Assembly (NCBI RefSeq): GCF_016765585.1
Contig: NZ_JAESWC010000002.1
Span: forward strand, 434,001-498,000
Direction: 5' to 3'
DNA from: Clostridium rhizosphaerae
Lineage (GTDB): Bacteria; Bacillota; Clostridia; Clostridiales; Clostridiaceae
DNA length: 64,000 nucleotides
The notes under the pieces were generated by a model, which searched no databases, was not told the origin of the DNA, and saw nothing but the letters and a program-made list of their open reading frames with translations. Position numbers and translations under genes: made by a program. Below are positions 1 to 64,000 of the stretch, piece after piece; the first letter of the stretch is position 1, and each line of letters starts with the position of its first letter.

Positions 1-849
1 GTCAGCTTCGGTTATGGTGTCGCCAACTCTTGCATCTCTTACATTTTTAATTGAAGCCGTTAAATATCCAACATCTCCTGCTCTTAATTCCTCAATTGGC
101 ACCATCTGAGGAGCAAATATTCCAACTTCTACAACTTCATAAAACTTATTGCTTGCCATAAGTTTTACCTTTGTTCCTGCTTTTACAGTTCCCTCTTTGA
201 TTCTAAGATGGCATACTACTCCCTTATAACTGTCATAATAGGAATCAAAAATCAAAGCTTTAAGAGGTGCTTCTTCATCACCAACAGGCGCAGGAACCTT
301 TTCCACAATAGCCTCTAATACATGTTCAATATTTAATCCTGATTTTGCTGATACTAAAGGAGCGTCTGCTGCTTCTATACCTATAATATCTTCTATTTCA
401 TGTTTTACCTCTTCAGGCCTAGCACTAGCTAAATCTATCTTGTTTATTACTGGTACTATCTCCAAATCATGATCTAAAGCCAAATAGCAGTTAGCTAATG
501 TTTGTGCCTGTATTCCCTGTGTAGCATCTACTACTAAAACAGCTCCCTCACAAGCAGCCAAGCTTCTTGAAACTTCGTAGTTAAAATCCACATGACCTGG
601 GGTGTCTATAAGATTTAATATGTACTCTTCACCATCTTCTCTTTTATAAACCAATCTAGCTGCTTGAGCTTTAATTGTTATTCCTCTTTCTCTTTCAAGC
701 TCCATATTATCAAGAACCTGCTCTTCCATTTCTCTTTGAGTTAAAGTTCCTGTTCTTTCTAATAGTCTATCTGCAAGCGTAGATTTTCCATGATCTATAT
801 GTGCAATAATAGAGAAATTTCTTATATGTTTTTGCTTATCAGTCTGCAT
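1..849 (-). CDS. lepA: Elongation factor 4 (LepA), 3' part outside window
   Basis: Translational GTPase that binds the ribosome and promotes back-translocation or remobilises stalled ribosomes. The N-terminal 283 residues are present: the protein begins [20 protein letters not shown] with the P-loop HIDHGKST, then the switch II motif DTPGHVDF, the guanine-specificity motif NKIDL and the start of domain II. The C-terminal LepA-specific half lies beyond position 1. A GGGGG ribosome binding site sits just upstream of the ATG. In clostridia lepA commonly lies near gpr, as here. The first ~180 residues could suggest another GTPase such as EF-G, but the N-terminal sequence and spacing fit LepA. Confidence 0.95.
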
Positions 850-882
850 ATCTTTACCCCCGTTTATACTAAGTCAAAATAA

Positions 883-913
883 ATTATACCATAACTGTCC
901 GAGATTCTGTCAA
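883..913 (-). promoter_or_regulatory. Probable sigma-A promoter of lepA
   Basis: On the minus strand TTGACA (913-908) is followed after 19 bases by TATAAT (888-883), with a TG two bases upstream of the -10 (extended -10). It lies about 35 bases upstream of the lepA start. The spacer is longer than ideal, which the extended -10 may offset. Confidence 0.55.
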
Positions 914-962
914 TAAATACTACAATATAGTATAAAGTTATTTTATATCTGCTTGCGTCAAG

Positions 963-1253
963 CTATGGATTTCTGATTTCGCCTTTTATAAAATCTCTGA
1001 AAATGCTGTTTTCTACAGCATTCTTAATCTTCCCTACACTACTGTCGTTAATATTTTTGAAAGCATCGTTATTTATATAAATAATATAATTACCTATATC
1101 AAACTTTAAATCAAAAGGATTAGGATGAAAAGAGACTTTTATATAAGACCTATTTTTTATAAAATCCGGTAGGTCGCTGCTTATTTTAATAAACCCGTAT
1201 CCAACTATTAGAAAACACAAAGAAAATATTATAATAAATTTAATTTTTTTCAT
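963..1253 (-). CDS. Small membrane-anchored hypothetical protein (96 aa)
   Basis: I do not recognise this protein. It begins MKKIKFIIIFSLCFLIVGYG, a single N-terminal hydrophobic segment (residues about 4-23), followed by a mostly polar extracytoplasmic part of about 70 residues with no cysteines or known motif. It lies between gpr and lepA on the same strand, the place where many Clostridium genomes carry spoIIP; this ORF is far too short for SpoIIP and lacks its motifs. A GGAGG site 11 bases upstream supports translation, but that site is buried in a strong hairpin (separate entry), suggesting translational control. Confidence 0.6.
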   Translation of the reverse strand: MKKIKFIIIFSLCFLIVGYGFIKISSDLPDFIKNRSYIKVSFHPNPFDLKFDIGNYIIYINNDAFKNINDSSVGKIKNAVENSIFRDFIKGEIRNP

Positions 1254-1254
1254 T

Positions 1255-1294
1255 CCAAAAAGTACCTCCTTTTTTATAAGGATGTACTTTTTGG
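1255..1294 (-). promoter_or_regulatory. Hairpin sequestering the ribosome binding site of the 96-aa gene
   Basis: An 11-base perfect inverted repeat (1255-1265 with 1284-1294) ends one base before the start codon of the small gene. Its interior contains the GGAGG ribosome binding site, which faces a near-complementary ATCCTT on the other arm. No U-run follows on the minus strand, so it does not look like a standard terminator for gpr. Confidence 0.5.
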
Positions 1295-1343
1295 TAAGTT
1301 TCTATTCATTAAAATTATAAATCAGGTAATATTTCCCAAAGTA

Positions 1344-2318
1344 TTAATTCATATATCGATTTATATCTTCTAGCCCTAAAGCTGGTTGAAGCGCTATATT
1401 TATACCATTTGCAATAACCTTTGAAAGTGAATCTATAACCAAATCAACTTCTTTAGGAGTTACCATTAGATTTCCTATGTAAGGATTTAATATTTCCTCA
1501 ATCATCCTCTGTTTTTCATTTTTATCTATTGATTTAAGCATATTATAAAATTCCCCACCGTTTGTAGACTGTTTAATCATTTCATCTATTGCCAGGTCTA
1601 TTGTATCATTTGCCATAGTTGCAGCATCTACAACTGTAGGAACGCCAATTGCTATAACCGGTATTCCTAAAGTTCTTTTACTTATTTCCATTCTTTTATT
1701 TCCTACACCAGACCCTGGTGATATTCCTGTATCTCCTATTTGTATTGTTCTATTTACCCTTTCCATTTTGCGAGACGCTAAAGCATCTATGCATATAATT
1801 AAGTTTGGTTTAATCTTTTCTACTACACCTTTTATAATTTCTCCTGTTTCAATACCAGTAGTGCCTAAAACTCCAGGAGAAATTCCACATACAGGCCTTA
1901 TATCTTCGTCAATGCTGTCCGGCACAAGCTCCTTTAAATGCCTTGTAATCATAAGCTTTGATATAACCTTAGGTCCTAGGGCGTCTGGAGTTATATTTGA
2001 GTTTCCAAGCCCGACTACAAGAGCAGTCATACTTTTATCTAGACTGGCAAGCGGAGTGAGTACCTTAGCCATTATTTCACTGACTTCATCCATAGTGTCG
2101 CTGTCGTAGTGAGTCACCTCGGGAATATCAATAGTTACATAAGTACCGATTGGTTTTCCCATAGCTCTTTCTCCAACTTCATCCAATATTCTAACTCTGG
2201 AAACTTTTATATCTCCTTCATTTTCTTCTTCTACATTAACTCCAGATATCCTGCCACCGCTTTCCTTTTGGTATATCTCCTTTGCTTCTATAGCTAAATC
2301 TGTTCTAATATTTCTCAT
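1344..2318 (-). CDS. gpr: Germination protease GPR (spore protease, family A25)
   Basis: Made as an inactive zymogen in the developing spore and self-processed; at germination it degrades the small acid-soluble spore proteins that coat spore DNA. The 324-residue product has the usual family length and starts with the typical propeptide MRNIRTDLAIEAKE. Family stretches such as VVGLGNSNITPDALGP and GISPGVLGTTGIETGE (residues about 100-160) are clearly visible. It is divergent from rpsT and upstream of the small membrane protein. A GAGGGTG site precedes the ATG. This is a firm marker of an endospore former. Confidence 0.97.
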   Translation of the reverse strand: MRNIRTDLAIEAKEIYQKESGGRISGVNVEEENEGDIKVSRVRILDEVGERAMGKPIGTYVTIDIPEVTHYDSDTMDEVSEIMAKVLTPLASLDKSMTALVVGLGNSNITPDALGPKVISKLMITRHLKELVPDSIDEDIRPVCGISPGVLGTTGIETGEIIKGVVEKIKPNLIICIDALASRKMERVNRTIQIGDTGISPGSGVGNKRMEISKRTLGIPVIAIGVPTVVDAATMANDTIDLAIDEMIKQSTNGGEFYNMLKSIDKNEKQRMIEEILNPYIGNLMVTPKEVDLVIDSLSKVIANGINIALQPALGLEDINRYMN

Positions 2319-2454
2319 GCACCCTCTGCTCTCGAATTTATATTCTGAGCAAATTCACCCCTTTACTAATATAATTAAAATTAGTTTTTCCATTATACAT
2401 TATCCTATTCAATTTAATAGCAACTTAGCAAAATGCTAAATTTGTAAATTTTAC

Positions 2455-2483
2455 TTGAAGTGAATATAAATAAGTGCTATAAT
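2455..2483 (+). promoter_or_regulatory. Sigma-A promoter of rpsT
   Basis: TTGAAG (2455-2460), a 17-base spacer, then a perfect TATAAT (2478-2483), about 80 bases upstream of the rpsT start. The leader between them contains a GTACGCAG...CTGCCGAGAC stretch that may fold but matches no leader I know. Confidence 0.75.
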
Positions 2484-2565
2484 ATGCTTTGTTAATGTAG
2501 AAACTCGTACGCAGATTTCCCCAAACTGCCGAGACCCTATAATAATATAAGGGGGTGAATAACAA

Positions 2566-2832
2566 ATGGCAAATATAAAATCAGCTCAAAAGAGAATAAA
2601 AGTAACTCAAGTTAAAACACTTAGAAACAAAATGGTAAAATCATCATTAAAAACTACAATAAAGAAGTTTGAAGCTTCAGTTGTAGGAGGAAATGCTGAA
2701 GAAGCTAAAGTTGCATTCTCAAATACTGTAAAAGCTTTAGATATGGCTGCTTCAAAGGGAATAATCCATAAGAACATGGCAGCTAGAAAAAAATCAAGAC
2801 TTGCAGCAAAATTAAATGCTATGAACGCTTAA
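2566..2832 (+). CDS. rpsT: 30S ribosomal protein S20
   Basis: Primary 16S rRNA-binding protein of the small subunit. The 88-residue, lysine-rich, alanine-rich product begins [15 protein letters not shown], the classic S20 N-terminus, and ends with the [13 protein letters not shown] segment that contacts rRNA. A strong GGGGGTG site precedes the ATG. It is a single-gene unit with its own promoter and is convergent with holA, a common Firmicutes arrangement. Confidence 0.97.
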
Positions 2833-2866
2833 TAAATAAACCGGTTTTTATACCGGTTATTTATTT
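2833..2866. terminator. Bidirectional terminator between rpsT and holA
   Basis: An ACCGGT-centred inverted repeat flanked by A/T tracts (AATAAACCGG ... CCGGTTATTTATTTT) directly follows rpsT and overlaps the end of convergent holA; the T-rich tail supports termination of rpsT. Confidence 0.75.
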
Positions 2867-3888
2867 TATGCGCTGATAGCATTTAATATTAAAAGTTCCA
2901 TTTCGGTTTTACTTTCAACAGAAGAACTTTTCAATCTTTCTTCTGTACTCAAACATAAGTTAATAGCATTTCTTAGTCCGCCTAGCGAAAATTTCTTACT
3001 CTGGGTTATCATTTTTTCACAAATATATGGGTTAAGCTTCAATTCTTTAGAAAGTATTTCTTTGTTTTTACCCTCTTCTATTCCGTATCTTATCTGAAGC
3101 AGCAAATTAAACTGCCTTTCAACCATATACAGTATATATGGTATTTTTTCTCCCTTAAAAATAAGTTCATTAAGTATCTCTAAAGCCTTTTCAAGTTTTC
3201 TTTGGGAAATATTATCTACCAATCCGAATATGTCATTATCAGTCTTTTGAGGGAGCATAGCAAATATGTCTTTTTTATTTATCTCTCTTCCATAAGTATA
3301 GCAGCACAGCTTCTCAATTTCATTAAGAACAATATTCATATCATTATTCAGGCCTTCACAAAATAGTTTTAATTCAATCTTTCCTATATTTTTTTCCTTT
3401 TCTTCAAATATAGACTTTACCTTTTTTTCGAAATTAACACCCTTAAGTTTATCGAACTTAACTGTGCAAGCTTTTTTGTCCAGCTTTTTTACCCTGCTGC
3501 TTGGCTTTTCCCTATCATTTTCAAAAACATAATATAAAATTAAAATACAGTGTTCTGCTGGTTGTTCAATATACCTGCCTATAGTCTCAAATTTTTTGTT
3601 TGCTTCTCTGTCCTCGGCACCTCCAAGAAAATTTGCTCTAAAGACTACAACAACCTTCTTTTCACTCATAAAAGGAACAGTTTCACAGGTGTTAATCACA
3701 GCTTCCATATTTGCAGTAAGTCCGTCAAACTGAACATAATTTAAGTCCTCAAACTCTGGCTGCAAATTCCTATCCTTTATAAGTTTTATATTTTCTTTTA
3801 TTAAAGCTTCATCAGCCCCGCAAAAGATATAGCAATTATCGAATTTATTACCTTTAAGTCTTTGTTCTAGATCTAAATATTCAAGCAA
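2866..3888 (-). CDS. holA: DNA polymerase III delta subunit
   Basis: Clamp-loader subunit that opens the beta sliding clamp. 340 residues, normal for the family. The early FCGADEALIKE segment matches the clamp-contacting N-terminus, and the region around residues 200-260 (INKKDIFAMLPQKTDNDIFG) is typical of HolA. The start codon is TTG (3888-3886) with an AGGGG site upstream; no ATG fits. It follows comEC on the same strand with a 20-base gap, the usual comEC-holA-rpsT neighbourhood. Confidence 0.92.
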   Translation of the reverse strand: MLEYLDLEQRLKGNKFDNCYIFCGADEALIKENIKLIKDRNLQPEFEDLNYVQFDGLTANMEAVINTCETVPFMSEKKVVVVFRANFLGGAEDREANKKFETIGRYIEQPAEHCILILYYVFENDREKPSSRVKKLDKKACTVKFDKLKGVNFEKKVKSIFEEKEKNIGKIELKLFCEGLNNDMNIVLNEIEKLCCYTYGREINKKDIFAMLPQKTDNDIFGLVDNISQRKLEKALEILNELIFKGEKIPYILYMVERQFNLLLQIRYGIEEGKNKEILSKELKLNPYICEKMITQSKKFSLGGLRNAINLCLSTEERLKSSSVESKTEMELLILNAISA

Positions 3889-3908
3889 CAGCTGTTACCC
3901 CTTTCAAG

Positions 3909-5681
3909 CTAATTTAAAGTATATATTTTGTCAAATATAATTCTATATTCCTTTAACTCAGAATTTGAATTAAAGCTTTTATTTGAAGTAAAATATGTTT
4001 TTTTCGGCACTCTAATTATATCATACTTTTTTAAATCTATATCCATAAATTCCTCGCTGTTTCTTGTTAAAATAATATTGGAATCATGCGCAGAGACCTC
4101 TAGATTTATTGATTTGTTTTTATCATTTTTTAAAGAGAATGCTTTTACAGAATAGTTCCTTCCTAGATTGATAATAATATTTTCCTTCAATTCAGGTATA
4201 AGCCTTGTATATTTAAGCTTTTTTAAATCATTAGTGTTTTTTATTTCTTTACTGCATATTAGTATTTTTTCATATTTATAGCTTATAATTACTCCATCAT
4301 TAAATTTTAAATCTACATACTCTATCTTTGGAAAAAAGTTATAACTTTGAATAAGAATCATACCTAATACAAATAAAGGCATATATTTAAATTTATTAAA
4401 CCCTCTTTTTACTAATATAAAAGATATCACCAAGCATAGAAGTGCAATACAATCTATATACGAAACTTCACTTACTTTAGGCGTAATTTTTAGCAGTATA
4501 TAATCAGCCCCATCTAGGGTAATTGTTATTATATTAATAAGTTTGCATATTAAACTAAATATGAATTCAAAGTTTAATACAATTAAAGCAGCATTTCCAG
4601 TTATAACCAATGCAGTATATATGGGCAGTAATATTAAATTACCCGCTAAAAATCCAAAACTAAGGTTTCCAATAGTCATTCCTGCATAAGGCATAGAGAA
4701 TACCTGAGCACTTAGAGTTAAACTCAGACTTTCATTAATGGTATTCGGCAGCTTATGTAAAAACCTTCTAATCTTATTATAATAGAGTATTATTCCTAAG
4801 GTGGATAAATAAGAAAGAACAAAGCCTATATCTACAGCATAAAAAGGTTCAATTATGATAATTAAAATAGCTGATAAACTTAATGCAGATAAATTATCAT
4901 AATTTTTATATACCTTTTTAGAAAGCTTAAGAATAAAGATCATAAGAAAAGCTCTTACTGTGGCAGGCTGCGTTCCGGTAAAAATCACATATAAAAGAGA
5001 CACGACAATTGAGCCTTCGATACCTAAAAATCTCTCTAGTATTTTATAAATAACAGCCATATGAAAGCCTGATACACTTATGGCATGTATTACTCCTAAT
5101 TGTTTAAAGTTATTCTTTTGATCTTCATTTAAATAGCTCGTATCTCCAAAACATAAAGACATTACCAATGCTGATTTTTCCTTAGTTAAGTGCTGATTAA
5201 ATTTATTAAAGGTTTTTCGTTTCAAGTCATATAAGGAAGATAAAAAATCATTTTTTCCTTCTTTCACTTCATCAGCATAAAAAATTCCAAGTGTGCCCTT
5301 TAGGTAATCAATTTTTGGTTCAAATTTACCCTTGATAAAAATATTATTTCCCTCTTGAGTGTCTTTCAAATTACCATTAATAAGAACTTTTCTTCCATAA
5401 ACCTTGGCTATTGAAGAAAATTCGTTAATTTTTACAATCCTTACGCTTTCAATATTATTTAGGTTTACAGCTTTATAGTATATGAAATTAGCCATAAGAC
5501 CAATTACAAAAAAACAGCAAATTAATGTGAAAAATCGTTTATCTATAGTGAAGAAAATTATAATTAAAAAAGATGCAGCTATAACTGCACCTAAAGATTT
5601 GTTCTCTGTAAATACTATAAAGGCTATGCAGCTTAAATACAGACTCACTGCATAATAAATCAAAGGTTTAACAGGCTTCAT
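3909..5681 (-). CDS. comEC: ComEC/Rec2-type DNA uptake channel lacking the metallo-beta-lactamase domain
   Basis: Polytopic membrane protein forming the DNA uptake channel. Residues 1-70 contain several membrane segments, followed by the soluble OB-like region, then the competence domain with CFGDTSYLNEDQKNNFKQLG and HAISVSGFHMAVIY (about residues 177-215), then about eight membrane helices. At 590 residues it is well short of the about 775 of B. subtilis ComEC. The last ~150 residues have none of the HxHxDH metal ligands of the nuclease-like C-terminal domain. The start overlaps the stop of the upstream 102-aa gene by four bases (ATGA), implying translational coupling. comEA is 10 kb away. 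Confidence 0.88.
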   Translation of the reverse strand: MKPVKPLIYYAVSLYLSCIAFIVFTENKSLGAVIAASFLIIIFFTIDKRFFTLICCFFVIGLMANFIYYKAVNLNNIESVRIVKINEFSSIAKVYGRKVLINGNLKDTQEGNNIFIKGKFEPKIDYLKGTLGIFYADEVKEGKNDFLSSLYDLKRKTFNKFNQHLTKEKSALVMSLCFGDTSYLNEDQKNNFKQLGVIHAISVSGFHMAVIYKILERFLGIEGSIVVSLLYVIFTGTQPATVRAFLMIFILKLSKKVYKNYDNLSALSLSAILIIIIEPFYAVDIGFVLSYLSTLGIILYYNKIRRFLHKLPNTINESLSLTLSAQVFSMPYAGMTIGNLSFGFLAGNLILLPIYTALVITGNAALIVLNFEFIFSLICKLINIITITLDGADYILLKITPKVSEVSYIDCIALLCLVISFILVKRGFNKFKYMPLFVLGMILIQSYNFFPKIEYVDLKFNDGVIISYKYEKILICSKEIKNTNDLKKLKYTRLIPELKENIIINLGRNYSVKAFSLKNDKNKSINLEVSAHDSNIILTRNSEEFMDIDLKKYDIIRVPKKTYFTSNKSFNSNSELKEYRIIFDKIYTLN

Positions 5682-5986
5682 TGCTTTTCATTATTCCTTG
5701 TTATATTCAATGAGTCCGGCACTTTGTAACCCTTTAATCCAGAGTAGTTGTTATCCTCTAAATCTACTTCAAGTGTAATCTTAACTCTATGACTTGGTTC
5801 GTCAAATTGAATATCTTTTACCTTAGGAACCCCTTCTCTAGCTCTCATTAAAAAATAATTGCTTGTTATCTCCTGTGCTGCCTCTCTTGTTACAGAATCA
5901 TAACTTAAAAAATAATCTTCTTCAGGTATATTTAAAAAAACAATATTACTTCCCATTACAGTTGTTTCCATAATATTTTCTATCAT
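5678..5986 (-). CDS. Conserved-looking hypothetical protein, 102 aa
   Basis: Not recognised. A soluble protein of mixed composition without signal peptide or membrane segment; it begins MIENIMETTVMGSNIVFLNI and has a charged C-terminal half. An AGGAGG site nine bases upstream supports the start. It shares ATGA with comEC, so the two are probably translated from one mRNA, which is the only hint of function. Confidence 0.65.
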   Translation of the reverse strand: MIENIMETTVMGSNIVFLNIPEEDYFLSYDSVTREAAQEITSNYFLMRAREGVPKVKDIQFDEPSHRVKITLEVDLEDNNYSGLKGYKVPDSLNITRNNEKQ

Positions 5987-6140
5987 ATTAATAATCCTCC
6001 TGTATTCTTTGTATACGCTTTATGACTATCATGCTTTCATATTTATTTTATCCAAAAGCTATTAGTTTAATCAAAAGTATTTACAAATAACTTTACAATA
6101 CATATAACACACCTAACTGCATAAGAATACCTTATAATAG

Positions 6141-6662
6141 ATGCTTAATTTGGAGGTGGCTAAAATAAAAGTAGGAATACTGTCTGATACACATATATCA
6201 AAAGATAATTATAAAATAGATGAGCTTTTAAAAAAATATTTTAATGAGGTTGATATTATAATACATGCAGGCGACTACAAGAGCAGCAAAGTTATAGAAA
6301 CCATAAAAAAGTATAAACCCTTTATTGGTGTTTTCGGTAATAATGATGGAAATGCAGTAAAAGAACTTGTAAGAGAAAAAGAAATCATAAAGCTGAATGG
6401 ATATAAAATTGGGATATATCATGGTCATGGAGAAGGGAAAAGCACAATTGACAAAGCTTATGAAGTTTTTAAAGAGGATAAAGTGGACATTATAGTTTTT
6501 GGGCACAGTCATCTGCCTATTATTAAAACCATGAATAAAACTCTAATGTTAAATCCCGGTTCTCCGACAAGTAAGCGAAAAGAACGCTGGTATTCAATAA
6601 TAATACTTGAACTTGATAAGAACTTTATAAATGCACAAATCAAATTTTTTAGCAATATATGA
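6141..6662 (+). CDS. YfcE/MJ0936-type metallophosphoesterase
   Basis: Small calcineurin-like phosphodiesterase with a two-metal centre; substrates vary in this family. All motifs are in order: SDTH, HAGD, GNND, YHGHGEG and GHSH. The family normally starts at the segment reading KVGILSDTH. The first in-frame ATG (6141) has no ribosome binding site and sits directly after a TATAAT; the only good site, GGAGGTG at 6152-6158, points to a start at the ATA codon 6165, with a GTG (6156) overlapping that site as the alternative. The coordinates given use the first canonical start; the true start is uncertain. Confidence 0.85.
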   Translation: MLNLEVAKIKVGILSDTHISKDNYKIDELLKKYFNEVDIIIHAGDYKSSKVIETIKKYKPFIGVFGNNDGNAVKELVREKEIIKLNGYKIGIYHGHGEGKSTIDKAYEVFKEDKVDIIVFGHSHLPIIKTMNKTLMLNPGSPTSKRKERWYSIIILELDKNFINAQIKFFSNI

Positions 6663-6675
6663 TTTTCATGTTAAA

Positions 6676-6718
6676 AAGCAATACGCCTGTAAAGACTTAA
6701 TCTACAGACGTATTGCTT
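6676..6718. terminator. Bidirectional terminator between phosphoesterase gene and tRNA-Leu
   Basis: Inverted repeat AAGCAATACG ... CGTATTGCTT with an inner CTGTA/TACAG extension and A/T-rich flanks, between two convergent transcription units. Confidence 0.7.
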
Positions 6719-6755
6719 ATAAAATATGTTCAAACATTAATTTTAGACAAAATAA

Positions 6756-6837
6756 TGGTGCGAAAGACGGGACTTGAACCCGTACGGTCTCCCACACGCC
6801 CCTCAAACGTGCGCGTCTGCCATTCCGCCACTCTCGC
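6756..6837 (-). tRNA. tRNA-Leu, anticodon GAG
   Basis: The minus strand folds as a tRNA with acceptor GCGAGAG/CTTTCGC, the T-arm GACGGGTTCAAGTCCCGTC, an encoded CCA end and an anticodon loop TTGAGGG (anticodon GAG, reading CUU/CUC). The variable arm is long, as expected for a class II leucine tRNA. Confidence 0.93.
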
Positions 6838-7037
6838 ATTTTTACAGCGCTCTATACGCCATTTGGTTTTTATTAAACATATTTCATGTTTATTACATTG
6901 AAATTATAGCATAGAGTATAAATACTTGTAAAGTGCCTTTTATAAAATCGCTATAAAATTCCATTTATCTTAAAAGTAAAGCTGTACCTTTGCAATCTAT
7001 TTTTATAGTTAAATATGCTTCACTTAAACTTAAACTA

Positions 7038-7069
7038 AAAAAGTTGATTTAAAGAAAAATCAACTTTTT
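7038..7069. terminator. Strong hairpin with A and T tracts, possible bidirectional terminator
   Basis: A 13-bp perfect stem (7038-7050 with 7057-7069) formed by AAAAAGTTGATTT and its complement, with a six-base loop. No gene directly abuts it, so it may be left over from a lost gene or end transcripts from the old selC side. Confidence 0.45.
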
Positions 7070-7184
7070 AGTGCTATAAAACTATTTGTTTGGGATGAAC
7101 TATTTCCTTCTCTAATTAATATAATACATTTTAATTATTACATTTTAATTACAACTACATTACAAATATATTAATTTGATATAT

Positions 7185-7284
7185 AAAATAAAAAACAGCT
7201 ATCTATAAACTATAGACAACTGTTTTTTATTGACAACTAACAAAACATATTAGATTGGGGATCTTATTTTGTTCAATATATATA
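7185..7284. repeat. 100-bp dispersed repeat, copy A
   Basis: Matches 7734-7834 with seven substitutions and one single-base indel over about 100 bases. The left half is a hairpin (AAAACAG ... CTGTTTT) that resembles a terminator; the right half contains TTGACAACTAACAAAACATA. Copy A is outside the interval bounded by the selC-derived repeats, copy B inside. Confidence 0.8.
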
Positions 7285-7515
7285 ATAAGTTCAAAATGTG
7301 ACAGTTCCATGACAATTATAAAAACTATATATTAATTAACTTTTAATATTAAGTTAACAAAATAACACCTGTTTTCTCTTAGATGACCTTTTTCCTAAGA
7401 AAATTACTTAGTAATATGCCTCACTTTTCCATCCTAATCTTAAATCTAACTTAAAACACAAAATAAGGTTTCAAATGAATTATAAAATCCAGCTAAAACC
7501 CTTTATAAATCAATT

Positions 7516-7588
7516 TTTGGCGGGAGTATGTAGGAATCGAACCTACCCATGACATTATTAGCGCCACAACACAGTTTTGAAGACTGGC
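7516..7588 (-). repeat. Displaced 3' part of tRNA-Sec gene (distal att site)
   Basis: 73 bases identical to 10596-10668 except one position (A7554 versus G10634). The copy covers the selC gene from the anticodon arm through the variable and T arms to the encoded CCA, then diverges exactly where the anticodon arm begins; the 5' acceptor strand and D arm are missing. This is the pattern left when a tyrosine-recombinase element inserts into a tRNA gene and restores it with its own copy of the 3' end. Confidence 0.85.
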
Positions 7589-7733
7589 TCCTGATATATG
7601 CTACTCTAATCCTATGTATATCAATAACTCATAAGTAATTTACAGTCATCCTGAATAACAGTTTAAAAAAATTCTTCTATTTATATATTTTAGAATTAAT
7701 CCAGTGTATATTCAAAAAAAACATAATCGACAA

Positions 7734-7834
7734 AAAATAAAAAACAGCTATCTATTAAAATATAGACAACAGCTTTTTATTGACAACTAACAAAACATAT
7801 TGGATTGGGGAACTTGTTTTGTTTAATATATATA
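7734..7834. repeat. 100-bp dispersed repeat, copy B
   Basis: Second copy of the sequence at 7185-7284, here inside the selC element. On the minus strand its right half is read as the C-terminal tail of a short ParB-like frame (7755-7994), and its left half forms a terminator-like hairpin following that frame's stop. Confidence 0.8.
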
Positions 7835-7994
7835 TAACTCTAGTGTGAACTTGTTCTATAGGGTTAGAAGATTTCTTCAAACCCTTTCCGAAAATTTCTC
7901 CACTCTGTTTTAAATTTTCTTCTGTTTTTTTGAATATTGGTCTATATTTTTCGGTAATCGCGATTCTTTGAATACGTGTGAGATTTTCGTTCAT
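7755..7994 (-). pseudogene. ParB-like gene fragment, copy 2
   Basis: The frame starts MNENLTRIQRIAITEKYRPI and closely resembles the LTPIQRIAIAEKYRPIF part of the neighbouring fragment (8034-8355), so one is a duplicate of the other. After about 50 residues similarity ends and the frame runs into repeat copy B. The motif resembles the linker of ParB-like DNA-binding proteins in phages and integrative elements. It is probably not functional. Confidence 0.5.
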
Positions 7995-8033
7995 TGTTAC
8001 ATTTTCTCGTTAATGAAATTAATTCGTTATATT

Positions 8034-8355
8034 TCACATTCTTTCGTTAATGTCTACATTTCTTCGTTTATAGGTAGAATTCTTTTTACCTTTAGAATAT
8101 GTGTCGTGAGACACTCCTGCGACTTTAGCTAGTTCATCACAGGTGTGTATATTCTCTGAAACCTTGGCAGAAATCTTCAAACCTTCCTTTTGGGAAAAGC
8201 TTTTACCTCCTTTTGATAAATTTTCTTCTGCTCTTCTTTTAAATATTGGTCTGTACTTCTCAGCTATTGCAATTCTTTGAATGGGTGTTAGATTTCTTCT
8301 GCCTAATTGAGTATCAATATGGTACGTACAAGCTGTATGACGAACAATTATATAA
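8034..8355 (-). pseudogene. ParB-like DNA-binding protein fragment, copy 1
   Basis: An open minus-strand frame lacking a start reads TQLGRRNLTPIQRIAIAEKY, then a lysine-rich linker, then DELAKVAGVSHDTYSKGKK, which looks like a helix-turn-helix. This order (LGRRNL motif, linker, KVAGVS-type helix-turn-helix) is familiar from the C-terminal half of ParB-like proteins of mobile elements. The N-terminal ParB domain is absent and the frame stops soon after the helix-turn-helix, so it is a remnant. Confidence 0.55.
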
Positions 8356-8451
8356 ATTATCGGAATTGTATAGATAGAAATTTAAGTAGCCTAGAATTGA
8401 TTTGTTGAAGAGTTTTTTAATTGGCCAATTTTATATATCTATTAAAATAAA

Positions 8452-8478
8452 AAAACAGGAGTTTATTGCTCCTGTTTT
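8452..8478 (-). terminator. Terminator of the ankyrin lipoprotein gene
   Basis: Stem AAAACAGGAG/CTCCTGTTTT with a seven-base loop and a T-rich tail on the minus strand, ten bases after the stop codon. Confidence 0.85.
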
Positions 8479-8487
8479 ATAATATAA

Positions 8488-9357
8488 TTACTTAGCCCCT
8501 TTGCTCTTTAGTATATTTATTATTTCAGTCCTATCCAATGTTTCAGCTTGTTTTAATGGTGTTAAACCATTCTTATCTTTAATATTTAAATCTGTACCAG
8601 CTTCAATTAATATCTTAGCTGTTTCTGTTCTATTAAGATAAATAGCCATATGTAAAGGTGTAAATTTCGCAATACTATCTTGATAATTGATATTCGCGCC
8701 TTTATCGATTAACATTTTTATTATATCTAAGTCTGCATCTCTAAATACTGCAAATTGTAATATACTGCTGTCCTCTCTTGTAATATTAACATTTGCACCT
8801 GCTTCAATTAGTGCTTTTATGCATTCTTTCTTATTAAATGAGAATGCATAGTATAAAGGATTTTTATTATCTTTCGGTTCGATATATTCAATATTAACTT
8901 TATTATCAACTAAAAGCTTTATCATATTTGGCTTATCATTATCTATTACAGTCCAAAGTATATTTCTACTTTTATCATCAATTGCATTTACATCTGCACC
9001 ATTTCTAATTAATAATTCTACTATATCTTTATATCCTAATCCTGCTGCTATCATTATAGCAGTCTTTCCGTACCAAGATTTGTCCTCTAAGTCTTTTAAG
9101 TTAGGGTCTACTTTTGCTTTTAAAAATAGATTTACTTTATCAATATCATTACTCTTTATCATAGTTAAAAAGTTTTTTGTATTAAACGGTGTATTATATT
9201 TATCCTCAAGTTGCTTTTTTGCCTCATCTGGTGTAAGTTCTTTTTTGGAAATTTGATTATTTTGTAGTGAATTATTGTTAGTTGTTTCCTTACTACTGCA
9301 CCCAATCATATTTAAAAACAAAGCTAAAATGAATAATAAACTTAATATCTTTTTCAT
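8488..9357 (-). CDS. Ankyrin-repeat lipoprotein
   Basis: A secreted, lipid-anchored protein: signal sequence MKKILSLLFILALFLNMIGC with the acylated cysteine at residue 20, a Ser/Asn-rich linker, then at least five ankyrin repeats across residues about 75-285, each with signatures such as GKTAIMIAAGLGYKDIVELL, NGADVNA and LTPLKQAE. Ankyrin repeats bind proteins; the partner is unknown. It is the only intact-looking gene within the selC element and has its own terminator, so it is the likely cargo. The reading frame is undamaged although surrounding element genes are wrecked, suggesting selection. Confidence 0.88.
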   Translation of the reverse strand: MKKILSLLFILALFLNMIGCSSKETTNNNSLQNNQISKKELTPDEAKKQLEDKYNTPFNTKNFLTMIKSNDIDKVNLFLKAKVDPNLKDLEDKSWYGKTAIMIAAGLGYKDIVELLIRNGADVNAIDDKSRNILWTVIDNDKPNMIKLLVDNKVNIEYIEPKDNKNPLYYAFSFNKKECIKALIEAGANVNITREDSSILQFAVFRDADLDIIKMLIDKGANINYQDSIAKFTPLHMAIYLNRTETAKILIEAGTDLNIKDKNGLTPLKQAETLDRTEIINILKSKGAK

Positions 9358-9437
9358 AGTTTCTCTCTCCTTTAAATCATCTTCAATACATATATTACCA
9401 TTAATTCAACAATATTTCATTATTTAAATAAATAAAA

Positions 9438-9458
9438 CCGATGATATATAAACATCGG
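9438..9458 (-). terminator. Terminator after the integrase region
   Basis: Stem CCGATG/CATCGG with a nine-base loop, followed on the minus strand by TTTTATTTATTT. Confidence 0.6.
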
Positions 9459-9466
9459 CTTGAAAG

Positions 9467-9675
9467 TCAAATAAATAATTCTAAGTAGTTAATAACTCTT
9501 TTAAAATCTACTTCAAGTAAGCAAAAATATAAGCAATCATCGTATTGAAATTTAAAGAAACCATCCGAAACAATATTTCCTTTAAGATATTTAGGATTCT
9601 TAATAAAGTCGATACTTTTACAGACATATTCAGCTAATTTTGAGTAGAATTCAAAAATATAAAGGTCGTGACTAC
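9467..9675 (-). pseudogene. Open frame following the broken integrase, no start codon
   Basis: About 65 codons read without a stop in a frame shifted from the end of the integrase, containing FYSKLAEYVCKSIDFI and ending NYLELFI just before a terminator. The first residues (ISSHDLYIFE) could be the frameshifted tail of the recombinase that would carry the catalytic tyrosine. It may instead be a separate small gene that has lost its 5' end. Function unknown. Confidence 0.35.
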
Positions 9676-10479
9676 TTATCTGCTATGCCCCATGATTCTT
9701 TGAATCGTAAATAAGTCCATCTTTCCTGATTTAGCTGCATTAGTAGCGAATGTATGCCTAAATACATATTCACATTCATTAGATTTTGTTATATCAATTA
9801 ATTCTTATAGTAATTTAGCAGTAATCTCGCTTATAGGCAATTGTCTAAAAGTTCTTGTCTTGGCTACTTCTGCCCTAACATTTATTAAACGTTGCTTTAG
9901 GTCTATATCTTCAACTTTTAATTCACAAGCTTCTCCTATCCTTATTCCACAATCTAAATTAAGCAGTAATTTCGAAATCTATTATATGTACTTGTATCAC
10001 AAGCTTTCAGCATTTTTCTAATATCTTCATCCGATAATGGTTGAACAACATCTACAGGTGTTTTAACTAACTTAAATTTTAGAGCATAATTATCTTGTGT
10101 ATATTTTTCATTATACAACCATCTTAAATATGCCTTGATAGTCCTTACTCTAATATTTACTGTAAAAGGACTATAATTTCTTTTCCTGTACCATAAAATA
10201 CAGATATCCTTTAAATATTTCTCCATTTACTGCAATACAGTCATAATCAGACTGATATGCTCCCTCTAAGTACTTTTTAAAATAATTTAGATTTACGTTA
10301 TATTCTATAAGAGTCCTCGTCGCTAGTCCTTCCAAGGCTTTGTCTTGCATAAATTTATCATGCAGATTAAAAAAATCCTCCAAATCCAGCAATTTATTTT
10401 TGTGTCGGTCATTTTGCATATCAGTTTCAAAACTGATGTTGTTGTTAATTTTAACTTTTTTCTTAATCATTGAAAACAC
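9676..10479 (-). pseudogene. Tyrosine recombinase/integrase, inactivated
   Basis: Pieces of one XerC/XerD-like integrase occur in order on the minus strand but in different frames. N-terminal SAM-like domain: 10479-10171, ending EKKL, with the frame continuing at 10226. Then a second frame to 9954 (SPFTVNIRVRTIKAYLRWLY, LSDEDIRKMLKACD). Next comes CGIRIGEACELKVEDIDL (catalytic Arg region), interrupted by a TAA at 9807-9805. Then RHTFATNAAKSGKMDLFTIQ and IMGHS, then a stop at 9676. About 40-50 residues between the Arg region and the HxxR box are missing, and the tyrosine is lost or out of frame. Position beside selC marks it as the element's integrase. Confidence 0.85.
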
Positions 10480-10546
10480 TCACTTTCTTAATTTTAGTAG
10501 TGAGTCTTTCTGCCTAACAGTTTTTTAATTTTTAGGCATGAAAAAA

Positions 10547-10580
10547 GACTCATAAGAATTTTATAAAACTCTCATGAGTC
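10547..10580 (-). terminator. Rho-independent terminator of selC
   Basis: GACTCATGAGA ... TTATGAGTC stem on the minus strand followed by six T residues, 18 bases beyond the 3' end of tRNA-Sec. It lies inside the element, so the element supplied it. Confidence 0.8.
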
Positions 10581-10595
10581 ATTGATTTTGCTGAA

Positions 10596-10668
10596 TTTGG
10601 CGGGAGTATGTAGGAATCGAACCTACCCATGACGTTATTAGCGCCACAACACAGTTTTGAAGACTGGC
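10596..10668 (-). repeat. selC-proximal att repeat (3' part of intact tRNA-Sec)
   Basis: The 73-bp partner of 7516-7588, forming the 3' part of the intact tRNA-Sec gene. Only one base differs between copies, at 10634 in the variable-arm region. Confidence 0.85.
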
Positions 10669-10694
10669 AAGCACACCAGCACTTATCTACTCCC
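10598..10694 (-). tRNA. selC: tRNA-Sec, anticodon TCA
   Basis: Suppressor tRNA that inserts selenocysteine at UGA. The minus strand gives GGGAGTAG at the 5' end paired with the ATACTCCC 3' arm, a T arm GTAGGTTCGATTCCTAC, anticodon loop CTTCAAA (anticodon TCA), an extra-long variable arm, and an encoded CCA; about 97 nt, as expected. It has its own promoter and sits directly downstream of selB. Confidence 0.95.
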
Positions 10695-10722
10695 ATAATA
10701 TTTTATTACAACATCCATAACG

Positions 10723-10751
10723 ATTTTATTAGAAAATATTATAAATGTCAA
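10723..10751 (-). promoter_or_regulatory. Promoter of selC
   Basis: Minus strand TTGACA (10751-10746), 17-base spacer, TAAAAT (10728-10723); expected start about 20 bases before the tRNA 5' end. Confidence 0.8.
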
Positions 10752-10790
10752 TAACAAATAATGTTAAAGGAAATTGGTGATATACTTTCC

Positions 10791-10830
10791 ATCGCGATAT
10801 CTTCTTTTCATGATAAGAAGATATCGCGAT
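10791..10830. other. 16-bp perfect inverted repeat between selB and selC
   Basis: ATCGCGATATCTTCTT (10791-10806) is perfectly complementary to 10815-10830 with an eight-base loop. A direct repeat of GATAAGAAGATA (10812-10823 and 10828-10839) overlaps one arm. No U-run follows on either strand. It could end selB transcription, protect the mRNA 3' end, or be an operator upstream of the selC promoter. Confidence 0.6.
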
Positions 10831-10866
10831 AAGAAGATAAGAATTTAAGAATTTAATGATTAATTA

Positions 10867-12774
10867 CTAATAAAGCACTCTTACATCTTCAACACGCTTT
10901 GTGATTTTAAGATTATCAAAATTTTCAAGAAGTGCTACAGCAAATTTTCTGCTTGTAGTAAATAAATCTCTTGCTTCCGCAGCAGATATACTTCCCTTTT
11001 CATTTATAAAATCAACTACAAGCTTCTTTGCCTCTTCATAATATTCATTTAGGAATATGCAATCCTCAGAAGTTTTTATTAATTCTCCCATATCAAGAAG
11101 AGAATCATACACCATCTTAAAGGACTTTTTATCCTTTTCAGCTGCTGCTAAATCTTCATATTTAGGAGGATTGTATCTGCTTTCTTCAAACGCAGCAATA
11201 ATTTTATCTTTAATTCTCTGCTGATCTTTATTGTATTTAATTTGAAATTCTTTTAAAGCTATAAAACTTCCGTGGAAACTTAATATGTTTCTTTCCTCTA
11301 AAAGTTTTAGTATTTCATCATAAGTTTTCTGTTTAATATTCTTGCCAAAAATTTTATTTTTAATTTCCTCTTTAGATATTCCTACTTTTAAGGGATTATC
11401 TAAATGATATTTTAAAAGCATTTTTTCAATCTCAGAAGTTTTCTCTTTTATAAAATTTTTATGAATATATAACGGCTTGTCTAAGGAGATAAGCTTTACT
11501 ATAATTTTATCCTTTAATAAAACCTTCAATTTTTCCTCAAGGTTTTCTTCATTCTTCCCAAGAGCTTTTAGTATAATAGTTTCATCAGGGTATTCAGAGC
11601 TTAATTTTTCAATTGTCTTTTCTAATATGCTTTCTGCACTTCCGCTTTCCTTTATCTTAAGTTCTTCTATATAATTGCTGTCAAACCTTTTTGCCTTCTT
11701 GGCAGCAGGCTCAATTATTATTCCTCCGCCTATTGTATACATAGGAGAATAGTTTCTTATAACAAATCTGTCATTTCTTTGAGCTGTTAAGGTCTCTTCA
11801 AGTCTAAGCTGAACATATGCAGACTCTCCAGGCATTATTTGTTCCTGGTCAAGTATTATGACTCTACAGAGTATTTCGCTTGTTCCGTGATAAATTCTTA
11901 CCCTCTGTCTGTTTTCTAAAGGCTTATCACAGGACTTTAAATAATTAAGCTTACAGTCTATCATTAGAGAAGATTCCATAATAGCCTCTTTTGATATAAT
12001 ATCTCCTCTTTTAATTTCTTCAACCTTAACATTTGATAAATTTATTGCACATCTTTGGCCTGCTTCAGCATACTTTACAGAATTCTCGTGGACTTGTATT
12101 CCCCTTACTCTGCTTATTTGCATAGATGGATATACCTGAACAGCTTCGCCCTCATTTATTCTTCCGCTTATAATTGTCCCCGTTACTACAGTTCCAAAAC
12201 CACTTACAGAGAACACTCTATCTACTGTAAGTCTAAAATGACCTTCAGTATCCTTTGCTTCAACTTCTTCAGTAATTTTGTCAATATCTTGAACAAGCTC
12301 TTTAATTCCCGCTCCTGTTTTTGAGGATACAGAGTGTATTGGAGCCTTCTCAAGAAAAGTTCCTTTAAAATATTCCTTAATTTCTTCTTGAACCATTGAA
12401 AGCCATTCATCATCTACTAAATCTGCTTTTGTTAAAACTATAATACCTTTTTTTATGTTTAGAAGCTGAAGTATATCAAAATGCTCCTTAGTTTGAGGCA
12501 TTATACCTTCATCAGCTGCTATCACAAGCAGAACTACATCAATGCTGCTTACTCCAGCCAAGGCATTTTTAATAAATTTTTCATGCCCAGGTACATCTAT
12601 AATTCCTGCTCTTTTGCCAGAAGGAAGGTCAAAAAAAGTAAAGCCTAAATTTATTGAGATACCTCTTTCTTTTTCTTCTCTTAAAGTATCAGTTTCTCTT
12701 CCTGTTAATGCTTTTATAAGAGTTGTTTTACCATGATCGATATGTCCTGCAGTTCCTATAATAACATGTTTCAT
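10867..12774 (-). CDS. selB: Selenocysteine-specific elongation factor SelB
   Basis: GTPase that brings Sec-tRNA to UGA codons marked by a SECIS hairpin. The 635-residue protein starts MKHVIIGTAGHIDHGKTTLI with the P-loop, then DVPGHEKFIKNAL and LTKADLV nucleotide motifs, EF-Tu-like domains II-III, and C-terminal winged-helix domains (after residue about 380) that bind the SECIS RNA. It lies 15 bases after selA and before selC, in a selD-selA-selB-selC order. Confidence 0.96.
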   Translation of the reverse strand: MKHVIIGTAGHIDHGKTTLIKALTGRETDTLREEKERGISINLGFTFFDLPSGKRAGIIDVPGHEKFIKNALAGVSSIDVVLLVIAADEGIMPQTKEHFDILQLLNIKKGIIVLTKADLVDDEWLSMVQEEIKEYFKGTFLEKAPIHSVSSKTGAGIKELVQDIDKITEEVEAKDTEGHFRLTVDRVFSVSGFGTVVTGTIISGRINEGEAVQVYPSMQISRVRGIQVHENSVKYAEAGQRCAINLSNVKVEEIKRGDIISKEAIMESSLMIDCKLNYLKSCDKPLENRQRVRIYHGTSEILCRVIILDQEQIMPGESAYVQLRLEETLTAQRNDRFVIRNYSPMYTIGGGIIIEPAAKKAKRFDSNYIEELKIKESGSAESILEKTIEKLSSEYPDETIILKALGKNEENLEEKLKVLLKDKIIVKLISLDKPLYIHKNFIKEKTSEIEKMLLKYHLDNPLKVGISKEEIKNKIFGKNIKQKTYDEILKLLEERNILSFHGSFIALKEFQIKYNKDQQRIKDKIIAAFEESRYNPPKYEDLAAAEKDKKSFKMVYDSLLDMGELIKTSEDCIFLNEYYEEAKKLVVDFINEKGSISAAEARDLFTTSRKFAVALLENFDNLKITKRVEDVRVLY

Positions 12775-12789
12775 GTATTCCCATCTCCA

Positions 12790-14175
12790 CTACATAATGT
12801 TTTTAAATGCTTCAGTAATTGTATCAAAATCTCTGTCAAAAACAGTTCTTAAATCTAAAATAATTTCCTCATTATATATTCTTGCTATAATAGGTGTATT
12901 ATTTTTTCTTAGTTTTTCTTCAAGCTGCTTTGCTGTATAGTTGTTATTTTTAATTTTTAACACATAAGTTTGTATTTTTTCTGTAGGCATAGATCCTCCG
13001 CCTACCATAGAAAAGTCTGTATCTATATTAACATCAACATGAGGCACTGCTTTTTTAAGTTTATTCTTAAGTCTTGCAGCTCTTTTTTTATGCTCTTCTT
13101 TAGAGCTTAGAATCATATAAAGAGTAGGTATGTTTAAAACAGCCTGCTGCTCATCTAAATAATATTTAAGAGTGCCTTCTAAAGCAGCTAAAGTCATCTT
13201 GTCGATTCTAAGTGCACGAGTAAGCTGATTCTTTTTTATTCTATCTATATATTCTTTTTTTCCTGCTATAATACCAGCCTGAGGTCCACCAAGCATTTTG
13301 TCTCCGCTGAAGGTGACAACATCTATTCCTTTTTTCAAACTTTCCTGAACTGTAGGTTCATAAGTAAAACCATACTTTGAAAAATCTATAAGAACTCCGC
13401 TGCCTATATCCTCAACCACAGGGATATGATGCTTTCTTCCAAGCTCAACAAGTTCTTCAATAGAAACTTCTTCTGTAAAGCCCATGATTTTAAAATTTGA
13501 AGTATGTACCTTTAAAAAAACGCCTGTATCCTCACTGATATTGTTTTCATAGTCATATAAATGCGTTCTGTTTGTTGTACCAACTTCAACAAGTTTTGCA
13601 CCGCTGAAAGTCATAACATCAGGTACTCTGAATGATCCTCCTATTTCAACCAATTGTCCTCTTGAAACTATTGCCTCTTTGTCTTTGCAAAGAGTTGATA
13701 GTACAAGCATTACTGCAGCAGCATTATTGTTTACAACCATAGCAGCCTCTGCTCCTGTTATTTTCTTTATTATACCTTCAACATGAGAATATCTTGAGCC
13801 CCTTTCACCATTTTCAAGGTTATACTCAAGATTGTTAAAGTTTTCAGAGGCGGTAAGCACATTCTGAACTGCTTCTCTAGACAAAATAGATCTTCCCAAA
13901 TTTGTATGTATTATAACTCCGGTTCCGTTGATTACTTTTTTAAGCCTTGGAGTATTTTTTTCTTCAACTAAATAAATAAAATAATTTAGTATATCTTCTC
14001 TTTCAAAATCTTCAAGCTTTTGATTTAATATATCATTTCTAAATTTATCTATTGTCTCTCTTAGAGCATCAATTACTAAAGGTCTTAAAATGGATTTCAT
14101 TTTTTCAGAAACTATGTCTTCCTTTAAAAGTTCATCTATTTTAGGCAGCTTTCTAAGCAAGCTTTTATTATCCAT
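12790..14175 (-). CDS. selA: L-seryl-tRNA(Sec) selenium transferase SelA
   Basis: PLP enzyme converting Ser-tRNA(Sec) to Sec-tRNA(Sec) using selenophosphate. 461 residues, the usual length. Visible are the N-terminal [12 protein letters not shown] region, [15 protein letters not shown], and the PLP-lysine segment [16 protein letters not shown] (about residues 290-305). A GGGAGG site precedes the ATG. It forms an operon with selD upstream and selB downstream. Confidence 0.96.
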
Positions 14176-14202
14176 TATTGCTGTGCATCCTCCCTTTAAG
14201 GT

Positions 14203-14238
14203 ATCTATAGCTTAAAATACACATCTTAAGCTATAGAT
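14203..14238 (-). other. 13-bp inverted repeat between selD and selA
   Basis: ATCTATAGCTTAA (14203-14215) pairs perfectly with 14226-14238 across a ten-base loop. It sits in the 72-base gap between the selD stop and selA start, without a U-run, so it may be an mRNA processing or stabilising hairpin or a partial terminator that lowers selA/selB relative to selD. Confidence 0.55.
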
Positions 14239-14247
14239 AATCATTAG

Positions 14248-15276
14248 TTATTGAACCTTAATATAGCTAACTTCTTTTTCAAATACTTCTCCCACAATTT
14301 CTGCAGTTATATTCTTTTTCTTAAGATCATCAACTATTTTTTCTCCCTCTTCAGCACTGCAAGTGAATAAAAGTCCACCTGAAGTCTGAGGATCAAATAA
14401 AATATCAGAGAACCACTCAGGTACGTTGTTGAGCTCATATTTTCCTTCAAGATAAGCTTTATTATTGTAGGTTCCTTCTGGAACAAGCCCTATTTCTGCA
14501 TATTCTTTAGCTTCAGAAATATAAGGTATTTTATCCTTATTAAATTTAAAGGTAACCTCTGAAGCACTTGCCATTTCATAGCTGTGTCCCAAAAATCCAA
14601 ATCCTGTTATATCTGTACATGCGCTTATGTTAAAATCAGTTATCGCCTCGGCAGCATATTTATTAAGCTCAGCCATTACTTTTACTGCAGTTTTATAAGC
14701 CTCTTCTGAAGCAATTCCACCTTTAATTGCTGTGTTTATAATTCCTGTTCCCAATGGCTTGGTAAGAATAATTACATCCCCGACTTTTGAACCATAATTT
14801 TTCAGAACTTTATTAGGATGCACTATTCCAGTTACAGAAAGTCCATACTTAGGTTCATTATCATCCACAGTATGTCCTCCAACTACTACTGCACCTGCTT
14901 CAAGCACTTTATCCGCACCGCCTCTTAATATTTCTCCTAAAACCTCAATAGGCAGACACATTGGAAAGCAAACTATGTTTAAAGCTACAAGAGGCTTTCC
15001 TCCCATTGCATAAACATCGCTTAAAGAATTTGCTGCAGCAATCTGTCCAAAGGTATAAGGGTCATCCACTATAGGCGTAAAGAAATCTAAAGTTTGTATG
15101 ATAGCTTTTTCATCATCTATTTTATATACAGCAGCATCATCAGAAGTTTCTATTCCTACAATTAAATTCTTGTCCTGCATTACAGGCAAATTACCTAAAA
15201 TTTTCGAAAGGGTCTCCGGCCCTATTTTAGCTGCTCAGCCTGAAGTTCTAGACATTTCAGTAAGTCTTTTAGTCAT
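14248..15276 (-). CDS. selD: Selenide, water dikinase SelD, itself a selenoprotein (UGA at codon 14)
   Basis: Makes selenophosphate from selenide and ATP. Read with UGA as selenocysteine, the 342-residue protein starts [19 protein letters not shown], where the U (codon 15237-15235) is at the catalytic position held by Cys or Sec in all SelD proteins and is followed by the conserved AAK lysine. An AGGAG site lies before the ATG at 15276. A plain ORF reading would start falsely at 15189 inside the gene. Later motifs include [34 protein letters not shown] and [16 protein letters not shown]-like hairpin follows the UGA. Confidence 0.95.
15195..15230 (-). promoter_or_regulatory. Bacterial SECIS-like hairpin in selD
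   Basis: Starting five bases after the UGA, CTAAAAT pairs with ATTTTAG (15230-15224 with 15201-15195), an internal loop follows, then AGGG pairs with CCCT around a seven-base apical loop CCGGAGA containing exposed GG. This geometry fits the short bSECIS recognised by SelB. Confidence 0.75.
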
Positions 15277-15389
15277 CTATTATCTCTCCTTTCAAAGGAT
15301 ACTACAAGTTTAATCCTGTCAGTGCAGGTTTTATCGTAAATTATATAAACTAACTTATATAAAGTAACAAAACAATTGTATAATATTAA

Positions 15390-15995
15390 TTATCTAATGT
15401 CTACCTTATCCCTTAATTTATCTATAGTCTTGTCTCCTATTCCTCCCAATTTTTTTAAATCTTCTATTGAATTATAATTCCCGTGTTTTTCTCTATAATC
15501 TATTATCTTTTGAGCAGTAGAAGGCCCGACACCAGGAAGCTTGTCAAGCTGTTCTAAAGTTGCTGTATTAATATCAATTTTATCATTTTCCTGTACATTT
15601 TGCGAAGCTGTCTGCACAGAAGCACCATTGTTAGCCGTTTCTATCTTTTTTTCAACATAGATATAATCTTCATCCTTTAACTTCCTAGCTAAATTAAGCT
15701 TGCTGTTTAGGTTTGCATCTTCAGTAAGTCCCCCTGAGAGCTTTATTAAATCATCAACGATACTGCCGGATTTTAGTTTGTATACTCCCGGTTTCTTAAT
15801 CTCTCCTTTGATACATACAGTAATCATACTGCTGTTATCCGTCTTAGCTTCATTTTTTTCAATGCTTTCCACAAAAATATCATCTTCATTCAATTTATGT
15901 GTTTTAGCTTTACTATTTACAAACCCAATTATTAGAAAAGCTGCTAGCAGCACTACTATTACTATGGAGCCAATTATCTTTTGTTTAGTCTTCAT
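15390..15995 (-). CDS. comEA: ComEA-type DNA-binding competence protein
   Basis: Membrane-anchored dsDNA receptor for transformation. Residues about 8-27 form a membrane anchor; residues about 58-115 are an SLBB domain (CIKGEIKKPGVYKLKSGSIV); the C-terminal 65 residues hold paired helix-hairpin-helix motifs (DKLPGVGPSTAQKIIDYREK and LGGIGDKTIDKL). Length 201 is typical. GGAGG precedes the ATG. Works with ComEC (3909-5681), but here the genes are 10 kb apart. Confidence 0.93.
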   Translation of the reverse strand: MKTKQKIIGSIVIVVLLAAFLIIGFVNSKAKTHKLNEDDIFVESIEKNEAKTDNSSMITVCIKGEIKKPGVYKLKSGSIVDDLIKLSGGLTEDANLNSKLNLARKLKDEDYIYVEKKIETANNGASVQTASQNVQENDKIDINTATLEQLDKLPGVGPSTAQKIIDYREKHGNYNSIEDLKKLGGIGDKTIDKLRDKVDIR

Positions 15996-16180
15996 AAATG
16001 ACCTCCCTATTTCCTATAATTCTAGTTATAGATGAAGTTGTTCATCTTTATTAAATTATTGACAACTTTTTTATTTTTTTGTCGCCTAATTAAATATTTT
16101 TTGATATAATTTATTTAATTGTGCTTTAGGTCTGTAATAATGTTGATTATGACGCTATTAAGAAATACAAGGGGGATATG

Positions 16181-17413
16181 ATGAAGAAGTATATTGTTTT
16201 TTTTCTTTCGATTATTTTATTGATTTCCAATATAAATTATAAAGTATCCGCAAAAGATGCTGAGCCTTCAGTTTCTGCTGATAGTGCAGTTTTAATGGAT
16301 GCAACTACCGGAACTATATTATATTCAAAAAATATGAATGCAGCCTATCCGCCTGCATCTACTACAAAGACTATGACTGCTCTGTTGACTCTGGAAAATA
16401 CCAAATTAGACGATATTGTTAAAGTAAGTAAAAAGGTTCCTTTTGTTGACGGCAGCAAAATAGGTTTATACGAAGGCGAGGAAATGCATGTAAAAGATTT
16501 GCTTTATGGTATGCTCCTTCTATCTGGAAATGATTGTGCAGAAGCTTTAGCGGAACATGTTGGAGGATCAATTGACGACTTTGCTAAGCTTATGAATAAA
16601 CGTGCTAAAGAACTTGGCTGTGAGAATACCAATTTTGTAAATCCAAGTGGTCTTTATGACAGTAATCATAAAACTTCTGCAAAAGATTTGGCTCTTATTA
16701 TGAGGGAACTTATCAAACATCCAGAGTTCAGAGAAATATCTTCAACTTTCTCTTATAAAATTCCGCCAACTAATTTGCATCCTGATGGAATTAATCTTGC
16801 TAACGAAAATAAATTAATAAATAAAAATTCAATGTATTATTACGCTCCTGCTGAAGCAGGAAAAACTGGCTATACTATTCAATCACAGCACTCATACGTT
16901 GCCAGTGCCTCAAAGAATGGTCATAGATTAATCGCTGCTTTTGTACATGACGGCCAGAAAAATTTCTATGTTGATGCAAAAAATTTATTTAACTATGGTT
17001 TTAATAATTTTGATTTAGTAAAGCTTTATAGTAAAGGCGATACAGTAGCAACCTATTCAGAGGATAACTTGAATATACCTCTTCTAGCTGATGATGATTA
17101 CTATTACGTAAAAGAAAAAAATGCTTCCGAAGTGCCTGTAACAAATTTAATCAATAAGTCTTTAAAGGATATTTCCTTTAAAAAAGGTGACAGTATTATG
17201 GAGGCTTCAATAAAATTTAAAAATAATCCTCTTTCAAATATAATGCTTATAAGCGGTATAGATCATGAGACAAAATCCGCCTTAAGTTTTAATGTAACAA
17301 GCCATAATAAAAATAGAAATATAACGTCTTACATTATTGACTCGGTACTAGGAATGATAGTCTTGCTTCTTGCTGTACGAATAATAAATAAAAGAAGAGC
17401 CTATAGAAGATAA
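16181..17413 (+). CDS. D-alanyl-D-alanine carboxypeptidase (DacF/DacB-like, family S11)
   Basis: Trims the terminal D-Ala from peptidoglycan stem peptides. Signal peptide at residues 1-24, active-site SxxK in PPASTTKTMTA, SGN in LLLSGNDCAEAL, and KTG in AGKTGYT. A hydrophobic C-terminal segment (IDSVLGMIVLLLAVRII) followed by arginines anchors the protein, unlike the amphipathic helix of many PBP5 homologues. Two ATGs are adjacent; the second (16181) is better placed relative to GGGGG. Could be vegetative or sporulation-specific; the sequence does not decide. Confidence 0.92.
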   Translation: MKKYIVFFLSIILLISNINYKVSAKDAEPSVSADSAVLMDATTGTILYSKNMNAAYPPASTTKTMTALLTLENTKLDDIVKVSKKVPFVDGSKIGLYEGEEMHVKDLLYGMLLLSGNDCAEALAEHVGGSIDDFAKLMNKRAKELGCENTNFVNPSGLYDSNHKTSAKDLALIMRELIKHPEFREISSTFSYKIPPTNLHPDGINLANENKLINKNSMYYYAPAEAGKTGYTIQSQHSYVASASKNGHRLIAAFVHDGQKNFYVDAKNLFNYGFNNFDLVKLYSKGDTVATYSEDNLNIPLLADDDYYYVKEKNASEVPVTNLINKSLKDISFKKGDSIMEASIKFKNNPLSNIMLISGIDHETKSALSFNVTSHNKNRNITSYIIDSVLGMIVLLLAVRIINKRRAYRR

Positions 17414-17431
17414 GCAGGATTAACTGCTTAT
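17410..17431. terminator. Terminator between the carboxypeptidase gene and the RluA-type gene
   Basis: ATAAGCAG/CTGCTTAT stem with a six-base loop, followed by TTCTTTT on the plus strand; it overlaps both stop codons of the convergent genes. Confidence 0.7.
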
Positions 17432-18316
17432 TTCTTTTATAAGCTCTTCAATATCTTTAGGAATACTACTTTCAAGCTCAATTAATTCTCCACTTCTCGG
17501 ATGTGGAAATACTAATCTATATGCGTGAAGCGCTTGTCTTTTAATTAATTGGCTGTCATCTTCTACTCCATATAAATTATCACCAAATATAGGATGTCCT
17601 AAATGGCTCAAGTGAACTCTTATTTGATGAGTTCTCCCGGTTTCTAAGGTTAACCTCACTAAATCTCCTTTTTCAAAACTCTTTACAACCTTAAAATGCG
17701 TAATGCTTTTTTGCCCTCTTTCGTCCACTACTCTTTTAATGCTGTCGTCAGTAGGTCTGTAAATAGGTAAATCTATTGTACCTTCTGACTCTTTAATATT
17801 CCCATGAACAACTGCCAAATAGCTTTTTTTAAACTCTTCCTTTTGCATGTCACGAGCTAAAGCCATATGCGAAAATTGATTTTTAGCAACTATTATAAGT
17901 CCCGAAGTGTCCATATCCAACCTGCTTACCAGTCTTACTATGCAATCTTCTCCCTTATCCCTAAAGTAATATATAAGTCCATTGGCAAGTGTTCCATGAG
18001 GATAGCTTTTGGTAGGATGTACTACTATACCTGGAGACTTATTTACAACGATTAAATCGCAGTCTTCATATATTACTTCCAAATCCATTTTTTCAGGTTC
18101 TATATTTTGACTTTCTTCCTTTCTAACCTCAAAGCCTATAACATCCTTTTCCTTTAGTACATAGTTGAGCTTTTCGACTTTATTATTAACCTCAATTCTG
18201 CCCTGTATCGCTGCCCCTTTAATAAGCCTTGTTGATAACTGTGCATTCTTTTTAAGGTATTCTCTAAGCTTCATTCCTGCTTCATCATTTTTTACTTCAA
18301 ATTTTAGTTTACTCAT
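17420..18316 (-). CDS. RluA-family pseudouridine synthase
   Basis: Converts uridines in rRNA (or tRNA) to pseudouridine. N-terminal S4-like RNA-binding domain (residues about 1-75), then the catalytic domain with the RLDMDTSGLIIVAKN motif carrying the catalytic Asp, and the TGRTHQIRVH motif. 298 residues, typical of RluD/YlyB. The exact target site cannot be inferred. Confidence 0.93.
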   Translation of the reverse strand: MSKLKFEVKNDEAGMKLREYLKKNAQLSTRLIKGAAIQGRIEVNNKVEKLNYVLKEKDVIGFEVRKEESQNIEPEKMDLEVIYEDCDLIVVNKSPGIVVHPTKSYPHGTLANGLIYYFRDKGEDCIVRLVSRLDMDTSGLIIVAKNQFSHMALARDMQKEEFKKSYLAVVHGNIKESEGTIDLPIYRPTDDSIKRVVDERGQKSITHFKVVKSFEKGDLVRLTLETGRTHQIRVHLSHLGHPIFGDNLYGVEDDSQLIKRQALHAYRLVFPHPRSGELIELESSIPKDIEELIKEISS

Positions 18317-18336
18317 TAAGTTTCACCTCAACAAAA

Positions 18337-18364
18337 AATTAACTGTGACATAACACAGTTAATT
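18337..18364 (-). terminator. Terminator downstream of the LCP gene
   Basis: AATTAACTGTG/CACAGTTAATT 11-bp stem, six-base loop, then TTTTTTG on the minus strand, between the LCP gene and the pseudouridine synthase. Confidence 0.8.
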
Positions 18365-18416
18365 TCTTTCTTACTTTATCAATTATATCAAATCCAGCCA
18401 TTTTGTATATATTAAT

Positions 18417-19373
18417 TTATTTTTTTGCAGTTTCATAATGTAATTTCATTAAGACATCTTTATTCTTCTTTTCATCATATATTAAATAAGATATACCTGA
18501 TATATATTCAGCATCACCTTTTAAGGTATACATATTTATCTTTGCTTTATCAAGTTTCATTATAGCATATCCATTCCTTACCATATCCTGTGCACTCATG
18601 TTAGTATCTATATAATTAGGTAGAGAAGACATTATGCTAGGTATTTTAGGGATTATAGCGGGGCTTTTAAATTTATCAATAACCTTATTCATAAATAAGT
18701 GTTGATTTTCTATTCTTCCTAAGTCTCCATCAGCTAATCCAGTGCCATCGTTATTTTTTCTCCATCTAAAAAACTCTTCAGCTTTCTTTCCATCAAGTTG
18801 AACTGTCTCACCCTTTTTAAAGTGTATATGTAAATTCTGAGTAGAATCATCGTAATCCATTTTATTATTTATCTTTACTTCTACAGGGCCTATTATATCT
18901 ATTATTTTTCTAAAGCCAGCATAATCTACCTTTCCGTAGTAATTTACTTTTATATTAAGCATATTTTCTACAGCATCAATTAAAAATGCCGGTCCCCCAA
19001 TAACATTGGCTTCGTTTATTTTTTTATATTTATTATTTACTTCAATTAAAGTATCTCTTGGTATAGATATAACATTCGCTTCTTCAAGCTTAGGATTATA
19101 ATTAATAAGAACAATTGTATCTGTCCTTTTAAGATTATCTTTATCTTCTGAACCAACAACACCTATGTCTACCCCCATAGCTAGTATGTTTACCGGTTCA
19201 TCTTTGCTTACTGTTTTTGGCTTTACTTTTTCACCTTGATTACTGCTTTGATTGCTTAGTTTTAGCATGTAGTTATATAATGAAGTTCCAGTAGCTAGAC
19301 CTAAACATATTATAAGTGTAAGAACTACAAGTATAAAATTTCTAAACCTGTGCCTCTTTTTTATTCTCCCCAT
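18417..19373 (-). CDS. LytR-CpsA-Psr (LCP) family cell-wall ligase
   Basis: LCP proteins attach teichoic acids or capsule chains to peptidoglycan outside the membrane. Basic N-terminus, one membrane helix (residues about 12-34), then the LCP domain with ILAMGVDIG, KRTDTIVLINYNP, SIPRDTLIEV and the arginine-rich FFRWRKN segment. 318 residues. It is the last of a run yhbY, nadD, yqeK, LCP with gaps of 10-75 bases, a Firmicutes arrangement. Confidence 0.92.
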   Translation of the reverse strand: MGRIKKRHRFRNFILVVLTLIICLGLATGTSLYNYMLKLSNQSSNQGEKVKPKTVSKDEPVNILAMGVDIGVVGSEDKDNLKRTDTIVLINYNPKLEEANVISIPRDTLIEVNNKYKKINEANVIGGPAFLIDAVENMLNIKVNYYGKVDYAGFRKIIDIIGPVEVKINNKMDYDDSTQNLHIHFKKGETVQLDGKKAEEFFRWRKNNDGTGLADGDLGRIENQHLFMNKVIDKFKSPAIIPKIPSIMSSLPNYIDTNMSAQDMVRNGYAIMKLDKAKINMYTLKGDAEYISGISYLIYDEKKNKDVLMKLHYETAKK

Positions 19374-19383
19374 ATTTTATCTC

Positions 19384-19953
19384 CTACATTTTATTAAAAA
19401 GTATGTAGTTTCTAGCTTCTATAGTATCATAGTGAAGCAGCTGGCCTCTAGAAATCACATATTTTATAGTATTATCAAAAGACAATAAGAGCGCATCATC
19501 CAAATCTTTATAGGCAAGTTCTCTAAGTTCAAAAATCCCTGGAAAGTTCCGCATTGGTTCTATATAATCAGATATATATATTATCTTTTCCAAAGTAGAC
19601 ATATTTTTTCGGCCAGTAGTATGATATACTACTGAATTTAATACATCTTCATCTAAAATTCCCATTTGGTTCTTAGCAATAATACCGCCTGCTAATCCAT
19701 GCATTATATTTGGAGTTCTCTTATGTATTTTATCTATATTATAACCATTATCTTCTAAAATATTAATAATTTCCTCATCTTTCATATTTTTAGCAGCATC
19801 ATGAACTAGTCCTGCTATTCTGGCCTTATTTCTATCTTCACCATAATACTCAGCTAATTTTACAGCTATATCTCTTACTCTTAAACTGTGATTAAACCTT
19901 TGTTCATTTAGATGCTCCTTCAAGTACATTTCAATTTCAGCTTCATTCCACAT
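19384..19953 (-). CDS. yqeK: YqeK HD-domain hydrolase (diadenosine tetraphosphatase, symmetrical)
   Basis: HD-superfamily enzyme; characterised homologues cleave Ap4A to two ADP. Motifs: RFNHSLRVRDIA with the first His, GLVHDAAKN with the HD pair, MHGLAGGIIA, and VVYHTTGRKNMSTLEKIIYI with the later His and Asp region. 189 residues. Adjacent to nadD (10-base gap), the standard neighbour. Confidence 0.93.
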   Translation of the reverse strand: MWNEAEIEMYLKEHLNEQRFNHSLRVRDIAVKLAEYYGEDRNKARIAGLVHDAAKNMKDEEIINILEDNGYNIDKIHKRTPNIMHGLAGGIIAKNQMGILDEDVLNSVVYHTTGRKNMSTLEKIIYISDYIEPMRNFPGIFELRELAYKDLDDALLLSFDNTIKYVISRGQLLHYDTIEARNYILFNKM

Positions 19954-19963
19954 AATTTCACCT

Positions 19964-20569
19964 CTAATCTTTATATAATTGAAGTTCTAGTATAATATTA
20001 TAAACTCCCTGGGGCATTAAGTAACTGGCATCCTTTTGTTCTTTTATCATTTTTTTTATAGAAGTTGAAGATATGTCAAAAAGGCTAAAATCTAAAAAAA
20101 TGATATCTTTTTTATATTTTTCTTCTACCCTTTTCTTCTGCTCAAGAATAATTTCTTTTGGATACCCTGGTCTATTAAACACTACTAATTTACAGGAATC
20201 TAATATCCTGTCCACGCTTTTCCAATAATCAAGTTCTACCAAGCAGTCAGCCCCGGTAATAAAATACCACTCTGTATCATTCTCAATATTATTAAAGTGT
20301 TCTAAAGTTTTATATGTGTAGCTCAAGCCAGAGTTTTTTATTTCATAGTTGCTCACAGTAAAATACTTCTCATCTCGTACAGCTGTTTTTACCATTTCAT
20401 ATCTTATAGCAGCGTCAGTTTTTCTCTTTTCTGTTTTATGAGGTGGATTTCCCGAGGGCATAAAAATAACTTCATCTAAATTAAGTCTATGCAAAGCTTC
20501 ATGTGCTATATAAAGATGACCATTATGAATCGGATCAAAAGTTCCTCCAAAAATTCCTTTCTTAACCAT
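19964..20569 (-). CDS. nadD: Nicotinate-mononucleotide adenylyltransferase
   Basis: NAD biosynthesis enzyme, NaMN plus ATP to NaAD. The [15 protein letters not shown] nucleotidyltransferase motif is at the N-terminus, and the second motif [10 protein letters not shown] is near residue 170. 201 residues, normal length. Followed by yqeK. Confidence 0.96.
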
Positions 20570-20593
20570 AAAATATCCTCTCTTTATAAAATT

Positions 20594-20625
20594 AGCATGT
20601 ATTTATTATATAATAAACACATGCT
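20594..20625. terminator. Near-palindromic hairpin after yhbY
   Basis: AGCATGT ... ACATGCT with inner TTTATTA/TAATAAA; one mismatch in a 16-bp arm, between yhbY and nadD. The T-tail is weak, so it may attenuate rather than stop transcription. Confidence 0.45.
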
Positions 20626-20642
20626 ATATCAACAGTTTAAAG

Positions 20643-20933
20643 TTATGGAAGTTGTATTTTTTGTTTTTTTTCAGATTTTCTATAAAGCACAATTTTATTT
20701 CCTATAGCCTGAACGCCTTCGCAATTTAATTCACTGCATATCGCATCTGATGCCTCTCTTGCTTCATAGCCGCTGTTATTTAATACACTTATTTTTATTA
20801 TTTCTCTTGCCTCTAGTGCATCATCAATTTGCTTTAAGAAACCTTCTTCTAGTCCGCCTTTTCCTACTTGAAATATAGGCTCTAGGTTGTGTCCAAGAGA
20901 TCTTAAATAGCTTCTTTGTTTACTAGTTATCAT
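20643..20933 (-). CDS. yhbY: YhbY-type CRM-domain RNA-binding protein
   Basis: Associates with pre-50S ribosomes. A single CRM domain with TSKQRSYLRSLGHNLEPIFQ and the GKGG loop (VGKGGLEEGF), 96 residues. It is 26 bases downstream of obg, as in many Firmicutes, placing it with ribosome assembly genes. Confidence 0.94.
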   Translation of the reverse strand: MITSKQRSYLRSLGHNLEPIFQVGKGGLEEGFLKQIDDALEAREIIKISVLNNSGYEAREASDAICSELNCEGVQAIGNKIVLYRKSEKKQKIQLP

Positions 20934-20958
20934 ACAATAAAAATCCTCCTAATTATAA

Positions 20959-22233
20959 CTACAATAAGAAATCGAATTCAAAATCATTTAATCTAACGGT
21001 ATCTCCATCCTTAATTCCCATTTCAATTAATTCATTCAGAACACCTTTATTTCTTAACACCTTATGGAAATATTTCAAAGAGTCGGGTTCATTTACATTA
21101 ACACTTGCAAGTAATCTGTCAACAAAGCTTCCTTCTACTATATAAACTCCATCTTCTACTCTTATGTCATAAGTAAATCGTTTTTCTTCTGGAACAAACT
21201 TTTCTGACTCACTGATTTCCAAATCTTCTACAGGAATATTACTTAACATTTCAGCTGCTTCCTTTAAAAGTTCATCTAATCCCGTATTGGTAGCTCCGGA
21301 AATTTTAAATATTCTAGTATAGCCAAGTTCTTCTACTTTTTTCTTAAAATCTTCATAAATTGAGTCATCATAAAGCATATCTGCTTTGTTCGCAGCTATT
21401 ATTTGAGGTCTATCCCATAGCTTGACGCTGTATTTTTTAAGCTCTTCATTGATCTTTAAAAAGTCATCAAAAGCATCTCTTCCCTCTACTCCAGAAATAT
21501 CTACTACATGTATTAATATTCTTGTTCTCTCTATATGCCTTAAAAAGTCTAACCCTAGTCCAACACCTTCAGCCGCACCCTCTATTATACCTGGTATATC
21601 AGCCATTATAAAACTTTTTATACCTTTTACATCTACTACTCCTAAATTAGGCTTTAGAGTAGTAAAATGATAATTTGCAATCTTAGGTCTTGCCTTGGAA
21701 ACTACTGATAAAAGAGTAGATTTTCCTACATTAGGGAAGCCAATTAAGCCCACATCAGCTAAAAGCTTTAATTCAAGCTCAATGTTTCTTTCTTCCCCCG
21801 GCATACCTGGTTCTGCAAAATTAGGCGCCTGTCTAGTTGGTGTCGCAAACTTGGAGTTTCCTTTTCCTCCCTTACCGCCTTTAGCTACTATAAAAGTATC
21901 TCCAGCATGAGATAGATCTGTCATTATTTTATTTGTTTCGATGTCTCTAATAATAGTACCCATAGGTACTTTTATGTACAAACTTTCGCCGTTTTTTCCA
22001 TAACAGTTTGATCCTGATCCATTAGTACCTCTTTCAGCAGCATACTTTCTCTTGTAAGTAAAATCTAAAAGAGTAGTCATATTAGGATCTGCTACTAAAA
22101 CAATATCTCCGCCTTTTCCTCCGTCACCACCATCTGGTCCACCCAACGGAACATACTTTTCTCTTCTAAAGGAAATGGCACCATCTCCTCCATCTCCTGA
22201 TTTAATATAAATCTTAGCTCTATCAATAAACAT
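20959..22233 (-). CDS. obg: Obg family GTPase
   Basis: Essential GTPase in 50S assembly, stress and sporulation signalling. Start chosen at the ATG giving [20 protein letters not shown], with AGAGGTG before it; a longer frame to 22272 lacks a binding site. N-terminal glycine-rich Obg fold (residues 1-158), G domain ([25 protein letters not shown]) and a C-terminal OCT domain (after about 345). 424 residues. Confidence 0.96.
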
Positions 22234-22340
22234 AAATTTCACCTCTTTATATAAACAAGCCTTTATAAACACTTGTAAAGATATACATATATTATTAACT
22301 AAATTACATTATTTAATTAATAAGTTTTTACAATTTTAAA

Positions 22341-22365
22341 AAAGCACCCAAATAATGGGTGCTTT
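22341..22365 (-). terminator. Terminator after rpmA
   Basis: AAAGCACCCA/TGGGTGCTTT stem with a five-base loop and T-run on the minus strand, just after the L27 stop codon and upstream of obg. Confidence 0.85.
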
Positions 22366-22370
22366 AATCA

Positions 22371-22673
22371 TTACTCAGCTATTTGTACTTCAACATCTAC
22401 AGGGTAAACACTAGCTTTCTTTTTGTCTCTTCCAACTCTTTCGTATCTAACGATACCGTCTACCTTAGAATAAAGAGTATCATCGCTGCCTTTACCTACG
22501 TTTTCTCCTGGATGAAGCTTTGTTCCTCTTTGTCTAACTAATATGTTACCAGCTAAAACAAATTGTCCATCAGCACATTTAACACCAAGTCTTTTGGATT
22601 CACTGTCTCTTCCGTTTCTTGAGCTACCTACTCCTTTTTTATGAGCAAATAACTGAAGGTTCATAACTAGCAT
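22371..22673 (-). CDS. rpmA: 50S ribosomal protein L27 with cleavable N-terminal extension
   Basis: L27 reaches the peptidyl transferase centre with its N-terminus. Here, as in other Firmicutes, the protein begins [20 protein letters not shown]: nine extra residues ending in Phe precede the mature AHKKG start and must be removed by the Prp protease, whose gene is directly upstream. GGAGG nine bases before the ATG supports the start. 100 residues. Confidence 0.97.
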
Positions 22674-22677
22674 GGTA

Positions 22678-23004
22678 TTACACCTCCTCTACTTCCACTT
22701 CTATATATTCACCGTAGCTTATTTCTACACCTTGTAATCCAACAAGCATAGTCTCAAGCAGTATCTGGCATTTATCTATTTCCTCTAAAGAGAGCATTTT
22801 CAAGTTTACACTTAAAAATCCATCTTCTAAAGAAATTGAAGGATTAATTTTTAGCACTTCTGTAATCCCATTAGCAATAGTTAATGAAATTGCAGAAACA
22901 GCACTGCATACCATATCGTATCCTTCATCAGCAGAATCTGCATGACCTTTTAAATCAACAGATACTATCTTTTCTGAATTCTTCTCGAATTTTGCAATAA
23001 TCAT
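22678..23004 (-). CDS. prp: Ribosomal-processing cysteine protease Prp
   Basis: Cysteine protease that removes the L27 extension. The catalytic pair is visible as [20 protein letters not shown], with His21 and Cys33 at the expected 12-residue spacing. 108 residues. Encoded between rplU and rpmA with gaps of four bases on each side, the standard rplU-prp-rpmA order. Confidence 0.95.
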
Positions 23005-23008
23005 AATA

Positions 23009-23320
23009 TTATGCGTTTATTTTTTCAATTTGTAGCTTAGTGTATGGTTGTCTATGTCCTTGTTTTCTTCTGTAGTCTTTCTTTCTCTTATACTTGAAAA
23101 CTATAATTTTCTTAGCTTTTCCTTGTCCTAATACTTTAGCAACAACGTTAGCTCCTTCAACTACAGGCTTACCTACTACTAAACCATCTTCTTTACCCAC
23201 TGCTAAAACATTTGTTAATTCAACAGTTGAGTCAACTTCACCAGTTAACTTTTCAACGTATATAACGTCTCCCTCTTGAACTTTGTATTGTTTTCCTCCA
23301 GTAGCTATAACTGCGTACAT
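23009..23320 (-). CDS. rplU: 50S ribosomal protein L21
   Basis: Large-subunit protein binding 23S rRNA. Start set at [18 protein letters not shown] because GAGGAGGTG lies directly before it; an upstream in-frame extension to 23362 reads through the leader RNA. The C-terminal [19 protein letters not shown] motif is characteristic. 103 residues. First gene of the rplU-prp-rpmA operon. Confidence 0.97.
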
Positions 23321-23323
23321 AAA

Positions 23324-23405
23324 ATACACCTCCTCGATCCAGTCTCGCCATCTCAGGTACACTTATAAAGTGATTTAAAACCTTGCGTGTGCGGTCTACA
23401 AAAGC
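23324..23405 (-). ncRNA. L21 leader (autoregulatory mRNA structure)
   Basis: The 5' UTR of rplU contains GTGTACCTGAGATGGCGAGA followed by CTGGATCGAGGAGGTG, resembling from memory the conserved core of the Firmicutes L21 leader, in which the ribosome binding site lies in the structured element. It probably lets L21 repress its own operon. Not confirmed by covariance search. Confidence 0.55.
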
Positions 23406-23441
23406 CATTTTAACACAGTATATCCGCTTTGTAAAGTAAGT

Positions 23442-24890
23442 TTATCCATATATCCTGAATTTTTGTAAGTTTTCTATGTCATTTTTGAAAATTAAAGCTT
23501 CAAGTTTAAAAAAATCCATATTTTCAACAAAATTCACGTAAAGCTTCTTATTACTGCAGCCAATACTATCTGCAAAGTTTACAATATCCTTAATTATCTC
23601 TTCTTTATAAGTACTTCCAATCTCTAAATAAATATTTTCTATGCTTAACTCTTTGCTTAGCTTGAGCATTTCATTTTTTATAAGTAAACATAAGTAGGCA
23701 AGTTTAAACTTACTGCCTCCCCCATGACAATTTCGGCATGTGTCTTCTATGTATTCAGAAATAGGCTTTCCCCTGCGCCTTCTTGATATTTGCACTAAGT
23801 TAAGATCAGTAAAGGGATATATAATAGTCTTGCTTTTATCCCCCTCTAATGCACTGCTTAGCTCTTTTAAAACTTTTTCTTTATGTAATGAACTGTCCAT
23901 ATTAATAAAGTCTATAATAATTATCCCAGATAAATTTCTCAGCCTTATCTGCCGTCCTATTTCTTTTGCCGCCTCTATATTAGTCTCTAATATAGTTTTA
24001 TCTATAGAAGTACCTTTTATATTTTTACCAGAATTCACGTCAACTACATACATAGCTTCTGTTTTGTCAATTACTATATATCCTCCGCTTAACAGCTTAA
24101 CTTTATTGTTATGTAGACTCAATATCTGATTTTCTATTTTATAAGTGCTAAATAAAGACATATTATTATCCTTATAAAGTTTTAAGCTGCAATTATTTAG
24201 TTCCTTATTTATTTTGAAAAATTCATTCAAATAATTATAATCTGTTTCATCATTAACAACAATACTTTCAACCTTTTCATCCAAGCTGTCTCTTACTATT
24301 TTATCCAGTACCCCTTCGCCTTTATATAAAAGCTTTGTTCCTAATGAATAGTTAAATGTTCTTATTATGTCTTTATATATACTATATAATTTATCTACTT
24401 CTTTATTTATAGTTTCAAAGTCAGCGGCTTCTGCATTTGTTCTAATCATAAGACCAACATCTTCAGGTCTCTTTATATTCCCTCTAATGAAGGTTTTAAA
24501 ACCTTCATTAATAATTTTCTTAGAAAAAGCTATTTCCTTATTTAAGGTTTCTAATACCACATATCTTCCTGGTATAGTTATAGCGTTTGTTACCTTTGCC
24601 CCTTTATCTCCTACATTTTCTTTTAGCACTTCCACAATTATCTCATCATTCTTTTTAAGCTTCATGTTATTAAACTTTCTATCTAAATACATATAACAGC
24701 TCTTAGTTAGTCCGATATCAATAAAGGCGCATTTAATAGCAGGTACAATATTTTTTACTATACCCTTATATATTTCACCTGGCTGTGGATCTGTGCTCTC
24801 TTCTTCGATGAAGCATTCAATAAGTTTTTTATCTTCAGTAATTGCTGCTCTAAGTATTCCATAATTTCTTTCTATAAGTACTTCTTTCAA
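23442..24890 (-). CDS. rng: Ribonuclease G/E family protein
   Basis: Endoribonuclease with an S1-like RNA-binding domain (PGEIYKGIVKNIVPAIKCAF near residues 35-55), the catalytic region with YVVDVNSGK and IIIDFINM (metal-binding Asp residues), and a CRNCHGGG zinc-link motif near residue 415. No long E-type C-terminal scaffold, so RNase G-like. Start set at TTG 24890, which has AGGGGTG upstream; the ATG at 24953 lies inside a hairpin after the previous gene and has no binding site. 482 residues. It precedes rplU on the same strand. Confidence 0.9.
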   Translation of the reverse strand: MKEVLIERNYGILRAAITEDKKLIECFIEEESTDPQPGEIYKGIVKNIVPAIKCAFIDIGLTKSCYMYLDRKFNNMKLKKNDEIIVEVLKENVGDKGAKVTNAITIPGRYVVLETLNKEIAFSKKIINEGFKTFIRGNIKRPEDVGLMIRTNAEAADFETINKEVDKLYSIYKDIIRTFNYSLGTKLLYKGEGVLDKIVRDSLDEKVESIVVNDETDYNYLNEFFKINKELNNCSLKLYKDNNMSLFSTYKIENQILSLHNNKVKLLSGGYIVIDKTEAMYVVDVNSGKNIKGTSIDKTILETNIEAAKEIGRQIRLRNLSGIIIIDFINMDSSLHKEKVLKELSSALEGDKSKTIIYPFTDLNLVQISRRRRGKPISEYIEDTCRNCHGGGSKFKLAYLCLLIKNEMLKLSKELSIENIYLEIGSTYKEEIIKDIVNFADSIGCSNKKLYVNFVENMDFFKLEALIFKNDIENLQKFRIYG

Positions 24891-24929
24891 GGAAATCACC
24901 CCTGTTTTTTTATATGTATCAATAATTTT

Positions 24930-24955
24930 AAGTGGAGGAATTACATCCTCCACTT
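24930..24955 (-). terminator. Intercistronic hairpin before rng
   Basis: AAGTGGAGG/CCTCCACTT nine-bp stem directly after the stop of the DUF2344 gene. No T-run on the minus strand, so partial termination or mRNA processing is likely. Confidence 0.5.
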
Positions 24956-24957
24956 TA

Positions 24958-25668
24958 TTATGCTAAATATTTATATATTGGAATAAGACTCTCCTTATTT
25001 TCAACATACATTTCTTCTCTCATTATATCAACAAAAGCTTCACTGCATACTGCGGAAGTATTGTTTATTATATACCTTGACAAAAGCTCAGCAGATAAGT
25101 TTTCCTTGCTGCCGCAGCTAATAATTGCTGTGATTATTAAAAGCTTATCATTAATTTGGAAATCAATATTCTTAACTAAAGGCTTTATATCAGCAAGCTT
25201 TTCTCCGCTTTTGCTCTTTTTCATAATACCCCATTCATTTTTTTCCTCTATTGCCTTAAGTTCCTCATTAAGCCTTTCTGTTTGTGCATATTTAATTTTT
25301 ATAATATATTTAGCTGCATCAATTAAAGCCATGGACTGAGGAACTTTTCTGCCATCATTACTATCCTTTACTTTTACAACTTCAAATGCTTTTATCCCTG
25401 AAGGCATATTTTCATTTAAAGCATCCTTAATATAATTTTCATCAAGTTCTTCTGTAAGCACAACATCCATATAGTCCCCTATAGAATACATTCCAACTGA
25501 AAGTGGCTGCGCTATAGAGAGATTCATATGAGGGTTAAAACCTTTAGAATACTCTACAGGAAGCTCTGCTCTTCTAATAACCCTTTGAATGGTTCTCATT
25601 AAGTCTAAATGAGAAATAAACTTTATATGACTTTCCTTACTGAACTTTATTAGATATCGCACCTGCAA
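24958..25668 (-). CDS. TIGR03936/DUF2344 family radical-SAM-associated protein
   Basis: Function unknown; always found beside, or fused to, a B12-binding radical SAM protein. 236 residues with KFSKESHIKFISHLDLMRTI at the N-terminus and FNPHMNLSIAQPLSVGMYS, both typical of the family. It overlaps the upstream radical SAM gene by 32 bases, indicating translational coupling and joint action. The genomic link to rng, rplU and rpmA has suggested an RNA or ribosome role, which remains inference. Confidence 0.88.
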   Translation of the reverse strand: MQVRYLIKFSKESHIKFISHLDLMRTIQRVIRRAELPVEYSKGFNPHMNLSIAQPLSVGMYSIGDYMDVVLTEELDENYIKDALNENMPSGIKAFEVVKVKDSNDGRKVPQSMALIDAAKYIIKIKYAQTERLNEELKAIEEKNEWGIMKKSKSGEKLADIKPLVKNIDFQINDKLLIITAIISCGSKENLSAELLSRYIINNTSAVCSEAFVDIMREEMYVENKESLIPIYKYLA

Positions 25669-27496
25669 AGCACTTCCCTTCTCTAAAGTTTACATTTACT
25701 CCGCATTTCGTGCAGCCTAACCTGCAGTCAGGTGTAAGGCTTGCAGTTTTAGCTCTGTCATTTTCGCTTATCAAATAACTCTTATCTACTCCTATATCAA
25801 TAAAGTCCCAAGGAAGAACTTCCTCATAGCTTCTTTCTCTATAAGAATAAAAATCTCCACTCACACCGCACTCTTTAAGAGATTCTTCCCATATATTAAA
25901 ATCAAAATACTCTGACCATCCGTCAAACTTGGCACCTTTTTCAAAAGCCTTAACAATCACGTCACAAAGTCTTCTGTCCCCTCTTGCAAAAATTGCCTCT
26001 GTATAGCTTACTAAGGATTCATGCCAGTTATAGTTAATAGATCTGCTCTTTATTGTGCTTCTTATTGCATTTATCTTTTCCCTAACAGATTCCATAGTAT
26101 CCTGAGGAGCCCACTGGAAAGGTGTGAAAGGTTTAGGAACAAAGATTGAAGTACTTGCAGTAACTTTTAAGCCCTTATTTCTAATTTCTTTAGGAACCTT
26201 ATAATACTCCTCTACTACCTTTTCTGCCAAATTAGCTATTCCTTTAACATCGTCAATTTCTTCATAAGGAAGTCCTATCATAAAATATAGTTTTATAGTT
26301 GACCAGCCCGATTCAAAGGCACTTCTAACTGAAGTTATTAAATCTTCTTCATTAACTCCCTTATTGATCACGTCTCTCATTCTCTGTGAACCAGCTTCTG
26401 GAGCAAAAGTAAGCCCGGTTTTTCTTACCTTTTGAATTTCTTTAATCAAATCAACAGAAAAGGAATCTATTCTTAATGAAGGTAGAGTTACCCCAACATT
26501 TTTATCTTTATATTTCATAACTACAGAATTAACAAGGTTTTCAATATCTGAATAGTCACAAATACTTAGTGAAGTTAGCGATACTTCTTCGTAACCTGTG
26601 TTGACTATTAAGTCATCTACCTGCTCCATAAGCTTTGAAGTATTTTTTTCTCTAACAGGTCTGTAAATCATTCCAGCCTGGCAGAACCTGCAGCCTCTTG
26701 TACAGCCTCTAAAGGTTTCAAGCATTATTCTATCATGAACTATTTCAGTATACGGAACAATAAGCTTATCTGGATATATGTTATCATTTAAGTCAGCTAT
26801 AATCCTCTTTTTTACTTTCTTTGGAACATCATCATATAAGGGCTTAAATTCATCTATAGTCCCATCTTTCTTATAAGTTACCTCATAAAGACTTGGAACA
26901 TAAATACCCTGAATCTTTGATACTGCCCTTAAAAATTCTTTTTTACCTTTAGTTTTATATTCTTTATATAAATCTAAAATTTCATTTATAATCTCTTCGC
27001 CTTCGCCTATTACAAAAATATCCGCTATATCATAAAGAGGCTCTGGATTGTAAGCGCAAGGTCCACCACACATAACAACTGGGTGATTTTCATTTCTTTG
27101 TGAAGCCCTTACAGGTATTCCTGCCATATCTAACATGTTTAATATATTTGTATAGCTCATTTCGTACTGCAGCGTAAAACCTAAAAAGTCAAAATCACTT
27201 AAGGAATCTTTGCTTTCTAGCGCATATAAAGGAATATTGCTTTCTCTCATAAGCTTTTCCATGTCAGGCCATGGAGCAAAAGCTCTTTCACAAAAGGTAT
27301 CCTTTCTTTCATTTAAAACATAATAAAGTATTTTTGTTCCTAAATGAGACATTCCTACCTCATAAACATCAGGAAAGCAAAAAGCATATCTTATGTCCAC
27401 AGCATTCTTATCTTTATTATAAGAATTGAATTCGCCGCCTATATATCTGGCAGGCTTTTCAACTCTATATAAAATATCATCTGTAATTCTATTCAT
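25637..27496 (-). CDS. TIGR03960 family B12-binding-type radical SAM protein
   Basis: Radical SAM enzyme of unknown reaction. Start set at MNRITDDILYRVEKPARYIG with AAAGGAG upstream; a longer frame to 27553 lacks support. N-terminal cobalamin-binding-like domain (MSHLGTKILYYVLN, GEGEEII), then the 4Fe-4S motif in FRGCTRGCRFCQAGM (CxxxCxxC), and a C-terminal CxxC pair (GCTKCG). 619 residues. Partner gene DUF2344 overlaps its 3' end. Confidence 0.9.
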   Translation of the reverse strand: MNRITDDILYRVEKPARYIGGEFNSYNKDKNAVDIRYAFCFPDVYEVGMSHLGTKILYYVLNERKDTFCERAFAPWPDMEKLMRESNIPLYALESKDSLSDFDFLGFTLQYEMSYTNILNMLDMAGIPVRASQRNENHPVVMCGGPCAYNPEPLYDIADIFVIGEGEEIINEILDLYKEYKTKGKKEFLRAVSKIQGIYVPSLYEVTYKKDGTIDEFKPLYDDVPKKVKKRIIADLNDNIYPDKLIVPYTEIVHDRIMLETFRGCTRGCRFCQAGMIYRPVREKNTSKLMEQVDDLIVNTGYEEVSLTSLSICDYSDIENLVNSVVMKYKDKNVGVTLPSLRIDSFSVDLIKEIQKVRKTGLTFAPEAGSQRMRDVINKGVNEEDLITSVRSAFESGWSTIKLYFMIGLPYEEIDDVKGIANLAEKVVEEYYKVPKEIRNKGLKVTASTSIFVPKPFTPFQWAPQDTMESVREKINAIRSTIKSRSINYNWHESLVSYTEAIFARGDRRLCDVIVKAFEKGAKFDGWSEYFDFNIWEESLKECGVSGDFYSYRERSYEEVLPWDFIDIGVDKSYLISENDRAKTASLTPDCRLGCTKCGVNVNFREGKCFAGAISNKVQ

Positions 27497-27673
27497 ATTT
27501 TTCTCCTTTCGCTTAAAACACTGAGTAACCTTTCTGTTTGTTTTCACAAGCATGTTACTGACTAAAGTCCTTTAGAAGCTTAACATCCTCATTTGTATTT
27601 TAAAATACCATAAGGTCTTTGCTTAGACAATATATTTTATCATAACTTGAGCCACTTTAACAATGTTTAAGTT

Positions 27674-28519
27674 TTACTCCCTAGTATTTATAAATTCTTC
27701 TATGGTTAAATTTCCAAATACCTTCAGTCCTTCAATTAACTCGTCTTCATAAATTATATCCATAAACTTCATTTCATCATCAAGAACAGTAAAAATATTA
27801 AATTTATTTTTATCAATTATGCTTAATGCTGTTATTAAATCACATTTATAATGAATAGACAGATTCTTATTCTCCATATATCTATTTTTAAGAAATTTAT
27901 ATCTTTTTTTTACTATATCACCCATGATAATATAAACTATCCTTTCCTTCTCTTTATACGATGAATAAATTATTAAAACTGCAATGACTGCAATATTAAC
28001 ATTGTTTATCTTTAAAAGTAGCAGTAAAAAATAAATAAATAAAAATCCTGCTCCTTGAATAATGCTGAACTTAATTGTAAGTTCATTTGCCTTTCTATAT
28101 ATTGTCCTGTAACACATAAAGCTTCTTAGGACCCTACCTCCATCTAATGGAAATGCAGGTATAAGGTTGAATAAGCCAACAGTTATATTTCCTTTATAAA
28201 GCAAGTATAAAATTTCGCTAGGGAAACTCTTATTTATATAATAAAAAATTACTGCCGCTGCTATATTGAAAATAGGAGCGGACAATGAAATTATCATGTC
28301 TTGTTTTGCTGTAGCATCCTCCAGTTCATTTAAAGATAATCTTGCTCCAATAGGCAAAATCTCCATATCAAATCCAGAAAAGCCTAAAAAAACTGCTGTT
28401 AAATAATGAATTGCTTCATGAAAAAACACAATTAAAAAGGCCAGAATAATTTGACCTTTAAAACCAAGAAATAGTAATAAAATTATATAAGGGAAAAAAA
28501 ATTTGTTTACTTTTATCAA
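27674..28519 (-). CDS. SpoIVFB-like site-2 (M50) membrane metalloprotease
   Basis: Intramembrane zinc protease; B. subtilis SpoIVFB activates pro-sigma-K in the mother cell. HExxH zinc motif in FFHEAIHYLTAVFLG, second motif NLIPAFPLDGGRVL with the third ligand, six or so membrane segments and a C-terminal CBS-like tail. Start is TTG (28519) with GGAGG six bases upstream. Adjacent to the SpoIVFA-like gene, matching the spoIVF operon, which supports the sporulation role over another M50 protease. Confidence 0.85.
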   Translation of the reverse strand: MIKVNKFFFPYIILLLFLGFKGQIILAFLIVFFHEAIHYLTAVFLGFSGFDMEILPIGARLSLNELEDATAKQDMIISLSAPIFNIAAAVIFYYINKSFPSEILYLLYKGNITVGLFNLIPAFPLDGGRVLRSFMCYRTIYRKANELTIKFSIIQGAGFLFIYFLLLLLKINNVNIAVIAVLIIYSSYKEKERIVYIIMGDIVKKRYKFLKNRYMENKNLSIHYKCDLITALSIIDKNKFNIFTVLDDEMKFMDIIYEDELIEGLKVFGNLTIEEFINTRE

Positions 28520-28551
28520 GTAATGCCTCCAAAAAATTGTTGTTAGCCAAA

Positions 28552-29304
28552 TTACCTTCCTATAAAACTTATATAGTCTTCTGGATTTTTATTCTCTCCC
28601 ATATAGAGCACCTCAAAGTGAAGATGTGGTGTTCCTGATTTTGGAACGTCGCCCGTCTTTGCTATAACTTGTCCTTTCTGAATTACATCATCTTTTTTAA
28701 TAAACACCTCGCTTAAGCTGCTGTATTTTGTTTCGATTCCCTTACCATGATCAATAACAATATATTTACCTAATTGCTCATTCTCTCCTAAATCCTTTAT
28801 TTTTCCTTCGCTTGGGCTTATGACTTCAGTGCCGTTCTTCGCCCCTATATCAATTCCGCTATTACTTTTATTACTGAAGCTTGAAATAATATTGCCTTCC
28901 ACAGGTATTTGAAATTCGTTTTTCAATCTATCTTTGAGCGGCTTTATTCCTGTCAGTTTTGTTTTAACATTTTCTAGAAAGTCTGTAGAACTATCCTCAA
29001 GCTTCTTTAAGTCTAAAGTCTTTATATTATTTATCATTGTATTATAATCGTAATTTTTATTTACTACGGTTTTTGAGTAATTGTATATCAATGTTGTTTG
29101 GGGTGTTACAACTAGTTTGCATATAATAATAAATATAAATAGTATAAAAACACCTATCAAATCCCTAAATAGTCTTTTAAGAAAATAATTGCCGTATGTA
29201 TTAAGCTCGCCTCTTCCTCCATTTGCATAGTTATATCCTCTATAGCTTTTTTTCTTTACTAAACTGCTATAGTAGTTTTCATACTGTGAATTATAGTTTC
29301 CCAT
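28552..29304 (-). CDS. SpoIVFA-like M23-domain protein
   Basis: In B. subtilis SpoIVFA holds SpoIVFB inactive in the outer forespore membrane and has a LytM/M23-like domain. Here a membrane helix lies near residues 45-70 and the M23-like domain occupies the C-terminal 110 residues, with the HLHFE motif intact but the first zinc-ligand His replaced (NSGID where active enzymes have HxGxD). So it is probably a regulator, not a peptidase. Start set at 29304 behind GGAGGGG. 250 residues. Confidence 0.8.
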   Translation of the reverse strand: MGNYNSQYENYYSSLVKKKSYRGYNYANGGRGELNTYGNYFLKRLFRDLIGVFILFIFIIICKLVVTPQTTLIYNYSKTVVNKNYDYNTMINNIKTLDLKKLEDSSTDFLENVKTKLTGIKPLKDRLKNEFQIPVEGNIISSFSNKSNSGIDIGAKNGTEVISPSEGKIKDLGENEQLGKYIVIDHGKGIETKYSSLSEVFIKKDDVIQKGQVIAKTGDVPKSGTPHLHFEVLYMGENKNPEDYISFIGR

Positions 29305-29519
29305 TTTGCCCCTCCTGTATTTATATTTTTTATCTTCAAGCACAAACTGTGATTATATATAATGTAATTAAGTTCTTACATAAATGCCGCTATAAAATAT
29401 CCAATCTTTAAGTGCTTTTCGGACAGCATTAATGCATCAGAGCTTTTGCACTATATATAATTATTATTTTTTCTACTTATATATATTTTTACAGAAGGAC
29501 ATATATTCCAAAAATAAAA

Positions 29520-29538
29520 AAGCTGCACTAGGCAGCTT
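29520..29538 (-). terminator. Terminator after mgsA
   Basis: AAGCTGC/GCAGCTT stem with a five-base loop and a TTTTTATTTTT tail on the minus strand. Confidence 0.85.
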
Positions 29539-29548
29539 GTTATTATAG

Positions 29549-29923
29549 CTAATTATTACGGTTTTTTAAAGCTTTTATAAAGACTTCCGCAGAACCTATG
29601 TTAGTAGCAAGCGGTACATGATGAACATCACAAATTCTAAGAAGTGCACTTACATCAGGTTCATGAGGCTGAGCAGTAAGAGGGTCTCTTAAGAATATAA
29701 CAAAATCTATTTCTCCCTCAGCTAGTTTAGCACCTATTTGCTGATCCCCTCCTAGAGGACCTGATAAAAACCTATGAACCTTCAGTCCTACTATTTCGCA
29801 TATTAATCTTCCTGTTGTACCTGTTGCATATAACTCATGTTCCTTAAAAATGTCTCTGTATCTGGTTACAAATTCAACAATATCATCTTTTTTCTTGTCA
29901 TGAGCAATCAATGCAATTTTCAT
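29549..29923 (-). CDS. mgsA: Methylglyoxal synthase
   Basis: Converts dihydroxyacetone phosphate to methylglyoxal plus phosphate, an overflow bypass of lower glycolysis. [18 protein letters not shown] start, the phosphate-binding [25 protein letters not shown] and the catalytic Asp in [14 protein letters not shown]. Start set at ATG 29923 with GGGGG eight bases upstream. 124 residues. Follows rodA. Confidence 0.96.
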
Positions 29924-29958
29924 AGTCAATTCCCCCTTGTATTAATGTAATTCATAAG

Positions 29959-31074
29959 TTAAAAATTGATTTTTTTCTTTCTCATACCAACATTTAATAC
30001 TAACCCTAAGGAAATAAAGTATGTGAGTATTGAACTTCCACCGTAACTCATTAGAGGCAGTGTTATTCCTGTAATAGGCATAATTCCTATAGTCATTCCT
30101 ATATTTTGAAGTATAGAAAACATAAAGGTAGATATTATACCTACACAAAGTATTGACCCAAATATATCTTTGGACACATGAGCTATTTTAATGAGCCTAT
30201 ATATTAATATTCCATAGAGTATCAATAAGAAAGCTGCTCCTATAAGTCCCCATTCTTCACCAACTACAGCAAAAATAAAATCATTAAAAGCTTCAGGTAT
30301 AAATCCGCCTGATACCTGAGTCCCTTTTAAGAAGCCCTTGCCAAACAGTCCTCCAGAGCCTATTCCTATAAGAGAAGATATGAGCTGAAGGCCTGTACCA
30401 AGCTCATCTGCTTCAGGACTTAAAAAAGAGGTAAGCCTTGTCTTCCAATATCCCTGCATAACTGGAGTATTCCATAGTACAGCTATAGCAGCAGCTACTG
30501 CGCCAAATCCCCAGGCGATAACCTTAGAATTAAGTCCTGCTATATAAAATATACCTAAAACTATGAAAAAACACACCATTGTCATACCCATATCAGGCTG
30601 TATTACAATCAATGCCATAGGAACCAAAGCATAAAAGCATAATACAAGAAAGTTTTTTATGTTGTTTATATTTCCTTCCATATCTTCAAGCTTTTTTGCA
30701 AGAATGATGATCATTCCTATTTTAGCAAACTCAGAGGGCTGAATTCCTCTGCTACCAAGAGAAATCCAAGATCTCGCTCCATTTGTAACCTTTCCCAGGG
30801 TATCATTTATTAAAAGAAATATTATGGAGGCCCAGTATATAAGAGTTGCGTAGTTCATTATCAAAGAGTAATCAAACAATATTATGGCATACATAATCCC
30901 AAGACCAATAATAAGCCATACTATTTGCAGCTTAAAATAATAAAATCCAAATTTATTATGGGTAGCACTAAAAATATTTATTGCTCCAAATAAGACTATT
31001 ATTATAGCTACTATTATTACACCGAAATCTAACTCCTTTAAGAGCTTACCATTTATCTTTAGCTTATCTAACAT
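29959..31074 (-). CDS. rodA: RodA-type SEDS peptidoglycan polymerase
   Basis: Ten-helix membrane glycosyltransferase working with PBP2 and the MreB system in wall elongation. Motifs include GSRGIQPSEFAKIGMIIILA and the C-terminal GMTIGIMPITGITLPLMSYGGSS. 371 residues, the usual length. Its position after minE and near two PBP2 genes supports RodA rather than FtsW. Confidence 0.93.
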   Translation of the reverse strand: MLDKLKINGKLLKELDFGVIIVAIIIVLFGAINIFSATHNKFGFYYFKLQIVWLIIGLGIMYAIILFDYSLIMNYATLIYWASIIFLLINDTLGKVTNGARSWISLGSRGIQPSEFAKIGMIIILAKKLEDMEGNINNIKNFLVLCFYALVPMALIVIQPDMGMTMVCFFIVLGIFYIAGLNSKVIAWGFGAVAAAIAVLWNTPVMQGYWKTRLTSFLSPEADELGTGLQLISSLIGIGSGGLFGKGFLKGTQVSGGFIPEAFNDFIFAVVGEEWGLIGAAFLLILYGILIYRLIKIAHVSKDIFGSILCVGIISTFMFSILQNIGMTIGIMPITGITLPLMSYGGSSILTYFISLGLVLNVGMRKKKINF

Positions 31075-31123
31075 TTATATCCCTCCAGTAACAATTACAT
31101 TATAACAGCAGCCACAAAAAAAA

Positions 31124-31153
31124 GCTATGTATAACTTTTGAATTATACACAGC
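31124..31153 (-). terminator. Terminator after minE
   Basis: GCTGTGTATAA/TTATACATAGC stem followed by eight T residues on the minus strand. Confidence 0.85.
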
Positions 31154-31160
31154 ATATAGT

Positions 31161-31430
31161 TTAGATCTTCTTTTTCATATTCTTTATTGGAATACTAGCA
31201 ACCAAGGCTGGTGAAGATCCTTCACCTTCTTCAGTTCTTGTTAATTTAACCTCTATATCTTTATTATCAAAATCAGCATAATTAGATAATACCTTTAATA
31301 TTTCTCCCTTGATTATTTCTAAAAATTCTGGTGAAACATCGGCTCTATCATGTATCAATATAAGCTGAAGCCTATCCTTCGCTACTTCCTTAGGAGATGG
31401 CTTTGATGAAAAAAATTTAAATAAATCCAT
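31161..31430 (-). CDS. minE: Cell division topological specificity factor MinE
   Basis: Drives pole-to-pole oscillation of MinD. 89 residues: membrane-targeting N-terminus (MDLFKFFSSKPSPKEVAKDR), the MinD-contact helix with RLQLILIHDRADVSPEFLE, and the topological domain. 13 bases after minD. Spore formers of the Bacillus type lack MinE and use DivIVA, so this marks the clostridial type. Confidence 0.95.
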   Translation of the reverse strand: MDLFKFFSSKPSPKEVAKDRLQLILIHDRADVSPEFLEIIKGEILKVLSNYADFDNKDIEVKLTRTEEGEGSSPALVASIPIKNMKKKI

Positions 31431-31443
31431 TTAAGCTCCCCCC

Positions 31444-32244
31444 CTATCTTGATTTAAAGAATAACTTCTTTAGAGAAGACAAGAAACCACCCTCTTCAAT
31501 ATCAAGTGATAACAGCGGAACTTCTTCTCCAGTAATTCTTCTTGCTATATTTTTAAACGCTTGTCCAGATAAAGCCTTTTCATCTAATACTATTGGTTCA
31601 CCTTTGTTAGTAGATACAGTAACATTTTTATCATCTGGAACAACCCCTAAGAGCTTTACTGCCAAACATTCCAGTATATCATTTATATCAAGCATGTCTC
31701 CTTTTTTAGTCATCTCATAATTTATTCTGTTAATTACCAGCTCTTGTCTCTCTAAGCCTTTTGAGTCAAGTTTTCCAATTACTCTATCTGCATCTCTGAC
31801 AGAAGTTAGTTCCGGGTTTACTACAACAACTGCTCTATCAGCCCCTATAACAGCATTTTCAAATCCTTGTTCTATTCCGGCAGGACAGTCAATAATTACA
31901 TAATCAAATTCATCTTTTAATTGATCAATAAGCTGAAGCATTTTTTTAGGCTCAATATCATTCTTGTCTCTGGTTTGTGCTGTAGGAAGTAAAAATAAAT
32001 TATTAAATCTTTTATCTTTAATCAATGCAGATTTTAGTCTGCATCTGTCTTCAATAACATCCACCAAAGTATTTACTATCCTGTTTTCAAGTCCCATTAA
32101 AACATCTAAATTTCTAAGACCTGTATCTCCATCGACAACAACAACCTTCTTTCCCATAGCAGCTAGTGCTGTACCAATATTTGCTGTAGTCGTAGTTTTT
32201 CCAACTCCACCTTTACCTGAAGTTACTACAATAGCTTCTCCCAT
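31444..32244 (-). CDS. minD: Septum site-determining ATPase MinD
   Basis: Deviant Walker A motif GKGGVGKTTTTANIG at the N-terminus, DGDTGLRNLDVLMGLE, and an amphipathic C-terminal membrane-targeting helix (FLSSLKKLFFKS). 266 residues. Between minC and minE. Recruits MinC and MinE to the membrane. Confidence 0.97.
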   Translation of the reverse strand: MGEAIVVTSGKGGVGKTTTTANIGTALAAMGKKVVVVDGDTGLRNLDVLMGLENRIVNTLVDVIEDRCRLKSALIKDKRFNNLFLLPTAQTRDKNDIEPKKMLQLIDQLKDEFDYVIIDCPAGIEQGFENAVIGADRAVVVVNPELTSVRDADRVIGKLDSKGLERQELVINRINYEMTKKGDMLDINDILECLAVKLLGVVPDDKNVTVSTNKGEPIVLDEKALSGQAFKNIARRITGEEVPLLSLDIEEGGFLSSLKKLFFKSR

Positions 32245-32298
32245 TTAATTTTCCTCCCATAACTTTATATTTGTGTTTTTAATTCTTCAAACTATATC

Positions 32299-32931
32299 TT
32301 AAATGAACTTATTAAATAAATATGGTTCAACAATTATGCTGTTATCCTTTACTTTCGCAACCTCTGGATATTGAGGTTTCATTCCATCTTCAGGTGACCT
32401 TGTCATTATATCTGCAATTTGAAGTATCTCAGGCTGCAGACTAAATGCTGCAATTATAGCTTTTTCATTACCGCCAACGCCTGCATAAGCATGTCCTTTT
32501 AAGGCTCCGAGAACAACTATATTTCCACCTGCATAAACTTCCGAACCTGGATTAACATCCCCTATAATAACAATATTTCCCGAATAATTTATGCATTGAC
32601 CACTTCTTACAGTTTTTCTAAGAAACTTTGTGCGGCCTTCATAGATACCTGAAAACACCTTGCTGGGTTTTTCTTCCCTATCTTCAAAAATACAATCTTT
32701 AATCATAAATTCGTCAAAAAGAACGTCTCTAAGTTTAGCTAGTTCTCTTTCACTTAAATTTTTCAGCTCCATAGTTATCTTTAGAGTACAGCCCTTATAA
32801 AATTTCTTACCTCTAGACAGCTTCTCTATTAGGCTATCAAGCATTTCATCAAAGTCTTTAAATTTATTCATATTTATAATTGCATATAAGCCGTCTTTAT
32901 TGCCTTTAATAATTATTTTGTCGTCTACCAT
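32299..32931 (-). CDS. minC: Septum site-determining protein MinC
   Basis: Inhibitor of FtsZ ring assembly. Start set at [20 protein letters not shown] behind TGGAGG; a longer frame to 32976 is unsupported. N-terminal FtsZ-binding domain, then the beta-helical C-terminal domain with [21 protein letters not shown] and [16 protein letters not shown]. 210 residues. Confidence 0.95.
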
Positions 32932-33023
32932 AACAAACCTCCAAAGTATAAGAGCATACAGTGTATTATTCAACAAATATTGTTAAAATCCTTCTTTAAT
33001 TTGAAAATAACTATTCAAAAAAT

Positions 33024-33052
33024 AAAATTAGACGGGTAATCCGTCTAATTTT
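33024..33052 (-). terminator. Terminator of PBP2 copy 1
   Basis: AAAATTAGACGG/CCGTCTAATTTT 12-bp stem with a five-base loop; overlaps the stop codon; T-rich tail on the minus strand. Confidence 0.85.
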
Positions 33053-35951
33053 ATTGACCAGCTTTTTTTGCTATAACAACATTTATTGGAGTATAGCCCT
33101 TAGCATCCAGTTCTGTTTTAAAGTAAGCTTCATACATAGCTCTAGCTACTGGAGCAATATTGCCACCGTGACCACCATCAAATATCATTACTGCAACAGC
33201 AATCCTTGGATTATTATATGGTGCAAAACCTATATAGACAGCATATGAAGTTCTACCAAGTTCATCCTGAGTTTTTTCATTAAACGTAGCAGATCCAGTT
33301 TTTCCTGCTGTCGGTATAGGGAATCCACTAAATGCAAATCTTGCGGTACCATCTTCCCCAGTGTTAACAGCCTGCATGCCCGCCTTTACTGCTTCAACCG
33401 TTGAAGGCTTGATTCCTGTGTTTTCTGCAACTTCAGGCTTAGTCTGCTGAATTACTTTTCCGTCAGCATCTAATATCTTATCCACAAGATGTATCTTATA
33501 TCTAGTTCCTCCATTCGCAATTGTTGAAACATAATTTGCTAGTTGAAGCGGAGTAAAGTTATTCATTCCTTGACCTATAGCAGCGTAGTACATATTAAAT
33601 GGAAGTGTACTCTGAGTATAGCCATCGTAGATAGTAATCATTAACATTTCATTCGCAATGGCTGATATTTCATCTTTTGATATATTCTTTCCCTTATACT
33701 GAGGATCTGCAGCTATTAACTTATTTATGCTGTCTACATAACCCTTAACTACATAACTATCTCTTTTTCCAGGACTAGCTTTTAACTCATCACTGTCAAA
33801 ACCGCCTGTTTTTACAAATCCCATAATTAAATTTTTAAAGTCAGTCTTAATGTCTTTTACCTTTTGGGTATCTCCATCATTATCATATAAATCAATAGGA
33901 GTAAAGTTAGCAACTCTATAGCTTCCCTTACCTGATTTGAGAACCTCTCTTACCTGGTAATAAGTGTTTATTGCAAAAACATTTTTATTACTTACACTGT
34001 TAAATACCTGACCGAAGTTTTCTCCTATTTCAATACCTGTAGAATATTTTGCATTAGCTGATGGTTTTTCTCCTAGTCCTAGTTTCCACGCATATTGTGC
34101 AAGTACATCGTAATCCTTATAGTCAGATAATTGAAGAAGTTTATCACCTACGGTCATAAAGTAGGGATTGCTTGAAACCGCTAAAGCTTTTGTTAGATCA
34201 ACGTAATTATACCCGCCAACATCAAAATGAATATCCTTTCCATCTGCACCTTTAAAATGACCATTGTCTGTTATACCAAATCCTCTTGTGATAGCTCCTG
34301 ATTCAAGACCCGCAACCGCAGTAGCGGGTTTAAATGTAGAACCAGGAGGAACTAAAGAATAGGTTGCATAGTTATATAACGGCTTAGGAACAAAATCGAA
34401 AGCATCATACCTTTTCTGAGTTTTAGGATTTACAGGAAAAAGTTTTTCTATTAAACTGCTTGGCAAATTTCTTGATTTGCCATAGGCAACGTAATCAGGA
34501 TCAAAATATTTTTTAAATATATCAGTTGAAAGACCGCTTGGATTTGAAAAATCATTAGGGTCAAACCCTGGTCTTGATGCAAGAGCAAGCACAGCCCCCG
34601 TATTTACATCTATAGCTACAGCAGCTCCTCTTGTTGCGTTTGCAGTATTTACGTCTTTAACTCTTCCCTGTTTTTGGAGTTCCAACATTGTCTTATCTAA
34701 AGCTGTTTCTGCAGCATACTGTACATTTCTATCTATGGTAAGTTGTATAGATTGTCCCGGATAAGGCTCCCTTCTTCCAAGTTCTTCAATAACTCTTCCA
34801 TTTCTATTAAGCTTAACTACACTTCCACCCTTGGAACCTTTAAGTTTGTCTTCGAAAGCACCTTCTATACCTTGAACACCTATATAGTCTGTATTAACAT
34901 CATAGCCTTTTTCTTCATATTTACTATCTGAGCCAATCTTCGATATATATCCAAGAACAGCTGATCCAATCTGACCATAAGGATATGTTCTCATAGGCTG
35001 CAGTGATATGTCTACTCCAGGAAAATCATTAAGTTTTTGATATATAATATCTGCTGTTTCTTTACTTATATTGCTTGCTATTACAACAGGCTTATATCCT
35101 GTAAAGCTCTGCTTCTTTAAAGCATCTTTTACGACAATATATCTCCTTTCAAGTTCTACCTGCTTTTCAGGTGAAAGCTTGTTTTTCTCAATATTGAATT
35201 TTTCAATAAGCTGCTTTAGCAAATCATCTTTTATTTGCTTTTTTGAAGCTTTAATATACTGATTAAGCAATACTTTTATACTATCATCCACTGTTATTTT
35301 ATATCTTTCCTGAAGTCTTGTTATTGTATCCTCAGGTGATTTTTTATATTGATTTATAATACTTTCAAAAATTTTCTCTGGAGATACCATATATAAATCA
35401 ACCAAATAATTAAAGGTTTCTTCTGGAGTAATTTCTAAAAGCTTATTATTTATTTCATCTTCCTGATCATCAGTAAGCTTGTCTTTCACCTTTGGAAAAA
35501 CCTTCTTCCTAACCTTTTCATTAAGTCCCTTATCTCTTTTAAATCTAATTTCAAGAGCTTTTTTAGTATCTTCATCAGAGGCAGTAAACTGAAAACTATA
35601 TGGATTTACTTTAAGCTGAAAATCATCTTTTTGGACAGCCTTATTTCCGTCTAATATTTTAAAAAGTCCATCCATTGTATCAAAAAAACTGTTAAGACTA
35701 TCCTCTGTTTCTGCAAAAGTAACATTATAGCTTTGTTTATTTGTTGCTAAAACTTCACCGGTATTATCTAGTATTTGGCCTCTTGGCGCATTTTCTGCAA
35801 TTTCAGTTACAGCTTTTGTATTAGCTTTATCTTTATACTCATCTGCTTTTACAATTTGAAGTATTGTAAGTCTAGATAGAAGCGCCGCAAAAATTAATAT
35901 CATAATTATTAGCAAGGATATGTATCTGTTAAATATTTTTTTCTTCTTCAT
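33051..35951 (-). CDS. mrdA: Penicillin-binding protein 2 (class B), copy 1
   Basis: Elongation transpeptidase partner of RodA. One N-terminal membrane helix, a dimerisation/pedestal domain, then the transpeptidase: SxxK in PPGSTFKPATAV (Ser about residue 536), SSNPYFMTVG and KTG in AGKTGSATF (about 884). At 966 residues it is much larger than the 600-700 typical of PBP2. Part of the extra length is an insert near residues 174-250 made of 15-residue degenerate repeats (SPEKIFESIINQYKK, SPEDTITRLQERYKI). Sequence between the SxxK and KTG motifs differs most from copy 2. A GGAG site precedes the ATG. Confidence 0.93.
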   Translation of the reverse strand: MKKKKIFNRYISLLIIMILIFAALLSRLTILQIVKADEYKDKANTKAVTEIAENAPRGQILDNTGEVLATNKQSYNVTFAETEDSLNSFFDTMDGLFKILDGNKAVQKDDFQLKVNPYSFQFTASDEDTKKALEIRFKRDKGLNEKVRKKVFPKVKDKLTDDQEDEINNKLLEITPEETFNYLVDLYMVSPEKIFESIINQYKKSPEDTITRLQERYKITVDDSIKVLLNQYIKASKKQIKDDLLKQLIEKFNIEKNKLSPEKQVELERRYIVVKDALKKQSFTGYKPVVIASNISKETADIIYQKLNDFPGVDISLQPMRTYPYGQIGSAVLGYISKIGSDSKYEEKGYDVNTDYIGVQGIEGAFEDKLKGSKGGSVVKLNRNGRVIEELGRREPYPGQSIQLTIDRNVQYAAETALDKTMLELQKQGRVKDVNTANATRGAAVAIDVNTGAVLALASRPGFDPNDFSNPSGLSTDIFKKYFDPDYVAYGKSRNLPSSLIEKLFPVNPKTQKRYDAFDFVPKPLYNYATYSLVPPGSTFKPATAVAGLESGAITRGFGITDNGHFKGADGKDIHFDVGGYNYVDLTKALAVSSNPYFMTVGDKLLQLSDYKDYDVLAQYAWKLGLGEKPSANAKYSTGIEIGENFGQVFNSVSNKNVFAINTYYQVREVLKSGKGSYRVANFTPIDLYDNDGDTQKVKDIKTDFKNLIMGFVKTGGFDSDELKASPGKRDSYVVKGYVDSINKLIAADPQYKGKNISKDEISAIANEMLMITIYDGYTQSTLPFNMYYAAIGQGMNNFTPLQLANYVSTIANGGTRYKIHLVDKILDADGKVIQQTKPEVAENTGIKPSTVEAVKAGMQAVNTGEDGTARFAFSGFPIPTAGKTGSATFNEKTQDELGRTSYAVYIGFAPYNNPRIAVAVMIFDGGHGGNIAPVARAMYEAYFKTELDAKGYTPINVVIAKKAGQ

Positions 35952-36119
35952 AATATCTCCTTATTCTTGATTTATATTTATAATGAAACTATTGTTTACA
36001 TAAATTAAACTCTTTTCAATTTATATGTTTTATAACCACTATTATACTTAGGAAGATATATCTTACAATTCAACAAATATTACTAAAATCCTTCTTTAAT
36101 TTAAATATTAATAGACAAA

Positions 36120-36150
36120 AAAATTAGACGGATAAAATCCGTCTAATTTT
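36120..36150 (-). terminator. Terminator of PBP2 copy 2
   Basis: AAAATTAGACGGAT/ATCCGTCTAATTTT 14-bp perfect stem with a three-base loop, at the stop codon; homologous to the terminator after copy 1, so copy 1 may need its own promoter in 35952-36119. Confidence 0.85.
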
Positions 36151-39004
36151 ATTGAATAGGCTTAGAAACGACATCATTCTGCGGTGTATAACCCTGTGCA
36201 TCAAGTTCTGTTTTAAAATAAGCCTCATACATAGCCCTAGCAACTGGTGCTATAAATCCACCGTGACCACCATCGAACACAATCACTGCTACAGCGATTC
36301 TCGGCTTATCATATGGTGCAAAACCAATGTAAACACCATATGATGTCCTGTCAATTTCATCCTGAGTCTTGCTATAAGTTGCAGAACCTGTTTTACCTGC
36401 AGTTTTTATTGGGAATCCATTAAATACTCCAGCTGCTGTACCGTCTTCACCTGTAACGGCGCTCATACCTTGTTTGATTGCATCTACGGTACTTTGCTTA
36501 ATGCCAGCATTTTCAACTACTTCTGGCTTTATCTGCTGAACAACATTTCCATTTGCATCTAAGATTTTATCTACAAGGTGAAGTTTATACCTGTTTCCCC
36601 CATTTACTAGGGTTGAAACGTAATTTGCTAATTGCAGCGGAGTAAAATTGCTCATACCCTGACCGATAGCAGCATTATACATATTAAATGGCGCTTTGCT
36701 CTGGAAGTTGCCATCATATATAGTAATCATAAGCATCTCGTTAGCTACTGCCGAGATCTCGTCCTTAGAAATATTTTTGCCTTTATAAATTGGGTCTGCT
36801 GCTATTAGTTTATTCAGATAATCTGAATATGACTTTATTACATCATTGTCCTTTCCGCCATTTCGTATAAATTCTTTAATTTGGTTCTTAAAATCGGTTT
36901 TTATATCCTTTACCTTTTGAATATCACCGTCATTATCATATAAATCAATAGGCGTAAAGGACGCTATTTTATATTGACCTTTCCCGGATTTTAACTCCTC
37001 CATAGTTACAAGCAGATAATTTTCGGCATAATTATTTTTTATACTGTAAGTATTAAAAACCTGACCAAAATTTTCTCCTATTTCTATTCCGGTTGAGTAC
37101 TTTGCATTAGATTGAGGTTTTTCTCCTAAACCAAATTTCCATGCATAGTTTGCTAAGATATCATCACCCTTGGCTTCCCTGAGTTTCTGACCAACAGTCA
37201 TAAAATAAGGGTTACTTGACTTTTCCAATGCCTTTGTCAAATTTACTATTCCTGAACCTGAACCATTGTCATAAAACGTTTGTTTATAACCTTTCCCATC
37301 ATCAAATATAGAATGGTCGTTTACAGTATCTCCCGGAGTTACTACTCCAGACTCCAGTCCAGCAACTGCTGTCATTGGTTTGAAGGTAGATCCAGGAGGA
37401 ACTAAAGAGTATGTTGCATAATTGTACAGAGGTTTAGGTGCAAAATCAAATCTGTCATACCTTTTCTGTGTTTTTACACTTACAGGGAAAAGTTTTTCTA
37501 TTAAGCTGCTTGGAAGTCCTCTTGACTTTCCATACTCTGCATAATCAGGATCAAAGTATTTCTTAAAAGTATCCGTAGTCAATCCGCTTGGATTTGAAAA
37601 ATCATTAGGATTAAATCCAGGTCTTGAAGCAAGAGCCAGCACCGCTCCAGTATTTACATCTATAGCAACAGCTGCACCTCTTGTTGCATTAACTGTATTA
37701 ACGTCCTTTTGTCTTCCTCTTTTTTGTAAATCAGCCATAACCTTATCTAAAGCAGTCTCAGCTGCATACTGTACATTTTTATCTATTGTAAGCTGTATTG
37801 ATTGTCCCGGATAAGGTTCTCTTCTTCCAAGTTCTTCAATAACTCTTCCGTATCTATTGAGCTTAACAATACTTCCGCCCTTAGAACCTCTAAGCCTGTC
37901 TTCAAAGGCACCTTCTATACCTTGAACACCTATATAGTCTGTATTAACATCATAGCCTTTTTCTTCATATTTACTGTCTGAACCAACTTTTGATATATAT
38001 CCAAGTACAGCTGAGCCAAGCTGACCATAAGGATAGGTTCTCATAGGTTGCATAGATATATCTACTCCTGAAAAATCATTAAGTTTTTGATAAATAATAT
38101 CAGCTGTTTCTTTGCTAATATTACTTGCTATTACAACAGGTTTGTAGCCGGAAAAGCTCTGCATCTTTAAAGCATCTTTTACGAGAATATATCTTCTTTC
38201 AAGTTCAACCTGCTTTTCAGGAGAAAGCTTATTTTTTTCAACATTGCATTTTTCGATAAGCTGCTTTAATAAATCATCTTTTATTTGCTTTTTTGAAGTT
38301 TTAATATACTGATCAAGCAATACCTTTGTACTATCATCCACAGTTATTTTATATCTTTCCTGAAGTCTTGTTATTGTGTCCTCAGGTGATTTTCCATATT
38401 GATCTATAATACTTTGAAAAATTTCCTCTGGAGAAACTTTATAAAAGTCAACTAAATAATTAAAGGTTTGCTCTGGAGTAATTTCTAAAAGCTTATTATT
38501 TATTTCATCTTCCTGATCATCCGTAAGCTTATCTTTTGCCTTTGGAAAGAGTTTACTCTGAATACCTTCATTAAGCCCTCTATCTCTTTTAAACCTAATT
38601 TCAAGTGATTTTTTTGTATCCTCATCTGAGGCTGCAAATTGAAAGCTAAACGGATTTACCTTAAGCTGAAGATCATCCTTTTGTATAGCTTTATTATCAT
38701 CCAATATTTTAAACAAGCCGTCCATTGTATCATAAAAGCTATTAAGACTATCTTCTGTTTCTGTAAATGTAACATTATAACTCTGCTTATTTGTGGCTAG
38801 AACCTCTCCTGTATTATCCAATATTTGTCCTCTGGGAGCAAATTCTGGTACTTCAGTTATTGCCTTTGTATTTGCTTTATCTTTATATTCATCTGCTTTT
38901 ACAACTTGAAGAATTGTAAGTCTAGATATAATCGCTGTAAAGATCAATATCATAATTATTAGCAAAGAAATATATCTATTAAATATTTTTTTCTTCTTTT
39001 TCAT
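36149..39004 (-). CDS. mrdA: Penicillin-binding protein 2 (class B), copy 2
   Basis: Close paralogue of the downstream gene, 951 residues, with all catalytic motifs kept: PPGSTFKPMTAV, KSSNPYFMTVG and AGKTGSATYS. It carries the same insert of 15-residue repeats (TPEQTFNYLVDFYKV, SPEEIFQSIIDQYGK, SPEDTITRLQERYKI). It directly follows mreD (20-base gap), so this is the copy in the ancestral mreBCD-mrdA operon position. Confidence 0.93.
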   Translation of the reverse strand: MKKKKKIFNRYISLLIIMILIFTAIISRLTILQVVKADEYKDKANTKAITEVPEFAPRGQILDNTGEVLATNKQSYNVTFTETEDSLNSFYDTMDGLFKILDDNKAIQKDDLQLKVNPFSFQFAASDEDTKKSLEIRFKRDRGLNEGIQSKLFPKAKDKLTDDQEDEINNKLLEITPEQTFNYLVDFYKVSPEEIFQSIIDQYGKSPEDTITRLQERYKITVDDSTKVLLDQYIKTSKKQIKDDLLKQLIEKCNVEKNKLSPEKQVELERRYILVKDALKMQSFSGYKPVVIASNISKETADIIYQKLNDFSGVDISMQPMRTYPYGQLGSAVLGYISKVGSDSKYEEKGYDVNTDYIGVQGIEGAFEDRLRGSKGGSIVKLNRYGRVIEELGRREPYPGQSIQLTIDKNVQYAAETALDKVMADLQKRGRQKDVNTVNATRGAAVAIDVNTGAVLALASRPGFNPNDFSNPSGLTTDTFKKYFDPDYAEYGKSRGLPSSLIEKLFPVSVKTQKRYDRFDFAPKPLYNYATYSLVPPGSTFKPMTAVAGLESGVVTPGDTVNDHSIFDDGKGYKQTFYDNGSGSGIVNLTKALEKSSNPYFMTVGQKLREAKGDDILANYAWKFGLGEKPQSNAKYSTGIEIGENFGQVFNTYSIKNNYAENYLLVTMEELKSGKGQYKIASFTPIDLYDNDGDIQKVKDIKTDFKNQIKEFIRNGGKDNDVIKSYSDYLNKLIAADPIYKGKNISKDEISAVANEMLMITIYDGNFQSKAPFNMYNAAIGQGMSNFTPLQLANYVSTLVNGGNRYKLHLVDKILDANGNVVQQIKPEVVENAGIKQSTVDAIKQGMSAVTGEDGTAAGVFNGFPIKTAGKTGSATYSKTQDEIDRTSYGVYIGFAPYDKPRIAVAVIVFDGGHGGFIAPVARAMYEAYFKTELDAQGYTPQNDVVSKPIQ

Positions 39005-39024
39005 ACTTTCCCCTCACTTGATTA

Positions 39025-39525
39025 TTATTTATCATAAAAGCTCCACTTTCTTTGCATAAATTCCTTCTGACAAAGCTTATATATTGGCCTATAAGCAAAT
39101 ACAGAAATAAACATTGAATAAATGCTATTATACAGAATATGACTAAAAGGCGCATATACTTTTAGTAGATAAAGCAGCGAAAATACAAGCACTCCCTTAA
39201 CAAAACATAAAACAAAGGAAGACACCACTGGTATTAAACCTTTTTCTTTAAAAATTCCAATGCCTATAAAACCTGCTGCTGTACATATAAGAATATTGGT
39301 AAATGCATTTATTCCAAATCCATTAAAAAAATATATATCCTGAAGAAGGCCTGAAAATGCTCCCAGCCAGATACCTTCCCACATTCCGTTAATAACAGAA
39401 TACAAAATAACAAACACTAATAAAAGACTCGGATAATATCCTCTTAGTGCAAAAAAAGGAACAAGTGTGTTATCAACAACTAGCAGAAACACACATAATA
39501 AAAATAAAGTAAAAATTTTTTTCAT
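39025..39525 (-). CDS. mreD: Rod shape-determining protein MreD
   Basis: Small polytopic membrane protein of the elongasome; five to six hydrophobic segments and the family-like FFALRGYYPSLLLVFVILYS and GLLQDIYFFNGFGINAF. Start set at ATG 39525, preceded by AAGGTGAG; the GTG three codons earlier overlaps that site. 166 residues, directly after mreC. Confidence 0.9.
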   Translation of the reverse strand: MKKIFTLFLLCVFLLVVDNTLVPFFALRGYYPSLLLVFVILYSVINGMWEGIWLGAFSGLLQDIYFFNGFGINAFTNILICTAAGFIGIGIFKEKGLIPVVSSFVLCFVKGVLVFSLLYLLKVYAPFSHILYNSIYSMFISVFAYRPIYKLCQKEFMQRKWSFYDK

Positions 39526-39535
39526 ATTTCTCACC

Positions 39536-40381
39536 TTAATATTTTATATCTCTTATATCTTTTGGTATTATAACTAACACTTCTTCTAATTTATTAAAGT
39601 CCACATAAGGTTCAATGACAGCATTTTTCATAATCTTACCCTTATCCTCTTCTACATCTACTACCTGTCCAATCCTTATGCCCTTAGGATAAAGATTCCC
39701 GTAACCTGATGTTAATATAACATCGCCTTTTTTTATAGCAGAATCTTCCGGCAAATTATAAAGCTTAGCTAAAAGCTTGCTGTCAGCATCCTTATATCCT
39801 TTTAAAATTCCACTTGTTTCATTTGTACTTTCTACCATAGCACTAACTGCAATATTTTCATTTGATATGGATTGTACAACAGACCAATTGCTTGCAGTAG
39901 AAGTTACTTGACCAACTAGACCTCTTGCCGTAACAACTACCATTCCTTTTTTAATATTATCTTTAGTCCCCTTATCTATTATATACCCATCCAAATAATT
40001 TCCGCCACTTTTGCCTATGATATCGCATCCCACATAATTATATTCAGAATGCTGATTTTTAAAATTAAGTGCTTCTCTCAGTTCAGTATTTTCTTTAGCT
40101 AAAGAATCACTTTCTAATGCTTTCTGTTCTAACTCGCTATTTTTAGCTCTGAGCTCTTCATTTTCTTTTTTAACCTTGGAAAAATTAAATATGAAACTCA
40201 AATTTTCTTTAATTACATTTCCTGCCTTATAACTGAATCCCTGAACCGCATTTAAGGTAGCCCCTGCACCATTTTCAATAATAGATGCTTTTTCTCTCTT
40301 GACGCTTATGCCAATTAATATTAAAAAGCTAACTGACAGCACAATAATAGTTACTGCCAGTTTGTTCTTTAAAAATGCCAT
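39536..40381 (-). CDS. mreC: Rod shape-determining protein MreC
   Basis: Extracytoplasmic scaffold linking MreB with PBP2. An N-terminal membrane helix (residues about 9-26), a coiled coil (FSKVKKENEELRAKNSELEQ, about 65-100), then the MreC beta domain with CDIIGKSGGNYLDGYIIDKG and DVILTSGYGNLYPKGIRIGQ. 281 residues; three bases after mreB. Confidence 0.95.
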   Translation of the reverse strand: MAFLKNKLAVTIIVLSVSFLILIGISVKREKASIIENGAGATLNAVQGFSYKAGNVIKENLSFIFNFSKVKKENEELRAKNSELEQKALESDSLAKENTELREALNFKNQHSEYNYVGCDIIGKSGGNYLDGYIIDKGTKDNIKKGMVVVTARGLVGQVTSTASNWSVVQSISNENIAVSAMVESTNETSGILKGYKDADSKLLAKLYNLPEDSAIKKGDVILTSGYGNLYPKGIRIGQVVDVEEDKGKIMKNAVIEPYVDFNKLEEVLVIIPKDIRDIKY

Positions 40382-40384
40382 ATG

Positions 40385-41407
<1,023 letters not shown>

Positions 41408-41419
41408 TCAACTTACGTG

Positions 41420-42106
41420 TTATATAATACCTTTTTCTTTCAAGCTTACATAATTTCCATTTCCAATTATAATGTGATCCAAAAGTTCAATCCCAAGTAA
41501 CTTGCCGCTTTCTTTTATTCTCTGCGTGAGGCTTATATCTTCACTGCTTGGTGAAGGGTCTCCCGAAGGATGATTGTGGCTTATTATAATGGAAGCACTG
41601 CTTTTTTTTATAGCTTCACAAAAGACTTCTCTAGGATGTACTATAGAAGAATTTAAACTTCCAACTGAAACACTTTTTACGGTTATCACAATATTTTTAG
41701 TATTTAACATAATAACCTTTAAATGTTCCTGCTTTAAATACCTCATATCTTCCATTAGTAATTCAGCAGCATCTTTAGGCTGAGTTATTTTATACTCTTC
41801 TCCTGACCTAAATGTCCTAAATCTTTTTGATATTTCAGCTAGTGACATAAGCTGTGCTGCTTTAGCAGCACCTATACCTTTTAAGCTTAAAAACTCATGA
41901 GCATCAGAAGCTAAAAGACCATTTAGCCCTCCAGTTTCTTTAAGCACTCTATTACTTAAATTAAGTATATCTTCACTAGAACTGCCTGTTCTTAATATTA
42001 TAGCAATAAGCTCCCCATTTGACAGAGTTTCAGCTCCATACTTTAACAGCTTCTCTCTTGGTCTTTCGTTTTCTGGTAAATCCATAACTCTAAGTGTTCT
42101 TTCCAT
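41420..42106 (-). CDS. radC: RadC-type JAB-domain protein
   Basis: Function unsettled despite the name. N-terminal helix-hairpin-helix region (LSLKGIGAAKAAQLMSLAEI) and a C-terminal JAB/MPN metalloprotease-like domain with ISHNHPSGDPSPSSEDISLT. 228 residues. Upstream of mreB and just after maf, the usual maf-radC-mreB order. Confidence 0.95.
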   Translation of the reverse strand: MERTLRVMDLPENERPREKLLKYGAETLSNGELIAIILRTGSSSEDILNLSNRVLKETGGLNGLLASDAHEFLSLKGIGAAKAAQLMSLAEISKRFRTFRSGEEYKITQPKDAAELLMEDMRYLKQEHLKVIMLNTKNIVITVKSVSVGSLNSSIVHPREVFCEAIKKSSASIIISHNHPSGDPSPSSEDISLTQRIKESGKLLGIELLDHIIIGNGNYVSLKEKGII

Positions 42107-42118
42107 AACTTTGCTCCT

Positions 42119-42694
42119 TTATAGATTTACCCCCATCTCCCTAAGCATATTGTAAAGCCTATTTAAAGGAAGCCCTACAACATTATAATAACAACCAATT
42201 ATTTTTTCAACAAAAATACCACCATATCCTTGAATTCCATAAGCTCCAGCCTTATCCATAGGCTCATTGGTTTCTATATACTTATCAATTTCACTTGAGG
42301 ATATCTTGGAAAAGTATACATCTGTGCACACAAAGTCTGCTTTTATTTCATTTGTAGCTGTATTTTTAACAGCAATGCCTGAATAAACCTTATGGGAATT
42401 TCCGCTTAAGGTTTGAAGCATTTTATATGCATCCTTTTTATCTTTTGGTTTTCCTAATATCTTACCATTATGATAAACTATTGTATCACAACCCACAATA
42501 ATGCACTGATCACCTATATTTTTAGATACAGTATTTACTTTTCCTAATGCTAGTTCTTTTACGTATTCCTCACAGTCTCCTTGAAAAATTACCGACTCTT
42601 CATCAAAATTACTCACAATAATTTCAAAATTATTTATAATTCTGCTCAAAAGTTCTTGTCTTCTTTCTGAAGCTGAAGCCAAAATAAACTTCAT
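42119..42694 (-). CDS. maf: Maf family nucleotide pyrophosphatase
   Basis: House-cleaning dTTP/UTP pyrophosphatase linked to septum formation. Starts [19 protein letters not shown] with the SxSxxR motif; later [17 protein letters not shown] and [16 protein letters not shown]. 191 residues. The ribosome binding site is weak (GGATG). Confidence 0.94.
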
Positions 42695-42712
42695 TGTACC
42701 ACATCCTATATT

Positions 42713-42973
42713 TTAGAATTTCCTATATAGTATTATTGCCACAATTATGCCAATTATAGACATCAAATTAATATTAAAGTTTATTGCAAAAGAAAGGCTA
42801 ATTACTTTCAAGTCTAATACTAAGGGCTTATTCATACCTATAAAGTAAACATTCTTCAGGAATGAAAGCACTTTTATATTTGAACCTAACAAGTCTCCAA
42901 TTAAGCTTCCGCAAATAGAACCTAAAAGCACAATAAAAATAAAAAAAGCTGAACTTTTATTTGAACCTTTCAA
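42713..42973 (-). CDS. DUF4321 family small membrane protein
   Basis: 86 residues with two hydrophobic helices, at residues about 9-30 (FFIFIVLLGSICGSLIGDLL) and about 66-84. It sits immediately upstream of maf on the same strand, as DUF4321 proteins do in clostridia. Start codon is TTG (42973) behind GGTGGGG. Function unknown. Confidence 0.7.
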   Translation of the reverse strand: MKGSNKSSAFFIFIVLLGSICGSLIGDLLGSNIKVLSFLKNVYFIGMNKPLVLDLKVISLSFAINFNINLMSIIGIIVAIILYRKF

Positions 42974-43110
42974 TGATTATCCCCACCTTGATTATACATC
43001 GTTTATAGTTTAACATTTAATATATGCATAAACAAGTGCTTAGTAAATTATTTAAGAATTATTTAGAAATTTGGCTTTTCATGACATTTTATTTAATAAA
43101 ATGCCAATAA

Positions 43111-43132
43111 AGGCACCTTTTGAAAGGTGCCT
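43111..43132 (-). terminator. Terminator of the SPOR-like gene
   Basis: AGGCACCTT/AAGGTGCCT stem with a four-base loop, seven bases after the stop codon; moderately T-rich tail. Confidence 0.7.
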
Positions 43133-43138
43133 AAATCT

Positions 43139-43849
43139 TTACTTATTATTAATCTTTTTTAATACATTATATATATATATATAGCATTCTGGAACTTTAT
43201 CTTTTGAAATCTCCTTAGGCAGTCCATTAACATGCTCTTTTAATTCATTTAATACATTTATGTTTTTGCTGTTTTTATCAACCTCTTTAACCTCAGTTGA
43301 GCACCATTTTTTCAAATCCTCTGTTGGTATTGATTTAATATTATTATCGCTAAGCTTTGATAAAATTGTAAGCTCAGCATCTATAACAGCAGAGATTTCT
43401 TCTTCGCACGGACTTGATGCCGTATTTATTTCAAAAGTCATCTTGGAATTAGCTATTCCCTTATCGGTTAAAGTTTTTATAGCTTTTATACCTTCAGCCT
43501 CATTATATATTCCTAAAAATATTCTGGTACCCTTTTGGTCTTCACTAATAGTAAAAGGATTTCCATAGGGTACTAACTTATTTTTCCCCGGTTCTATATA
43601 TTCCTGCTTTTGAAATAAGCCATGTTGTACAGCAATATACTTAGCGATTGATTTTTCTGAGGTTTTAGCAACCTCCAAAGCACTTTTGCTAGGTTTAGGT
43701 ATCAGTTCACTCATAGCAGCATTTTTAAACATCAGATTAAAAATTGCAGTTCCAATAATAAATGCAAATATAAGAGTAGCTGCCATTATAAAAACAAAAG
43801 TAAAATTCCCATTCCTTTTTCGTTTCATATCATATCTTGTGTATTTCAT
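43139..43849 (-). CDS. Membrane-anchored protein with SPOR-like domain
   Basis: Basic N-terminus, one membrane helix (residues about 17-38), then an extracytoplasmic region. Residues about 70-140 (AKYIAVQHGLFQKQEYIEPG ... GTRIFLGIYNEAEGIKAIKT) have the spacing of SPOR domains, which bind denuded glycan at division septa. The rest is acidic and unrecognised. 236 residues. AGGAGG before the ATG. Placement near min/mre genes fits a wall role. Confidence 0.6.
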   Translation of the reverse strand: MKYTRYDMKRKRNGNFTFVFIMAATLIFAFIIGTAIFNLMFKNAAMSELIPKPSKSALEVAKTSEKSIAKYIAVQHGLFQKQEYIEPGKNKLVPYGNPFTISEDQKGTRIFLGIYNEAEGIKAIKTLTDKGIANSKMTFEINTASSPCEEEISAVIDAELTILSKLSDNNIKSIPTEDLKKWCSTEVKEVDKNSKNINVLNELKEHVNGLPKEISKDKVPECYIYIYNVLKKINNK

Positions 43850-43950
43850 TTTATACCTCCTGGTTATAAAGAATTATATCTTGAATTTTTATGTACAAGC
43901 ATATTCTTTATATTATTATTAAATGAAATACAAATTTATGATAAAAAAAA

Positions 43951-43969
43951 CTCGGCAAAACCTGCCGAG
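43951..43969 (-). terminator. Terminator of the NlpC/P60 gene
   Basis: CTCGGCA/TGCCGAG stem, five-base loop, eight T residues on the minus strand. Confidence 0.9.
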
Positions 43970-43978
43970 AACAACCAT

Positions 43979-44620
43979 TTATTTTAATACTCTTTTTGCA
44001 CCAGCATAATGTGATGCATAATACCCTTCTGACAAACTACTTACAATTACTCCTGTTCTGGAGTTTGCCGCATGAATAAAGTCTCCATTTCCAATATAAA
44101 TACCAACATGAGAAATTGAACCATAAGTATTAAAAAATACTAAGTCTCCTTGAGAAAGATTACCTTTACCCACTGCCTGACCACGACCGAATTGACTTCC
44201 AGTATAGTGATCAAGACTAACGCCAAAAGATCTGTAGACGTATGAAGTAAATCCAGAACAATCAAACGCATTTGGACCTGAAGCTCCCCATATGTATGGT
44301 CTTCCTAAAAACTTATACGCATAGGAAACTACACTACCGCTGCCTGCTGGAGCTGTGGGACCTGCTTGATTTAATCCGCTTCCCCCTCTGTTTAAGGTTG
44401 TTTTCTTTGCAGTGTTGGTCTTTTGGTTATCTTTTGGTACACTTCTCTCTGGAACCTTTATAACCTTGTCCGAGTTTAAATCAACAGAACGGACAACCAC
44501 ACTTGGTTGATCTTTAATAGCTGCATCTGCCTTAACCTCATAAGAATTAACTTTAGCAGTAATGCCAAGAGCCACTAGAGTAACAACAAAAATGAATGGC
44601 TTTGATTTAGAGAATTTCAT
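43979..44620 (-). CDS. NlpC/P60 family cell-wall endopeptidase
   Basis: Secreted peptidoglycan hydrolase cutting D-Glu-diaminopimelate bonds. Signal sequence (residues 1-27), a low-complexity linker, and a C-terminal C40 domain with the catalytic Cys in NAFDCSGFTSYVYRSFG, His in SHVGIYIGNGDFIHA. No SH3 repeats, so substrate targeting is unclear. 213 residues. It is controlled by an upstream c-di-AMP riboswitch, the classic pairing for wall hydrolases. Confidence 0.94.
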   Translation of the reverse strand: MKFSKSKPFIFVVTLVALGITAKVNSYEVKADAAIKDQPSVVVRSVDLNSDKVIKVPERSVPKDNQKTNTAKKTTLNRGGSGLNQAGPTAPAGSGSVVSYAYKFLGRPYIWGASGPNAFDCSGFTSYVYRSFGVSLDHYTGSQFGRGQAVGKGNLSQGDLVFFNTYGSISHVGIYIGNGDFIHAANSRTGVIVSSLSEGYYASHYAGAKRVLK

Positions 44621-44639
44621 TTGTTCATCCCCCCTTCTT

Positions 44640-44725
44640 GCCTCCGGAGTTAGCTGACGGGTGCGGGTGAAGGTTCCCTACTGATAAATCAGATTAACCC
44701 CAACATTTTGGTTCCTCCGTACCTA
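44640..44725 (-). ncRNA. c-di-AMP riboswitch (ydaO/yuaA)
   Basis: The leader shows the conserved ydaO blocks in order: ACGGAGGAACCA, TTGGGGTTAATCTG, AGTAGGGAACCTTC, ACCCGTCAGCTAACTCCGG, closed by CGGAG/CTCCG. It ends about 20 bases before the start codon of the NlpC/P60 gene. In this class c-di-AMP binding normally shuts off expression. Confidence 0.92.
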
Positions 44726-44835
44726 TAAAAGGATTCAGCATAAGTTCATTATAGTTTATCATCAGTTTAGCTGTCAATGGTATTTAATGATATTTTAATA
44801 AATATATCCATATTTTGGTATGATATTTGAATTTC

Positions 44836-45357
44836 TTAATCAGCCTTTGGGCAGTTTTTTAAAACAATCATATCAAGATCTTCATTGTTAATATTAAAAT
44901 ATCCCTTAGAAATTCTAGTAATCAAAAATTTATTCTTATTCCAAAACTTAAGAATTCTTAAATCTTTTTCACAAACTCCTGTATAAAAGTCATATATGCC
45001 TAGTTCATTCATAAAATAATCTTTAACATTTTTAATAATATTACTGCCTATTCCAAGTTCTCTATATTGATTATCTAATAAAAAGTACCAAAACCATACT
45101 TCATTTATTATTTTAAATTCAATTCTGCCTTTTAAGACACCGATAAGTTTTTCTTTTTTTGTTATCTTTAAAAAAAACTCACCCTCACTTACATAATACT
45201 CCAAAAACCTTTCGTAAATTTCTTTAAGTCCTAAAGGTTTTTCATTTCCTGCATTGCTGCTATTTTGCTCGTTAATCCATTTTTGTATAAAAACAATATC
45301 ATCTCTTTCAATACTTGAAATACTAACATCATTTAAATCTATATTTATATCAAACAT
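44836..45357 (-). CDS. GNAT family N-acetyltransferase
   Basis: Acetyl-CoA transferase of unknown substrate. Start set at MFDINIDLNDVSISSIERDD with AGAGGTGG just upstream. The acetyl-CoA binding loop appears as NQYRELGIGSNIIKNVKDYF (about residues 108-127), and C-terminal strands follow. 173 residues. Monocistronic between the riboswitch and pepA. Confidence 0.75.
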   Translation of the reverse strand: MFDINIDLNDVSISSIERDDIVFIQKWINEQNSSNAGNEKPLGLKEIYERFLEYYVSEGEFFLKITKKEKLIGVLKGRIEFKIINEVWFWYFLLDNQYRELGIGSNIIKNVKDYFMNELGIYDFYTGVCEKDLRILKFWNKNKFLITRISKGYFNINNEDLDMIVLKNCPKAD

Positions 45358-45496
45358 AAATCCACCTCTTGAGATAAATAATTCTACATTAATCGTGTAA
45401 AATCCTTTTAAAAGAATCTTTTTTCTAAACAAATAATATAATTTTTAAGTAAACATTTAAACAGAATTATGTTATTATTTATTGGGGGGTGTATCT

Positions 45497-46891
45497 ATGA
45501 TAGGTGTAAACGATACCAAAATGTATTCTAATCTTTTAATTTTTAAATTCAATAACTTTGAATTAGAATATCCAGCTGAACTTTCAGAAATACTTTCTTT
45601 TTCAGAAAATATCGGAGAGTATAAAGAGCTTGAAATCTTAAATACCTTAGGTAGGTCTGAATATAGAAAGATATTTGTTCTAGGCCTTGGTTCTACAGAA
45701 GAATTCAACTCCATAAGATTATTAAAGGCTTTAGGAAGTTCAATAAAATCATTAAAAAACACTATTAAAGAGCTTGATATTTATGATAACTTGCATGAAG
45801 ATTTAGGCTATATAATAGGCCAAGCATTAGAAATGTCTTTGTATAAATTTAAAGGCATAAAACAAAATGAAGATAAAGTCTTGCTTCAGAACATAAATAT
45901 TATTTCTTCATATAAAGATAGCATCAATAATGGTTTAATAGTAGGAAATGCTGTAAATTATGTTCGTCAAATTGTAAACTTACCTTCAAATTATGTTACT
46001 CCTAAATTTATGGCACAACAGGCTGAAGCTATAGCTAAAGATGAAAACTTAGATATAGCTGTTATAGATAAGTACAAGCTTGAACAAATGGGAATGAATT
46101 CTATTCTATATGTAGGTAAAGGAAGCCTGCATAGTCCAAGACTTATAGTTATGCAGTATTTTGGAGATCCTTCAAGTAAAAATATTACCGCTCTTATTGG
46201 AAAAGGAGTGACCTTTGACAGTGGGGGTATAACCTTAAAGCCAGGAAAAGGTATGGAACGCATGGTTTCAGATATGGCTGGTGCTGCTTCTGTCCTTGGT
46301 GTAATGAAAATACTAAACCACCTTAAACCCAAGAAAAACGTTCTTGCGCTTATTCCAGTAGTTGAAAATATGCCTTCAGGCAGCTCTTATAAGCCAGGAG
46401 ATGTAATAACTACTTACAGTGGAAAAACCGTGCAGGTAATTTCAACAGATGCTGAGGGAAGATTAATTCTTTGTGACGCTATTACCTACGCAAAAGAATT
46501 AGGTGCTACCAATATTATAGATATAGCTACACTGACTGGTTCTTGTGCCCAGTTTCTCGGCGGAATTAATGCTGGTCTTTTAAGTAATTCAGATGAATTG
46601 TCAAAAGAAATTATTAACTGTGGAACAGAGACAGGAGAAAACTTTTGGAGACTTCCACATAATTCAGAATACTTAGAGCAGCTAAAAACTGACAGTGCTG
46701 ATTTGAAAAATACAGGAACATCCTGTGGAGCTATTGTTGCTGGTTTATTTCTTCAAAGCTTTGCTGAGGATGTAAATTTTGCTCATCTGGATATTGCCGG
46801 CTGTGCGGGCTCCTCTTCTGGTTCAGATATATTTGAGTCAGGAGCCACAGGAATGCCTACTAGAACTTTAATTCAATTGTTAATGAAATAA
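45497..46891 (+). CDS. pepA: Leucyl aminopeptidase, family M17 (PepA)
   Basis: Di-zinc aminopeptidase removing N-terminal residues from peptides. Metal-binding motifs GKGVTFDSGGITLKPGKGME, VISTDAEGRLILCDAITYA (NTDAEGRL signature with S for N) and ATLTGSCAQFLG. Start set at ATG 45497 with GGGGGGTG just before it; the frame can be extended to a TTG inside that site. 464 residues. Confidence 0.94.
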   Translation: MIGVNDTKMYSNLLIFKFNNFELEYPAELSEILSFSENIGEYKELEILNTLGRSEYRKIFVLGLGSTEEFNSIRLLKALGSSIKSLKNTIKELDIYDNLHEDLGYIIGQALEMSLYKFKGIKQNEDKVLLQNINIISSYKDSINNGLIVGNAVNYVRQIVNLPSNYVTPKFMAQQAEAIAKDENLDIAVIDKYKLEQMGMNSILYVGKGSLHSPRLIVMQYFGDPSSKNITALIGKGVTFDSGGITLKPGKGMERMVSDMAGAASVLGVMKILNHLKPKKNVLALIPVVENMPSGSSYKPGDVITTYSGKTVQVISTDAEGRLILCDAITYAKELGATNIIDIATLTGSCAQFLGGINAGLLSNSDELSKEIINCGTETGENFWRLPHNSEYLEQLKTDSADLKNTGTSCGAIVAGLFLQSFAEDVNFAHLDIAGCAGSSSGSDIFESGATGMPTRTLIQLLMK

Positions 46892-46892
46892 G

Positions 46893-46918
46893 AAAATGCC
46901 CTTTTCTAAGGGCATTTT
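46893..46918. terminator. Bidirectional terminator between pepA and DUF4317 gene
   Basis: AAAATGCCC/GGGCATTTT stem with an eight-base loop and T-runs on both strands. Confidence 0.9.
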
Positions 46919-48073
46919 TTAATCTTCTGTCTTTAGTTTAAATCCTTCTATCACTACATCATCATCAAGCTCAATTACTAAGCATCTCGTTCCATTTTCA
47001 GATTTTACCTGCTTTATACCATTTAAGTTTTTAGGGTTCATATTTATTGATATATTATCGTTCCATATTTTTACCGACTTTGCATTTGACGCAGGAAGTA
47101 TGTTGGTTATGTTAAACTCATAGTCCTTACCACAAGTCTCCTCAAATGCAGATTCTAAAATTTCTATATCTTTAGAGTCAATATCTTTTACTATATTTTT
47201 CACATCATTTAAACTTATAACTGGTTTTTCATCTTCCTCACAAACTTCTTTCATAAGTTCAAGCTTTGAATAAATATCTTCAATTACTTCTGATTTTATG
47301 CTTTCTCCTACAACACTTCTTATTATATCAGTAAAGCAGCTTTTTTCTTCCTCAGCAGTAAGCTTCATACTACATTTTAATACATTATCAATAAATTTGT
47401 AATTAATATCCTTTGGTTTTGAATTGTAATATATAACTTTATTCATATTTGCAAATCCATTCTCAAAGCTTGGAAACATAAATCCATCTATTGGAGAATT
47501 AAGATTTATGAAAGTATCCAGCACACTGCTTGTCCTTATTTCCTTCTCTTCATAATTGAACATTAATGTCTTTTTAAAAGGCTCTACTTTGTTAACACTT
47601 CCCATAATAAATGGAAGTGAATTTACATAGTCCTCTATAGCTTCATACTCATCATCCTTCCTTCCTTTGCTGCTCCAATAATCTCCTTTAATGAATGTGA
47701 CTACTATATCTGCATCATAGGAATAGTTGTCTATTAACCCTTGAGCTAGAGTATCCATATGCTTTATTAAATCTTCATTAGTTTCTGAATTTAAAGCCTC
47801 TGTAAGCAAAATTTGAGTTTCATTCACTTCATTCTCTGTTGTAAATGACAGTTCAAAAAGCTTTGTATCTATAGACCCTCCTATTATTTTTTTGAAATTG
47901 TTAAGATAAATCTCCTGAGCCTCACTATCAAGCATTTGAAAATAGGTCATATCTGAATGTATAACTGATAAATTATCCTTTTTTATGTACAAATTATATA
48001 TTTCTTTTATACTTAACAGCACGCTGTCTAGTTTAAATTCTTTTTTCATTTTGTTTAGCTCTTTTTTATTCAT
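46919..48073 (-). CDS. DUF4317 family protein
   Basis: Cytoplasmic protein of unknown function common in clostridia. Begins MNKKELNKMKKEFKLDS, with VVTFIKGDYWSSKGRKDDE and SLPFIMGSVNKVEPFKKTLM in the middle. 384 residues, acidic, no membrane segments. Start set at ATG 48073 with AGGGGG; the frame continues upstream into the next gene's terminator without a site. Confidence 0.7.
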   Translation of the reverse strand: MNKKELNKMKKEFKLDSVLLSIKEIYNLYIKKDNLSVIHSDMTYFQMLDSEAQEIYLNNFKKIIGGSIDTKLFELSFTTENEVNETQILLTEALNSETNEDLIKHMDTLAQGLIDNYSYDADIVVTFIKGDYWSSKGRKDDEYEAIEDYVNSLPFIMGSVNKVEPFKKTLMFNYEEKEIRTSSVLDTFINLNSPIDGFMFPSFENGFANMNKVIYYNSKPKDINYKFIDNVLKCSMKLTAEEEKSCFTDIIRSVVGESIKSEVIEDIYSKLELMKEVCEEDEKPVISLNDVKNIVKDIDSKDIEILESAFEETCGKDYEFNITNILPASNAKSVKIWNDNISINMNPKNLNGIKQVKSENGTRCLVIELDDDVVIEGFKLKTED

Positions 48074-48120
48074 TATGTACCCCCTGTAATAGCTTATTCT
48101 ATTAATATAAAAATTTAGAA

Positions 48121-48150
48121 AATCCATGGCTGCTTTAACAGCCATGGATT
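48121..48150 (-). terminator. Terminator of the M18 aminopeptidase gene
   Basis: AATCCATGGCTG/CAGCCATGGATT 12-bp stem with a six-base loop, 12 bases after the stop codon. Confidence 0.8.
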
Positions 48151-48161
48151 TTTGTTTTTGA

Positions 48162-49571
48162 TTATGCTTCTAATAAGAATGCATGGTAAGCTTTAACAGC
48201 TTCATATATGTCAGCCTTGCTTGCTACTTCCCATGGGGCATGCATGTTTTGAAGAGCAACACCACAGTCTATAACCTGCATATTATACTCAGCTAATATG
48301 TATGCTATTGTTCCTCCGCCGCCTTGATCAACTTTTCCAAGTTCAGCTGTTTGCCAAATTACTCCATGCTTTTCCATTATAGCTCTAAGTTCTGCTATAA
48401 ATTCTGGATTTGCATCATTGCAGCCGCCTTTTCCTCTAGCACCAGTATACTTGTTAAATACTATTCCTTTTCCAAAGTAAGCAGTATTCTTTCTTTCCAT
48501 TACTGATGGATAGTTTGGATCAAAAGCAGCACTCACGTCTGAAGAAAGCATCTTTGAACTTGCTAATGCTCTTCTTAATTTGATACCGCTGTATTCACCC
48601 TTAAGTTCCATAAGTTCAGCAACTACATTTTCAAAGAATTTTGAATGCATTCCAGTAGCTCCAACACTGCCTATTTCTTCTTTATCTACAAATAAAGCTA
48701 CACAAGTTTTATCTGTACTTTCAACTTTCATTAAAGCTTCAAAGGAAGTATATGCACAAACTCTGTCATCATGTCCATATGCAAGTACCATACTTCTATC
48801 TAAGCCGTAGTCTCTAGCTTTTCCTGCAGGAACTATTTCAAGCTCTGCTGAAACAAAATCTTCTTCATCTGTTCCATATTTTTCATTTAATATTTTTAGC
48901 ACATTGGCCTTAACTCTGTCTTTAGCTTCTTTATCTTCAATTGGCATGCTGCCTACTAAGATATTAAGATCTTCACCTTCTACTCCTTTATCAAGCTTCT
49001 TTTGCAGCTGATCAGCAGATAAGTGTATTAAAAGATCTGAAATTCCTATTACAGGATCACTTTCATCTTCTCCTATAACTACATTTACAACAGTTCCATC
49101 CTTCTTAACTATAACTCCATGTATAGCTAGAGGTATAGTAACCCACTGATACTTTTTTATTCCGCCGTAATAGTGTGTTTCCATCATAGCTAAATCGGTA
49201 TCTTCATATAAAGGATTCTGCTTTAAATCAAGTCTTGGTGAATCAACGTGAGCTCCAAGTATTTTCATACCCTTTTCAAATGGCTCAGTTCCTATCACAA
49301 ATAAAGCTAGGGTTTTTCCCATATTATTTGCATAAACCTTGTCTCCTGCTTTTAAAGCTTTATTTTCAGCAATTAATGTATCAATATTTGTATAACCTGC
49401 TTTTTCAGCTAAAGCTACAAACTCATCAACACACTCTCTTTCAGTTTTGCAGTCAGACATAAATTTCTTATAATTTTCACTAAGTGAAAAAACCTTTTTT
49501 AAATCTTCCTTTGAGTACTTATCCCAAGCATATTCGTATTTTTTGCTTAGATCCATATTTTTTTCTGCCAT
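48162..49571 (-). CDS. M18 family aminopeptidase
   Basis: Di-zinc aminopeptidase. Metal ligands appear in GAHVDSPRLDLKQNPLYED (His, Asp), FVDKEEIGSVGATGM (Glu-Glu), and YGHDDRVCAYTSFEAL (Asp). 469 residues, close to ApeB-type enzymes. GGGGGA before the ATG. Possibly co-transcribed with nothing else. Confidence 0.93.
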   Translation of the reverse strand: MAEKNMDLSKKYEYAWDKYSKEDLKKVFSLSENYKKFMSDCKTERECVDEFVALAEKAGYTNIDTLIAENKALKAGDKVYANNMGKTLALFVIGTEPFEKGMKILGAHVDSPRLDLKQNPLYEDTDLAMMETHYYGGIKKYQWVTIPLAIHGVIVKKDGTVVNVVIGEDESDPVIGISDLLIHLSADQLQKKLDKGVEGEDLNILVGSMPIEDKEAKDRVKANVLKILNEKYGTDEEDFVSAELEIVPAGKARDYGLDRSMVLAYGHDDRVCAYTSFEALMKVESTDKTCVALFVDKEEIGSVGATGMHSKFFENVVAELMELKGEYSGIKLRRALASSKMLSSDVSAAFDPNYPSVMERKNTAYFGKGIVFNKYTGARGKGGCNDANPEFIAELRAIMEKHGVIWQTAELGKVDQGGGGTIAYILAEYNMQVIDCGVALQNMHAPWEVASKADIYEAVKAYHAFLLEA

Positions 49572-49640
49572 GTTTATTCCCCCTATCGTTAAAATATGTA
49601 TTACGTTTACATTCTATCAAATATTGATGAAAAATACAAA

Positions 49641-50579
49641 TCATAACCACTTCTTTTTTTTAAATAACACTAATAGTCCAAAAGAAATTGTAAGCATTAT
49701 GACTGTTACAATATAATATCCATGTTCCAATTCAACAAAAGGTATATTTTTAAAATTCATACCATACATGCTTGTTATTAAATTTAGAGGCAAAAATATA
49801 CTTGCAATAAGTGTAAAAACTTTCATAAGTTCATTTGTTTTATTAGATATTTCAGATTCGAAGGCTTCTCTTACTAATGCTAAATCCTGGACTAAACTTT
49901 CTAGTGAAAGCATAAGTTTCTCAATCTTAGTGCTAAGATTTTTAAAATAGCCTATATTTTCGGTTTCTATAATATAATTTTCATTGCTTATAAGACCGTC
50001 ACCTATGTATCTTAAGGGATTTAAATATTTTCTGATTTTATAAACCTGACGCCTCAGGTGGATAAGTTCTTCTAGGTGTTCGTTTCTCGGGCTTTTAAGT
50101 ATGCTTATTTCAATTTTATCAGCATGAGCTTCAATCGAAGAAATAACCTCATAATTTCTCAATATAATTCTGTCAAGTATATAATAAAGGACAATTGAAG
50201 CATTTGGCTTTTCCTTTAAGATAAAAGTGTTTTTAGATTCTCTTATATCGCCAATTAAACCACTGATAATATTCAGTTCTTCTTTATAAACAGTTATAAT
50301 GTAGTCTCTGCTTAAAAAAATATTAAGTTCCTTTGAAACAACCTCCATATTACTATAATCTAGAATATTAAAAACTATAAACATGTATCCAGAATAAAAA
50401 CTTAGTTTAGGAAACTGATCTAAATTTACACATTCTTGAAGACTTTCTTCATCTAAAACAAGAATATCCTTAATTTTATAAAGTTCGTCAGCCTTTAAAA
50501 TCAACCAATAATGACTGTTTCCTATTTGAAAATTTTCTTCAACCTGTTTAAAGTTATTTAATATATCAAATACAAGCAT
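49641..50579 (-). CDS. CorA-type divalent cation channel
   Basis: Mg2+/Co2+ (or Zn2+) channel, pentameric. Long cytoplasmic N-domain (residues 1-240), then two C-terminal helices with the signature YGMNFKNIP between them (GMN motif, about residue 272) and a KKKKWL positive tail. 312 residues. No Mg-sensing M-box leader is visible upstream. Confidence 0.93.
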   Translation of the reverse strand: MLVFDILNNFKQVEENFQIGNSHYWLILKADELYKIKDILVLDEESLQECVNLDQFPKLSFYSGYMFIVFNILDYSNMEVVSKELNIFLSRDYIITVYKEELNIISGLIGDIRESKNTFILKEKPNASIVLYYILDRIILRNYEVISSIEAHADKIEISILKSPRNEHLEELIHLRRQVYKIRKYLNPLRYIGDGLISNENYIIETENIGYFKNLSTKIEKLMLSLESLVQDLALVREAFESEISNKTNELMKVFTLIASIFLPLNLITSMYGMNFKNIPFVELEHGYYIVTVIMLTISFGLLVLFKKKKWL

Positions 50580-50607
50580 AAACTCACCAGCCTAAACTTT
50601 CTTGCAC

Positions 50608-50942
50608 TTACTTATCTGTAATTACCTCATCAATATAAACATCATATTCTTCCATCAAAGTCTTATATAAAATTTGAAAACTGTATGCCAAAGCCGCGTT
50701 AAAGGCTTCTTTTTTACAGGTAATAAAATTAAATATAAACCTATAAAAATATTTAAATATTTTTATATTTACTGCAACCATGCTGGTTTGCAGTAGATTT
50801 GCTTTCTACAGTATTAAAAAACATGCTTATATCAACACTATTACTAAACAGCACCTTTATTTATAACTTTAGTTACACATACTATTTTATTATCCTCGAA
50901 TGCTCTATTAATTATACAATGTGTATCTGTTACTAAAGTCAT
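50608..50942 (-). pseudogene. Frameshifted small gene of unknown function
   Basis: Three consecutive minus-strand stretches look coding but lie in different frames: MTLVTDTHCIINRAFEDNKI from ATG 50942 to a TAG at 50844; then LFSNSVDISMFFNTVESKST to about 50755; then ITCKKEAFNAALAYSFQILY and EEYDVYIDEVITDK ending at TAA 50608. A 57-codon frame with an ATG (50781) covers the last part but has no ribosome binding site. It suggests a decayed gene of about 110 codons. I do not recognise the family. It fills most of the 400-base gap between hprK and the CorA gene. Confidence 0.45.
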
Positions 50943-50985
50943 GCTAGCATAAATAAATATAATTCTTTAATTTCCGTTAACTCAA

Positions 50986-51888
50986 TTAGCCCAACCCAAT
51001 TCTGCTGTTTATGGTATCAACCGGCGTGATATTAGAGTTAAGACTGTATCTATAGTTGGCTGCAGCAGCTTCTATAATAACTGCCAAGTTTCTGCCTGGT
51101 CTTATAGGAAGAACCATTCTTCGAATAGGTACATTCAATATCTCAACAAATGTCTGATCAATGCCTAATCTGTCATAACTTTCCTCATCCTTCCACTGCT
51201 CAAGATATATTACCATATTAATAGTCTTTTCATTTAATACCGAGCTTAATCCGTATAAAGCTGGTACATCTATTATGCCCATTCCTCTAACTTCCATCAT
51301 TCCTGATGTAATATACGGAGCTCTTCCTTTTAATATGCCATCAATTTCTTTTATATCCACAGCATCATCTGCAACTAGTCTATGTCCTCTCTTAATAAGC
51401 TCTAGTGCTGTTTCGCTCTTTCCAATACCGCTTTCACCAGTAATCATCATTCCAATACCATAAACATCCACAAGCACCCCGTGCATTCTAGTTTCGGCTG
51501 CTAGTTTATCGTCTAAGTAATTTGTAAGTTTGCTTATAAATCTAGTCGTAATACTATTAGTCCTAAGTACCCATCTAGCATTTTCCTTTGCAGCTTCTAT
51601 AAGCTCAGTGTGCGGTTCCAATCCTCTACTTACGACTACGCATGGTGTTTCAAACTGAAAAAACTTTTTAAGTCTTTTCTTCCTAAGTTCTGGCTGCATA
51701 GCATCTAAAAAACTCCATTCCGCCATACCAACAACTTGAACCCTTTCATTTGCAAAATAGTTATAGAATCCTGAGAATTGAAGTCCTGGTCTGTTTAGAT
51801 CACTTAAACTTATCTCTTTCTCAGCTTTTCCTTGAACTATAATTTCAAGTTTTAAATCCTCAATAAGATTTTCTATTGTTACGGACAT
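50986..51888 (-). CDS. hprK: HPr kinase/phosphorylase
   Basis: Phosphorylates HPr on Ser46 and removes it again, setting carbon catabolite control. The P-loop GESGIGKSETALELIKRGH is at about residues 153-171, followed by the catalytic LVADDAVDI and EVRGMGIIDV motifs. 300 residues. Preceded by a small DUF896 gene 13 bases upstream. Confidence 0.96.
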   Translation of the reverse strand: MSVTIENLIEDLKLEIIVQGKAEKEISLSDLNRPGLQFSGFYNYFANERVQVVGMAEWSFLDAMQPELRKKRLKKFFQFETPCVVVSRGLEPHTELIEAAKENARWVLRTNSITTRFISKLTNYLDDKLAAETRMHGVLVDVYGIGMMITGESGIGKSETALELIKRGHRLVADDAVDIKEIDGILKGRAPYITSGMMEVRGMGIIDVPALYGLSSVLNEKTINMVIYLEQWKDEESYDRLGIDQTFVEILNVPIRRMVLPIRPGRNLAVIIEAAAANYRYSLNSNITPVDTINSRIGLG

Positions 51889-51901
51889 ATTTATCGCTCC
51901 T

Positions 51902-52090
51902 TTAATTTAGTCCTTTACCTGGAACTTTTCTTTCTATTTGGTTAAGTTGTGCTTTAAAGTTTTGTTTAACTCTTTCAACATATTCTCTTCTAAGAATCTT
52001 CTGCTCTTCTTTTTCTTCTTCAGTTAAGCCCTCTTCCTTACTTTTTTTGTATAGATAATTTATTTTTGCTATCAATTCATCAATATTCAT
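51902..52090 (-). CDS. DUF896 (YnzC-type) small protein
   Basis: 62 residues of mainly helical, charged sequence: MNIDELIAKINYLYKKSKEE, then EEKEEQKILRREYVERVKQN, the family signature. Start set at ATG 52090 with TGGAGGAAG upstream. Homologues such as YnzC/SosA-linked proteins have no settled function. Likely co-transcribed with hprK. Confidence 0.85.
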   Translation of the reverse strand: MNIDELIAKINYLYKKSKEEGLTEEEKEEQKILRREYVERVKQNFKAQLNQIERKVPGKGLN

Positions 52091-52180
52091 AACTTCCTCC
52101 ATCTGCATGTCTACGCTAATTTTTAAATTCTATATATGTTTAATATATTATATCACAGTAAATTAATTTTTGAACAAAAT

Positions 52181-52212
52181 AAAGGACTTTAGATTTTACA
52201 CTAAAGCCCTTT
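52181..52212 (-). terminator. Terminator of the pplA-like gene
   Basis: AAAGGACTTTAG/CTAAAGCCCTTT stem with one mismatch and an eight-base loop; ATTTTG tail on the minus strand. Confidence 0.8.
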
Positions 52213-52224
52213 GCTGTATTTATA

Positions 52225-53028
52225 CTATTTTCTAGAATCAATAGCCTTTTGAACAAGATCAGCAAAATTCTTTGAAGTTGTTGTTGCTCCAGCTACTGTG
52301 TCTACCTTACCAGTTTCAAGATATTTCTTTCCTAATGTTTCAGCTGCTTCCTTCATTGAAACCTTTGATGCAGCTTTCATTTGAGTATTGTATTGAGTAT
52401 CTTCTGTCTTTTTCTTACCCTCTTTATTTAACTCTTCATAAACAACGCTTGTTATTTTTCCATCCTTGTATGTTACTGATACTTGTGGTTTCCATCCACG
52501 TTCATCAAAGTCTTTAGCAGTTGCTGTATAAGTATCATTCATTTGAATTACAGTTTCGGAAGTATCTCCTTTAGCTGCTTTTTCTAGAAGAGCTTTAGCT
52601 AATGCTTTAGCGTTTTCAACTGAATGTGTAGCTCCAGTTACTGTATCTATTTCAGCTGCTTGCTTTTTTACAAAAGCTTCATTTATTTTTGGAACATATT
52701 CCACTGGACCTAGTCCATTTTTTGCTTTCATTGATTTTTCATAATTAGCATCGTCAGTCTTTAATTTTCCATCTGGGCTCTTGTAGTTGAAGTTTGCTTT
52801 TTCGATTTTTCCACCTTTAACCTCAATCTCTAAAAAAGGCTTCCATCCTTTTCCATCAATATGGTCAAATGCTGCGGAATACTTTCCATCTTTCAAATTT
52901 CCTGCTGCAGCAGTGGTATTTGAGTTAGTATTGGTGTTATTGTTAGCTGCAGGTGCAGCCTTTGAGCAGCCAGCTAGTACTGATATTGACATAGCTGCCA
53001 CTATTGTTAATGTTAATACTTTTTTCAT
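52225..53028 (-). CDS. pplA: Flavinylated lipoprotein, PplA-like (two FMN-binding domains)
   Basis: Surface lipoprotein that in Listeria carries two covalent FMNs and passes electrons to extracellular acceptors. Signal peptide with lipobox LAGC (Cys21), an Asn/Thr-rich tether (residues 26-43), then two homologous FMN_bind domains beginning at GKYSAAFDHIDGKGWKP and TYTATAKDFDERGWKP. Each ends in an ApbE target motif Dx3GAT: DTVTGAT (128-134) and DTVAGAT (243-249). 267 residues. Divergent from ndh2-eetA-eetB. No ApbE-type flavin transferase gene lies in the window, so it must be encoded elsewhere. Confidence 0.88.
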   Translation of the reverse strand: MKKVLTLTIVAAMSISVLAGCSKAAPAANNNTNTNSNTTAAAGNLKDGKYSAAFDHIDGKGWKPFLEIEVKGGKIEKANFNYKSPDGKLKTDDANYEKSMKAKNGLGPVEYVPKINEAFVKKQAAEIDTVTGATHSVENAKALAKALLEKAAKGDTSETVIQMNDTYTATAKDFDERGWKPQVSVTYKDGKITSVVYEELNKEGKKKTEDTQYNTQMKAASKVSMKEAAETLGKKYLETGKVDTVAGATTTSKNFADLVQKAIDSRK

Positions 53029-53066
53029 AAAAAATCCCCCTACATCTAAATTTATCCATCGTTAAT

Positions 53067-53095
53067 ATTTTAACATTAGATGTAAACATTGTCAA
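53067..53095 (-). promoter_or_regulatory. Promoter of the pplA-like gene
   Basis: Minus strand TTGACA (53095-53090), 17-base spacer, TAAAAT (53072-53067), about 40 bases upstream of the start codon. Confidence 0.8.
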
Positions 53096-53106
53096 CATGT
53101 TATCAA
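53089..53106. promoter_or_regulatory. Rex-like operator overlapping the pplA -35 box
   Basis: TTGTCAACATGTTATCAA matches the Rex consensus TTGTTAA-N4-TTAACAA at 12 of 14 fixed positions. It covers the -35 hexamer, so a bound repressor would block RNA polymerase. Rex is released by NADH. The site is in the 258-base divergent region and might also affect ndh2. Confidence 0.5.
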
Positions 53107-53286
53107 ATTATATAATTTTTTTATGGTTTTTGATAAATTTAGTTAATTTTTATTGTATCTTTAATAATTTATGAAATTCCTTCATTTTAAATGTAGACAC
53201 GCCTCTCATTTTTGTTTAAAATAATATATGAAGTAAGTGTTCATTAAAAACATTAATAAAATATTATCAAACTGAGGAGGTCAAAA

Positions 53287-55089
53287 ATGGGAGAGACAAA
53301 AAAAATTGTCATACTCGGAACTGGGTATGCAGGAGTTACTGCAGCTAAAAAGCTTCACAAGAAGTTTAAAAAGAATACTAATGTAGAAATTACACTCATA
53401 GGCAAGGATCCTTATCACACTCTTATGACAGAGCTTCATGAGGTTGCTGGCGGGAGAGTTGAACATGATAGTGTTCAAATAAGCTTAAAAAGAATATTTG
53501 GTGGTAAGAGGGTTAACGTAGTACTAGATGAAATAAAAGCAATAGACTTTAATAAAAGAATACTTTCTTCTGAAGAATCTACTTATGAATATGACTACTT
53601 GATTCTAGGTGCTGGAAGTGAACCTGCTTTCTTTGGTGTTCCTGGAGTAAAAGAAAACGGATTTACCATTTGGTCTTTTGAAGATGCTATAAGAATAAGA
53701 GAACATGTTGAAAACATGTTTAGAAAAGCATCTAAAATAGTAAATCCTGAAAAAAGAAGTGAGCTGCTTACTTTCGTAGTAGCAGGTGCTGGTTTTACTG
53801 GAGTTGAAACTATAGGCGAGTTAGTAGAATGGAAGAAAAAACTTTGCAGAAACTATGATATTAATGAAAGCGAAGTTAAATTAGTGTTAGTAGAAGCATT
53901 AGATAAAATACTTCCTATATTAAATGATAATCTTATAGCTAAATCAGAAAGATACTTACTTAAACATGGAGTTGAAATTATAAAAAGTTCTCCAATAACT
54001 AATGTAGATAAAAACTTTATAAACTTAAAAAATGGCAATGAAATAAAAACAAATACTCTAATCTGGACTTGTGGTGTTCAAGCAAGCAAATTTGCTTCAA
54101 GCCTTGGTCTTAAGACATCAAGAGCAGGAAGAATTCAAACAAACGAATATATGCAATCGGTTGATTATGATAATGTTTATGTAGTTGGAGACAACTCATA
54201 CTTAGAAGAAGATGGAAAAGGTCTTCCTCAAATTGTTGAAACTGCACTACAAACAGCTGAAACTGCTGTAGATAATATTGCTGCAGAAATGGAAAACAAA
54301 GAAAAGAAAGCTCATAAGTCCAATTATCACGGCTTAATGGTTTCTATAGGCAGCAGATATGCGGTAGCAAGTCTTATGGGTATGTCACTTTCCGGTTTCA
54401 TCGCTATGGCTATGAAGCATCTTGTAAACTTGCACTATTTATTTGGTGTTGCTGGTTTCAATGCTTGCTGGTCATATATAGTACATGAATTTTTTGATGT
54501 AAAAGAAAGACGTTCAATTATTGGAGGTCATGCTTCGGCTAAATCACACAGCTTTTGGCTTGCTATACTTAGAGTTTATGTTGGTATTATGTGGTTAATT
54601 GAAGGTATTAATAAAGTGCAAGAAGGCTGGCTAAAAGATATTAAAATACCTATGTTTATGGCTGATGCTACTTCATCTGCTTCAGTTGCAGATGGTGCTG
54701 CTACTGCTGTTCAGCAAGCACCTGCTATATTAAGTGCACCACCTCAGTTTTTCTCAAACTTTATGGGATTACTTAGACCTTTTGGTTTGCAATTCCAGAT
54801 ACTTGTGGTTGTTGCTGAAATAGGTATCGGTCTTGCATTAGTCGCTGGACTATTTACATTCTTAGCTAGTGCAGCTTCAGTATTCTTCTGTCTTAACTTT
54901 ATACTTTCAGCTATGTTTGGATGGGATAAGGTTTGGTTTATATTTGCTGGAATAGCATTAATGGGCGGAGCAGGAAGAGCCTTAGGTCTTGACTATTATG
55001 TAATGCCTTGGCTTAAAAGATGGTGGAATAATACTACACTAGCCAAGAAAACATATTTTTATATGGAACATCATATAACTAAAGATTAA
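53287..55089 (+). CDS. ndh2: Type II NADH dehydrogenase with C-terminal membrane domain (Ndh2)
   Basis: Single-subunit flavoenzyme passing electrons from NADH to a membrane quinone. N-terminal FAD fold IVILGTGYAGVTAAKKLHKK, NADH-binding region FVVAGAGFTGVETIGEL (about residue 165), and the second FAD motif VYVVGDNSYLEE (about 298). Ordinary NDH-2 ends near residue 400; this 600-residue protein goes on with about 180 residues containing four hydrophobic helices (DoxX-like), the architecture of the Listeria Ndh2 that feeds extracellular electron transfer. TGAGGAGG precedes the ATG. Confidence 0.93.
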   Translation: MGETKKIVILGTGYAGVTAAKKLHKKFKKNTNVEITLIGKDPYHTLMTELHEVAGGRVEHDSVQISLKRIFGGKRVNVVLDEIKAIDFNKRILSSEESTYEYDYLILGAGSEPAFFGVPGVKENGFTIWSFEDAIRIREHVENMFRKASKIVNPEKRSELLTFVVAGAGFTGVETIGELVEWKKKLCRNYDINESEVKLVLVEALDKILPILNDNLIAKSERYLLKHGVEIIKSSPITNVDKNFINLKNGNEIKTNTLIWTCGVQASKFASSLGLKTSRAGRIQTNEYMQSVDYDNVYVVGDNSYLEEDGKGLPQIVETALQTAETAVDNIAAEMENKEKKAHKSNYHGLMVSIGSRYAVASLMGMSLSGFIAMAMKHLVNLHYLFGVAGFNACWSYIVHEFFDVKERRSIIGGHASAKSHSFWLAILRVYVGIMWLIEGINKVQEGWLKDIKIPMFMADATSSASVADGAATAVQQAPAILSAPPQFFSNFMGLLRPFGLQFQILVVVAEIGIGLALVAGLFTFLASAASVFFCLNFILSAMFGWDKVWFIFAGIALMGGAGRALGLDYYVMPWLKRWWNNTTLAKKTYFYMEHHITKD

Positions 55090-55134
55090 TTAATTTTTAG
55101 TTATACAAAATTCAAGTAGAAATGAGGAATTTCC

Positions 55135-55515
55135 ATGAAATTAAAACCACTTGATATTGTTGTAATAGTTGTGTTATTAGTTATAGCCTTGGGTTCCTCA
55201 ACAGCTGCTTTTATTAACTCACACAGAAACTTTAATAATAAATATGTAGAAATTGAAGTTAAAGGGAAGCTTTTTAAAAAGCTTCCCTTAGATAATAGCA
55301 GTAATGAGCGAATTACAATTGATACTGATCTTGGCAAAAATGTTATAGAAATTTCTAATGGAAAAGTTAGAATTTCAGATGCTGACTGCAGAGATCAAAT
55401 TTGTATAAAAGACGGTTCTATAAATAAGCCAGGAGATATTTTGGTATGTCTGCCCCACAAGGTTGTGGTTCAAATTAAAGGTGAAAATAGCGATACGGAT
55501 GTTTTATCCTTTTAA
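55135..55515 (+). CDS. eetA: EetA-like membrane protein with NusG domain II fold
   Basis: 126 residues: one N-terminal membrane helix (residues about 7-27), then an extracytoplasmic NusG-II-like beta domain with CRDQICIKDGSINKPGDILV and CLPHKVVVQI. The conserved Cys pair (ADCRDQIC) and the CLPH motif define the family. In Listeria eetA lies between ndh2 and eetB and is required for extracellular electron transfer. It follows ndh2 by 45 bases and is followed by eetB after 11. Confidence 0.85.
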   Translation: MKLKPLDIVVIVVLLVIALGSSTAAFINSHRNFNNKYVEIEVKGKLFKKLPLDNSSNERITIDTDLGKNVIEISNGKVRISDADCRDQICIKDGSINKPGDILVCLPHKVVVQIKGENSDTDVLSF

Positions 55516-55526
55516 CGGAGGTATTC

Positions 55527-56069
55527 ATGAAGAAAACACAAAAGCTTACTTTTATTTCTGTGCTTGTAGCTCAAGCCTTAATACTTTACCTAATAGAAAG
55601 AATGCTGCCCGTTCCTTTCATAGCTCCCGGAGCAAAACTAGGTCTTTCAAATATAGTTACCGTGGTTTGTTTATATATTTTTAACTTAAGAGATACTTTT
55701 ACTGTTATTATACTAAGAATAATATTATCCACTTTATTTGGAGGTACGCTTTCAAGTTTTCTATACAGTATATCTGGTGGTATACTTAGCTTTTTAGCCA
55801 TGTATTTTATTAAACGTTTAGGGAAAGATTATATTAGTATCATTGGTGTAAGTATTACTGGAGCATTCTTTCATAACGTTGGTCAAGTTTTAATTGCGGC
55901 ACTTGTAATTCATAATATTAATATAATAGTATATCTTCCTATTCTTTCTATCGCTGGGATAGGAACCGGATTTTTTGTAGGTATAACTTCGAGGTACTTA
56001 ATGATATACGTAAAGAAATTACCTTTCTATTCTACTATAAATAATAATAACTATTTTAAGGGTGATTAA
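55527..56069 (+). CDS. eetB: EetB-like Gx transporter family membrane protein
   Basis: 180 residues, five to six membrane helices, with MLPVPFIAPGAKLGLSNIVT and GTLSSFLYSISGGILSFLAM, the hallmark of the family once called heptaprenyl diphosphate synthase component I. In Listeria this protein is EetB. It has an ACGGAGG site and ends directly against the start of the prenyl synthase gene, implying one mRNA. Confidence 0.85.
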   Translation: MKKTQKLTFISVLVAQALILYLIERMLPVPFIAPGAKLGLSNIVTVVCLYIFNLRDTFTVIILRIILSTLFGGTLSSFLYSISGGILSFLAMYFIKRLGKDYISIIGVSITGAFFHNVGQVLIAALVIHNINIIVYLPILSIAGIGTGFFVGITSRYLMIYVKKLPFYSTINNNNYFKGD

Positions 56070-57035
56070 ATGAATACACTTTGGAATAAATATCCTTTTA
56101 TATATTCTGAACTTGAAAATGTAGTTGATATAATGAAAAATAATGCTGTTAATCGTGAAAAAACTATAGAAAATTCTCTTTTGGATTTGATAAACTCAGG
56201 CGGCAAATTACTAAGACCTGCGTTTCTTATTGTTTCTGCTGGTTTTGGAAATTATGTTTCTGAAAAGTTTTGTAATTTGGCAGCTGTGGTAGAGATGCTT
56301 CATATGGCTACTCTGGTACATGATGATATAGTAGATGATGCTAAAACTCGTCGAGGGAATCAAACTATACAATCTAAATACGGAAAAGACTATGCAGTTT
56401 TTATGGGAGATTTATTGTTTAGCAGATGTTTTATGTTATTATCTAGTAATACTTCAATGGAGAATATGAAATTGCTCTCTGAAGCAATTTTTAATATATG
56501 TACAGGAGAAATCGAACAGTTTTCTTCTCAATTTTCAAAAGAAGTTAGTGTCAAAAAATATTTAAAGAGAATAGCTGCCAAAACCGCTGCTTTATTTTCT
56601 ATTAGTTTTTATGTAGGCTCAGCTGAAAGTGGCTGCTCAAAGGAAGTGGTAAGTAATCTATCAAAAATCGGATACGATATTGGAATGGCCTTTCAAATTA
56701 TCGATGATATACTTGACTACACTGGACAAGCTGATTTAGTAGGAAAACCAGTAGGAAATGATTTGAAAGAAGGTATTTATACTCTTCCTCTAATATACGC
56801 TCTTAAAGCTGATAAAACTTCATCTTTAGAAAAACTTTTAAAGAATGAATATACTGATGAAGATGTATGTAAAATAATAGATATTACAGATAAATTAGGT
56901 GGGATTGATAACGCAAGAGCACTAGCTAAAAGATACACTAAAAGATCTTTTGACAGAATAGCTAAATTGCCTGACTGTGATAACAAAAATATATTAAGAG
57001 AACTTGCTGAAATGCTGTTGTCTAGAAAATATTAA
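56070..57035 (+). CDS. dmkB: Polyprenyl diphosphate synthase (DmkB-like)
   Basis: Builds the isoprenoid side chain, here probably for the quinone used by Ndh2. First aspartate-rich motif LVHDDIVDDAKTRRG (DDxxD, about residue 87), second FQIIDDILDYTG (about 213). Immediately follows eetB. In Listeria the equivalent gene at the end of the locus makes the chain for demethylmenaquinone. Chain length cannot be read from the sequence. Alternative: a general heptaprenyl synthase. Confidence 0.85.
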   Translation: MNTLWNKYPFIYSELENVVDIMKNNAVNREKTIENSLLDLINSGGKLLRPAFLIVSAGFGNYVSEKFCNLAAVVEMLHMATLVHDDIVDDAKTRRGNQTIQSKYGKDYAVFMGDLLFSRCFMLLSSNTSMENMKLLSEAIFNICTGEIEQFSSQFSKEVSVKKYLKRIAAKTAALFSISFYVGSAESGCSKEVVSNLSKIGYDIGMAFQIIDDILDYTGQADLVGKPVGNDLKEGIYTLPLIYALKADKTSSLEKLLKNEYTDEDVCKIIDITDKLGGIDNARALAKRYTKRSFDRIAKLPDCDNKNILRELAEMLLSRKY

Positions 57036-57065
57036 AAGTAGAGATTTTCGTAAATCTCTACTTTT
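57034..57065 (+). terminator. Terminator of the ndh2-eetA-eetB-dmkB operon
   Basis: AAAAGTAGAGATTT/AAATCTCTACTTTT 14-bp perfect stem with a four-base loop at the stop codon. Confidence 0.9.
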
Positions 57066-57302
57066 AATTTATATAAAAATTATGACTTTCTTCGTCATTT
57101 CCACATATTTCCTTATGGCTTTTTTCAACATTTACACTCGTGCTATAGTAAAATTTAGTACTATACAAATATTAAGATATTATATTTATATGGTATTTTA
57201 TGTAACTTTATGATTAATAATGGCTTATAATTTTTCTTTTTCATTATAATAAACATGGTACAATATAAATACACCAATACTAAAGCAAACGAGGTGAGTA
57301 TT

Positions 57303-57488
57303 ATGGAGCTGAATATAGTGCTGATAATCAAAAAAATAGACAAATTAAGAAAAAAACTAAATAATTTGGTAGACAGTGACAGACAATTGACAGATAAAAA
57401 AGTAGTAGATTGTAGCCAAAAACTAGACAAGCTCCTGACCGAATACGAAAAAATAAAAAAAGAACTTAAAGCAAAAGATGCAGCATAA
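57303..57488 (+). CDS. Spo0E-like sporulation regulatory phosphatase
   Basis: Small proteins of this family dephosphorylate Spo0A~P and delay sporulation. The signature SQKLDKLL (SQxLD) is in the middle of a two-helix hairpin of 61 residues. Start set at ATG 57303 behind GAGGTG; a longer frame to 57255 is unsupported. Confidence 0.85.
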   Translation: MELNIVLIIKKIDKLRKKLNNLVDSDRQLTDKKVVDCSQKLDKLLTEYEKIKKELKAKDAA

Positions 57489-57493
57489 AAAAC

Positions 57494-57519
57494 AAACCAC
57501 AAGCATTTGCTTGTGGTTT
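57494..57519 (+). terminator. Terminator of the Spo0E-like gene
   Basis: AAACCACAAGC/GCTTGTGGTTT stem with a four-base loop and TTTATTT tail. Confidence 0.9.
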
Positions 57520-57542
57520 TATTTACTTTAGTTTTAATGCCC

Positions 57543-57716
57543 AAATATGCCGTTAGCTTACTTGTTCACACCCGCACTCTCGCAGGTTGGTTTTACGCAT
57601 CTATTCTCTGCCTACTTCATATCTTAAGAAGCCTGACATCCTTTAGAACTGTTGCAAATCCCTATTAATTACTGTGGTTGAACGATATAAGCCTTGCGAA
57701 CATCTTAGGTTTTATT
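57543..57716 (-). ncRNA. ssrS: 6S RNA
   Basis: RNA that mimics open promoter DNA and sequesters the vegetative RNA polymerase. The 5' end reads CCTAAGATGTTCGCAAGGCT, nearly identical to the E. coli 6S start CUGAGAUGUUCGCAAG, and the 3' end has GGCATATTTGGG, which can close the terminal stem. A strong promoter precedes it (57725-57752) and no reading frame fits. About 174 nt, a normal size. Ends are approximate. Confidence 0.72.
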
Positions 57717-57724
57717 GTAATTTT

Positions 57725-57752
57725 ATTATATCACTTTTAAATATTTTTTCAA
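57725..57752 (-). promoter_or_regulatory. Promoter of 6S RNA
   Basis: Minus strand TTGAAA (57752-57747), 16-base spacer, TATAAT (57730-57725). Confidence 0.75.
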
Positions 57753-57776
57753 CTAGTATATTATTGCATTTTAAAA

Positions 57777-58175
57777 TTACATTTCTAATTCATCTAAAAC
57801 CTGCTCAATTTCTATAACTTTACCTTTTGGGAAAAATGCTGCTATAAATTCATTATAACTGTATTCTTCTTCATCAAGTTCATAAGAAACATATTGAGCT
57901 TCTATCTGCATTTCTTCCATCATATTCTCTATTACTTCACCTACATTATCTACAGCCAAGTCATTTAAATATGGTAGAAAAAACTCCTCATACCAAGTGT
58001 CTCCATTTTCTTCATCTTCACTTTCATCATTAGCATATGCTCTTGCAGCTTCAACTTCATCATTATCAAATTCATAAATAAAACTGACTACTACAGCATC
58101 TTCTTTGTAATCTATTTCCTCTATTTCACTAAATCCGTTTTTGTCTAAAACTTGTATTAAAGTTTCTTTATTCAT
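57777..58175 (-). CDS. Acidic hypothetical protein, 132 aa
   Basis: Unrecognised cytoplasmic protein, strongly acidic (EAARAYANDESEDEENGDTW), with no cysteine and no membrane segment. GGAGG precedes MNKETLIQVLDKNGFSEIEE. It follows the DUF1292 gene by 56 bases on the same strand and may share its mRNA. Confidence 0.75.
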   Translation of the reverse strand: MNKETLIQVLDKNGFSEIEEIDYKEDAVVVSFIYEFDNDEVEAARAYANDESEDEENGDTWYEEFFLPYLNDLAVDNVGEVIENMMEEMQIEAQYVSYELDEEEYSYNEFIAAFFPKGKVIEIEQVLDELEM

Positions 58176-58231
58176 GATGTATTTCCTCCTTCATGCTAAG
58201 TATTAAGTAACCTACCTTCGTTAAGCAGATC

Positions 58232-58483
58232 TTACTGTTCATTATATAGCAGTTTTTTATATTCTTTGTTAACCATTAAAAACTCGTTGTCATCTTCTAC
58301 TAAGTTAAGAACTTCCTGATCATTCTCATTATCAACCCTAAAAACATAGGCATCTTCTTCATCGCCTTCGACTGGTGCAAGTATAAGATATTTTTTCTCA
58401 TCTAAATAAATTTCTGCTACAGCCTCAAAATCTACCTTCTCACCATTCTCATTTTTAAAGGACATTACTACTTTTTCCTCCAT
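58232..58483 (-). CDS. DUF1292 family protein
   Basis: Small acidic protein (83 residues) of unknown function. [20 protein letters not shown] and [20 protein letters not shown] are the family core. AGGAGGG before the ATG. The family is widespread in Firmicutes. Confidence 0.88.
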
Positions 58484-58523
58484 GACTTTCCCTCCTTTCC
58501 TTTTATATTAATCTTTTAAAATA

Positions 58524-59696
58524 TTAAAGCTTACTTACAAAAGTATCTATAAATTCATTTGCTCTATTAAAGTCTTCCTCACTTGGAACAAAATTAAACC
58601 TTAAACCCGGCTCAGTAGTTTTAAATTTTAAAGATTTTAATCTATCAGTCATCATTTGAACACCTTCGCCGCTCCAGCCATATGAACCAAATGCACCAGC
58701 TGCCTTACCCCTGTTTGTAATGGCGCACACAAGAGATAAAACATCCCATATAGGTTTAACTGCGTCCTGATTGATTGTTGGAGAACCTAGAAGTACGCCA
58801 GATGATTTCTCAACAATTTGTATTAAATCCTCAGGCTTCATTGATGTTATTTCAAAAGCTTTGGCCTCAATTTCTTTATTTCTTATATTGTTTTCTAGAA
58901 ATTTTGCCATGTTTTCAGTATTACCATAAGCTGAAACATACAATATAGCTACACTTTTTTCTTTTGCTGCATCTACTACAGCCCATTCTTTATATAGTTT
59001 TATGAATTTTTCAATGTTTTTTGTATGAATCGGACCATGGCTTGGAGCCACTATTTCAAGGCTAAACCCATTAATTTTATCTAAAGCACTAATAACAAAC
59101 TTTTTAAAGGGTCCCATTATTACATCAAAATAGTATTTCATTTCATTTAAGTATTCTTCTTCATCATAATCACTAATTGAATCTGTTGGACAATAGTGAC
59201 ATCCCATAAAGTCACAAGTAAATAATATACTTTTCTCTGGAACATATGTAAATATAGAATCAGGCCAATGTAGGTTTGGAGCAGAAACAAATTCTAGTGT
59301 TGTTTCTCCAAGGTTAAGTTTACAAGCTGCAACTTCACTCTTAAAGTCAAAGTTAGTAATTTGTTTGCTGTACATAATAGCAGCCTTTGAACCTACTACT
59401 ACTGCATCTGGATATTCTTTTATAAGCTTGGCAAGCGAACCGCTGTGATCTAGCTCTGTATGTTGAACAACTATGTAATCTACCTTTCGATTCCCAATTA
59501 TCTCCTTAATATTAGCTAAAAATTCGTCAAAATATCCATCTTTAACTGTATCAATAACCGCAACTTTTTCATCATCAATCAAGTAGGAATTATAGGTAGT
59601 TCCTTTCTTGGTCTCCATTATGATATCAAATACTCTAAGCTCTGGATTACGAACTCCTATCCAGTAAATATTATCCTTTAATTTTACAGTCCCCAT
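58524..59696 (-). CDS. fprA: Flavodiiron protein (FprA-type)
   Basis: Cytoplasmic reductase that turns O2 to water or NO to N2O, protecting anaerobes. The N-terminal metallo-beta-lactamase-like di-iron domain has [11 protein letters not shown] (HxExD) and later ligand His residues around [10 protein letters not shown] and PSHGPIHT; the C-terminal flavodoxin domain starts [20 protein letters not shown] (about residue 253). 390 residues. No rubredoxin domain, so an external donor is needed. Start chosen at the ATG 59696 with GGAGG eight bases upstream; an ATG four bases earlier is out of frame. Confidence 0.95.
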
Positions 59697-59809
59697 CCAT
59701 TATACCTCCATAATCATTGGTTAAATTATAATATTTATTTTGTCACCTTTGATATTCTAACACAATATATATTTTTTTTAAATGCGTCCTTTGATTTTAT
59801 GTAAAAAAA

Positions 59810-59832
59810 GAGAAATATTTATCATATTTCTC
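59810..59832 (-). terminator. Terminator of helD
   Basis: GAGAAATAT/ATATTTCTC stem with a five-base loop and seven T residues on the minus strand. Confidence 0.85.
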
Positions 59833-59846
59833 CTATTTTAAAATCA

Positions 59847-62138
59847 TTATAATAATATTTTGGAAATTTTTCCATTAAAGAATACATATTGAAGATGAAG
59901 AGCTCTTGTCAGAGCAACATATAAAAGCTTTTTATCTAATTCATTGTCAGCATAATTTTCCTCATTACAATTATATATAATACTGCAGTCAAATTCTAAA
60001 CCTTTAGTCATATAAGAAGGAATTATTATATTTTTAAGAATCATTGTCTTATTAGTATCTTTTATTAAATCCCACTTATTGCTGCTGTATTTTTTCATAA
60101 TTTCCTTTATAGCTTTGCATTCTTCATAGGTTCTCCCAATAATGGCTGTACTTTTTTTGCCAAGACCTTCTATTTCTGAAACAATCCTATCTACTCTTTC
60201 AGCAAATTCTTCTTTCCTTATAAACTCAATTATGCTTGGTTTTTTTCCGTGTCTTAATACGGGCATAGCAGGTTTTAGACTATTATTCTGCTTTTTAAGC
60301 ACCTTGTTTGCAAATTCAATTATTTCTACAGTTGATCTATAACTTTGAGTTAAAGGTGTATATAGAGCATCTTCTTCAAATACATCTTTAATTACTTTAT
60401 TCCAGCTGTCTATTCCTTTATAGTAATATATTCCCTGCCCAATATCCCCCACTATGGTCAAAGAATTATTATTGGCCATACTCTTTAGAATATATAATTG
60501 AAACATACTATAATCTTGAGCTTCATCAACTACAATATGTTTAAACCTATATTTCTCAGGTATGCCTTCAATTTTGAACTTTAAATACAACATGGAAGAT
60601 AAATCATCGCTATCAATTACTCCGGCAGCTATATTACTATTTAGTTCTTCTTTCATATATTCGTAAAGTTTATTTGGTATTTTTCCTTCACTTACTTCAC
60701 TGAAAATCTCTATATCATTAAACAAGTTAAAATATAATTTGCCAGTATCAATTTCTCTCCAAGATACAAAATACTCATTGAATTTTTCCTTTGATTTTTT
60801 TCTTATTTCATCTTTTTTAAAATCTCTATCATTATATAGTTCAATTAGTTTTTTCCTTCTCTCCTCACCATCTTCCATAGTTTTCTTTGTTCTAGCAATC
60901 ATATATTCGTAAGAAAAATCTATCTTATCCAATATATTATTAATTTTTTCATTAAGCTTCAGTAAAAAATATCTCTTTATCTCATCTTTTCTTTTATTTA
61001 TAGGAAGGTTAACCATATCCTTGCCATACAATCTTTTTATTTCTTTAGCCTCAAACAACGTATAGCCTTCAACTTCAATATTAGCTACCTCTATATCTTT
61101 TTTCTCCAGATATCTTATATATCTATCCATTATTTTTTTATAGGAAAATGTTCCCTTAAGCTTGCTTGCTCCTGTTACATACCTTATTTTCTCTTCATCA
61201 GCTTCCTCAAGCACATAAGAAAGTTTTTTATCTTTTGTAAATACCTTTACTTTCATATCAAGAACTTCCAAACATATTTCTTCAAAAGTTTTTTGCATTA
61301 CCTTGTCTACTCCTAGATTAGGTAATACTTCAGAAATATAATCTAAAAATAATTTATTCGGAGCTATTACAAGTATGTCATCGCCTGAGAGCTTTTCCTT
61401 ATACTTATAAAGAAGATATGCAAGTCTGTGAAGTGCTATTGTTGTTTTTCCAGAACCAGCAGACCCCTGAACTATAAGTGCTCCATTTTTATCCGCTCTT
61501 ATTATGTCATTTTGTTCCTTTTGTATAGTTGCAACAACTTCTTTAAGCTTGCTGCTTGTGCTTTCCTCAAGATTTATCCTTAAAAATTCATCTATTAGTG
61601 CATTTTCTTCCTCACCTGAGTTATTTAGAATTATTTCATTTATACCTTCATCAAATGCATCCTGAAGTTTATTATCTTTTATCAAAAACTTTCTTTTAAG
61701 TGAAAGCTCACCATTTATTACTCCAATAGGGGCTTTATAATATGCTTTTCCCTGAGTGCCGCTATAATACAAGTCGGCGATTGGCGCCCTCCAGTCAATT
61801 ACAACTTCATCTCCAGTTTTACTGTCTCCTAATCCAAATTTTCCAATATAAAAGCTTTCGGTTTCTCTCCTATATTCTCTGAAATCTATTCTTGCAAAGT
61901 AAGGGTTAGATAATGCTTCATTATAATTTTGAAGGTTCTTATGAGTTATATCATATAGTTTTTGGGAAGTTTCCAACTCCTCGCTATATTTTCCTTTTGC
62001 TTGTTTTTTAAGTGCTGCAATTTTATTTTGCAAATATTTATCATTATTTTCTATTAGATTTATTTCACTAACAAGCCAAGATTTTGTAGAATCAAATTTT
62101 TCTTCTTCCATAAATAATTGTTTAGCTTCAATAGACAT
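59847..62138 (-). CDS. helD: HelD-type RNA polymerase recycling ATPase (UvrD/Rep superfamily)
   Basis: Releases RNA polymerase from stalled complexes. An N-terminal coiled-coil arm (residues about 1-75) that reaches into the polymerase, the family motif ARIDFREYRRETESFYIGKF and VVIDWRAPIADLYYSG, Walker A GSAGSGKTTIALHRLAYL (about 225), Walker B VVDEAQDYS, QSYRSTVEI and LYVALTRAL motifs. 763 residues. Encoded near 6S RNA, another polymerase regulator, though no shared transcript is seen. Confidence 0.92.
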   Translation of the reverse strand: MSIEAKQLFMEEEKFDSTKSWLVSEINLIENNDKYLQNKIAALKKQAKGKYSEELETSQKLYDITHKNLQNYNEALSNPYFARIDFREYRRETESFYIGKFGLGDSKTGDEVVIDWRAPIADLYYSGTQGKAYYKAPIGVINGELSLKRKFLIKDNKLQDAFDEGINEIILNNSGEEENALIDEFLRINLEESTSSKLKEVVATIQKEQNDIIRADKNGALIVQGSAGSGKTTIALHRLAYLLYKYKEKLSGDDILVIAPNKLFLDYISEVLPNLGVDKVMQKTFEEICLEVLDMKVKVFTKDKKLSYVLEEADEEKIRYVTGASKLKGTFSYKKIMDRYIRYLEKKDIEVANIEVEGYTLFEAKEIKRLYGKDMVNLPINKRKDEIKRYFLLKLNEKINNILDKIDFSYEYMIARTKKTMEDGEERRKKLIELYNDRDFKKDEIRKKSKEKFNEYFVSWREIDTGKLYFNLFNDIEIFSEVSEGKIPNKLYEYMKEELNSNIAAGVIDSDDLSSMLYLKFKIEGIPEKYRFKHIVVDEAQDYSMFQLYILKSMANNNSLTIVGDIGQGIYYYKGIDSWNKVIKDVFEEDALYTPLTQSYRSTVEIIEFANKVLKKQNNSLKPAMPVLRHGKKPSIIEFIRKEEFAERVDRIVSEIEGLGKKSTAIIGRTYEECKAIKEIMKKYSSNKWDLIKDTNKTMILKNIIIPSYMTKGLEFDCSIIYNCNEENYADNELDKKLLYVALTRALHLQYVFFNGKISKILL

Positions 62139-62174
62139 TTAATCTCACTCCCTGTATATTGAACATAAAATATA

Positions 62175-62203
62175 ATTTTATATTTTATTCAAATAATTGT
62201 CAA
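62175..62203 (-). promoter_or_regulatory. Promoter of helD
   Basis: Minus strand TTGACA (62203-62198), 17-base spacer, TAAAAT (62180-62175), 37 bases before the start codon. Confidence 0.7.
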
Positions 62204-62274
62204 TATCGATAATGTAAACATATCGTAATTCATATAATTTATAGTGTATTATTTTATAATTTAGGAGGTCTATA

Positions 62275-63099
62275 ATGAAAATTCTCATAACTGGAACTGA
62301 TGGTAATATTGGGCATTACCTTTCTAAATATTTCTCTAGCAGCCATGAAGTTTTTGCTTTAAAGAAAAATACATTAGATATTACAAATAGAGTTCAATGC
62401 ACTGAAATAATAAAAAAACTAAATCCAGATATTGTTATCCATTCCGCAGCATTATCAAATATAGATTTATGCGAAAGAGATGAAACTTCCGCTTACACTA
62501 TAAATACAATAGGAAGTTTAAATGTTGCCTACGCCTGCAGCATAGCAAGCATTCCAATTATATACATATCCTGCAATAATGTTTATAACGGTTCCAAAAC
62601 TAGTCCTTACTACGAAACAGACGAATGCATTCCTGTAAATATATATGGAAAAACAAAGCTTGCTGGTGAAAAACTGATAAAGACAATTTGTTCTAAATAT
62701 TTTATTATTAGAACTTCCTGGATATATGGTGGAAAAAATTGTTTTGTTCAAAACATTATAGATAACAAAGATATTCCTATATTTATGAGTTCAAGCGACA
62801 TTGCAACTCCAACATTTTTGGGAGATTTAAGCAAGGTTATAGAAAAAATGATGCTGTCTGATGTATACGGTACATACAATGTTGTAAACTCAGGTGCAGT
62901 TAAGAAATCTTTATGGGTTAAAACAATATTGGACTACATCGGTATTAAAACAGATGTAATAGAAATCCCTGATAACTTTATTTCTAATAAAGCGCTTAGA
63001 CCTAAATGCACCATATTAAATACCTCTCTTATTAAAAACTGTTTTGATATAGAGCTCCCTTCCTGGGAGATTTCCTTGAAAGAATATTTGCGCAAATAA
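62275..63099 (+). CDS. RmlD-type dTDP-4-dehydrorhamnose reductase (extended SDR)
   Basis: NAD(P)H-dependent sugar-nucleotide reductase, last step of dTDP-rhamnose synthesis if the assignment holds. Cofactor motif MKILITGTDGNIGHYLSKYF (TGxxGxxG), NPDIVIHSAALSNIDLCERD, and the YxxxK catalytic pair in NIYGKTKLAGE. 274 residues. No rmlA, rmlB or rmlC neighbours, so the substrate is uncertain. TTAGGAGG before the ATG. Confidence 0.85.
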   Translation: MKILITGTDGNIGHYLSKYFSSSHEVFALKKNTLDITNRVQCTEIIKKLNPDIVIHSAALSNIDLCERDETSAYTINTIGSLNVAYACSIASIPIIYISCNNVYNGSKTSPYYETDECIPVNIYGKTKLAGEKLIKTICSKYFIIRTSWIYGGKNCFVQNIIDNKDIPIFMSSSDIATPTFLGDLSKVIEKMMLSDVYGTYNVVNSGAVKKSLWVKTILDYIGIKTDVIEIPDNFISNKALRPKCTILNTSLIKNCFDIELPSWEISLKEYLRK

Positions 63100-63171
63100 C
63101 TTTTTATAGTTATTACATTGATGTATAATATAAATTGTATATTGTTTATATGAGCGAAGGAGGAAAATTAA

Positions 63172-64000
63172 ATGCAGTATAGAAAGTTTGGAAAGCACGA
63201 CTTTAAGGTGTCTGCACTTGGGTTTGGCTGCATGAGACTTCCATTTTTAGATGAAGATGATTCTAAAATAAACGAAGAGGAAGCAATAAATCTAATAAGA
63301 TATGCCATCGATAATGGAGTTAATTATTTAGACACAGCGTATCCTTATCATAAAGGCAACAGTGAACTATTAGTAGGAAAAGCTTTAAAAGATGGTTATA
63401 GAGAAAAAGTTAAACTAGCTACAAAATGCCCTGTATGGCTTGTTAAAAACCATGAAGACTTTAACAAATATTTAAATGAGCAATTAGAAAAGCTTCAGAC
63501 AGATCATATAGACATGTATCTTTTGCATGCCTTAAGCAAAGAAAGATGGGAAGACTTAAAAAAATTAAATGTATTTAAGTTCTTAGAGGAAGCTGTTCAA
63601 AGTGGTAAAGTAAAATATGTAGGCTTTTCCTTCCATGATGAACTTCCAGTATTTAAAGAAATAGTGAACTCTTATAACTGGGATTTCTGCCAAATTCAAT
63701 ACAACTATATGGATACTGATTATCAAGCTGGCAAAGAAGGTTTAAAGCTTGCTGCATCTAAAGGAATGGCAGTTATAATTATGGAACCTTTAAAGGGCGG
63801 AAAACTTGCTAAAAATCCTCCACAAGAGGTACAGTCTTTATGGAATACAGCAGAGGTAAAAAGAAGTGCCGCTGACTGGGCATTAAGATGGATATGGAAT
63901 CATAAGGAAGTAACTCTTTTACTAAGTGGAATGGGTGCTTTTGACCAAGTAGTTGAAAATATAAAAATAGCTGATAATTCTATTTCTGACTCATTAAATA
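63172..64000 (+). CDS. Aldo/keto reductase, 3' end outside window
   Basis: NAD(P)H oxidoreductase with a TIM-barrel. Begins [20 protein letters not shown]; catalytic Asp and Tyr in [15 protein letters not shown], Lys in KLATKCPVW, His in MYLLHAL. 276 codons are visible. Clostridial members of this type often carry a C-terminal 4Fe-4S domain, which would lie beyond the window. GGAGG upstream of the ATG; it may follow the RmlD-like gene in one unit (72-base gap). Confidence 0.9.

Follow-up and report, generated by a model that had tools for sequence, protein, structure and literature searches.

Gene content of the locus

We analyzed a window of 64,000 nucleotides from Clostridium rhizosphaerae, in which positions 52225 to 57035 hold a pplA-like lipoprotein gene, divergent from a run of ndh2-, eetA- and eetB-like genes and a polyprenyl-diphosphate synthase gene (Table 1). 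Flavin-based extracellular electron transfer (FLEET) was reportedly introduced by Light et al. in 2018; some gut and food bacteria use this gene set to deliver electrons to iron outside the cell. Judged by its sequence, the locus is a Listeria-type FLEET core, with a PplA bearing two FMN domains, a membrane-domain Ndh2, EetA, EetB and a DmkB-type synthase; open reading frames, Pfam matches and motifs all agree with the Listeria-like arrangement that an earlier note had described here. The gene order is consistent with the Listeria protein list in the extracts of PMC8906456. Because five ordered genes of a single pathway recur in relatives, the locus is not a chance arrangement. In the sister species G001 and G002, the gene opposite ndh2 is apbE, not pplA.

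Table 1. Predicted genes and signals at the FLEET-type locus (window coordinates)
Feature	Positions	Strand	Basis
pplA-like lipoprotein, 267 aa, two FMN_bind domains	52225..53028	-	Pfam PF04205, two stretches; lipobox LAGC in ORF
Thr134 codon, predicted first FMN attachment site, motif DTVTGATHS	52627..52629	-	motif search; coordinates hand-computed
Thr249 codon, predicted second FMN attachment site, motif DTVAGATTT	52282..52284	-	motif search; coordinates hand-computed
divergent intergenic region, pplA/ndh2	53029..53286	.	consensus scan; sequence
ndh2-like type II NADH dehydrogenase, 600 aa, C-terminal membrane domain	53287..55089	+	Pfam; hydropathy
eetA-like, NusG domain II, single N-terminal membrane segment	55135..55515	+	PF07009, 118 bits; hydropathy
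eetB-like, Hpre_diP_synt_I membrane protein	55527..56069	+	PF07456, 173.9 bits
polyprenyl-diphosphate synthase, dmkB/hepT-like	56070..57035	+	PF00348, 234.2 bits
terminator-like hairpin 3' of pplA	52181..52212	-	scan
hairpin, 17 pairs, overlaps polyprenyl synthase gene end; possible terminator	57031..57068	.	scan, - strand match only

The Ndh2 protein matched Pyr_redox_2 and, marginally, DoxX (24.8 bits against the Pfam cut-off of 23.6), and hydropathy placed membrane segments at residues 423-441 and 492-523, in line with the extra membrane domain claimed previously. Its best matches among solved chains are annotated NADH dehydrogenase-like proteins. PplA scored 182.3 bits with the NCBIfam PplA model NF041941 (under the exception model's cut-off of 325), and the polyprenyl synthase scored 269.1 bits with TIGR02748 (under the cut-off of 456.55). 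The motif search returned the FMN threonines at the positions already proposed, 134 and 249. This motif-predicted pair resembles the two FMN sites of Listeria PplA, given as Thr143 and Thr265 in the extracts of PMC8906456.

Between pplA and ndh2, a consensus scan found promoter-like sites at 53089-53116 (+) and 53095-53067 (-), each scoring 11 of 12. We consider these sites weak because the number of such sites in 51900-57300 was not above that of shuffled sequences (23 observed, 26.4 expected). The sequence GGAGG stands 5' of ndh2.

Flavin transferases and quinone genes elsewhere in the genome

Genome-wide HMM searches placed neither an ApbE nor a UbiA inside the window, as expected from the earlier report that fmnB and dmkA were missing there. 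The same searches located two ApbE genes (297.1 and 246.5 bits, cut-off 25.6) and three UbiA prenyltransferase genes (L011, L010 and L009) in the genome, ruling out a genome without ApbE or without any prenyltransferase. The lipoprotein ApbE copy has 7esa as its nearest solved structure (219.6 bits; runner-up 153), which is Listeria FmnB according to the extracts of PMC8906456. The genome is like Listeria in carrying an FmnB-like ApbE and a DmkA-like prenyltransferase. It is unlike Listeria in having apbE and dmkA outside the locus, in returning no MenD match and in also carrying an MqnP-type module.

The L011 UbiA (L011:8692-9669) exceeded the cut-offs of two DHNA polyprenyltransferase models, NF004752 (361.8 bits, cut-off 289) and PRK13387 (345 bits, cut-off 316). 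An ECF S-component-like ORF (L011:1797-2366) lies about 6 kb from this dmkA-like gene. The L010 UbiA is MenA-like, with scores under the cut-offs, and adjoins cydA-cydB-ABC-ABC-NDH-2; with this second set, which has an NDH-2, a prenyltransferase and CydAB to itself, the genome is reminiscent of Listeria and its two chains, described in the extracts of PMC9094743. The L009 UbiA is MqnP-like, scoring 299.1 bits with the TIGR01475 subfamily (cut-off 180.8) and 305.3 bits with MqnP_DT (cut-off 430), and near it lie a substrate-binding protein (SBP), two ABC genes, UbiX and UbiD. The genome's UbiD (609 aa) scored 337.6 bits with the MqnL model TIGR03701, under the cut-off of 495.9. In an alignment, it retains the positions that we take to serve prenyl-FMN and catalysis, while its C-terminal extension gave no convincing match to the longer MqnL proteins.

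HMM searches of the draft genome (96.85% complete) returned no MenD match and no PF02621 match for MqnA/MqnD. The apparent absence of an early pathway is judged from MenD, MqnA and MqnD. Since MenD has no match, the organism probably makes no DHNA of its own; on the MenD and MqnA/MqnD searches here and in relatives, DHNA synthesis by a recognizable Men or futalosine route was rejected. The combination of late prenylation genes with undetected MenD and MqnA/D fits a quinone-precursor auxotroph like L. plantarum, and suggests that the electron carrier is built from environmental ring compounds. The earlier note had supposed that a carrier could be made from genes elsewhere, and had taken a genome lacking ApbE or a quinone pathway as evidence against its reading. 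ApbE is present twice, and the last steps of carrier synthesis are represented by DHNA-type prenyltransferases; the early steps apparently are not, as neither MenD nor MqnA/MqnD was found. Its premise that Clostridium species lack quinones proved too general, considering the MenA-like/CydABDC/NDH-2 run and the survey below.

Survey of relatives and a linked salvage module

We surveyed 58 genomes, including this one, using thresholds chosen by eye at gaps in ranked lists: a best E of 1.4e-78 or better for FLEET-type Ndh2, 5.5e-87 or better for the DmkA type and 4.5e-55 or better for the MqnP type (next UbiA 1.7e-35). Accordingly, G014 was counted as having neither FLEET-type Ndh2 (E 2.4e-20, 670-aa frame) nor DmkA (36% identity, 1.9e-54), and the G054 UbiA, under its cut-off, was excluded from the counts. 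FLEET-type Ndh2 occurs in 23 of the 58 genomes, which makes the locus as such no rarity. Of the FLEET-positive genomes, 20/23 have a prenyltransferase of the DmkA or MqnP type, versus 1/35 others (Fisher 1.9e-11, counting related genomes as independent); collapsed by genus, the counts are 17/19 versus 1/27 (1.6e-9). Any UbiA over the cut-off was present in 23/23 versus 13/35; in the three FLEET-positive genomes without the DmkA or MqnP type, the UbiAs best match DHNA-prenyltransferase models, under the cut-offs. G003, from the same genus, lacks a FLEET-type Ndh2 and gave neither a DmkA-type nor a UbiA match. MenD was found in one of the 23 FLEET-positive genomes and MqnA/D in none. ApbE did not clearly track FLEET (22/23 versus 27/35, p = 0.07), and FLEET-positive G038 gave no ApbE match.

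Many Clostridia carry an mqnL-mqnP-mqnM operon with overlapping ABC importer genes, frequently beside or within an EET cluster. By coordinates, an MqnL over the TIGR03701 cut-off adjoins an MqnP-type UbiA in 13/58 genomes, none of which has MqnA/MqnD. From BLAST matches to reference proteins that passed identity filters, we assigned gene names in 80 loci; these are the best 80 of 207, biased to the query's near relatives, and one of them (L184) has no MqnP ORF. In 11/80, hepT lies immediately 5' of mqnL on one strand, with a median gap of 24. The window's genome carries a variant of this module with a divergent UbiD. The ABC importer is a candidate for the undescribed importer of quinone precursors.

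The module is like the late futalosine pathway, whose MqnP-MqnL-MqnM steps are described as predicted in the extracts of PMC4746308, in grouping UbiA-, UbiD- and UbiX-family genes and in the 13 genomes with MqnL over its cut-off. It is unlike that pathway in that these genomes lack MqnA/MqnD matches, the operon includes an ABC importer, linkage to EET genes is frequent and the UbiD of the window's genome is divergent. The locus adds a member to FLEET, a known kind; what is new is the putative salvage module linked to it. We found no description of the module in the literature searched, a scope that excluded most subscription journals. Among the matches listed, no title concerned a UbiA/UbiD or futalosine route tied to EET in Clostridium, and those on MqnL/MqnP in Firmicutes, precursor transporters or U32 proteins in quinone synthesis did not describe it.

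Proposed mechanism and its alternatives

Using gene content, domains, motifs, the HMM-level absence of MenD and MqnA/D, co-occurrence and operon linkage in relatives, we infer the electron flow, flavinylation, uptake, importer substrate and quinone identity as follows. On balance, it is probable that the locus encodes an EET chain running on a membrane quinone built from scavenged aromatic precursors, with PplA flavinylated by ApbE. Ndh2 would transfer electrons from NADH to the prenylated membrane quinone, from which EetA/EetB would carry them outward to PplA and its two covalent FMNs; iron or other acceptors would then be reduced by PplA or by free flavins. PplA would be flavinylated by the lipoprotein ApbE, whose gene lies on a different contig, and the locus synthase would supply the prenyl chain. 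The ring would come from a taken-up precursor and not from the cell's own synthesis. One such precursor would be DHNA, to which the DmkA-type enzyme would attach the prenyl chain. A second aromatic acid would probably enter through the NMT1-type ABC system, receive its prenyl chain from the MqnP-type enzyme and lose its carboxyl group to UbiD, which would use prenyl-FMN made by UbiX. We give even chances to the mqnL-mqnP-mqnM module and its importer being a dedicated aromatic-acid salvage route for a clostridial EET quinone and, with the U32 and aminotransferase genes described below, perhaps for an undescribed quinone. Fervidicola ferrireducens and Thermovorax subterraneus are iron reducers, a trait that the extracts of one genome note do not mention.

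Precursor uptake, as in L. plantarum, is a better fit than own synthesis. According to the extracts of PMC10746273 and PMC9888254, L. plantarum uses exogenous quinones for EET and, as here, has FLEET genes in a host without early quinone synthesis. The present system is unlike it in its clostridial host and in its ABC importer and MqnP/UbiD/UbiX genes, which are EET-linked in relatives. As of 2023, how L. plantarum takes up quinone precursors had yet to be established, according to the extracts of PMC10746273.

Ndh2 could instead reduce free flavin or a soluble shuttle directly, with no need for a prenylated quinone, the prenyltransferases serving other chains such as that of a bd oxidase. We consider this unlikely. 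The separate MenA-like/CydABDC/NDH-2 run would be consistent with it, as would the extracts of PMC9888254, in which dmkA and dmkB are largely dispensable for L. plantarum EET (the mutants match the wild type in DHNA-dependent anode current and reduce slightly less iron) and DHNA serves as a shuttle. Because such mutants keep EET, a prenylated quinone may be non-essential. However, the locus includes a polyprenyl synthase, DmkA and MqnP types track FLEET-type Ndh2 across the survey and hepT directly precedes mqnL in relatives, all of which argue for a prenylated carrier. We also doubt that the carrier is something other than a naphthoquinone, in which case a hydroxybenzoate-type acid, imported or made, would be prenylated by the UbiA/MqnP-type enzyme, decarboxylated by UbiD/UbiX and hydroxylated without oxygen by the linked U32 protein, yielding an undescribed prenyl-benzoquinone. 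UbiU/UbiV hydroxylate without oxygen, and a naphthoate precursor would require no hydroxylation. A U32 gene occurs near the module in 31/80 loci and a class-III aminotransferase gene in 28/80 (both in 27/80, either in 32/80); in C. celatum they sit between hepT and mqnL. The U32 protein has four conserved cysteines (30 aligned), and the one scanned matches TrhP and UbiU models under the cut-off. The module UbiD has E. coli UbiD as its best solved relative (408 bits), and MqnP-like proteins also match 4-hydroxybenzoate prenyltransferase models (that of the window's genome scored 286.7 bits with PRK12888, cut-off 364). Nevertheless, 48/80 loci have neither U32 nor aminotransferase in the stretch examined, module UbiDs pass the MqnL cut-off in the 13 genomes noted above and the L113 UbiD, at 655.4 bits with the MqnL model, is far below the cut-off of the E. 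coli UbiD model (435.4 versus 788).

The remaining alternative concerns the importer's cargo, which might be a flavin or thiamine precursor or a sulfonate, its pairing with mqnL-mqnP-mqnM being incidental; we regard this as improbable. The module SBP belongs to the NMT1/SsuA class, and in Foldseek searches its structural model has SsuA and TauA as nearest neighbors and binders of pyrimidine and thiamine in sixth and seventh place, which puts it among many binders with differing ligands; sequence search against solved structures gave at best 29 bits. In 6/56 longer loci, all from Bacilli (L167, L169, L174, L177, L199 and L219), the SBP has no recognized ATPase or permease gene. A flavin or thiamine cargo is weakened by the absence of riboswitches at the gathering threshold 5' of the module in 17 module loci. 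In L170, an FMN riboswitch stands 3' of the module, ahead of a 189-aa ORF. The SBP is like PqqT, a PQQ substrate-binding protein whose ligand is a redox quinone, in fold class; it is unlike it in sequence (17-18% identity), and other binders of the class score equal or higher.

Some gut bacteria are reported to have traits that depend on quinones although they synthesize quinones incompletely, and soluble quinone-precursor importers were unannotated or undescribed as of 2016 and 2017, according to the extracts of PMC4746308 and PMC5738691. An importer in an operon with prenylating and decarboxylating enzymes offers a concrete protein for the question of precursor uptake. If our preferred reading is true, fermenters called quinone-free may respire using their neighbors' quinones, and cultures without the precursor would consequently miss the trait.

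FLEET core locus and its partners elsewhere in the genome

The earlier note had placed a flavin-based extracellular electron transfer (FLEET) core in the window, and the five ORFs of this EET locus were confirmed in position by ORF calling and in domain content by Pfam. The predicted FMN attachment at Thr134 and Thr249 coincides with two motifs located by motif search, and the divergence of pplA and ndh2 was borne out, with a 258-base region between them. Promoter-like sites occur on both strands of this interval, at a frequency not above that of shuffled sequences. The PplA-like lipoprotein scores 182.3 bits on the strict NCBIfam PplA model, below its cut-off of 325. By domain and motif content, the locus is confirmed as a FLEET core.

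The window (contig 12, 434001-498000) belongs to a 4.85 Mb draft assembly with a completeness of 96.85%. Because it carries a selenocysteine tRNA, the host probably uses selenoproteins.

As the earlier note had observed, fmnB (ApbE) and dmkA (UbiA) are absent from the window; the genome-wide search it had proposed returned two ApbE and three UbiA genes, all outside, and these candidates place the missing FLEET partners elsewhere in the genome. The ApbE of contig 26 is lipoprotein-like, and its top solved chain is 7esa at 219.6 bits (runner-up, 153), identified as Listeria FmnB in PMC8906456. The genes grouped around the second ApbE resemble a soluble, flavinylated reductase system. The proposed quinone gene search succeeded in part: DHNA-type prenyltransferases are present, while profile searches of the genome matched neither MenD nor the MqnA/MqnD family PF02621. 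Early quinone synthesis was not found in the genome.

Features of the window, of own-genome loci (L009-L012) and of loci of relatives
Feature	Location	Strand	Details
EET locus	window 52225-57035		pplA-like lipoprotein (two FMN_bind stretches), ndh2-like type II NADH dehydrogenase (membrane part at C-terminus), eetA-like (NusG_II domain), eetB-like (Hpre_diP_synt_I domain) and polyprenyl synthase genes (Pfam)
Selenocysteine tRNA	window 10602-10694	-	Rfam RF01852, 65.5 bits
c-di-AMP riboswitch	window 44625-44750	-	RF00379, 93.9 bits
Second ApbE gene group	L012:5316-10403 (contig 12, ~589-594 kb)		with LysR regulator, 816-aa FMN_red/FMN_bind/FAD_binding_2 fusion, 207-aa FMN reductase
DHNA-type UbiA	L011:8692-9669		over cut-offs of two DHNA-polyprenyltransferase models
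MenA-like UbiA	L010:8993-9877		below model cut-offs
MqnP-like UbiA	L009:8686-9561		TIGR01475 over cut-off; MqnP models under cut-off
bd-oxidase run	L010:7900-17044 (contig 12, ~59.9-69.0 kb)		polyprenyl synthase (-), MenA-like UbiA, cydA, cydB, two ABC genes (CydDC kind), 381-aa NDH-2
apbE instead of pplA opposite ndh2, sister species	L110:11834-12871; L111:11848-12972		HprK and CorA genes adjacent, as in the window
U32 and class-III aminotransferase near mqnL-mqnP-mqnM	L162:4281-7509		also in other named loci
Small FMN_bind protein, sCache sensor kinase, response regulator	L115:4596-7223; L217:13005-15650		directly after ABC permease; also in other loci

Prenyltransferases and quinone genes across 58 genomes

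Among 58 genomes, own included, we found FLEET-type Ndh2 in 23, DmkA-type prenyltransferases in 17, MqnP-type in 15 (thresholds for these three set by eye in list gaps), MqnL over cut-off in 13 and ApbE in 49. A DmkA- and/or MqnP-type enzyme is present in 20 of the 23 genomes with FLEET-type Ndh2 (FLEET+), the remaining three carrying other UbiA proteins, compared to 1 of the 35 others (G053, 82% complete); collapsed to genera, the counts are 17/19 and 1/27. Both types occur together in 11 genomes. The same-genus genome G003 has no match to FLEET-type Ndh2, to the DmkA type or to UbiA. ApbE is near-universal and a poor discriminator of FLEET (22/23 FLEET+ genomes, G038 having no match, versus 27/35 others; p = 0.07). 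MenD passes its cut-off in two of the 58 genomes, G033 and G016 (loci L074, L075), of which G016 alone is FLEET+, and PF02621 does so, though weakly, in three, none of them FLEET+. In G016, EET genes accompany the MqnL-P-M set, and a second Ndh2 lies near menD.

In Lactiplantibacillus plantarum, EET is driven by exogenous quinones (PMC10746273, PMC9888254), and dmkA and dmkB are largely dispensable (PMC9888254). One Lacrimispora species, grown in PYG, was reported to lack quinones (PMC11316579); the module considered below is present in another Lacrimispora (L189), not the PYG-tested species. The words Ndh2, EetA and PplA are absent from the examined text of the flavinylation survey PMC8238504.

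An importer-linked module and its own-genome variant

MqnP, MqnL and MqnM were predicted in PMC4746308, which described quinone-precursor transporters as still awaiting annotation; PMC5738691 likewise stated that none had been described. The module joins mqnL-mqnP-mqnM (UbiD, UbiA and UbiX families) to ABC importer genes, and among the 15 MqnP-type genomes 8 have it within one stretch of up to 20 kb together with EET genes: ndh2 in G006, G007, G016, G027, G029 and G048, and eetA/eetB/apbE in G041 and G043. Two of the seven genomes lacking this linkage, G018 and G053, have the module on contigs below 10 kb.

Using 15 aligned MqnP-like proteins as the query, we scanned named genomes and retained the best 80 of 207 loci, several of them cut by contig ends. 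These 80 contain MqnL (74), substrate-binding protein (SBP; 72), ABC ATPase (63), permease (60), UbiX (59), Ndh2 (21) and any EET gene (24). All six module genes were recognised in 47 of them, and in 39 of the 56 that reach at least 18 kb, where MqnL is found in 53, SBP in 54, Ndh2 in 18 and ApbE in 15. The mqnL gene overlaps mqnP (median -32 bases, 73 of the best 80 loci) and ubiX overlaps the SBP gene (median -20 bases, 39 loci), which ties the gene for the importer to those for the enzymes. Two counts speak against a close tie: of the 56 longer loci, 38 have no Ndh2 in the stretch examined, and 6, all Bacilli, have an SBP for which neither an ATPase nor a permease gene was recognised.

The arrangement varies between groups. 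In 11 of the best 80 loci hepT immediately precedes mqnL; C. celatum (L162) has the single run ndh2-hepT-U32-aminotransferase-PACb-mqnL-mqnP-ubiX-SBP-ABC-ABC-apbE-eetA-eetB-pplA, with PACb and apbE on the opposite strand; and Fervidicola and Thermovorax (L220, L198) have mqnL-mqnP-ubiX-SBP-ABC-ABC-ndh2, followed on the other strand by hepT, pplA and a menA-like gene. The FMN_bind protein, sCache kinase and regulator that follow the permease in some loci could possibly sense the precursor or acceptor.

In the C. rhizosphaerae genome (L009), genes for an NMT1-type SBP and two ABC proteins come after the MqnP-like gene; on the opposite strand, UbiX with a PAC_bac protein, which we liken to LpdD, lies to one side and a 609-aa UbiD to the other. 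This UbiD shares 28-30% identity with MqnL of the relatives and scores 337.6 bits (MqnL cut-off, 495.9); a 620-aa frame in G036 scores similarly (348.7 bits). The closest solved chain to the own UbiD is E. coli UbiD at 159.5 bits (next kind, 87.3), and in alignment it retains N164, R169, H190, E233, E275 and D280, presumably the prenyl-FMN and catalytic sites. Because its UbiD is divergent and under the MqnL cut-off, the own module is not classed as MqnP-L-M and, at most, would function like it.

A possible two-chain layout and the candidate quinones

The bd-oxidase run constitutes a clostridial gene set for cytochrome bd respiration; its MenA-like gene is flanked by a second polyprenyl synthase and cydA-cydB-ABC-ABC-NDH-2. 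Listeria operates two chains, one with menaquinone and CydAB, the other with demethylmenaquinone and flavin (PMC9094743). The present genome is alike in that an NDH-2 and a polyprenyl synthase are found in the bd-oxidase run and again in the EET locus. It holds two DHNA-type prenyltransferase genes, and we infer the pairing of each with the bd run or the EET locus.

The module's product may instead be of the benzoquinone type, since a naphthoate precursor requires no hydroxylation while a U32/aminotransferase pair recurs beside the module: U32 occurs in 31, class-III aminotransferase in 28 and both in 27 of the best 80 of 207 loci, and the U32 proteins align with four conserved cysteines.

The EET locus by itself belongs to the already known FLEET kind; the part worth pursuing is the proposed importer-linked quinone salvage module.
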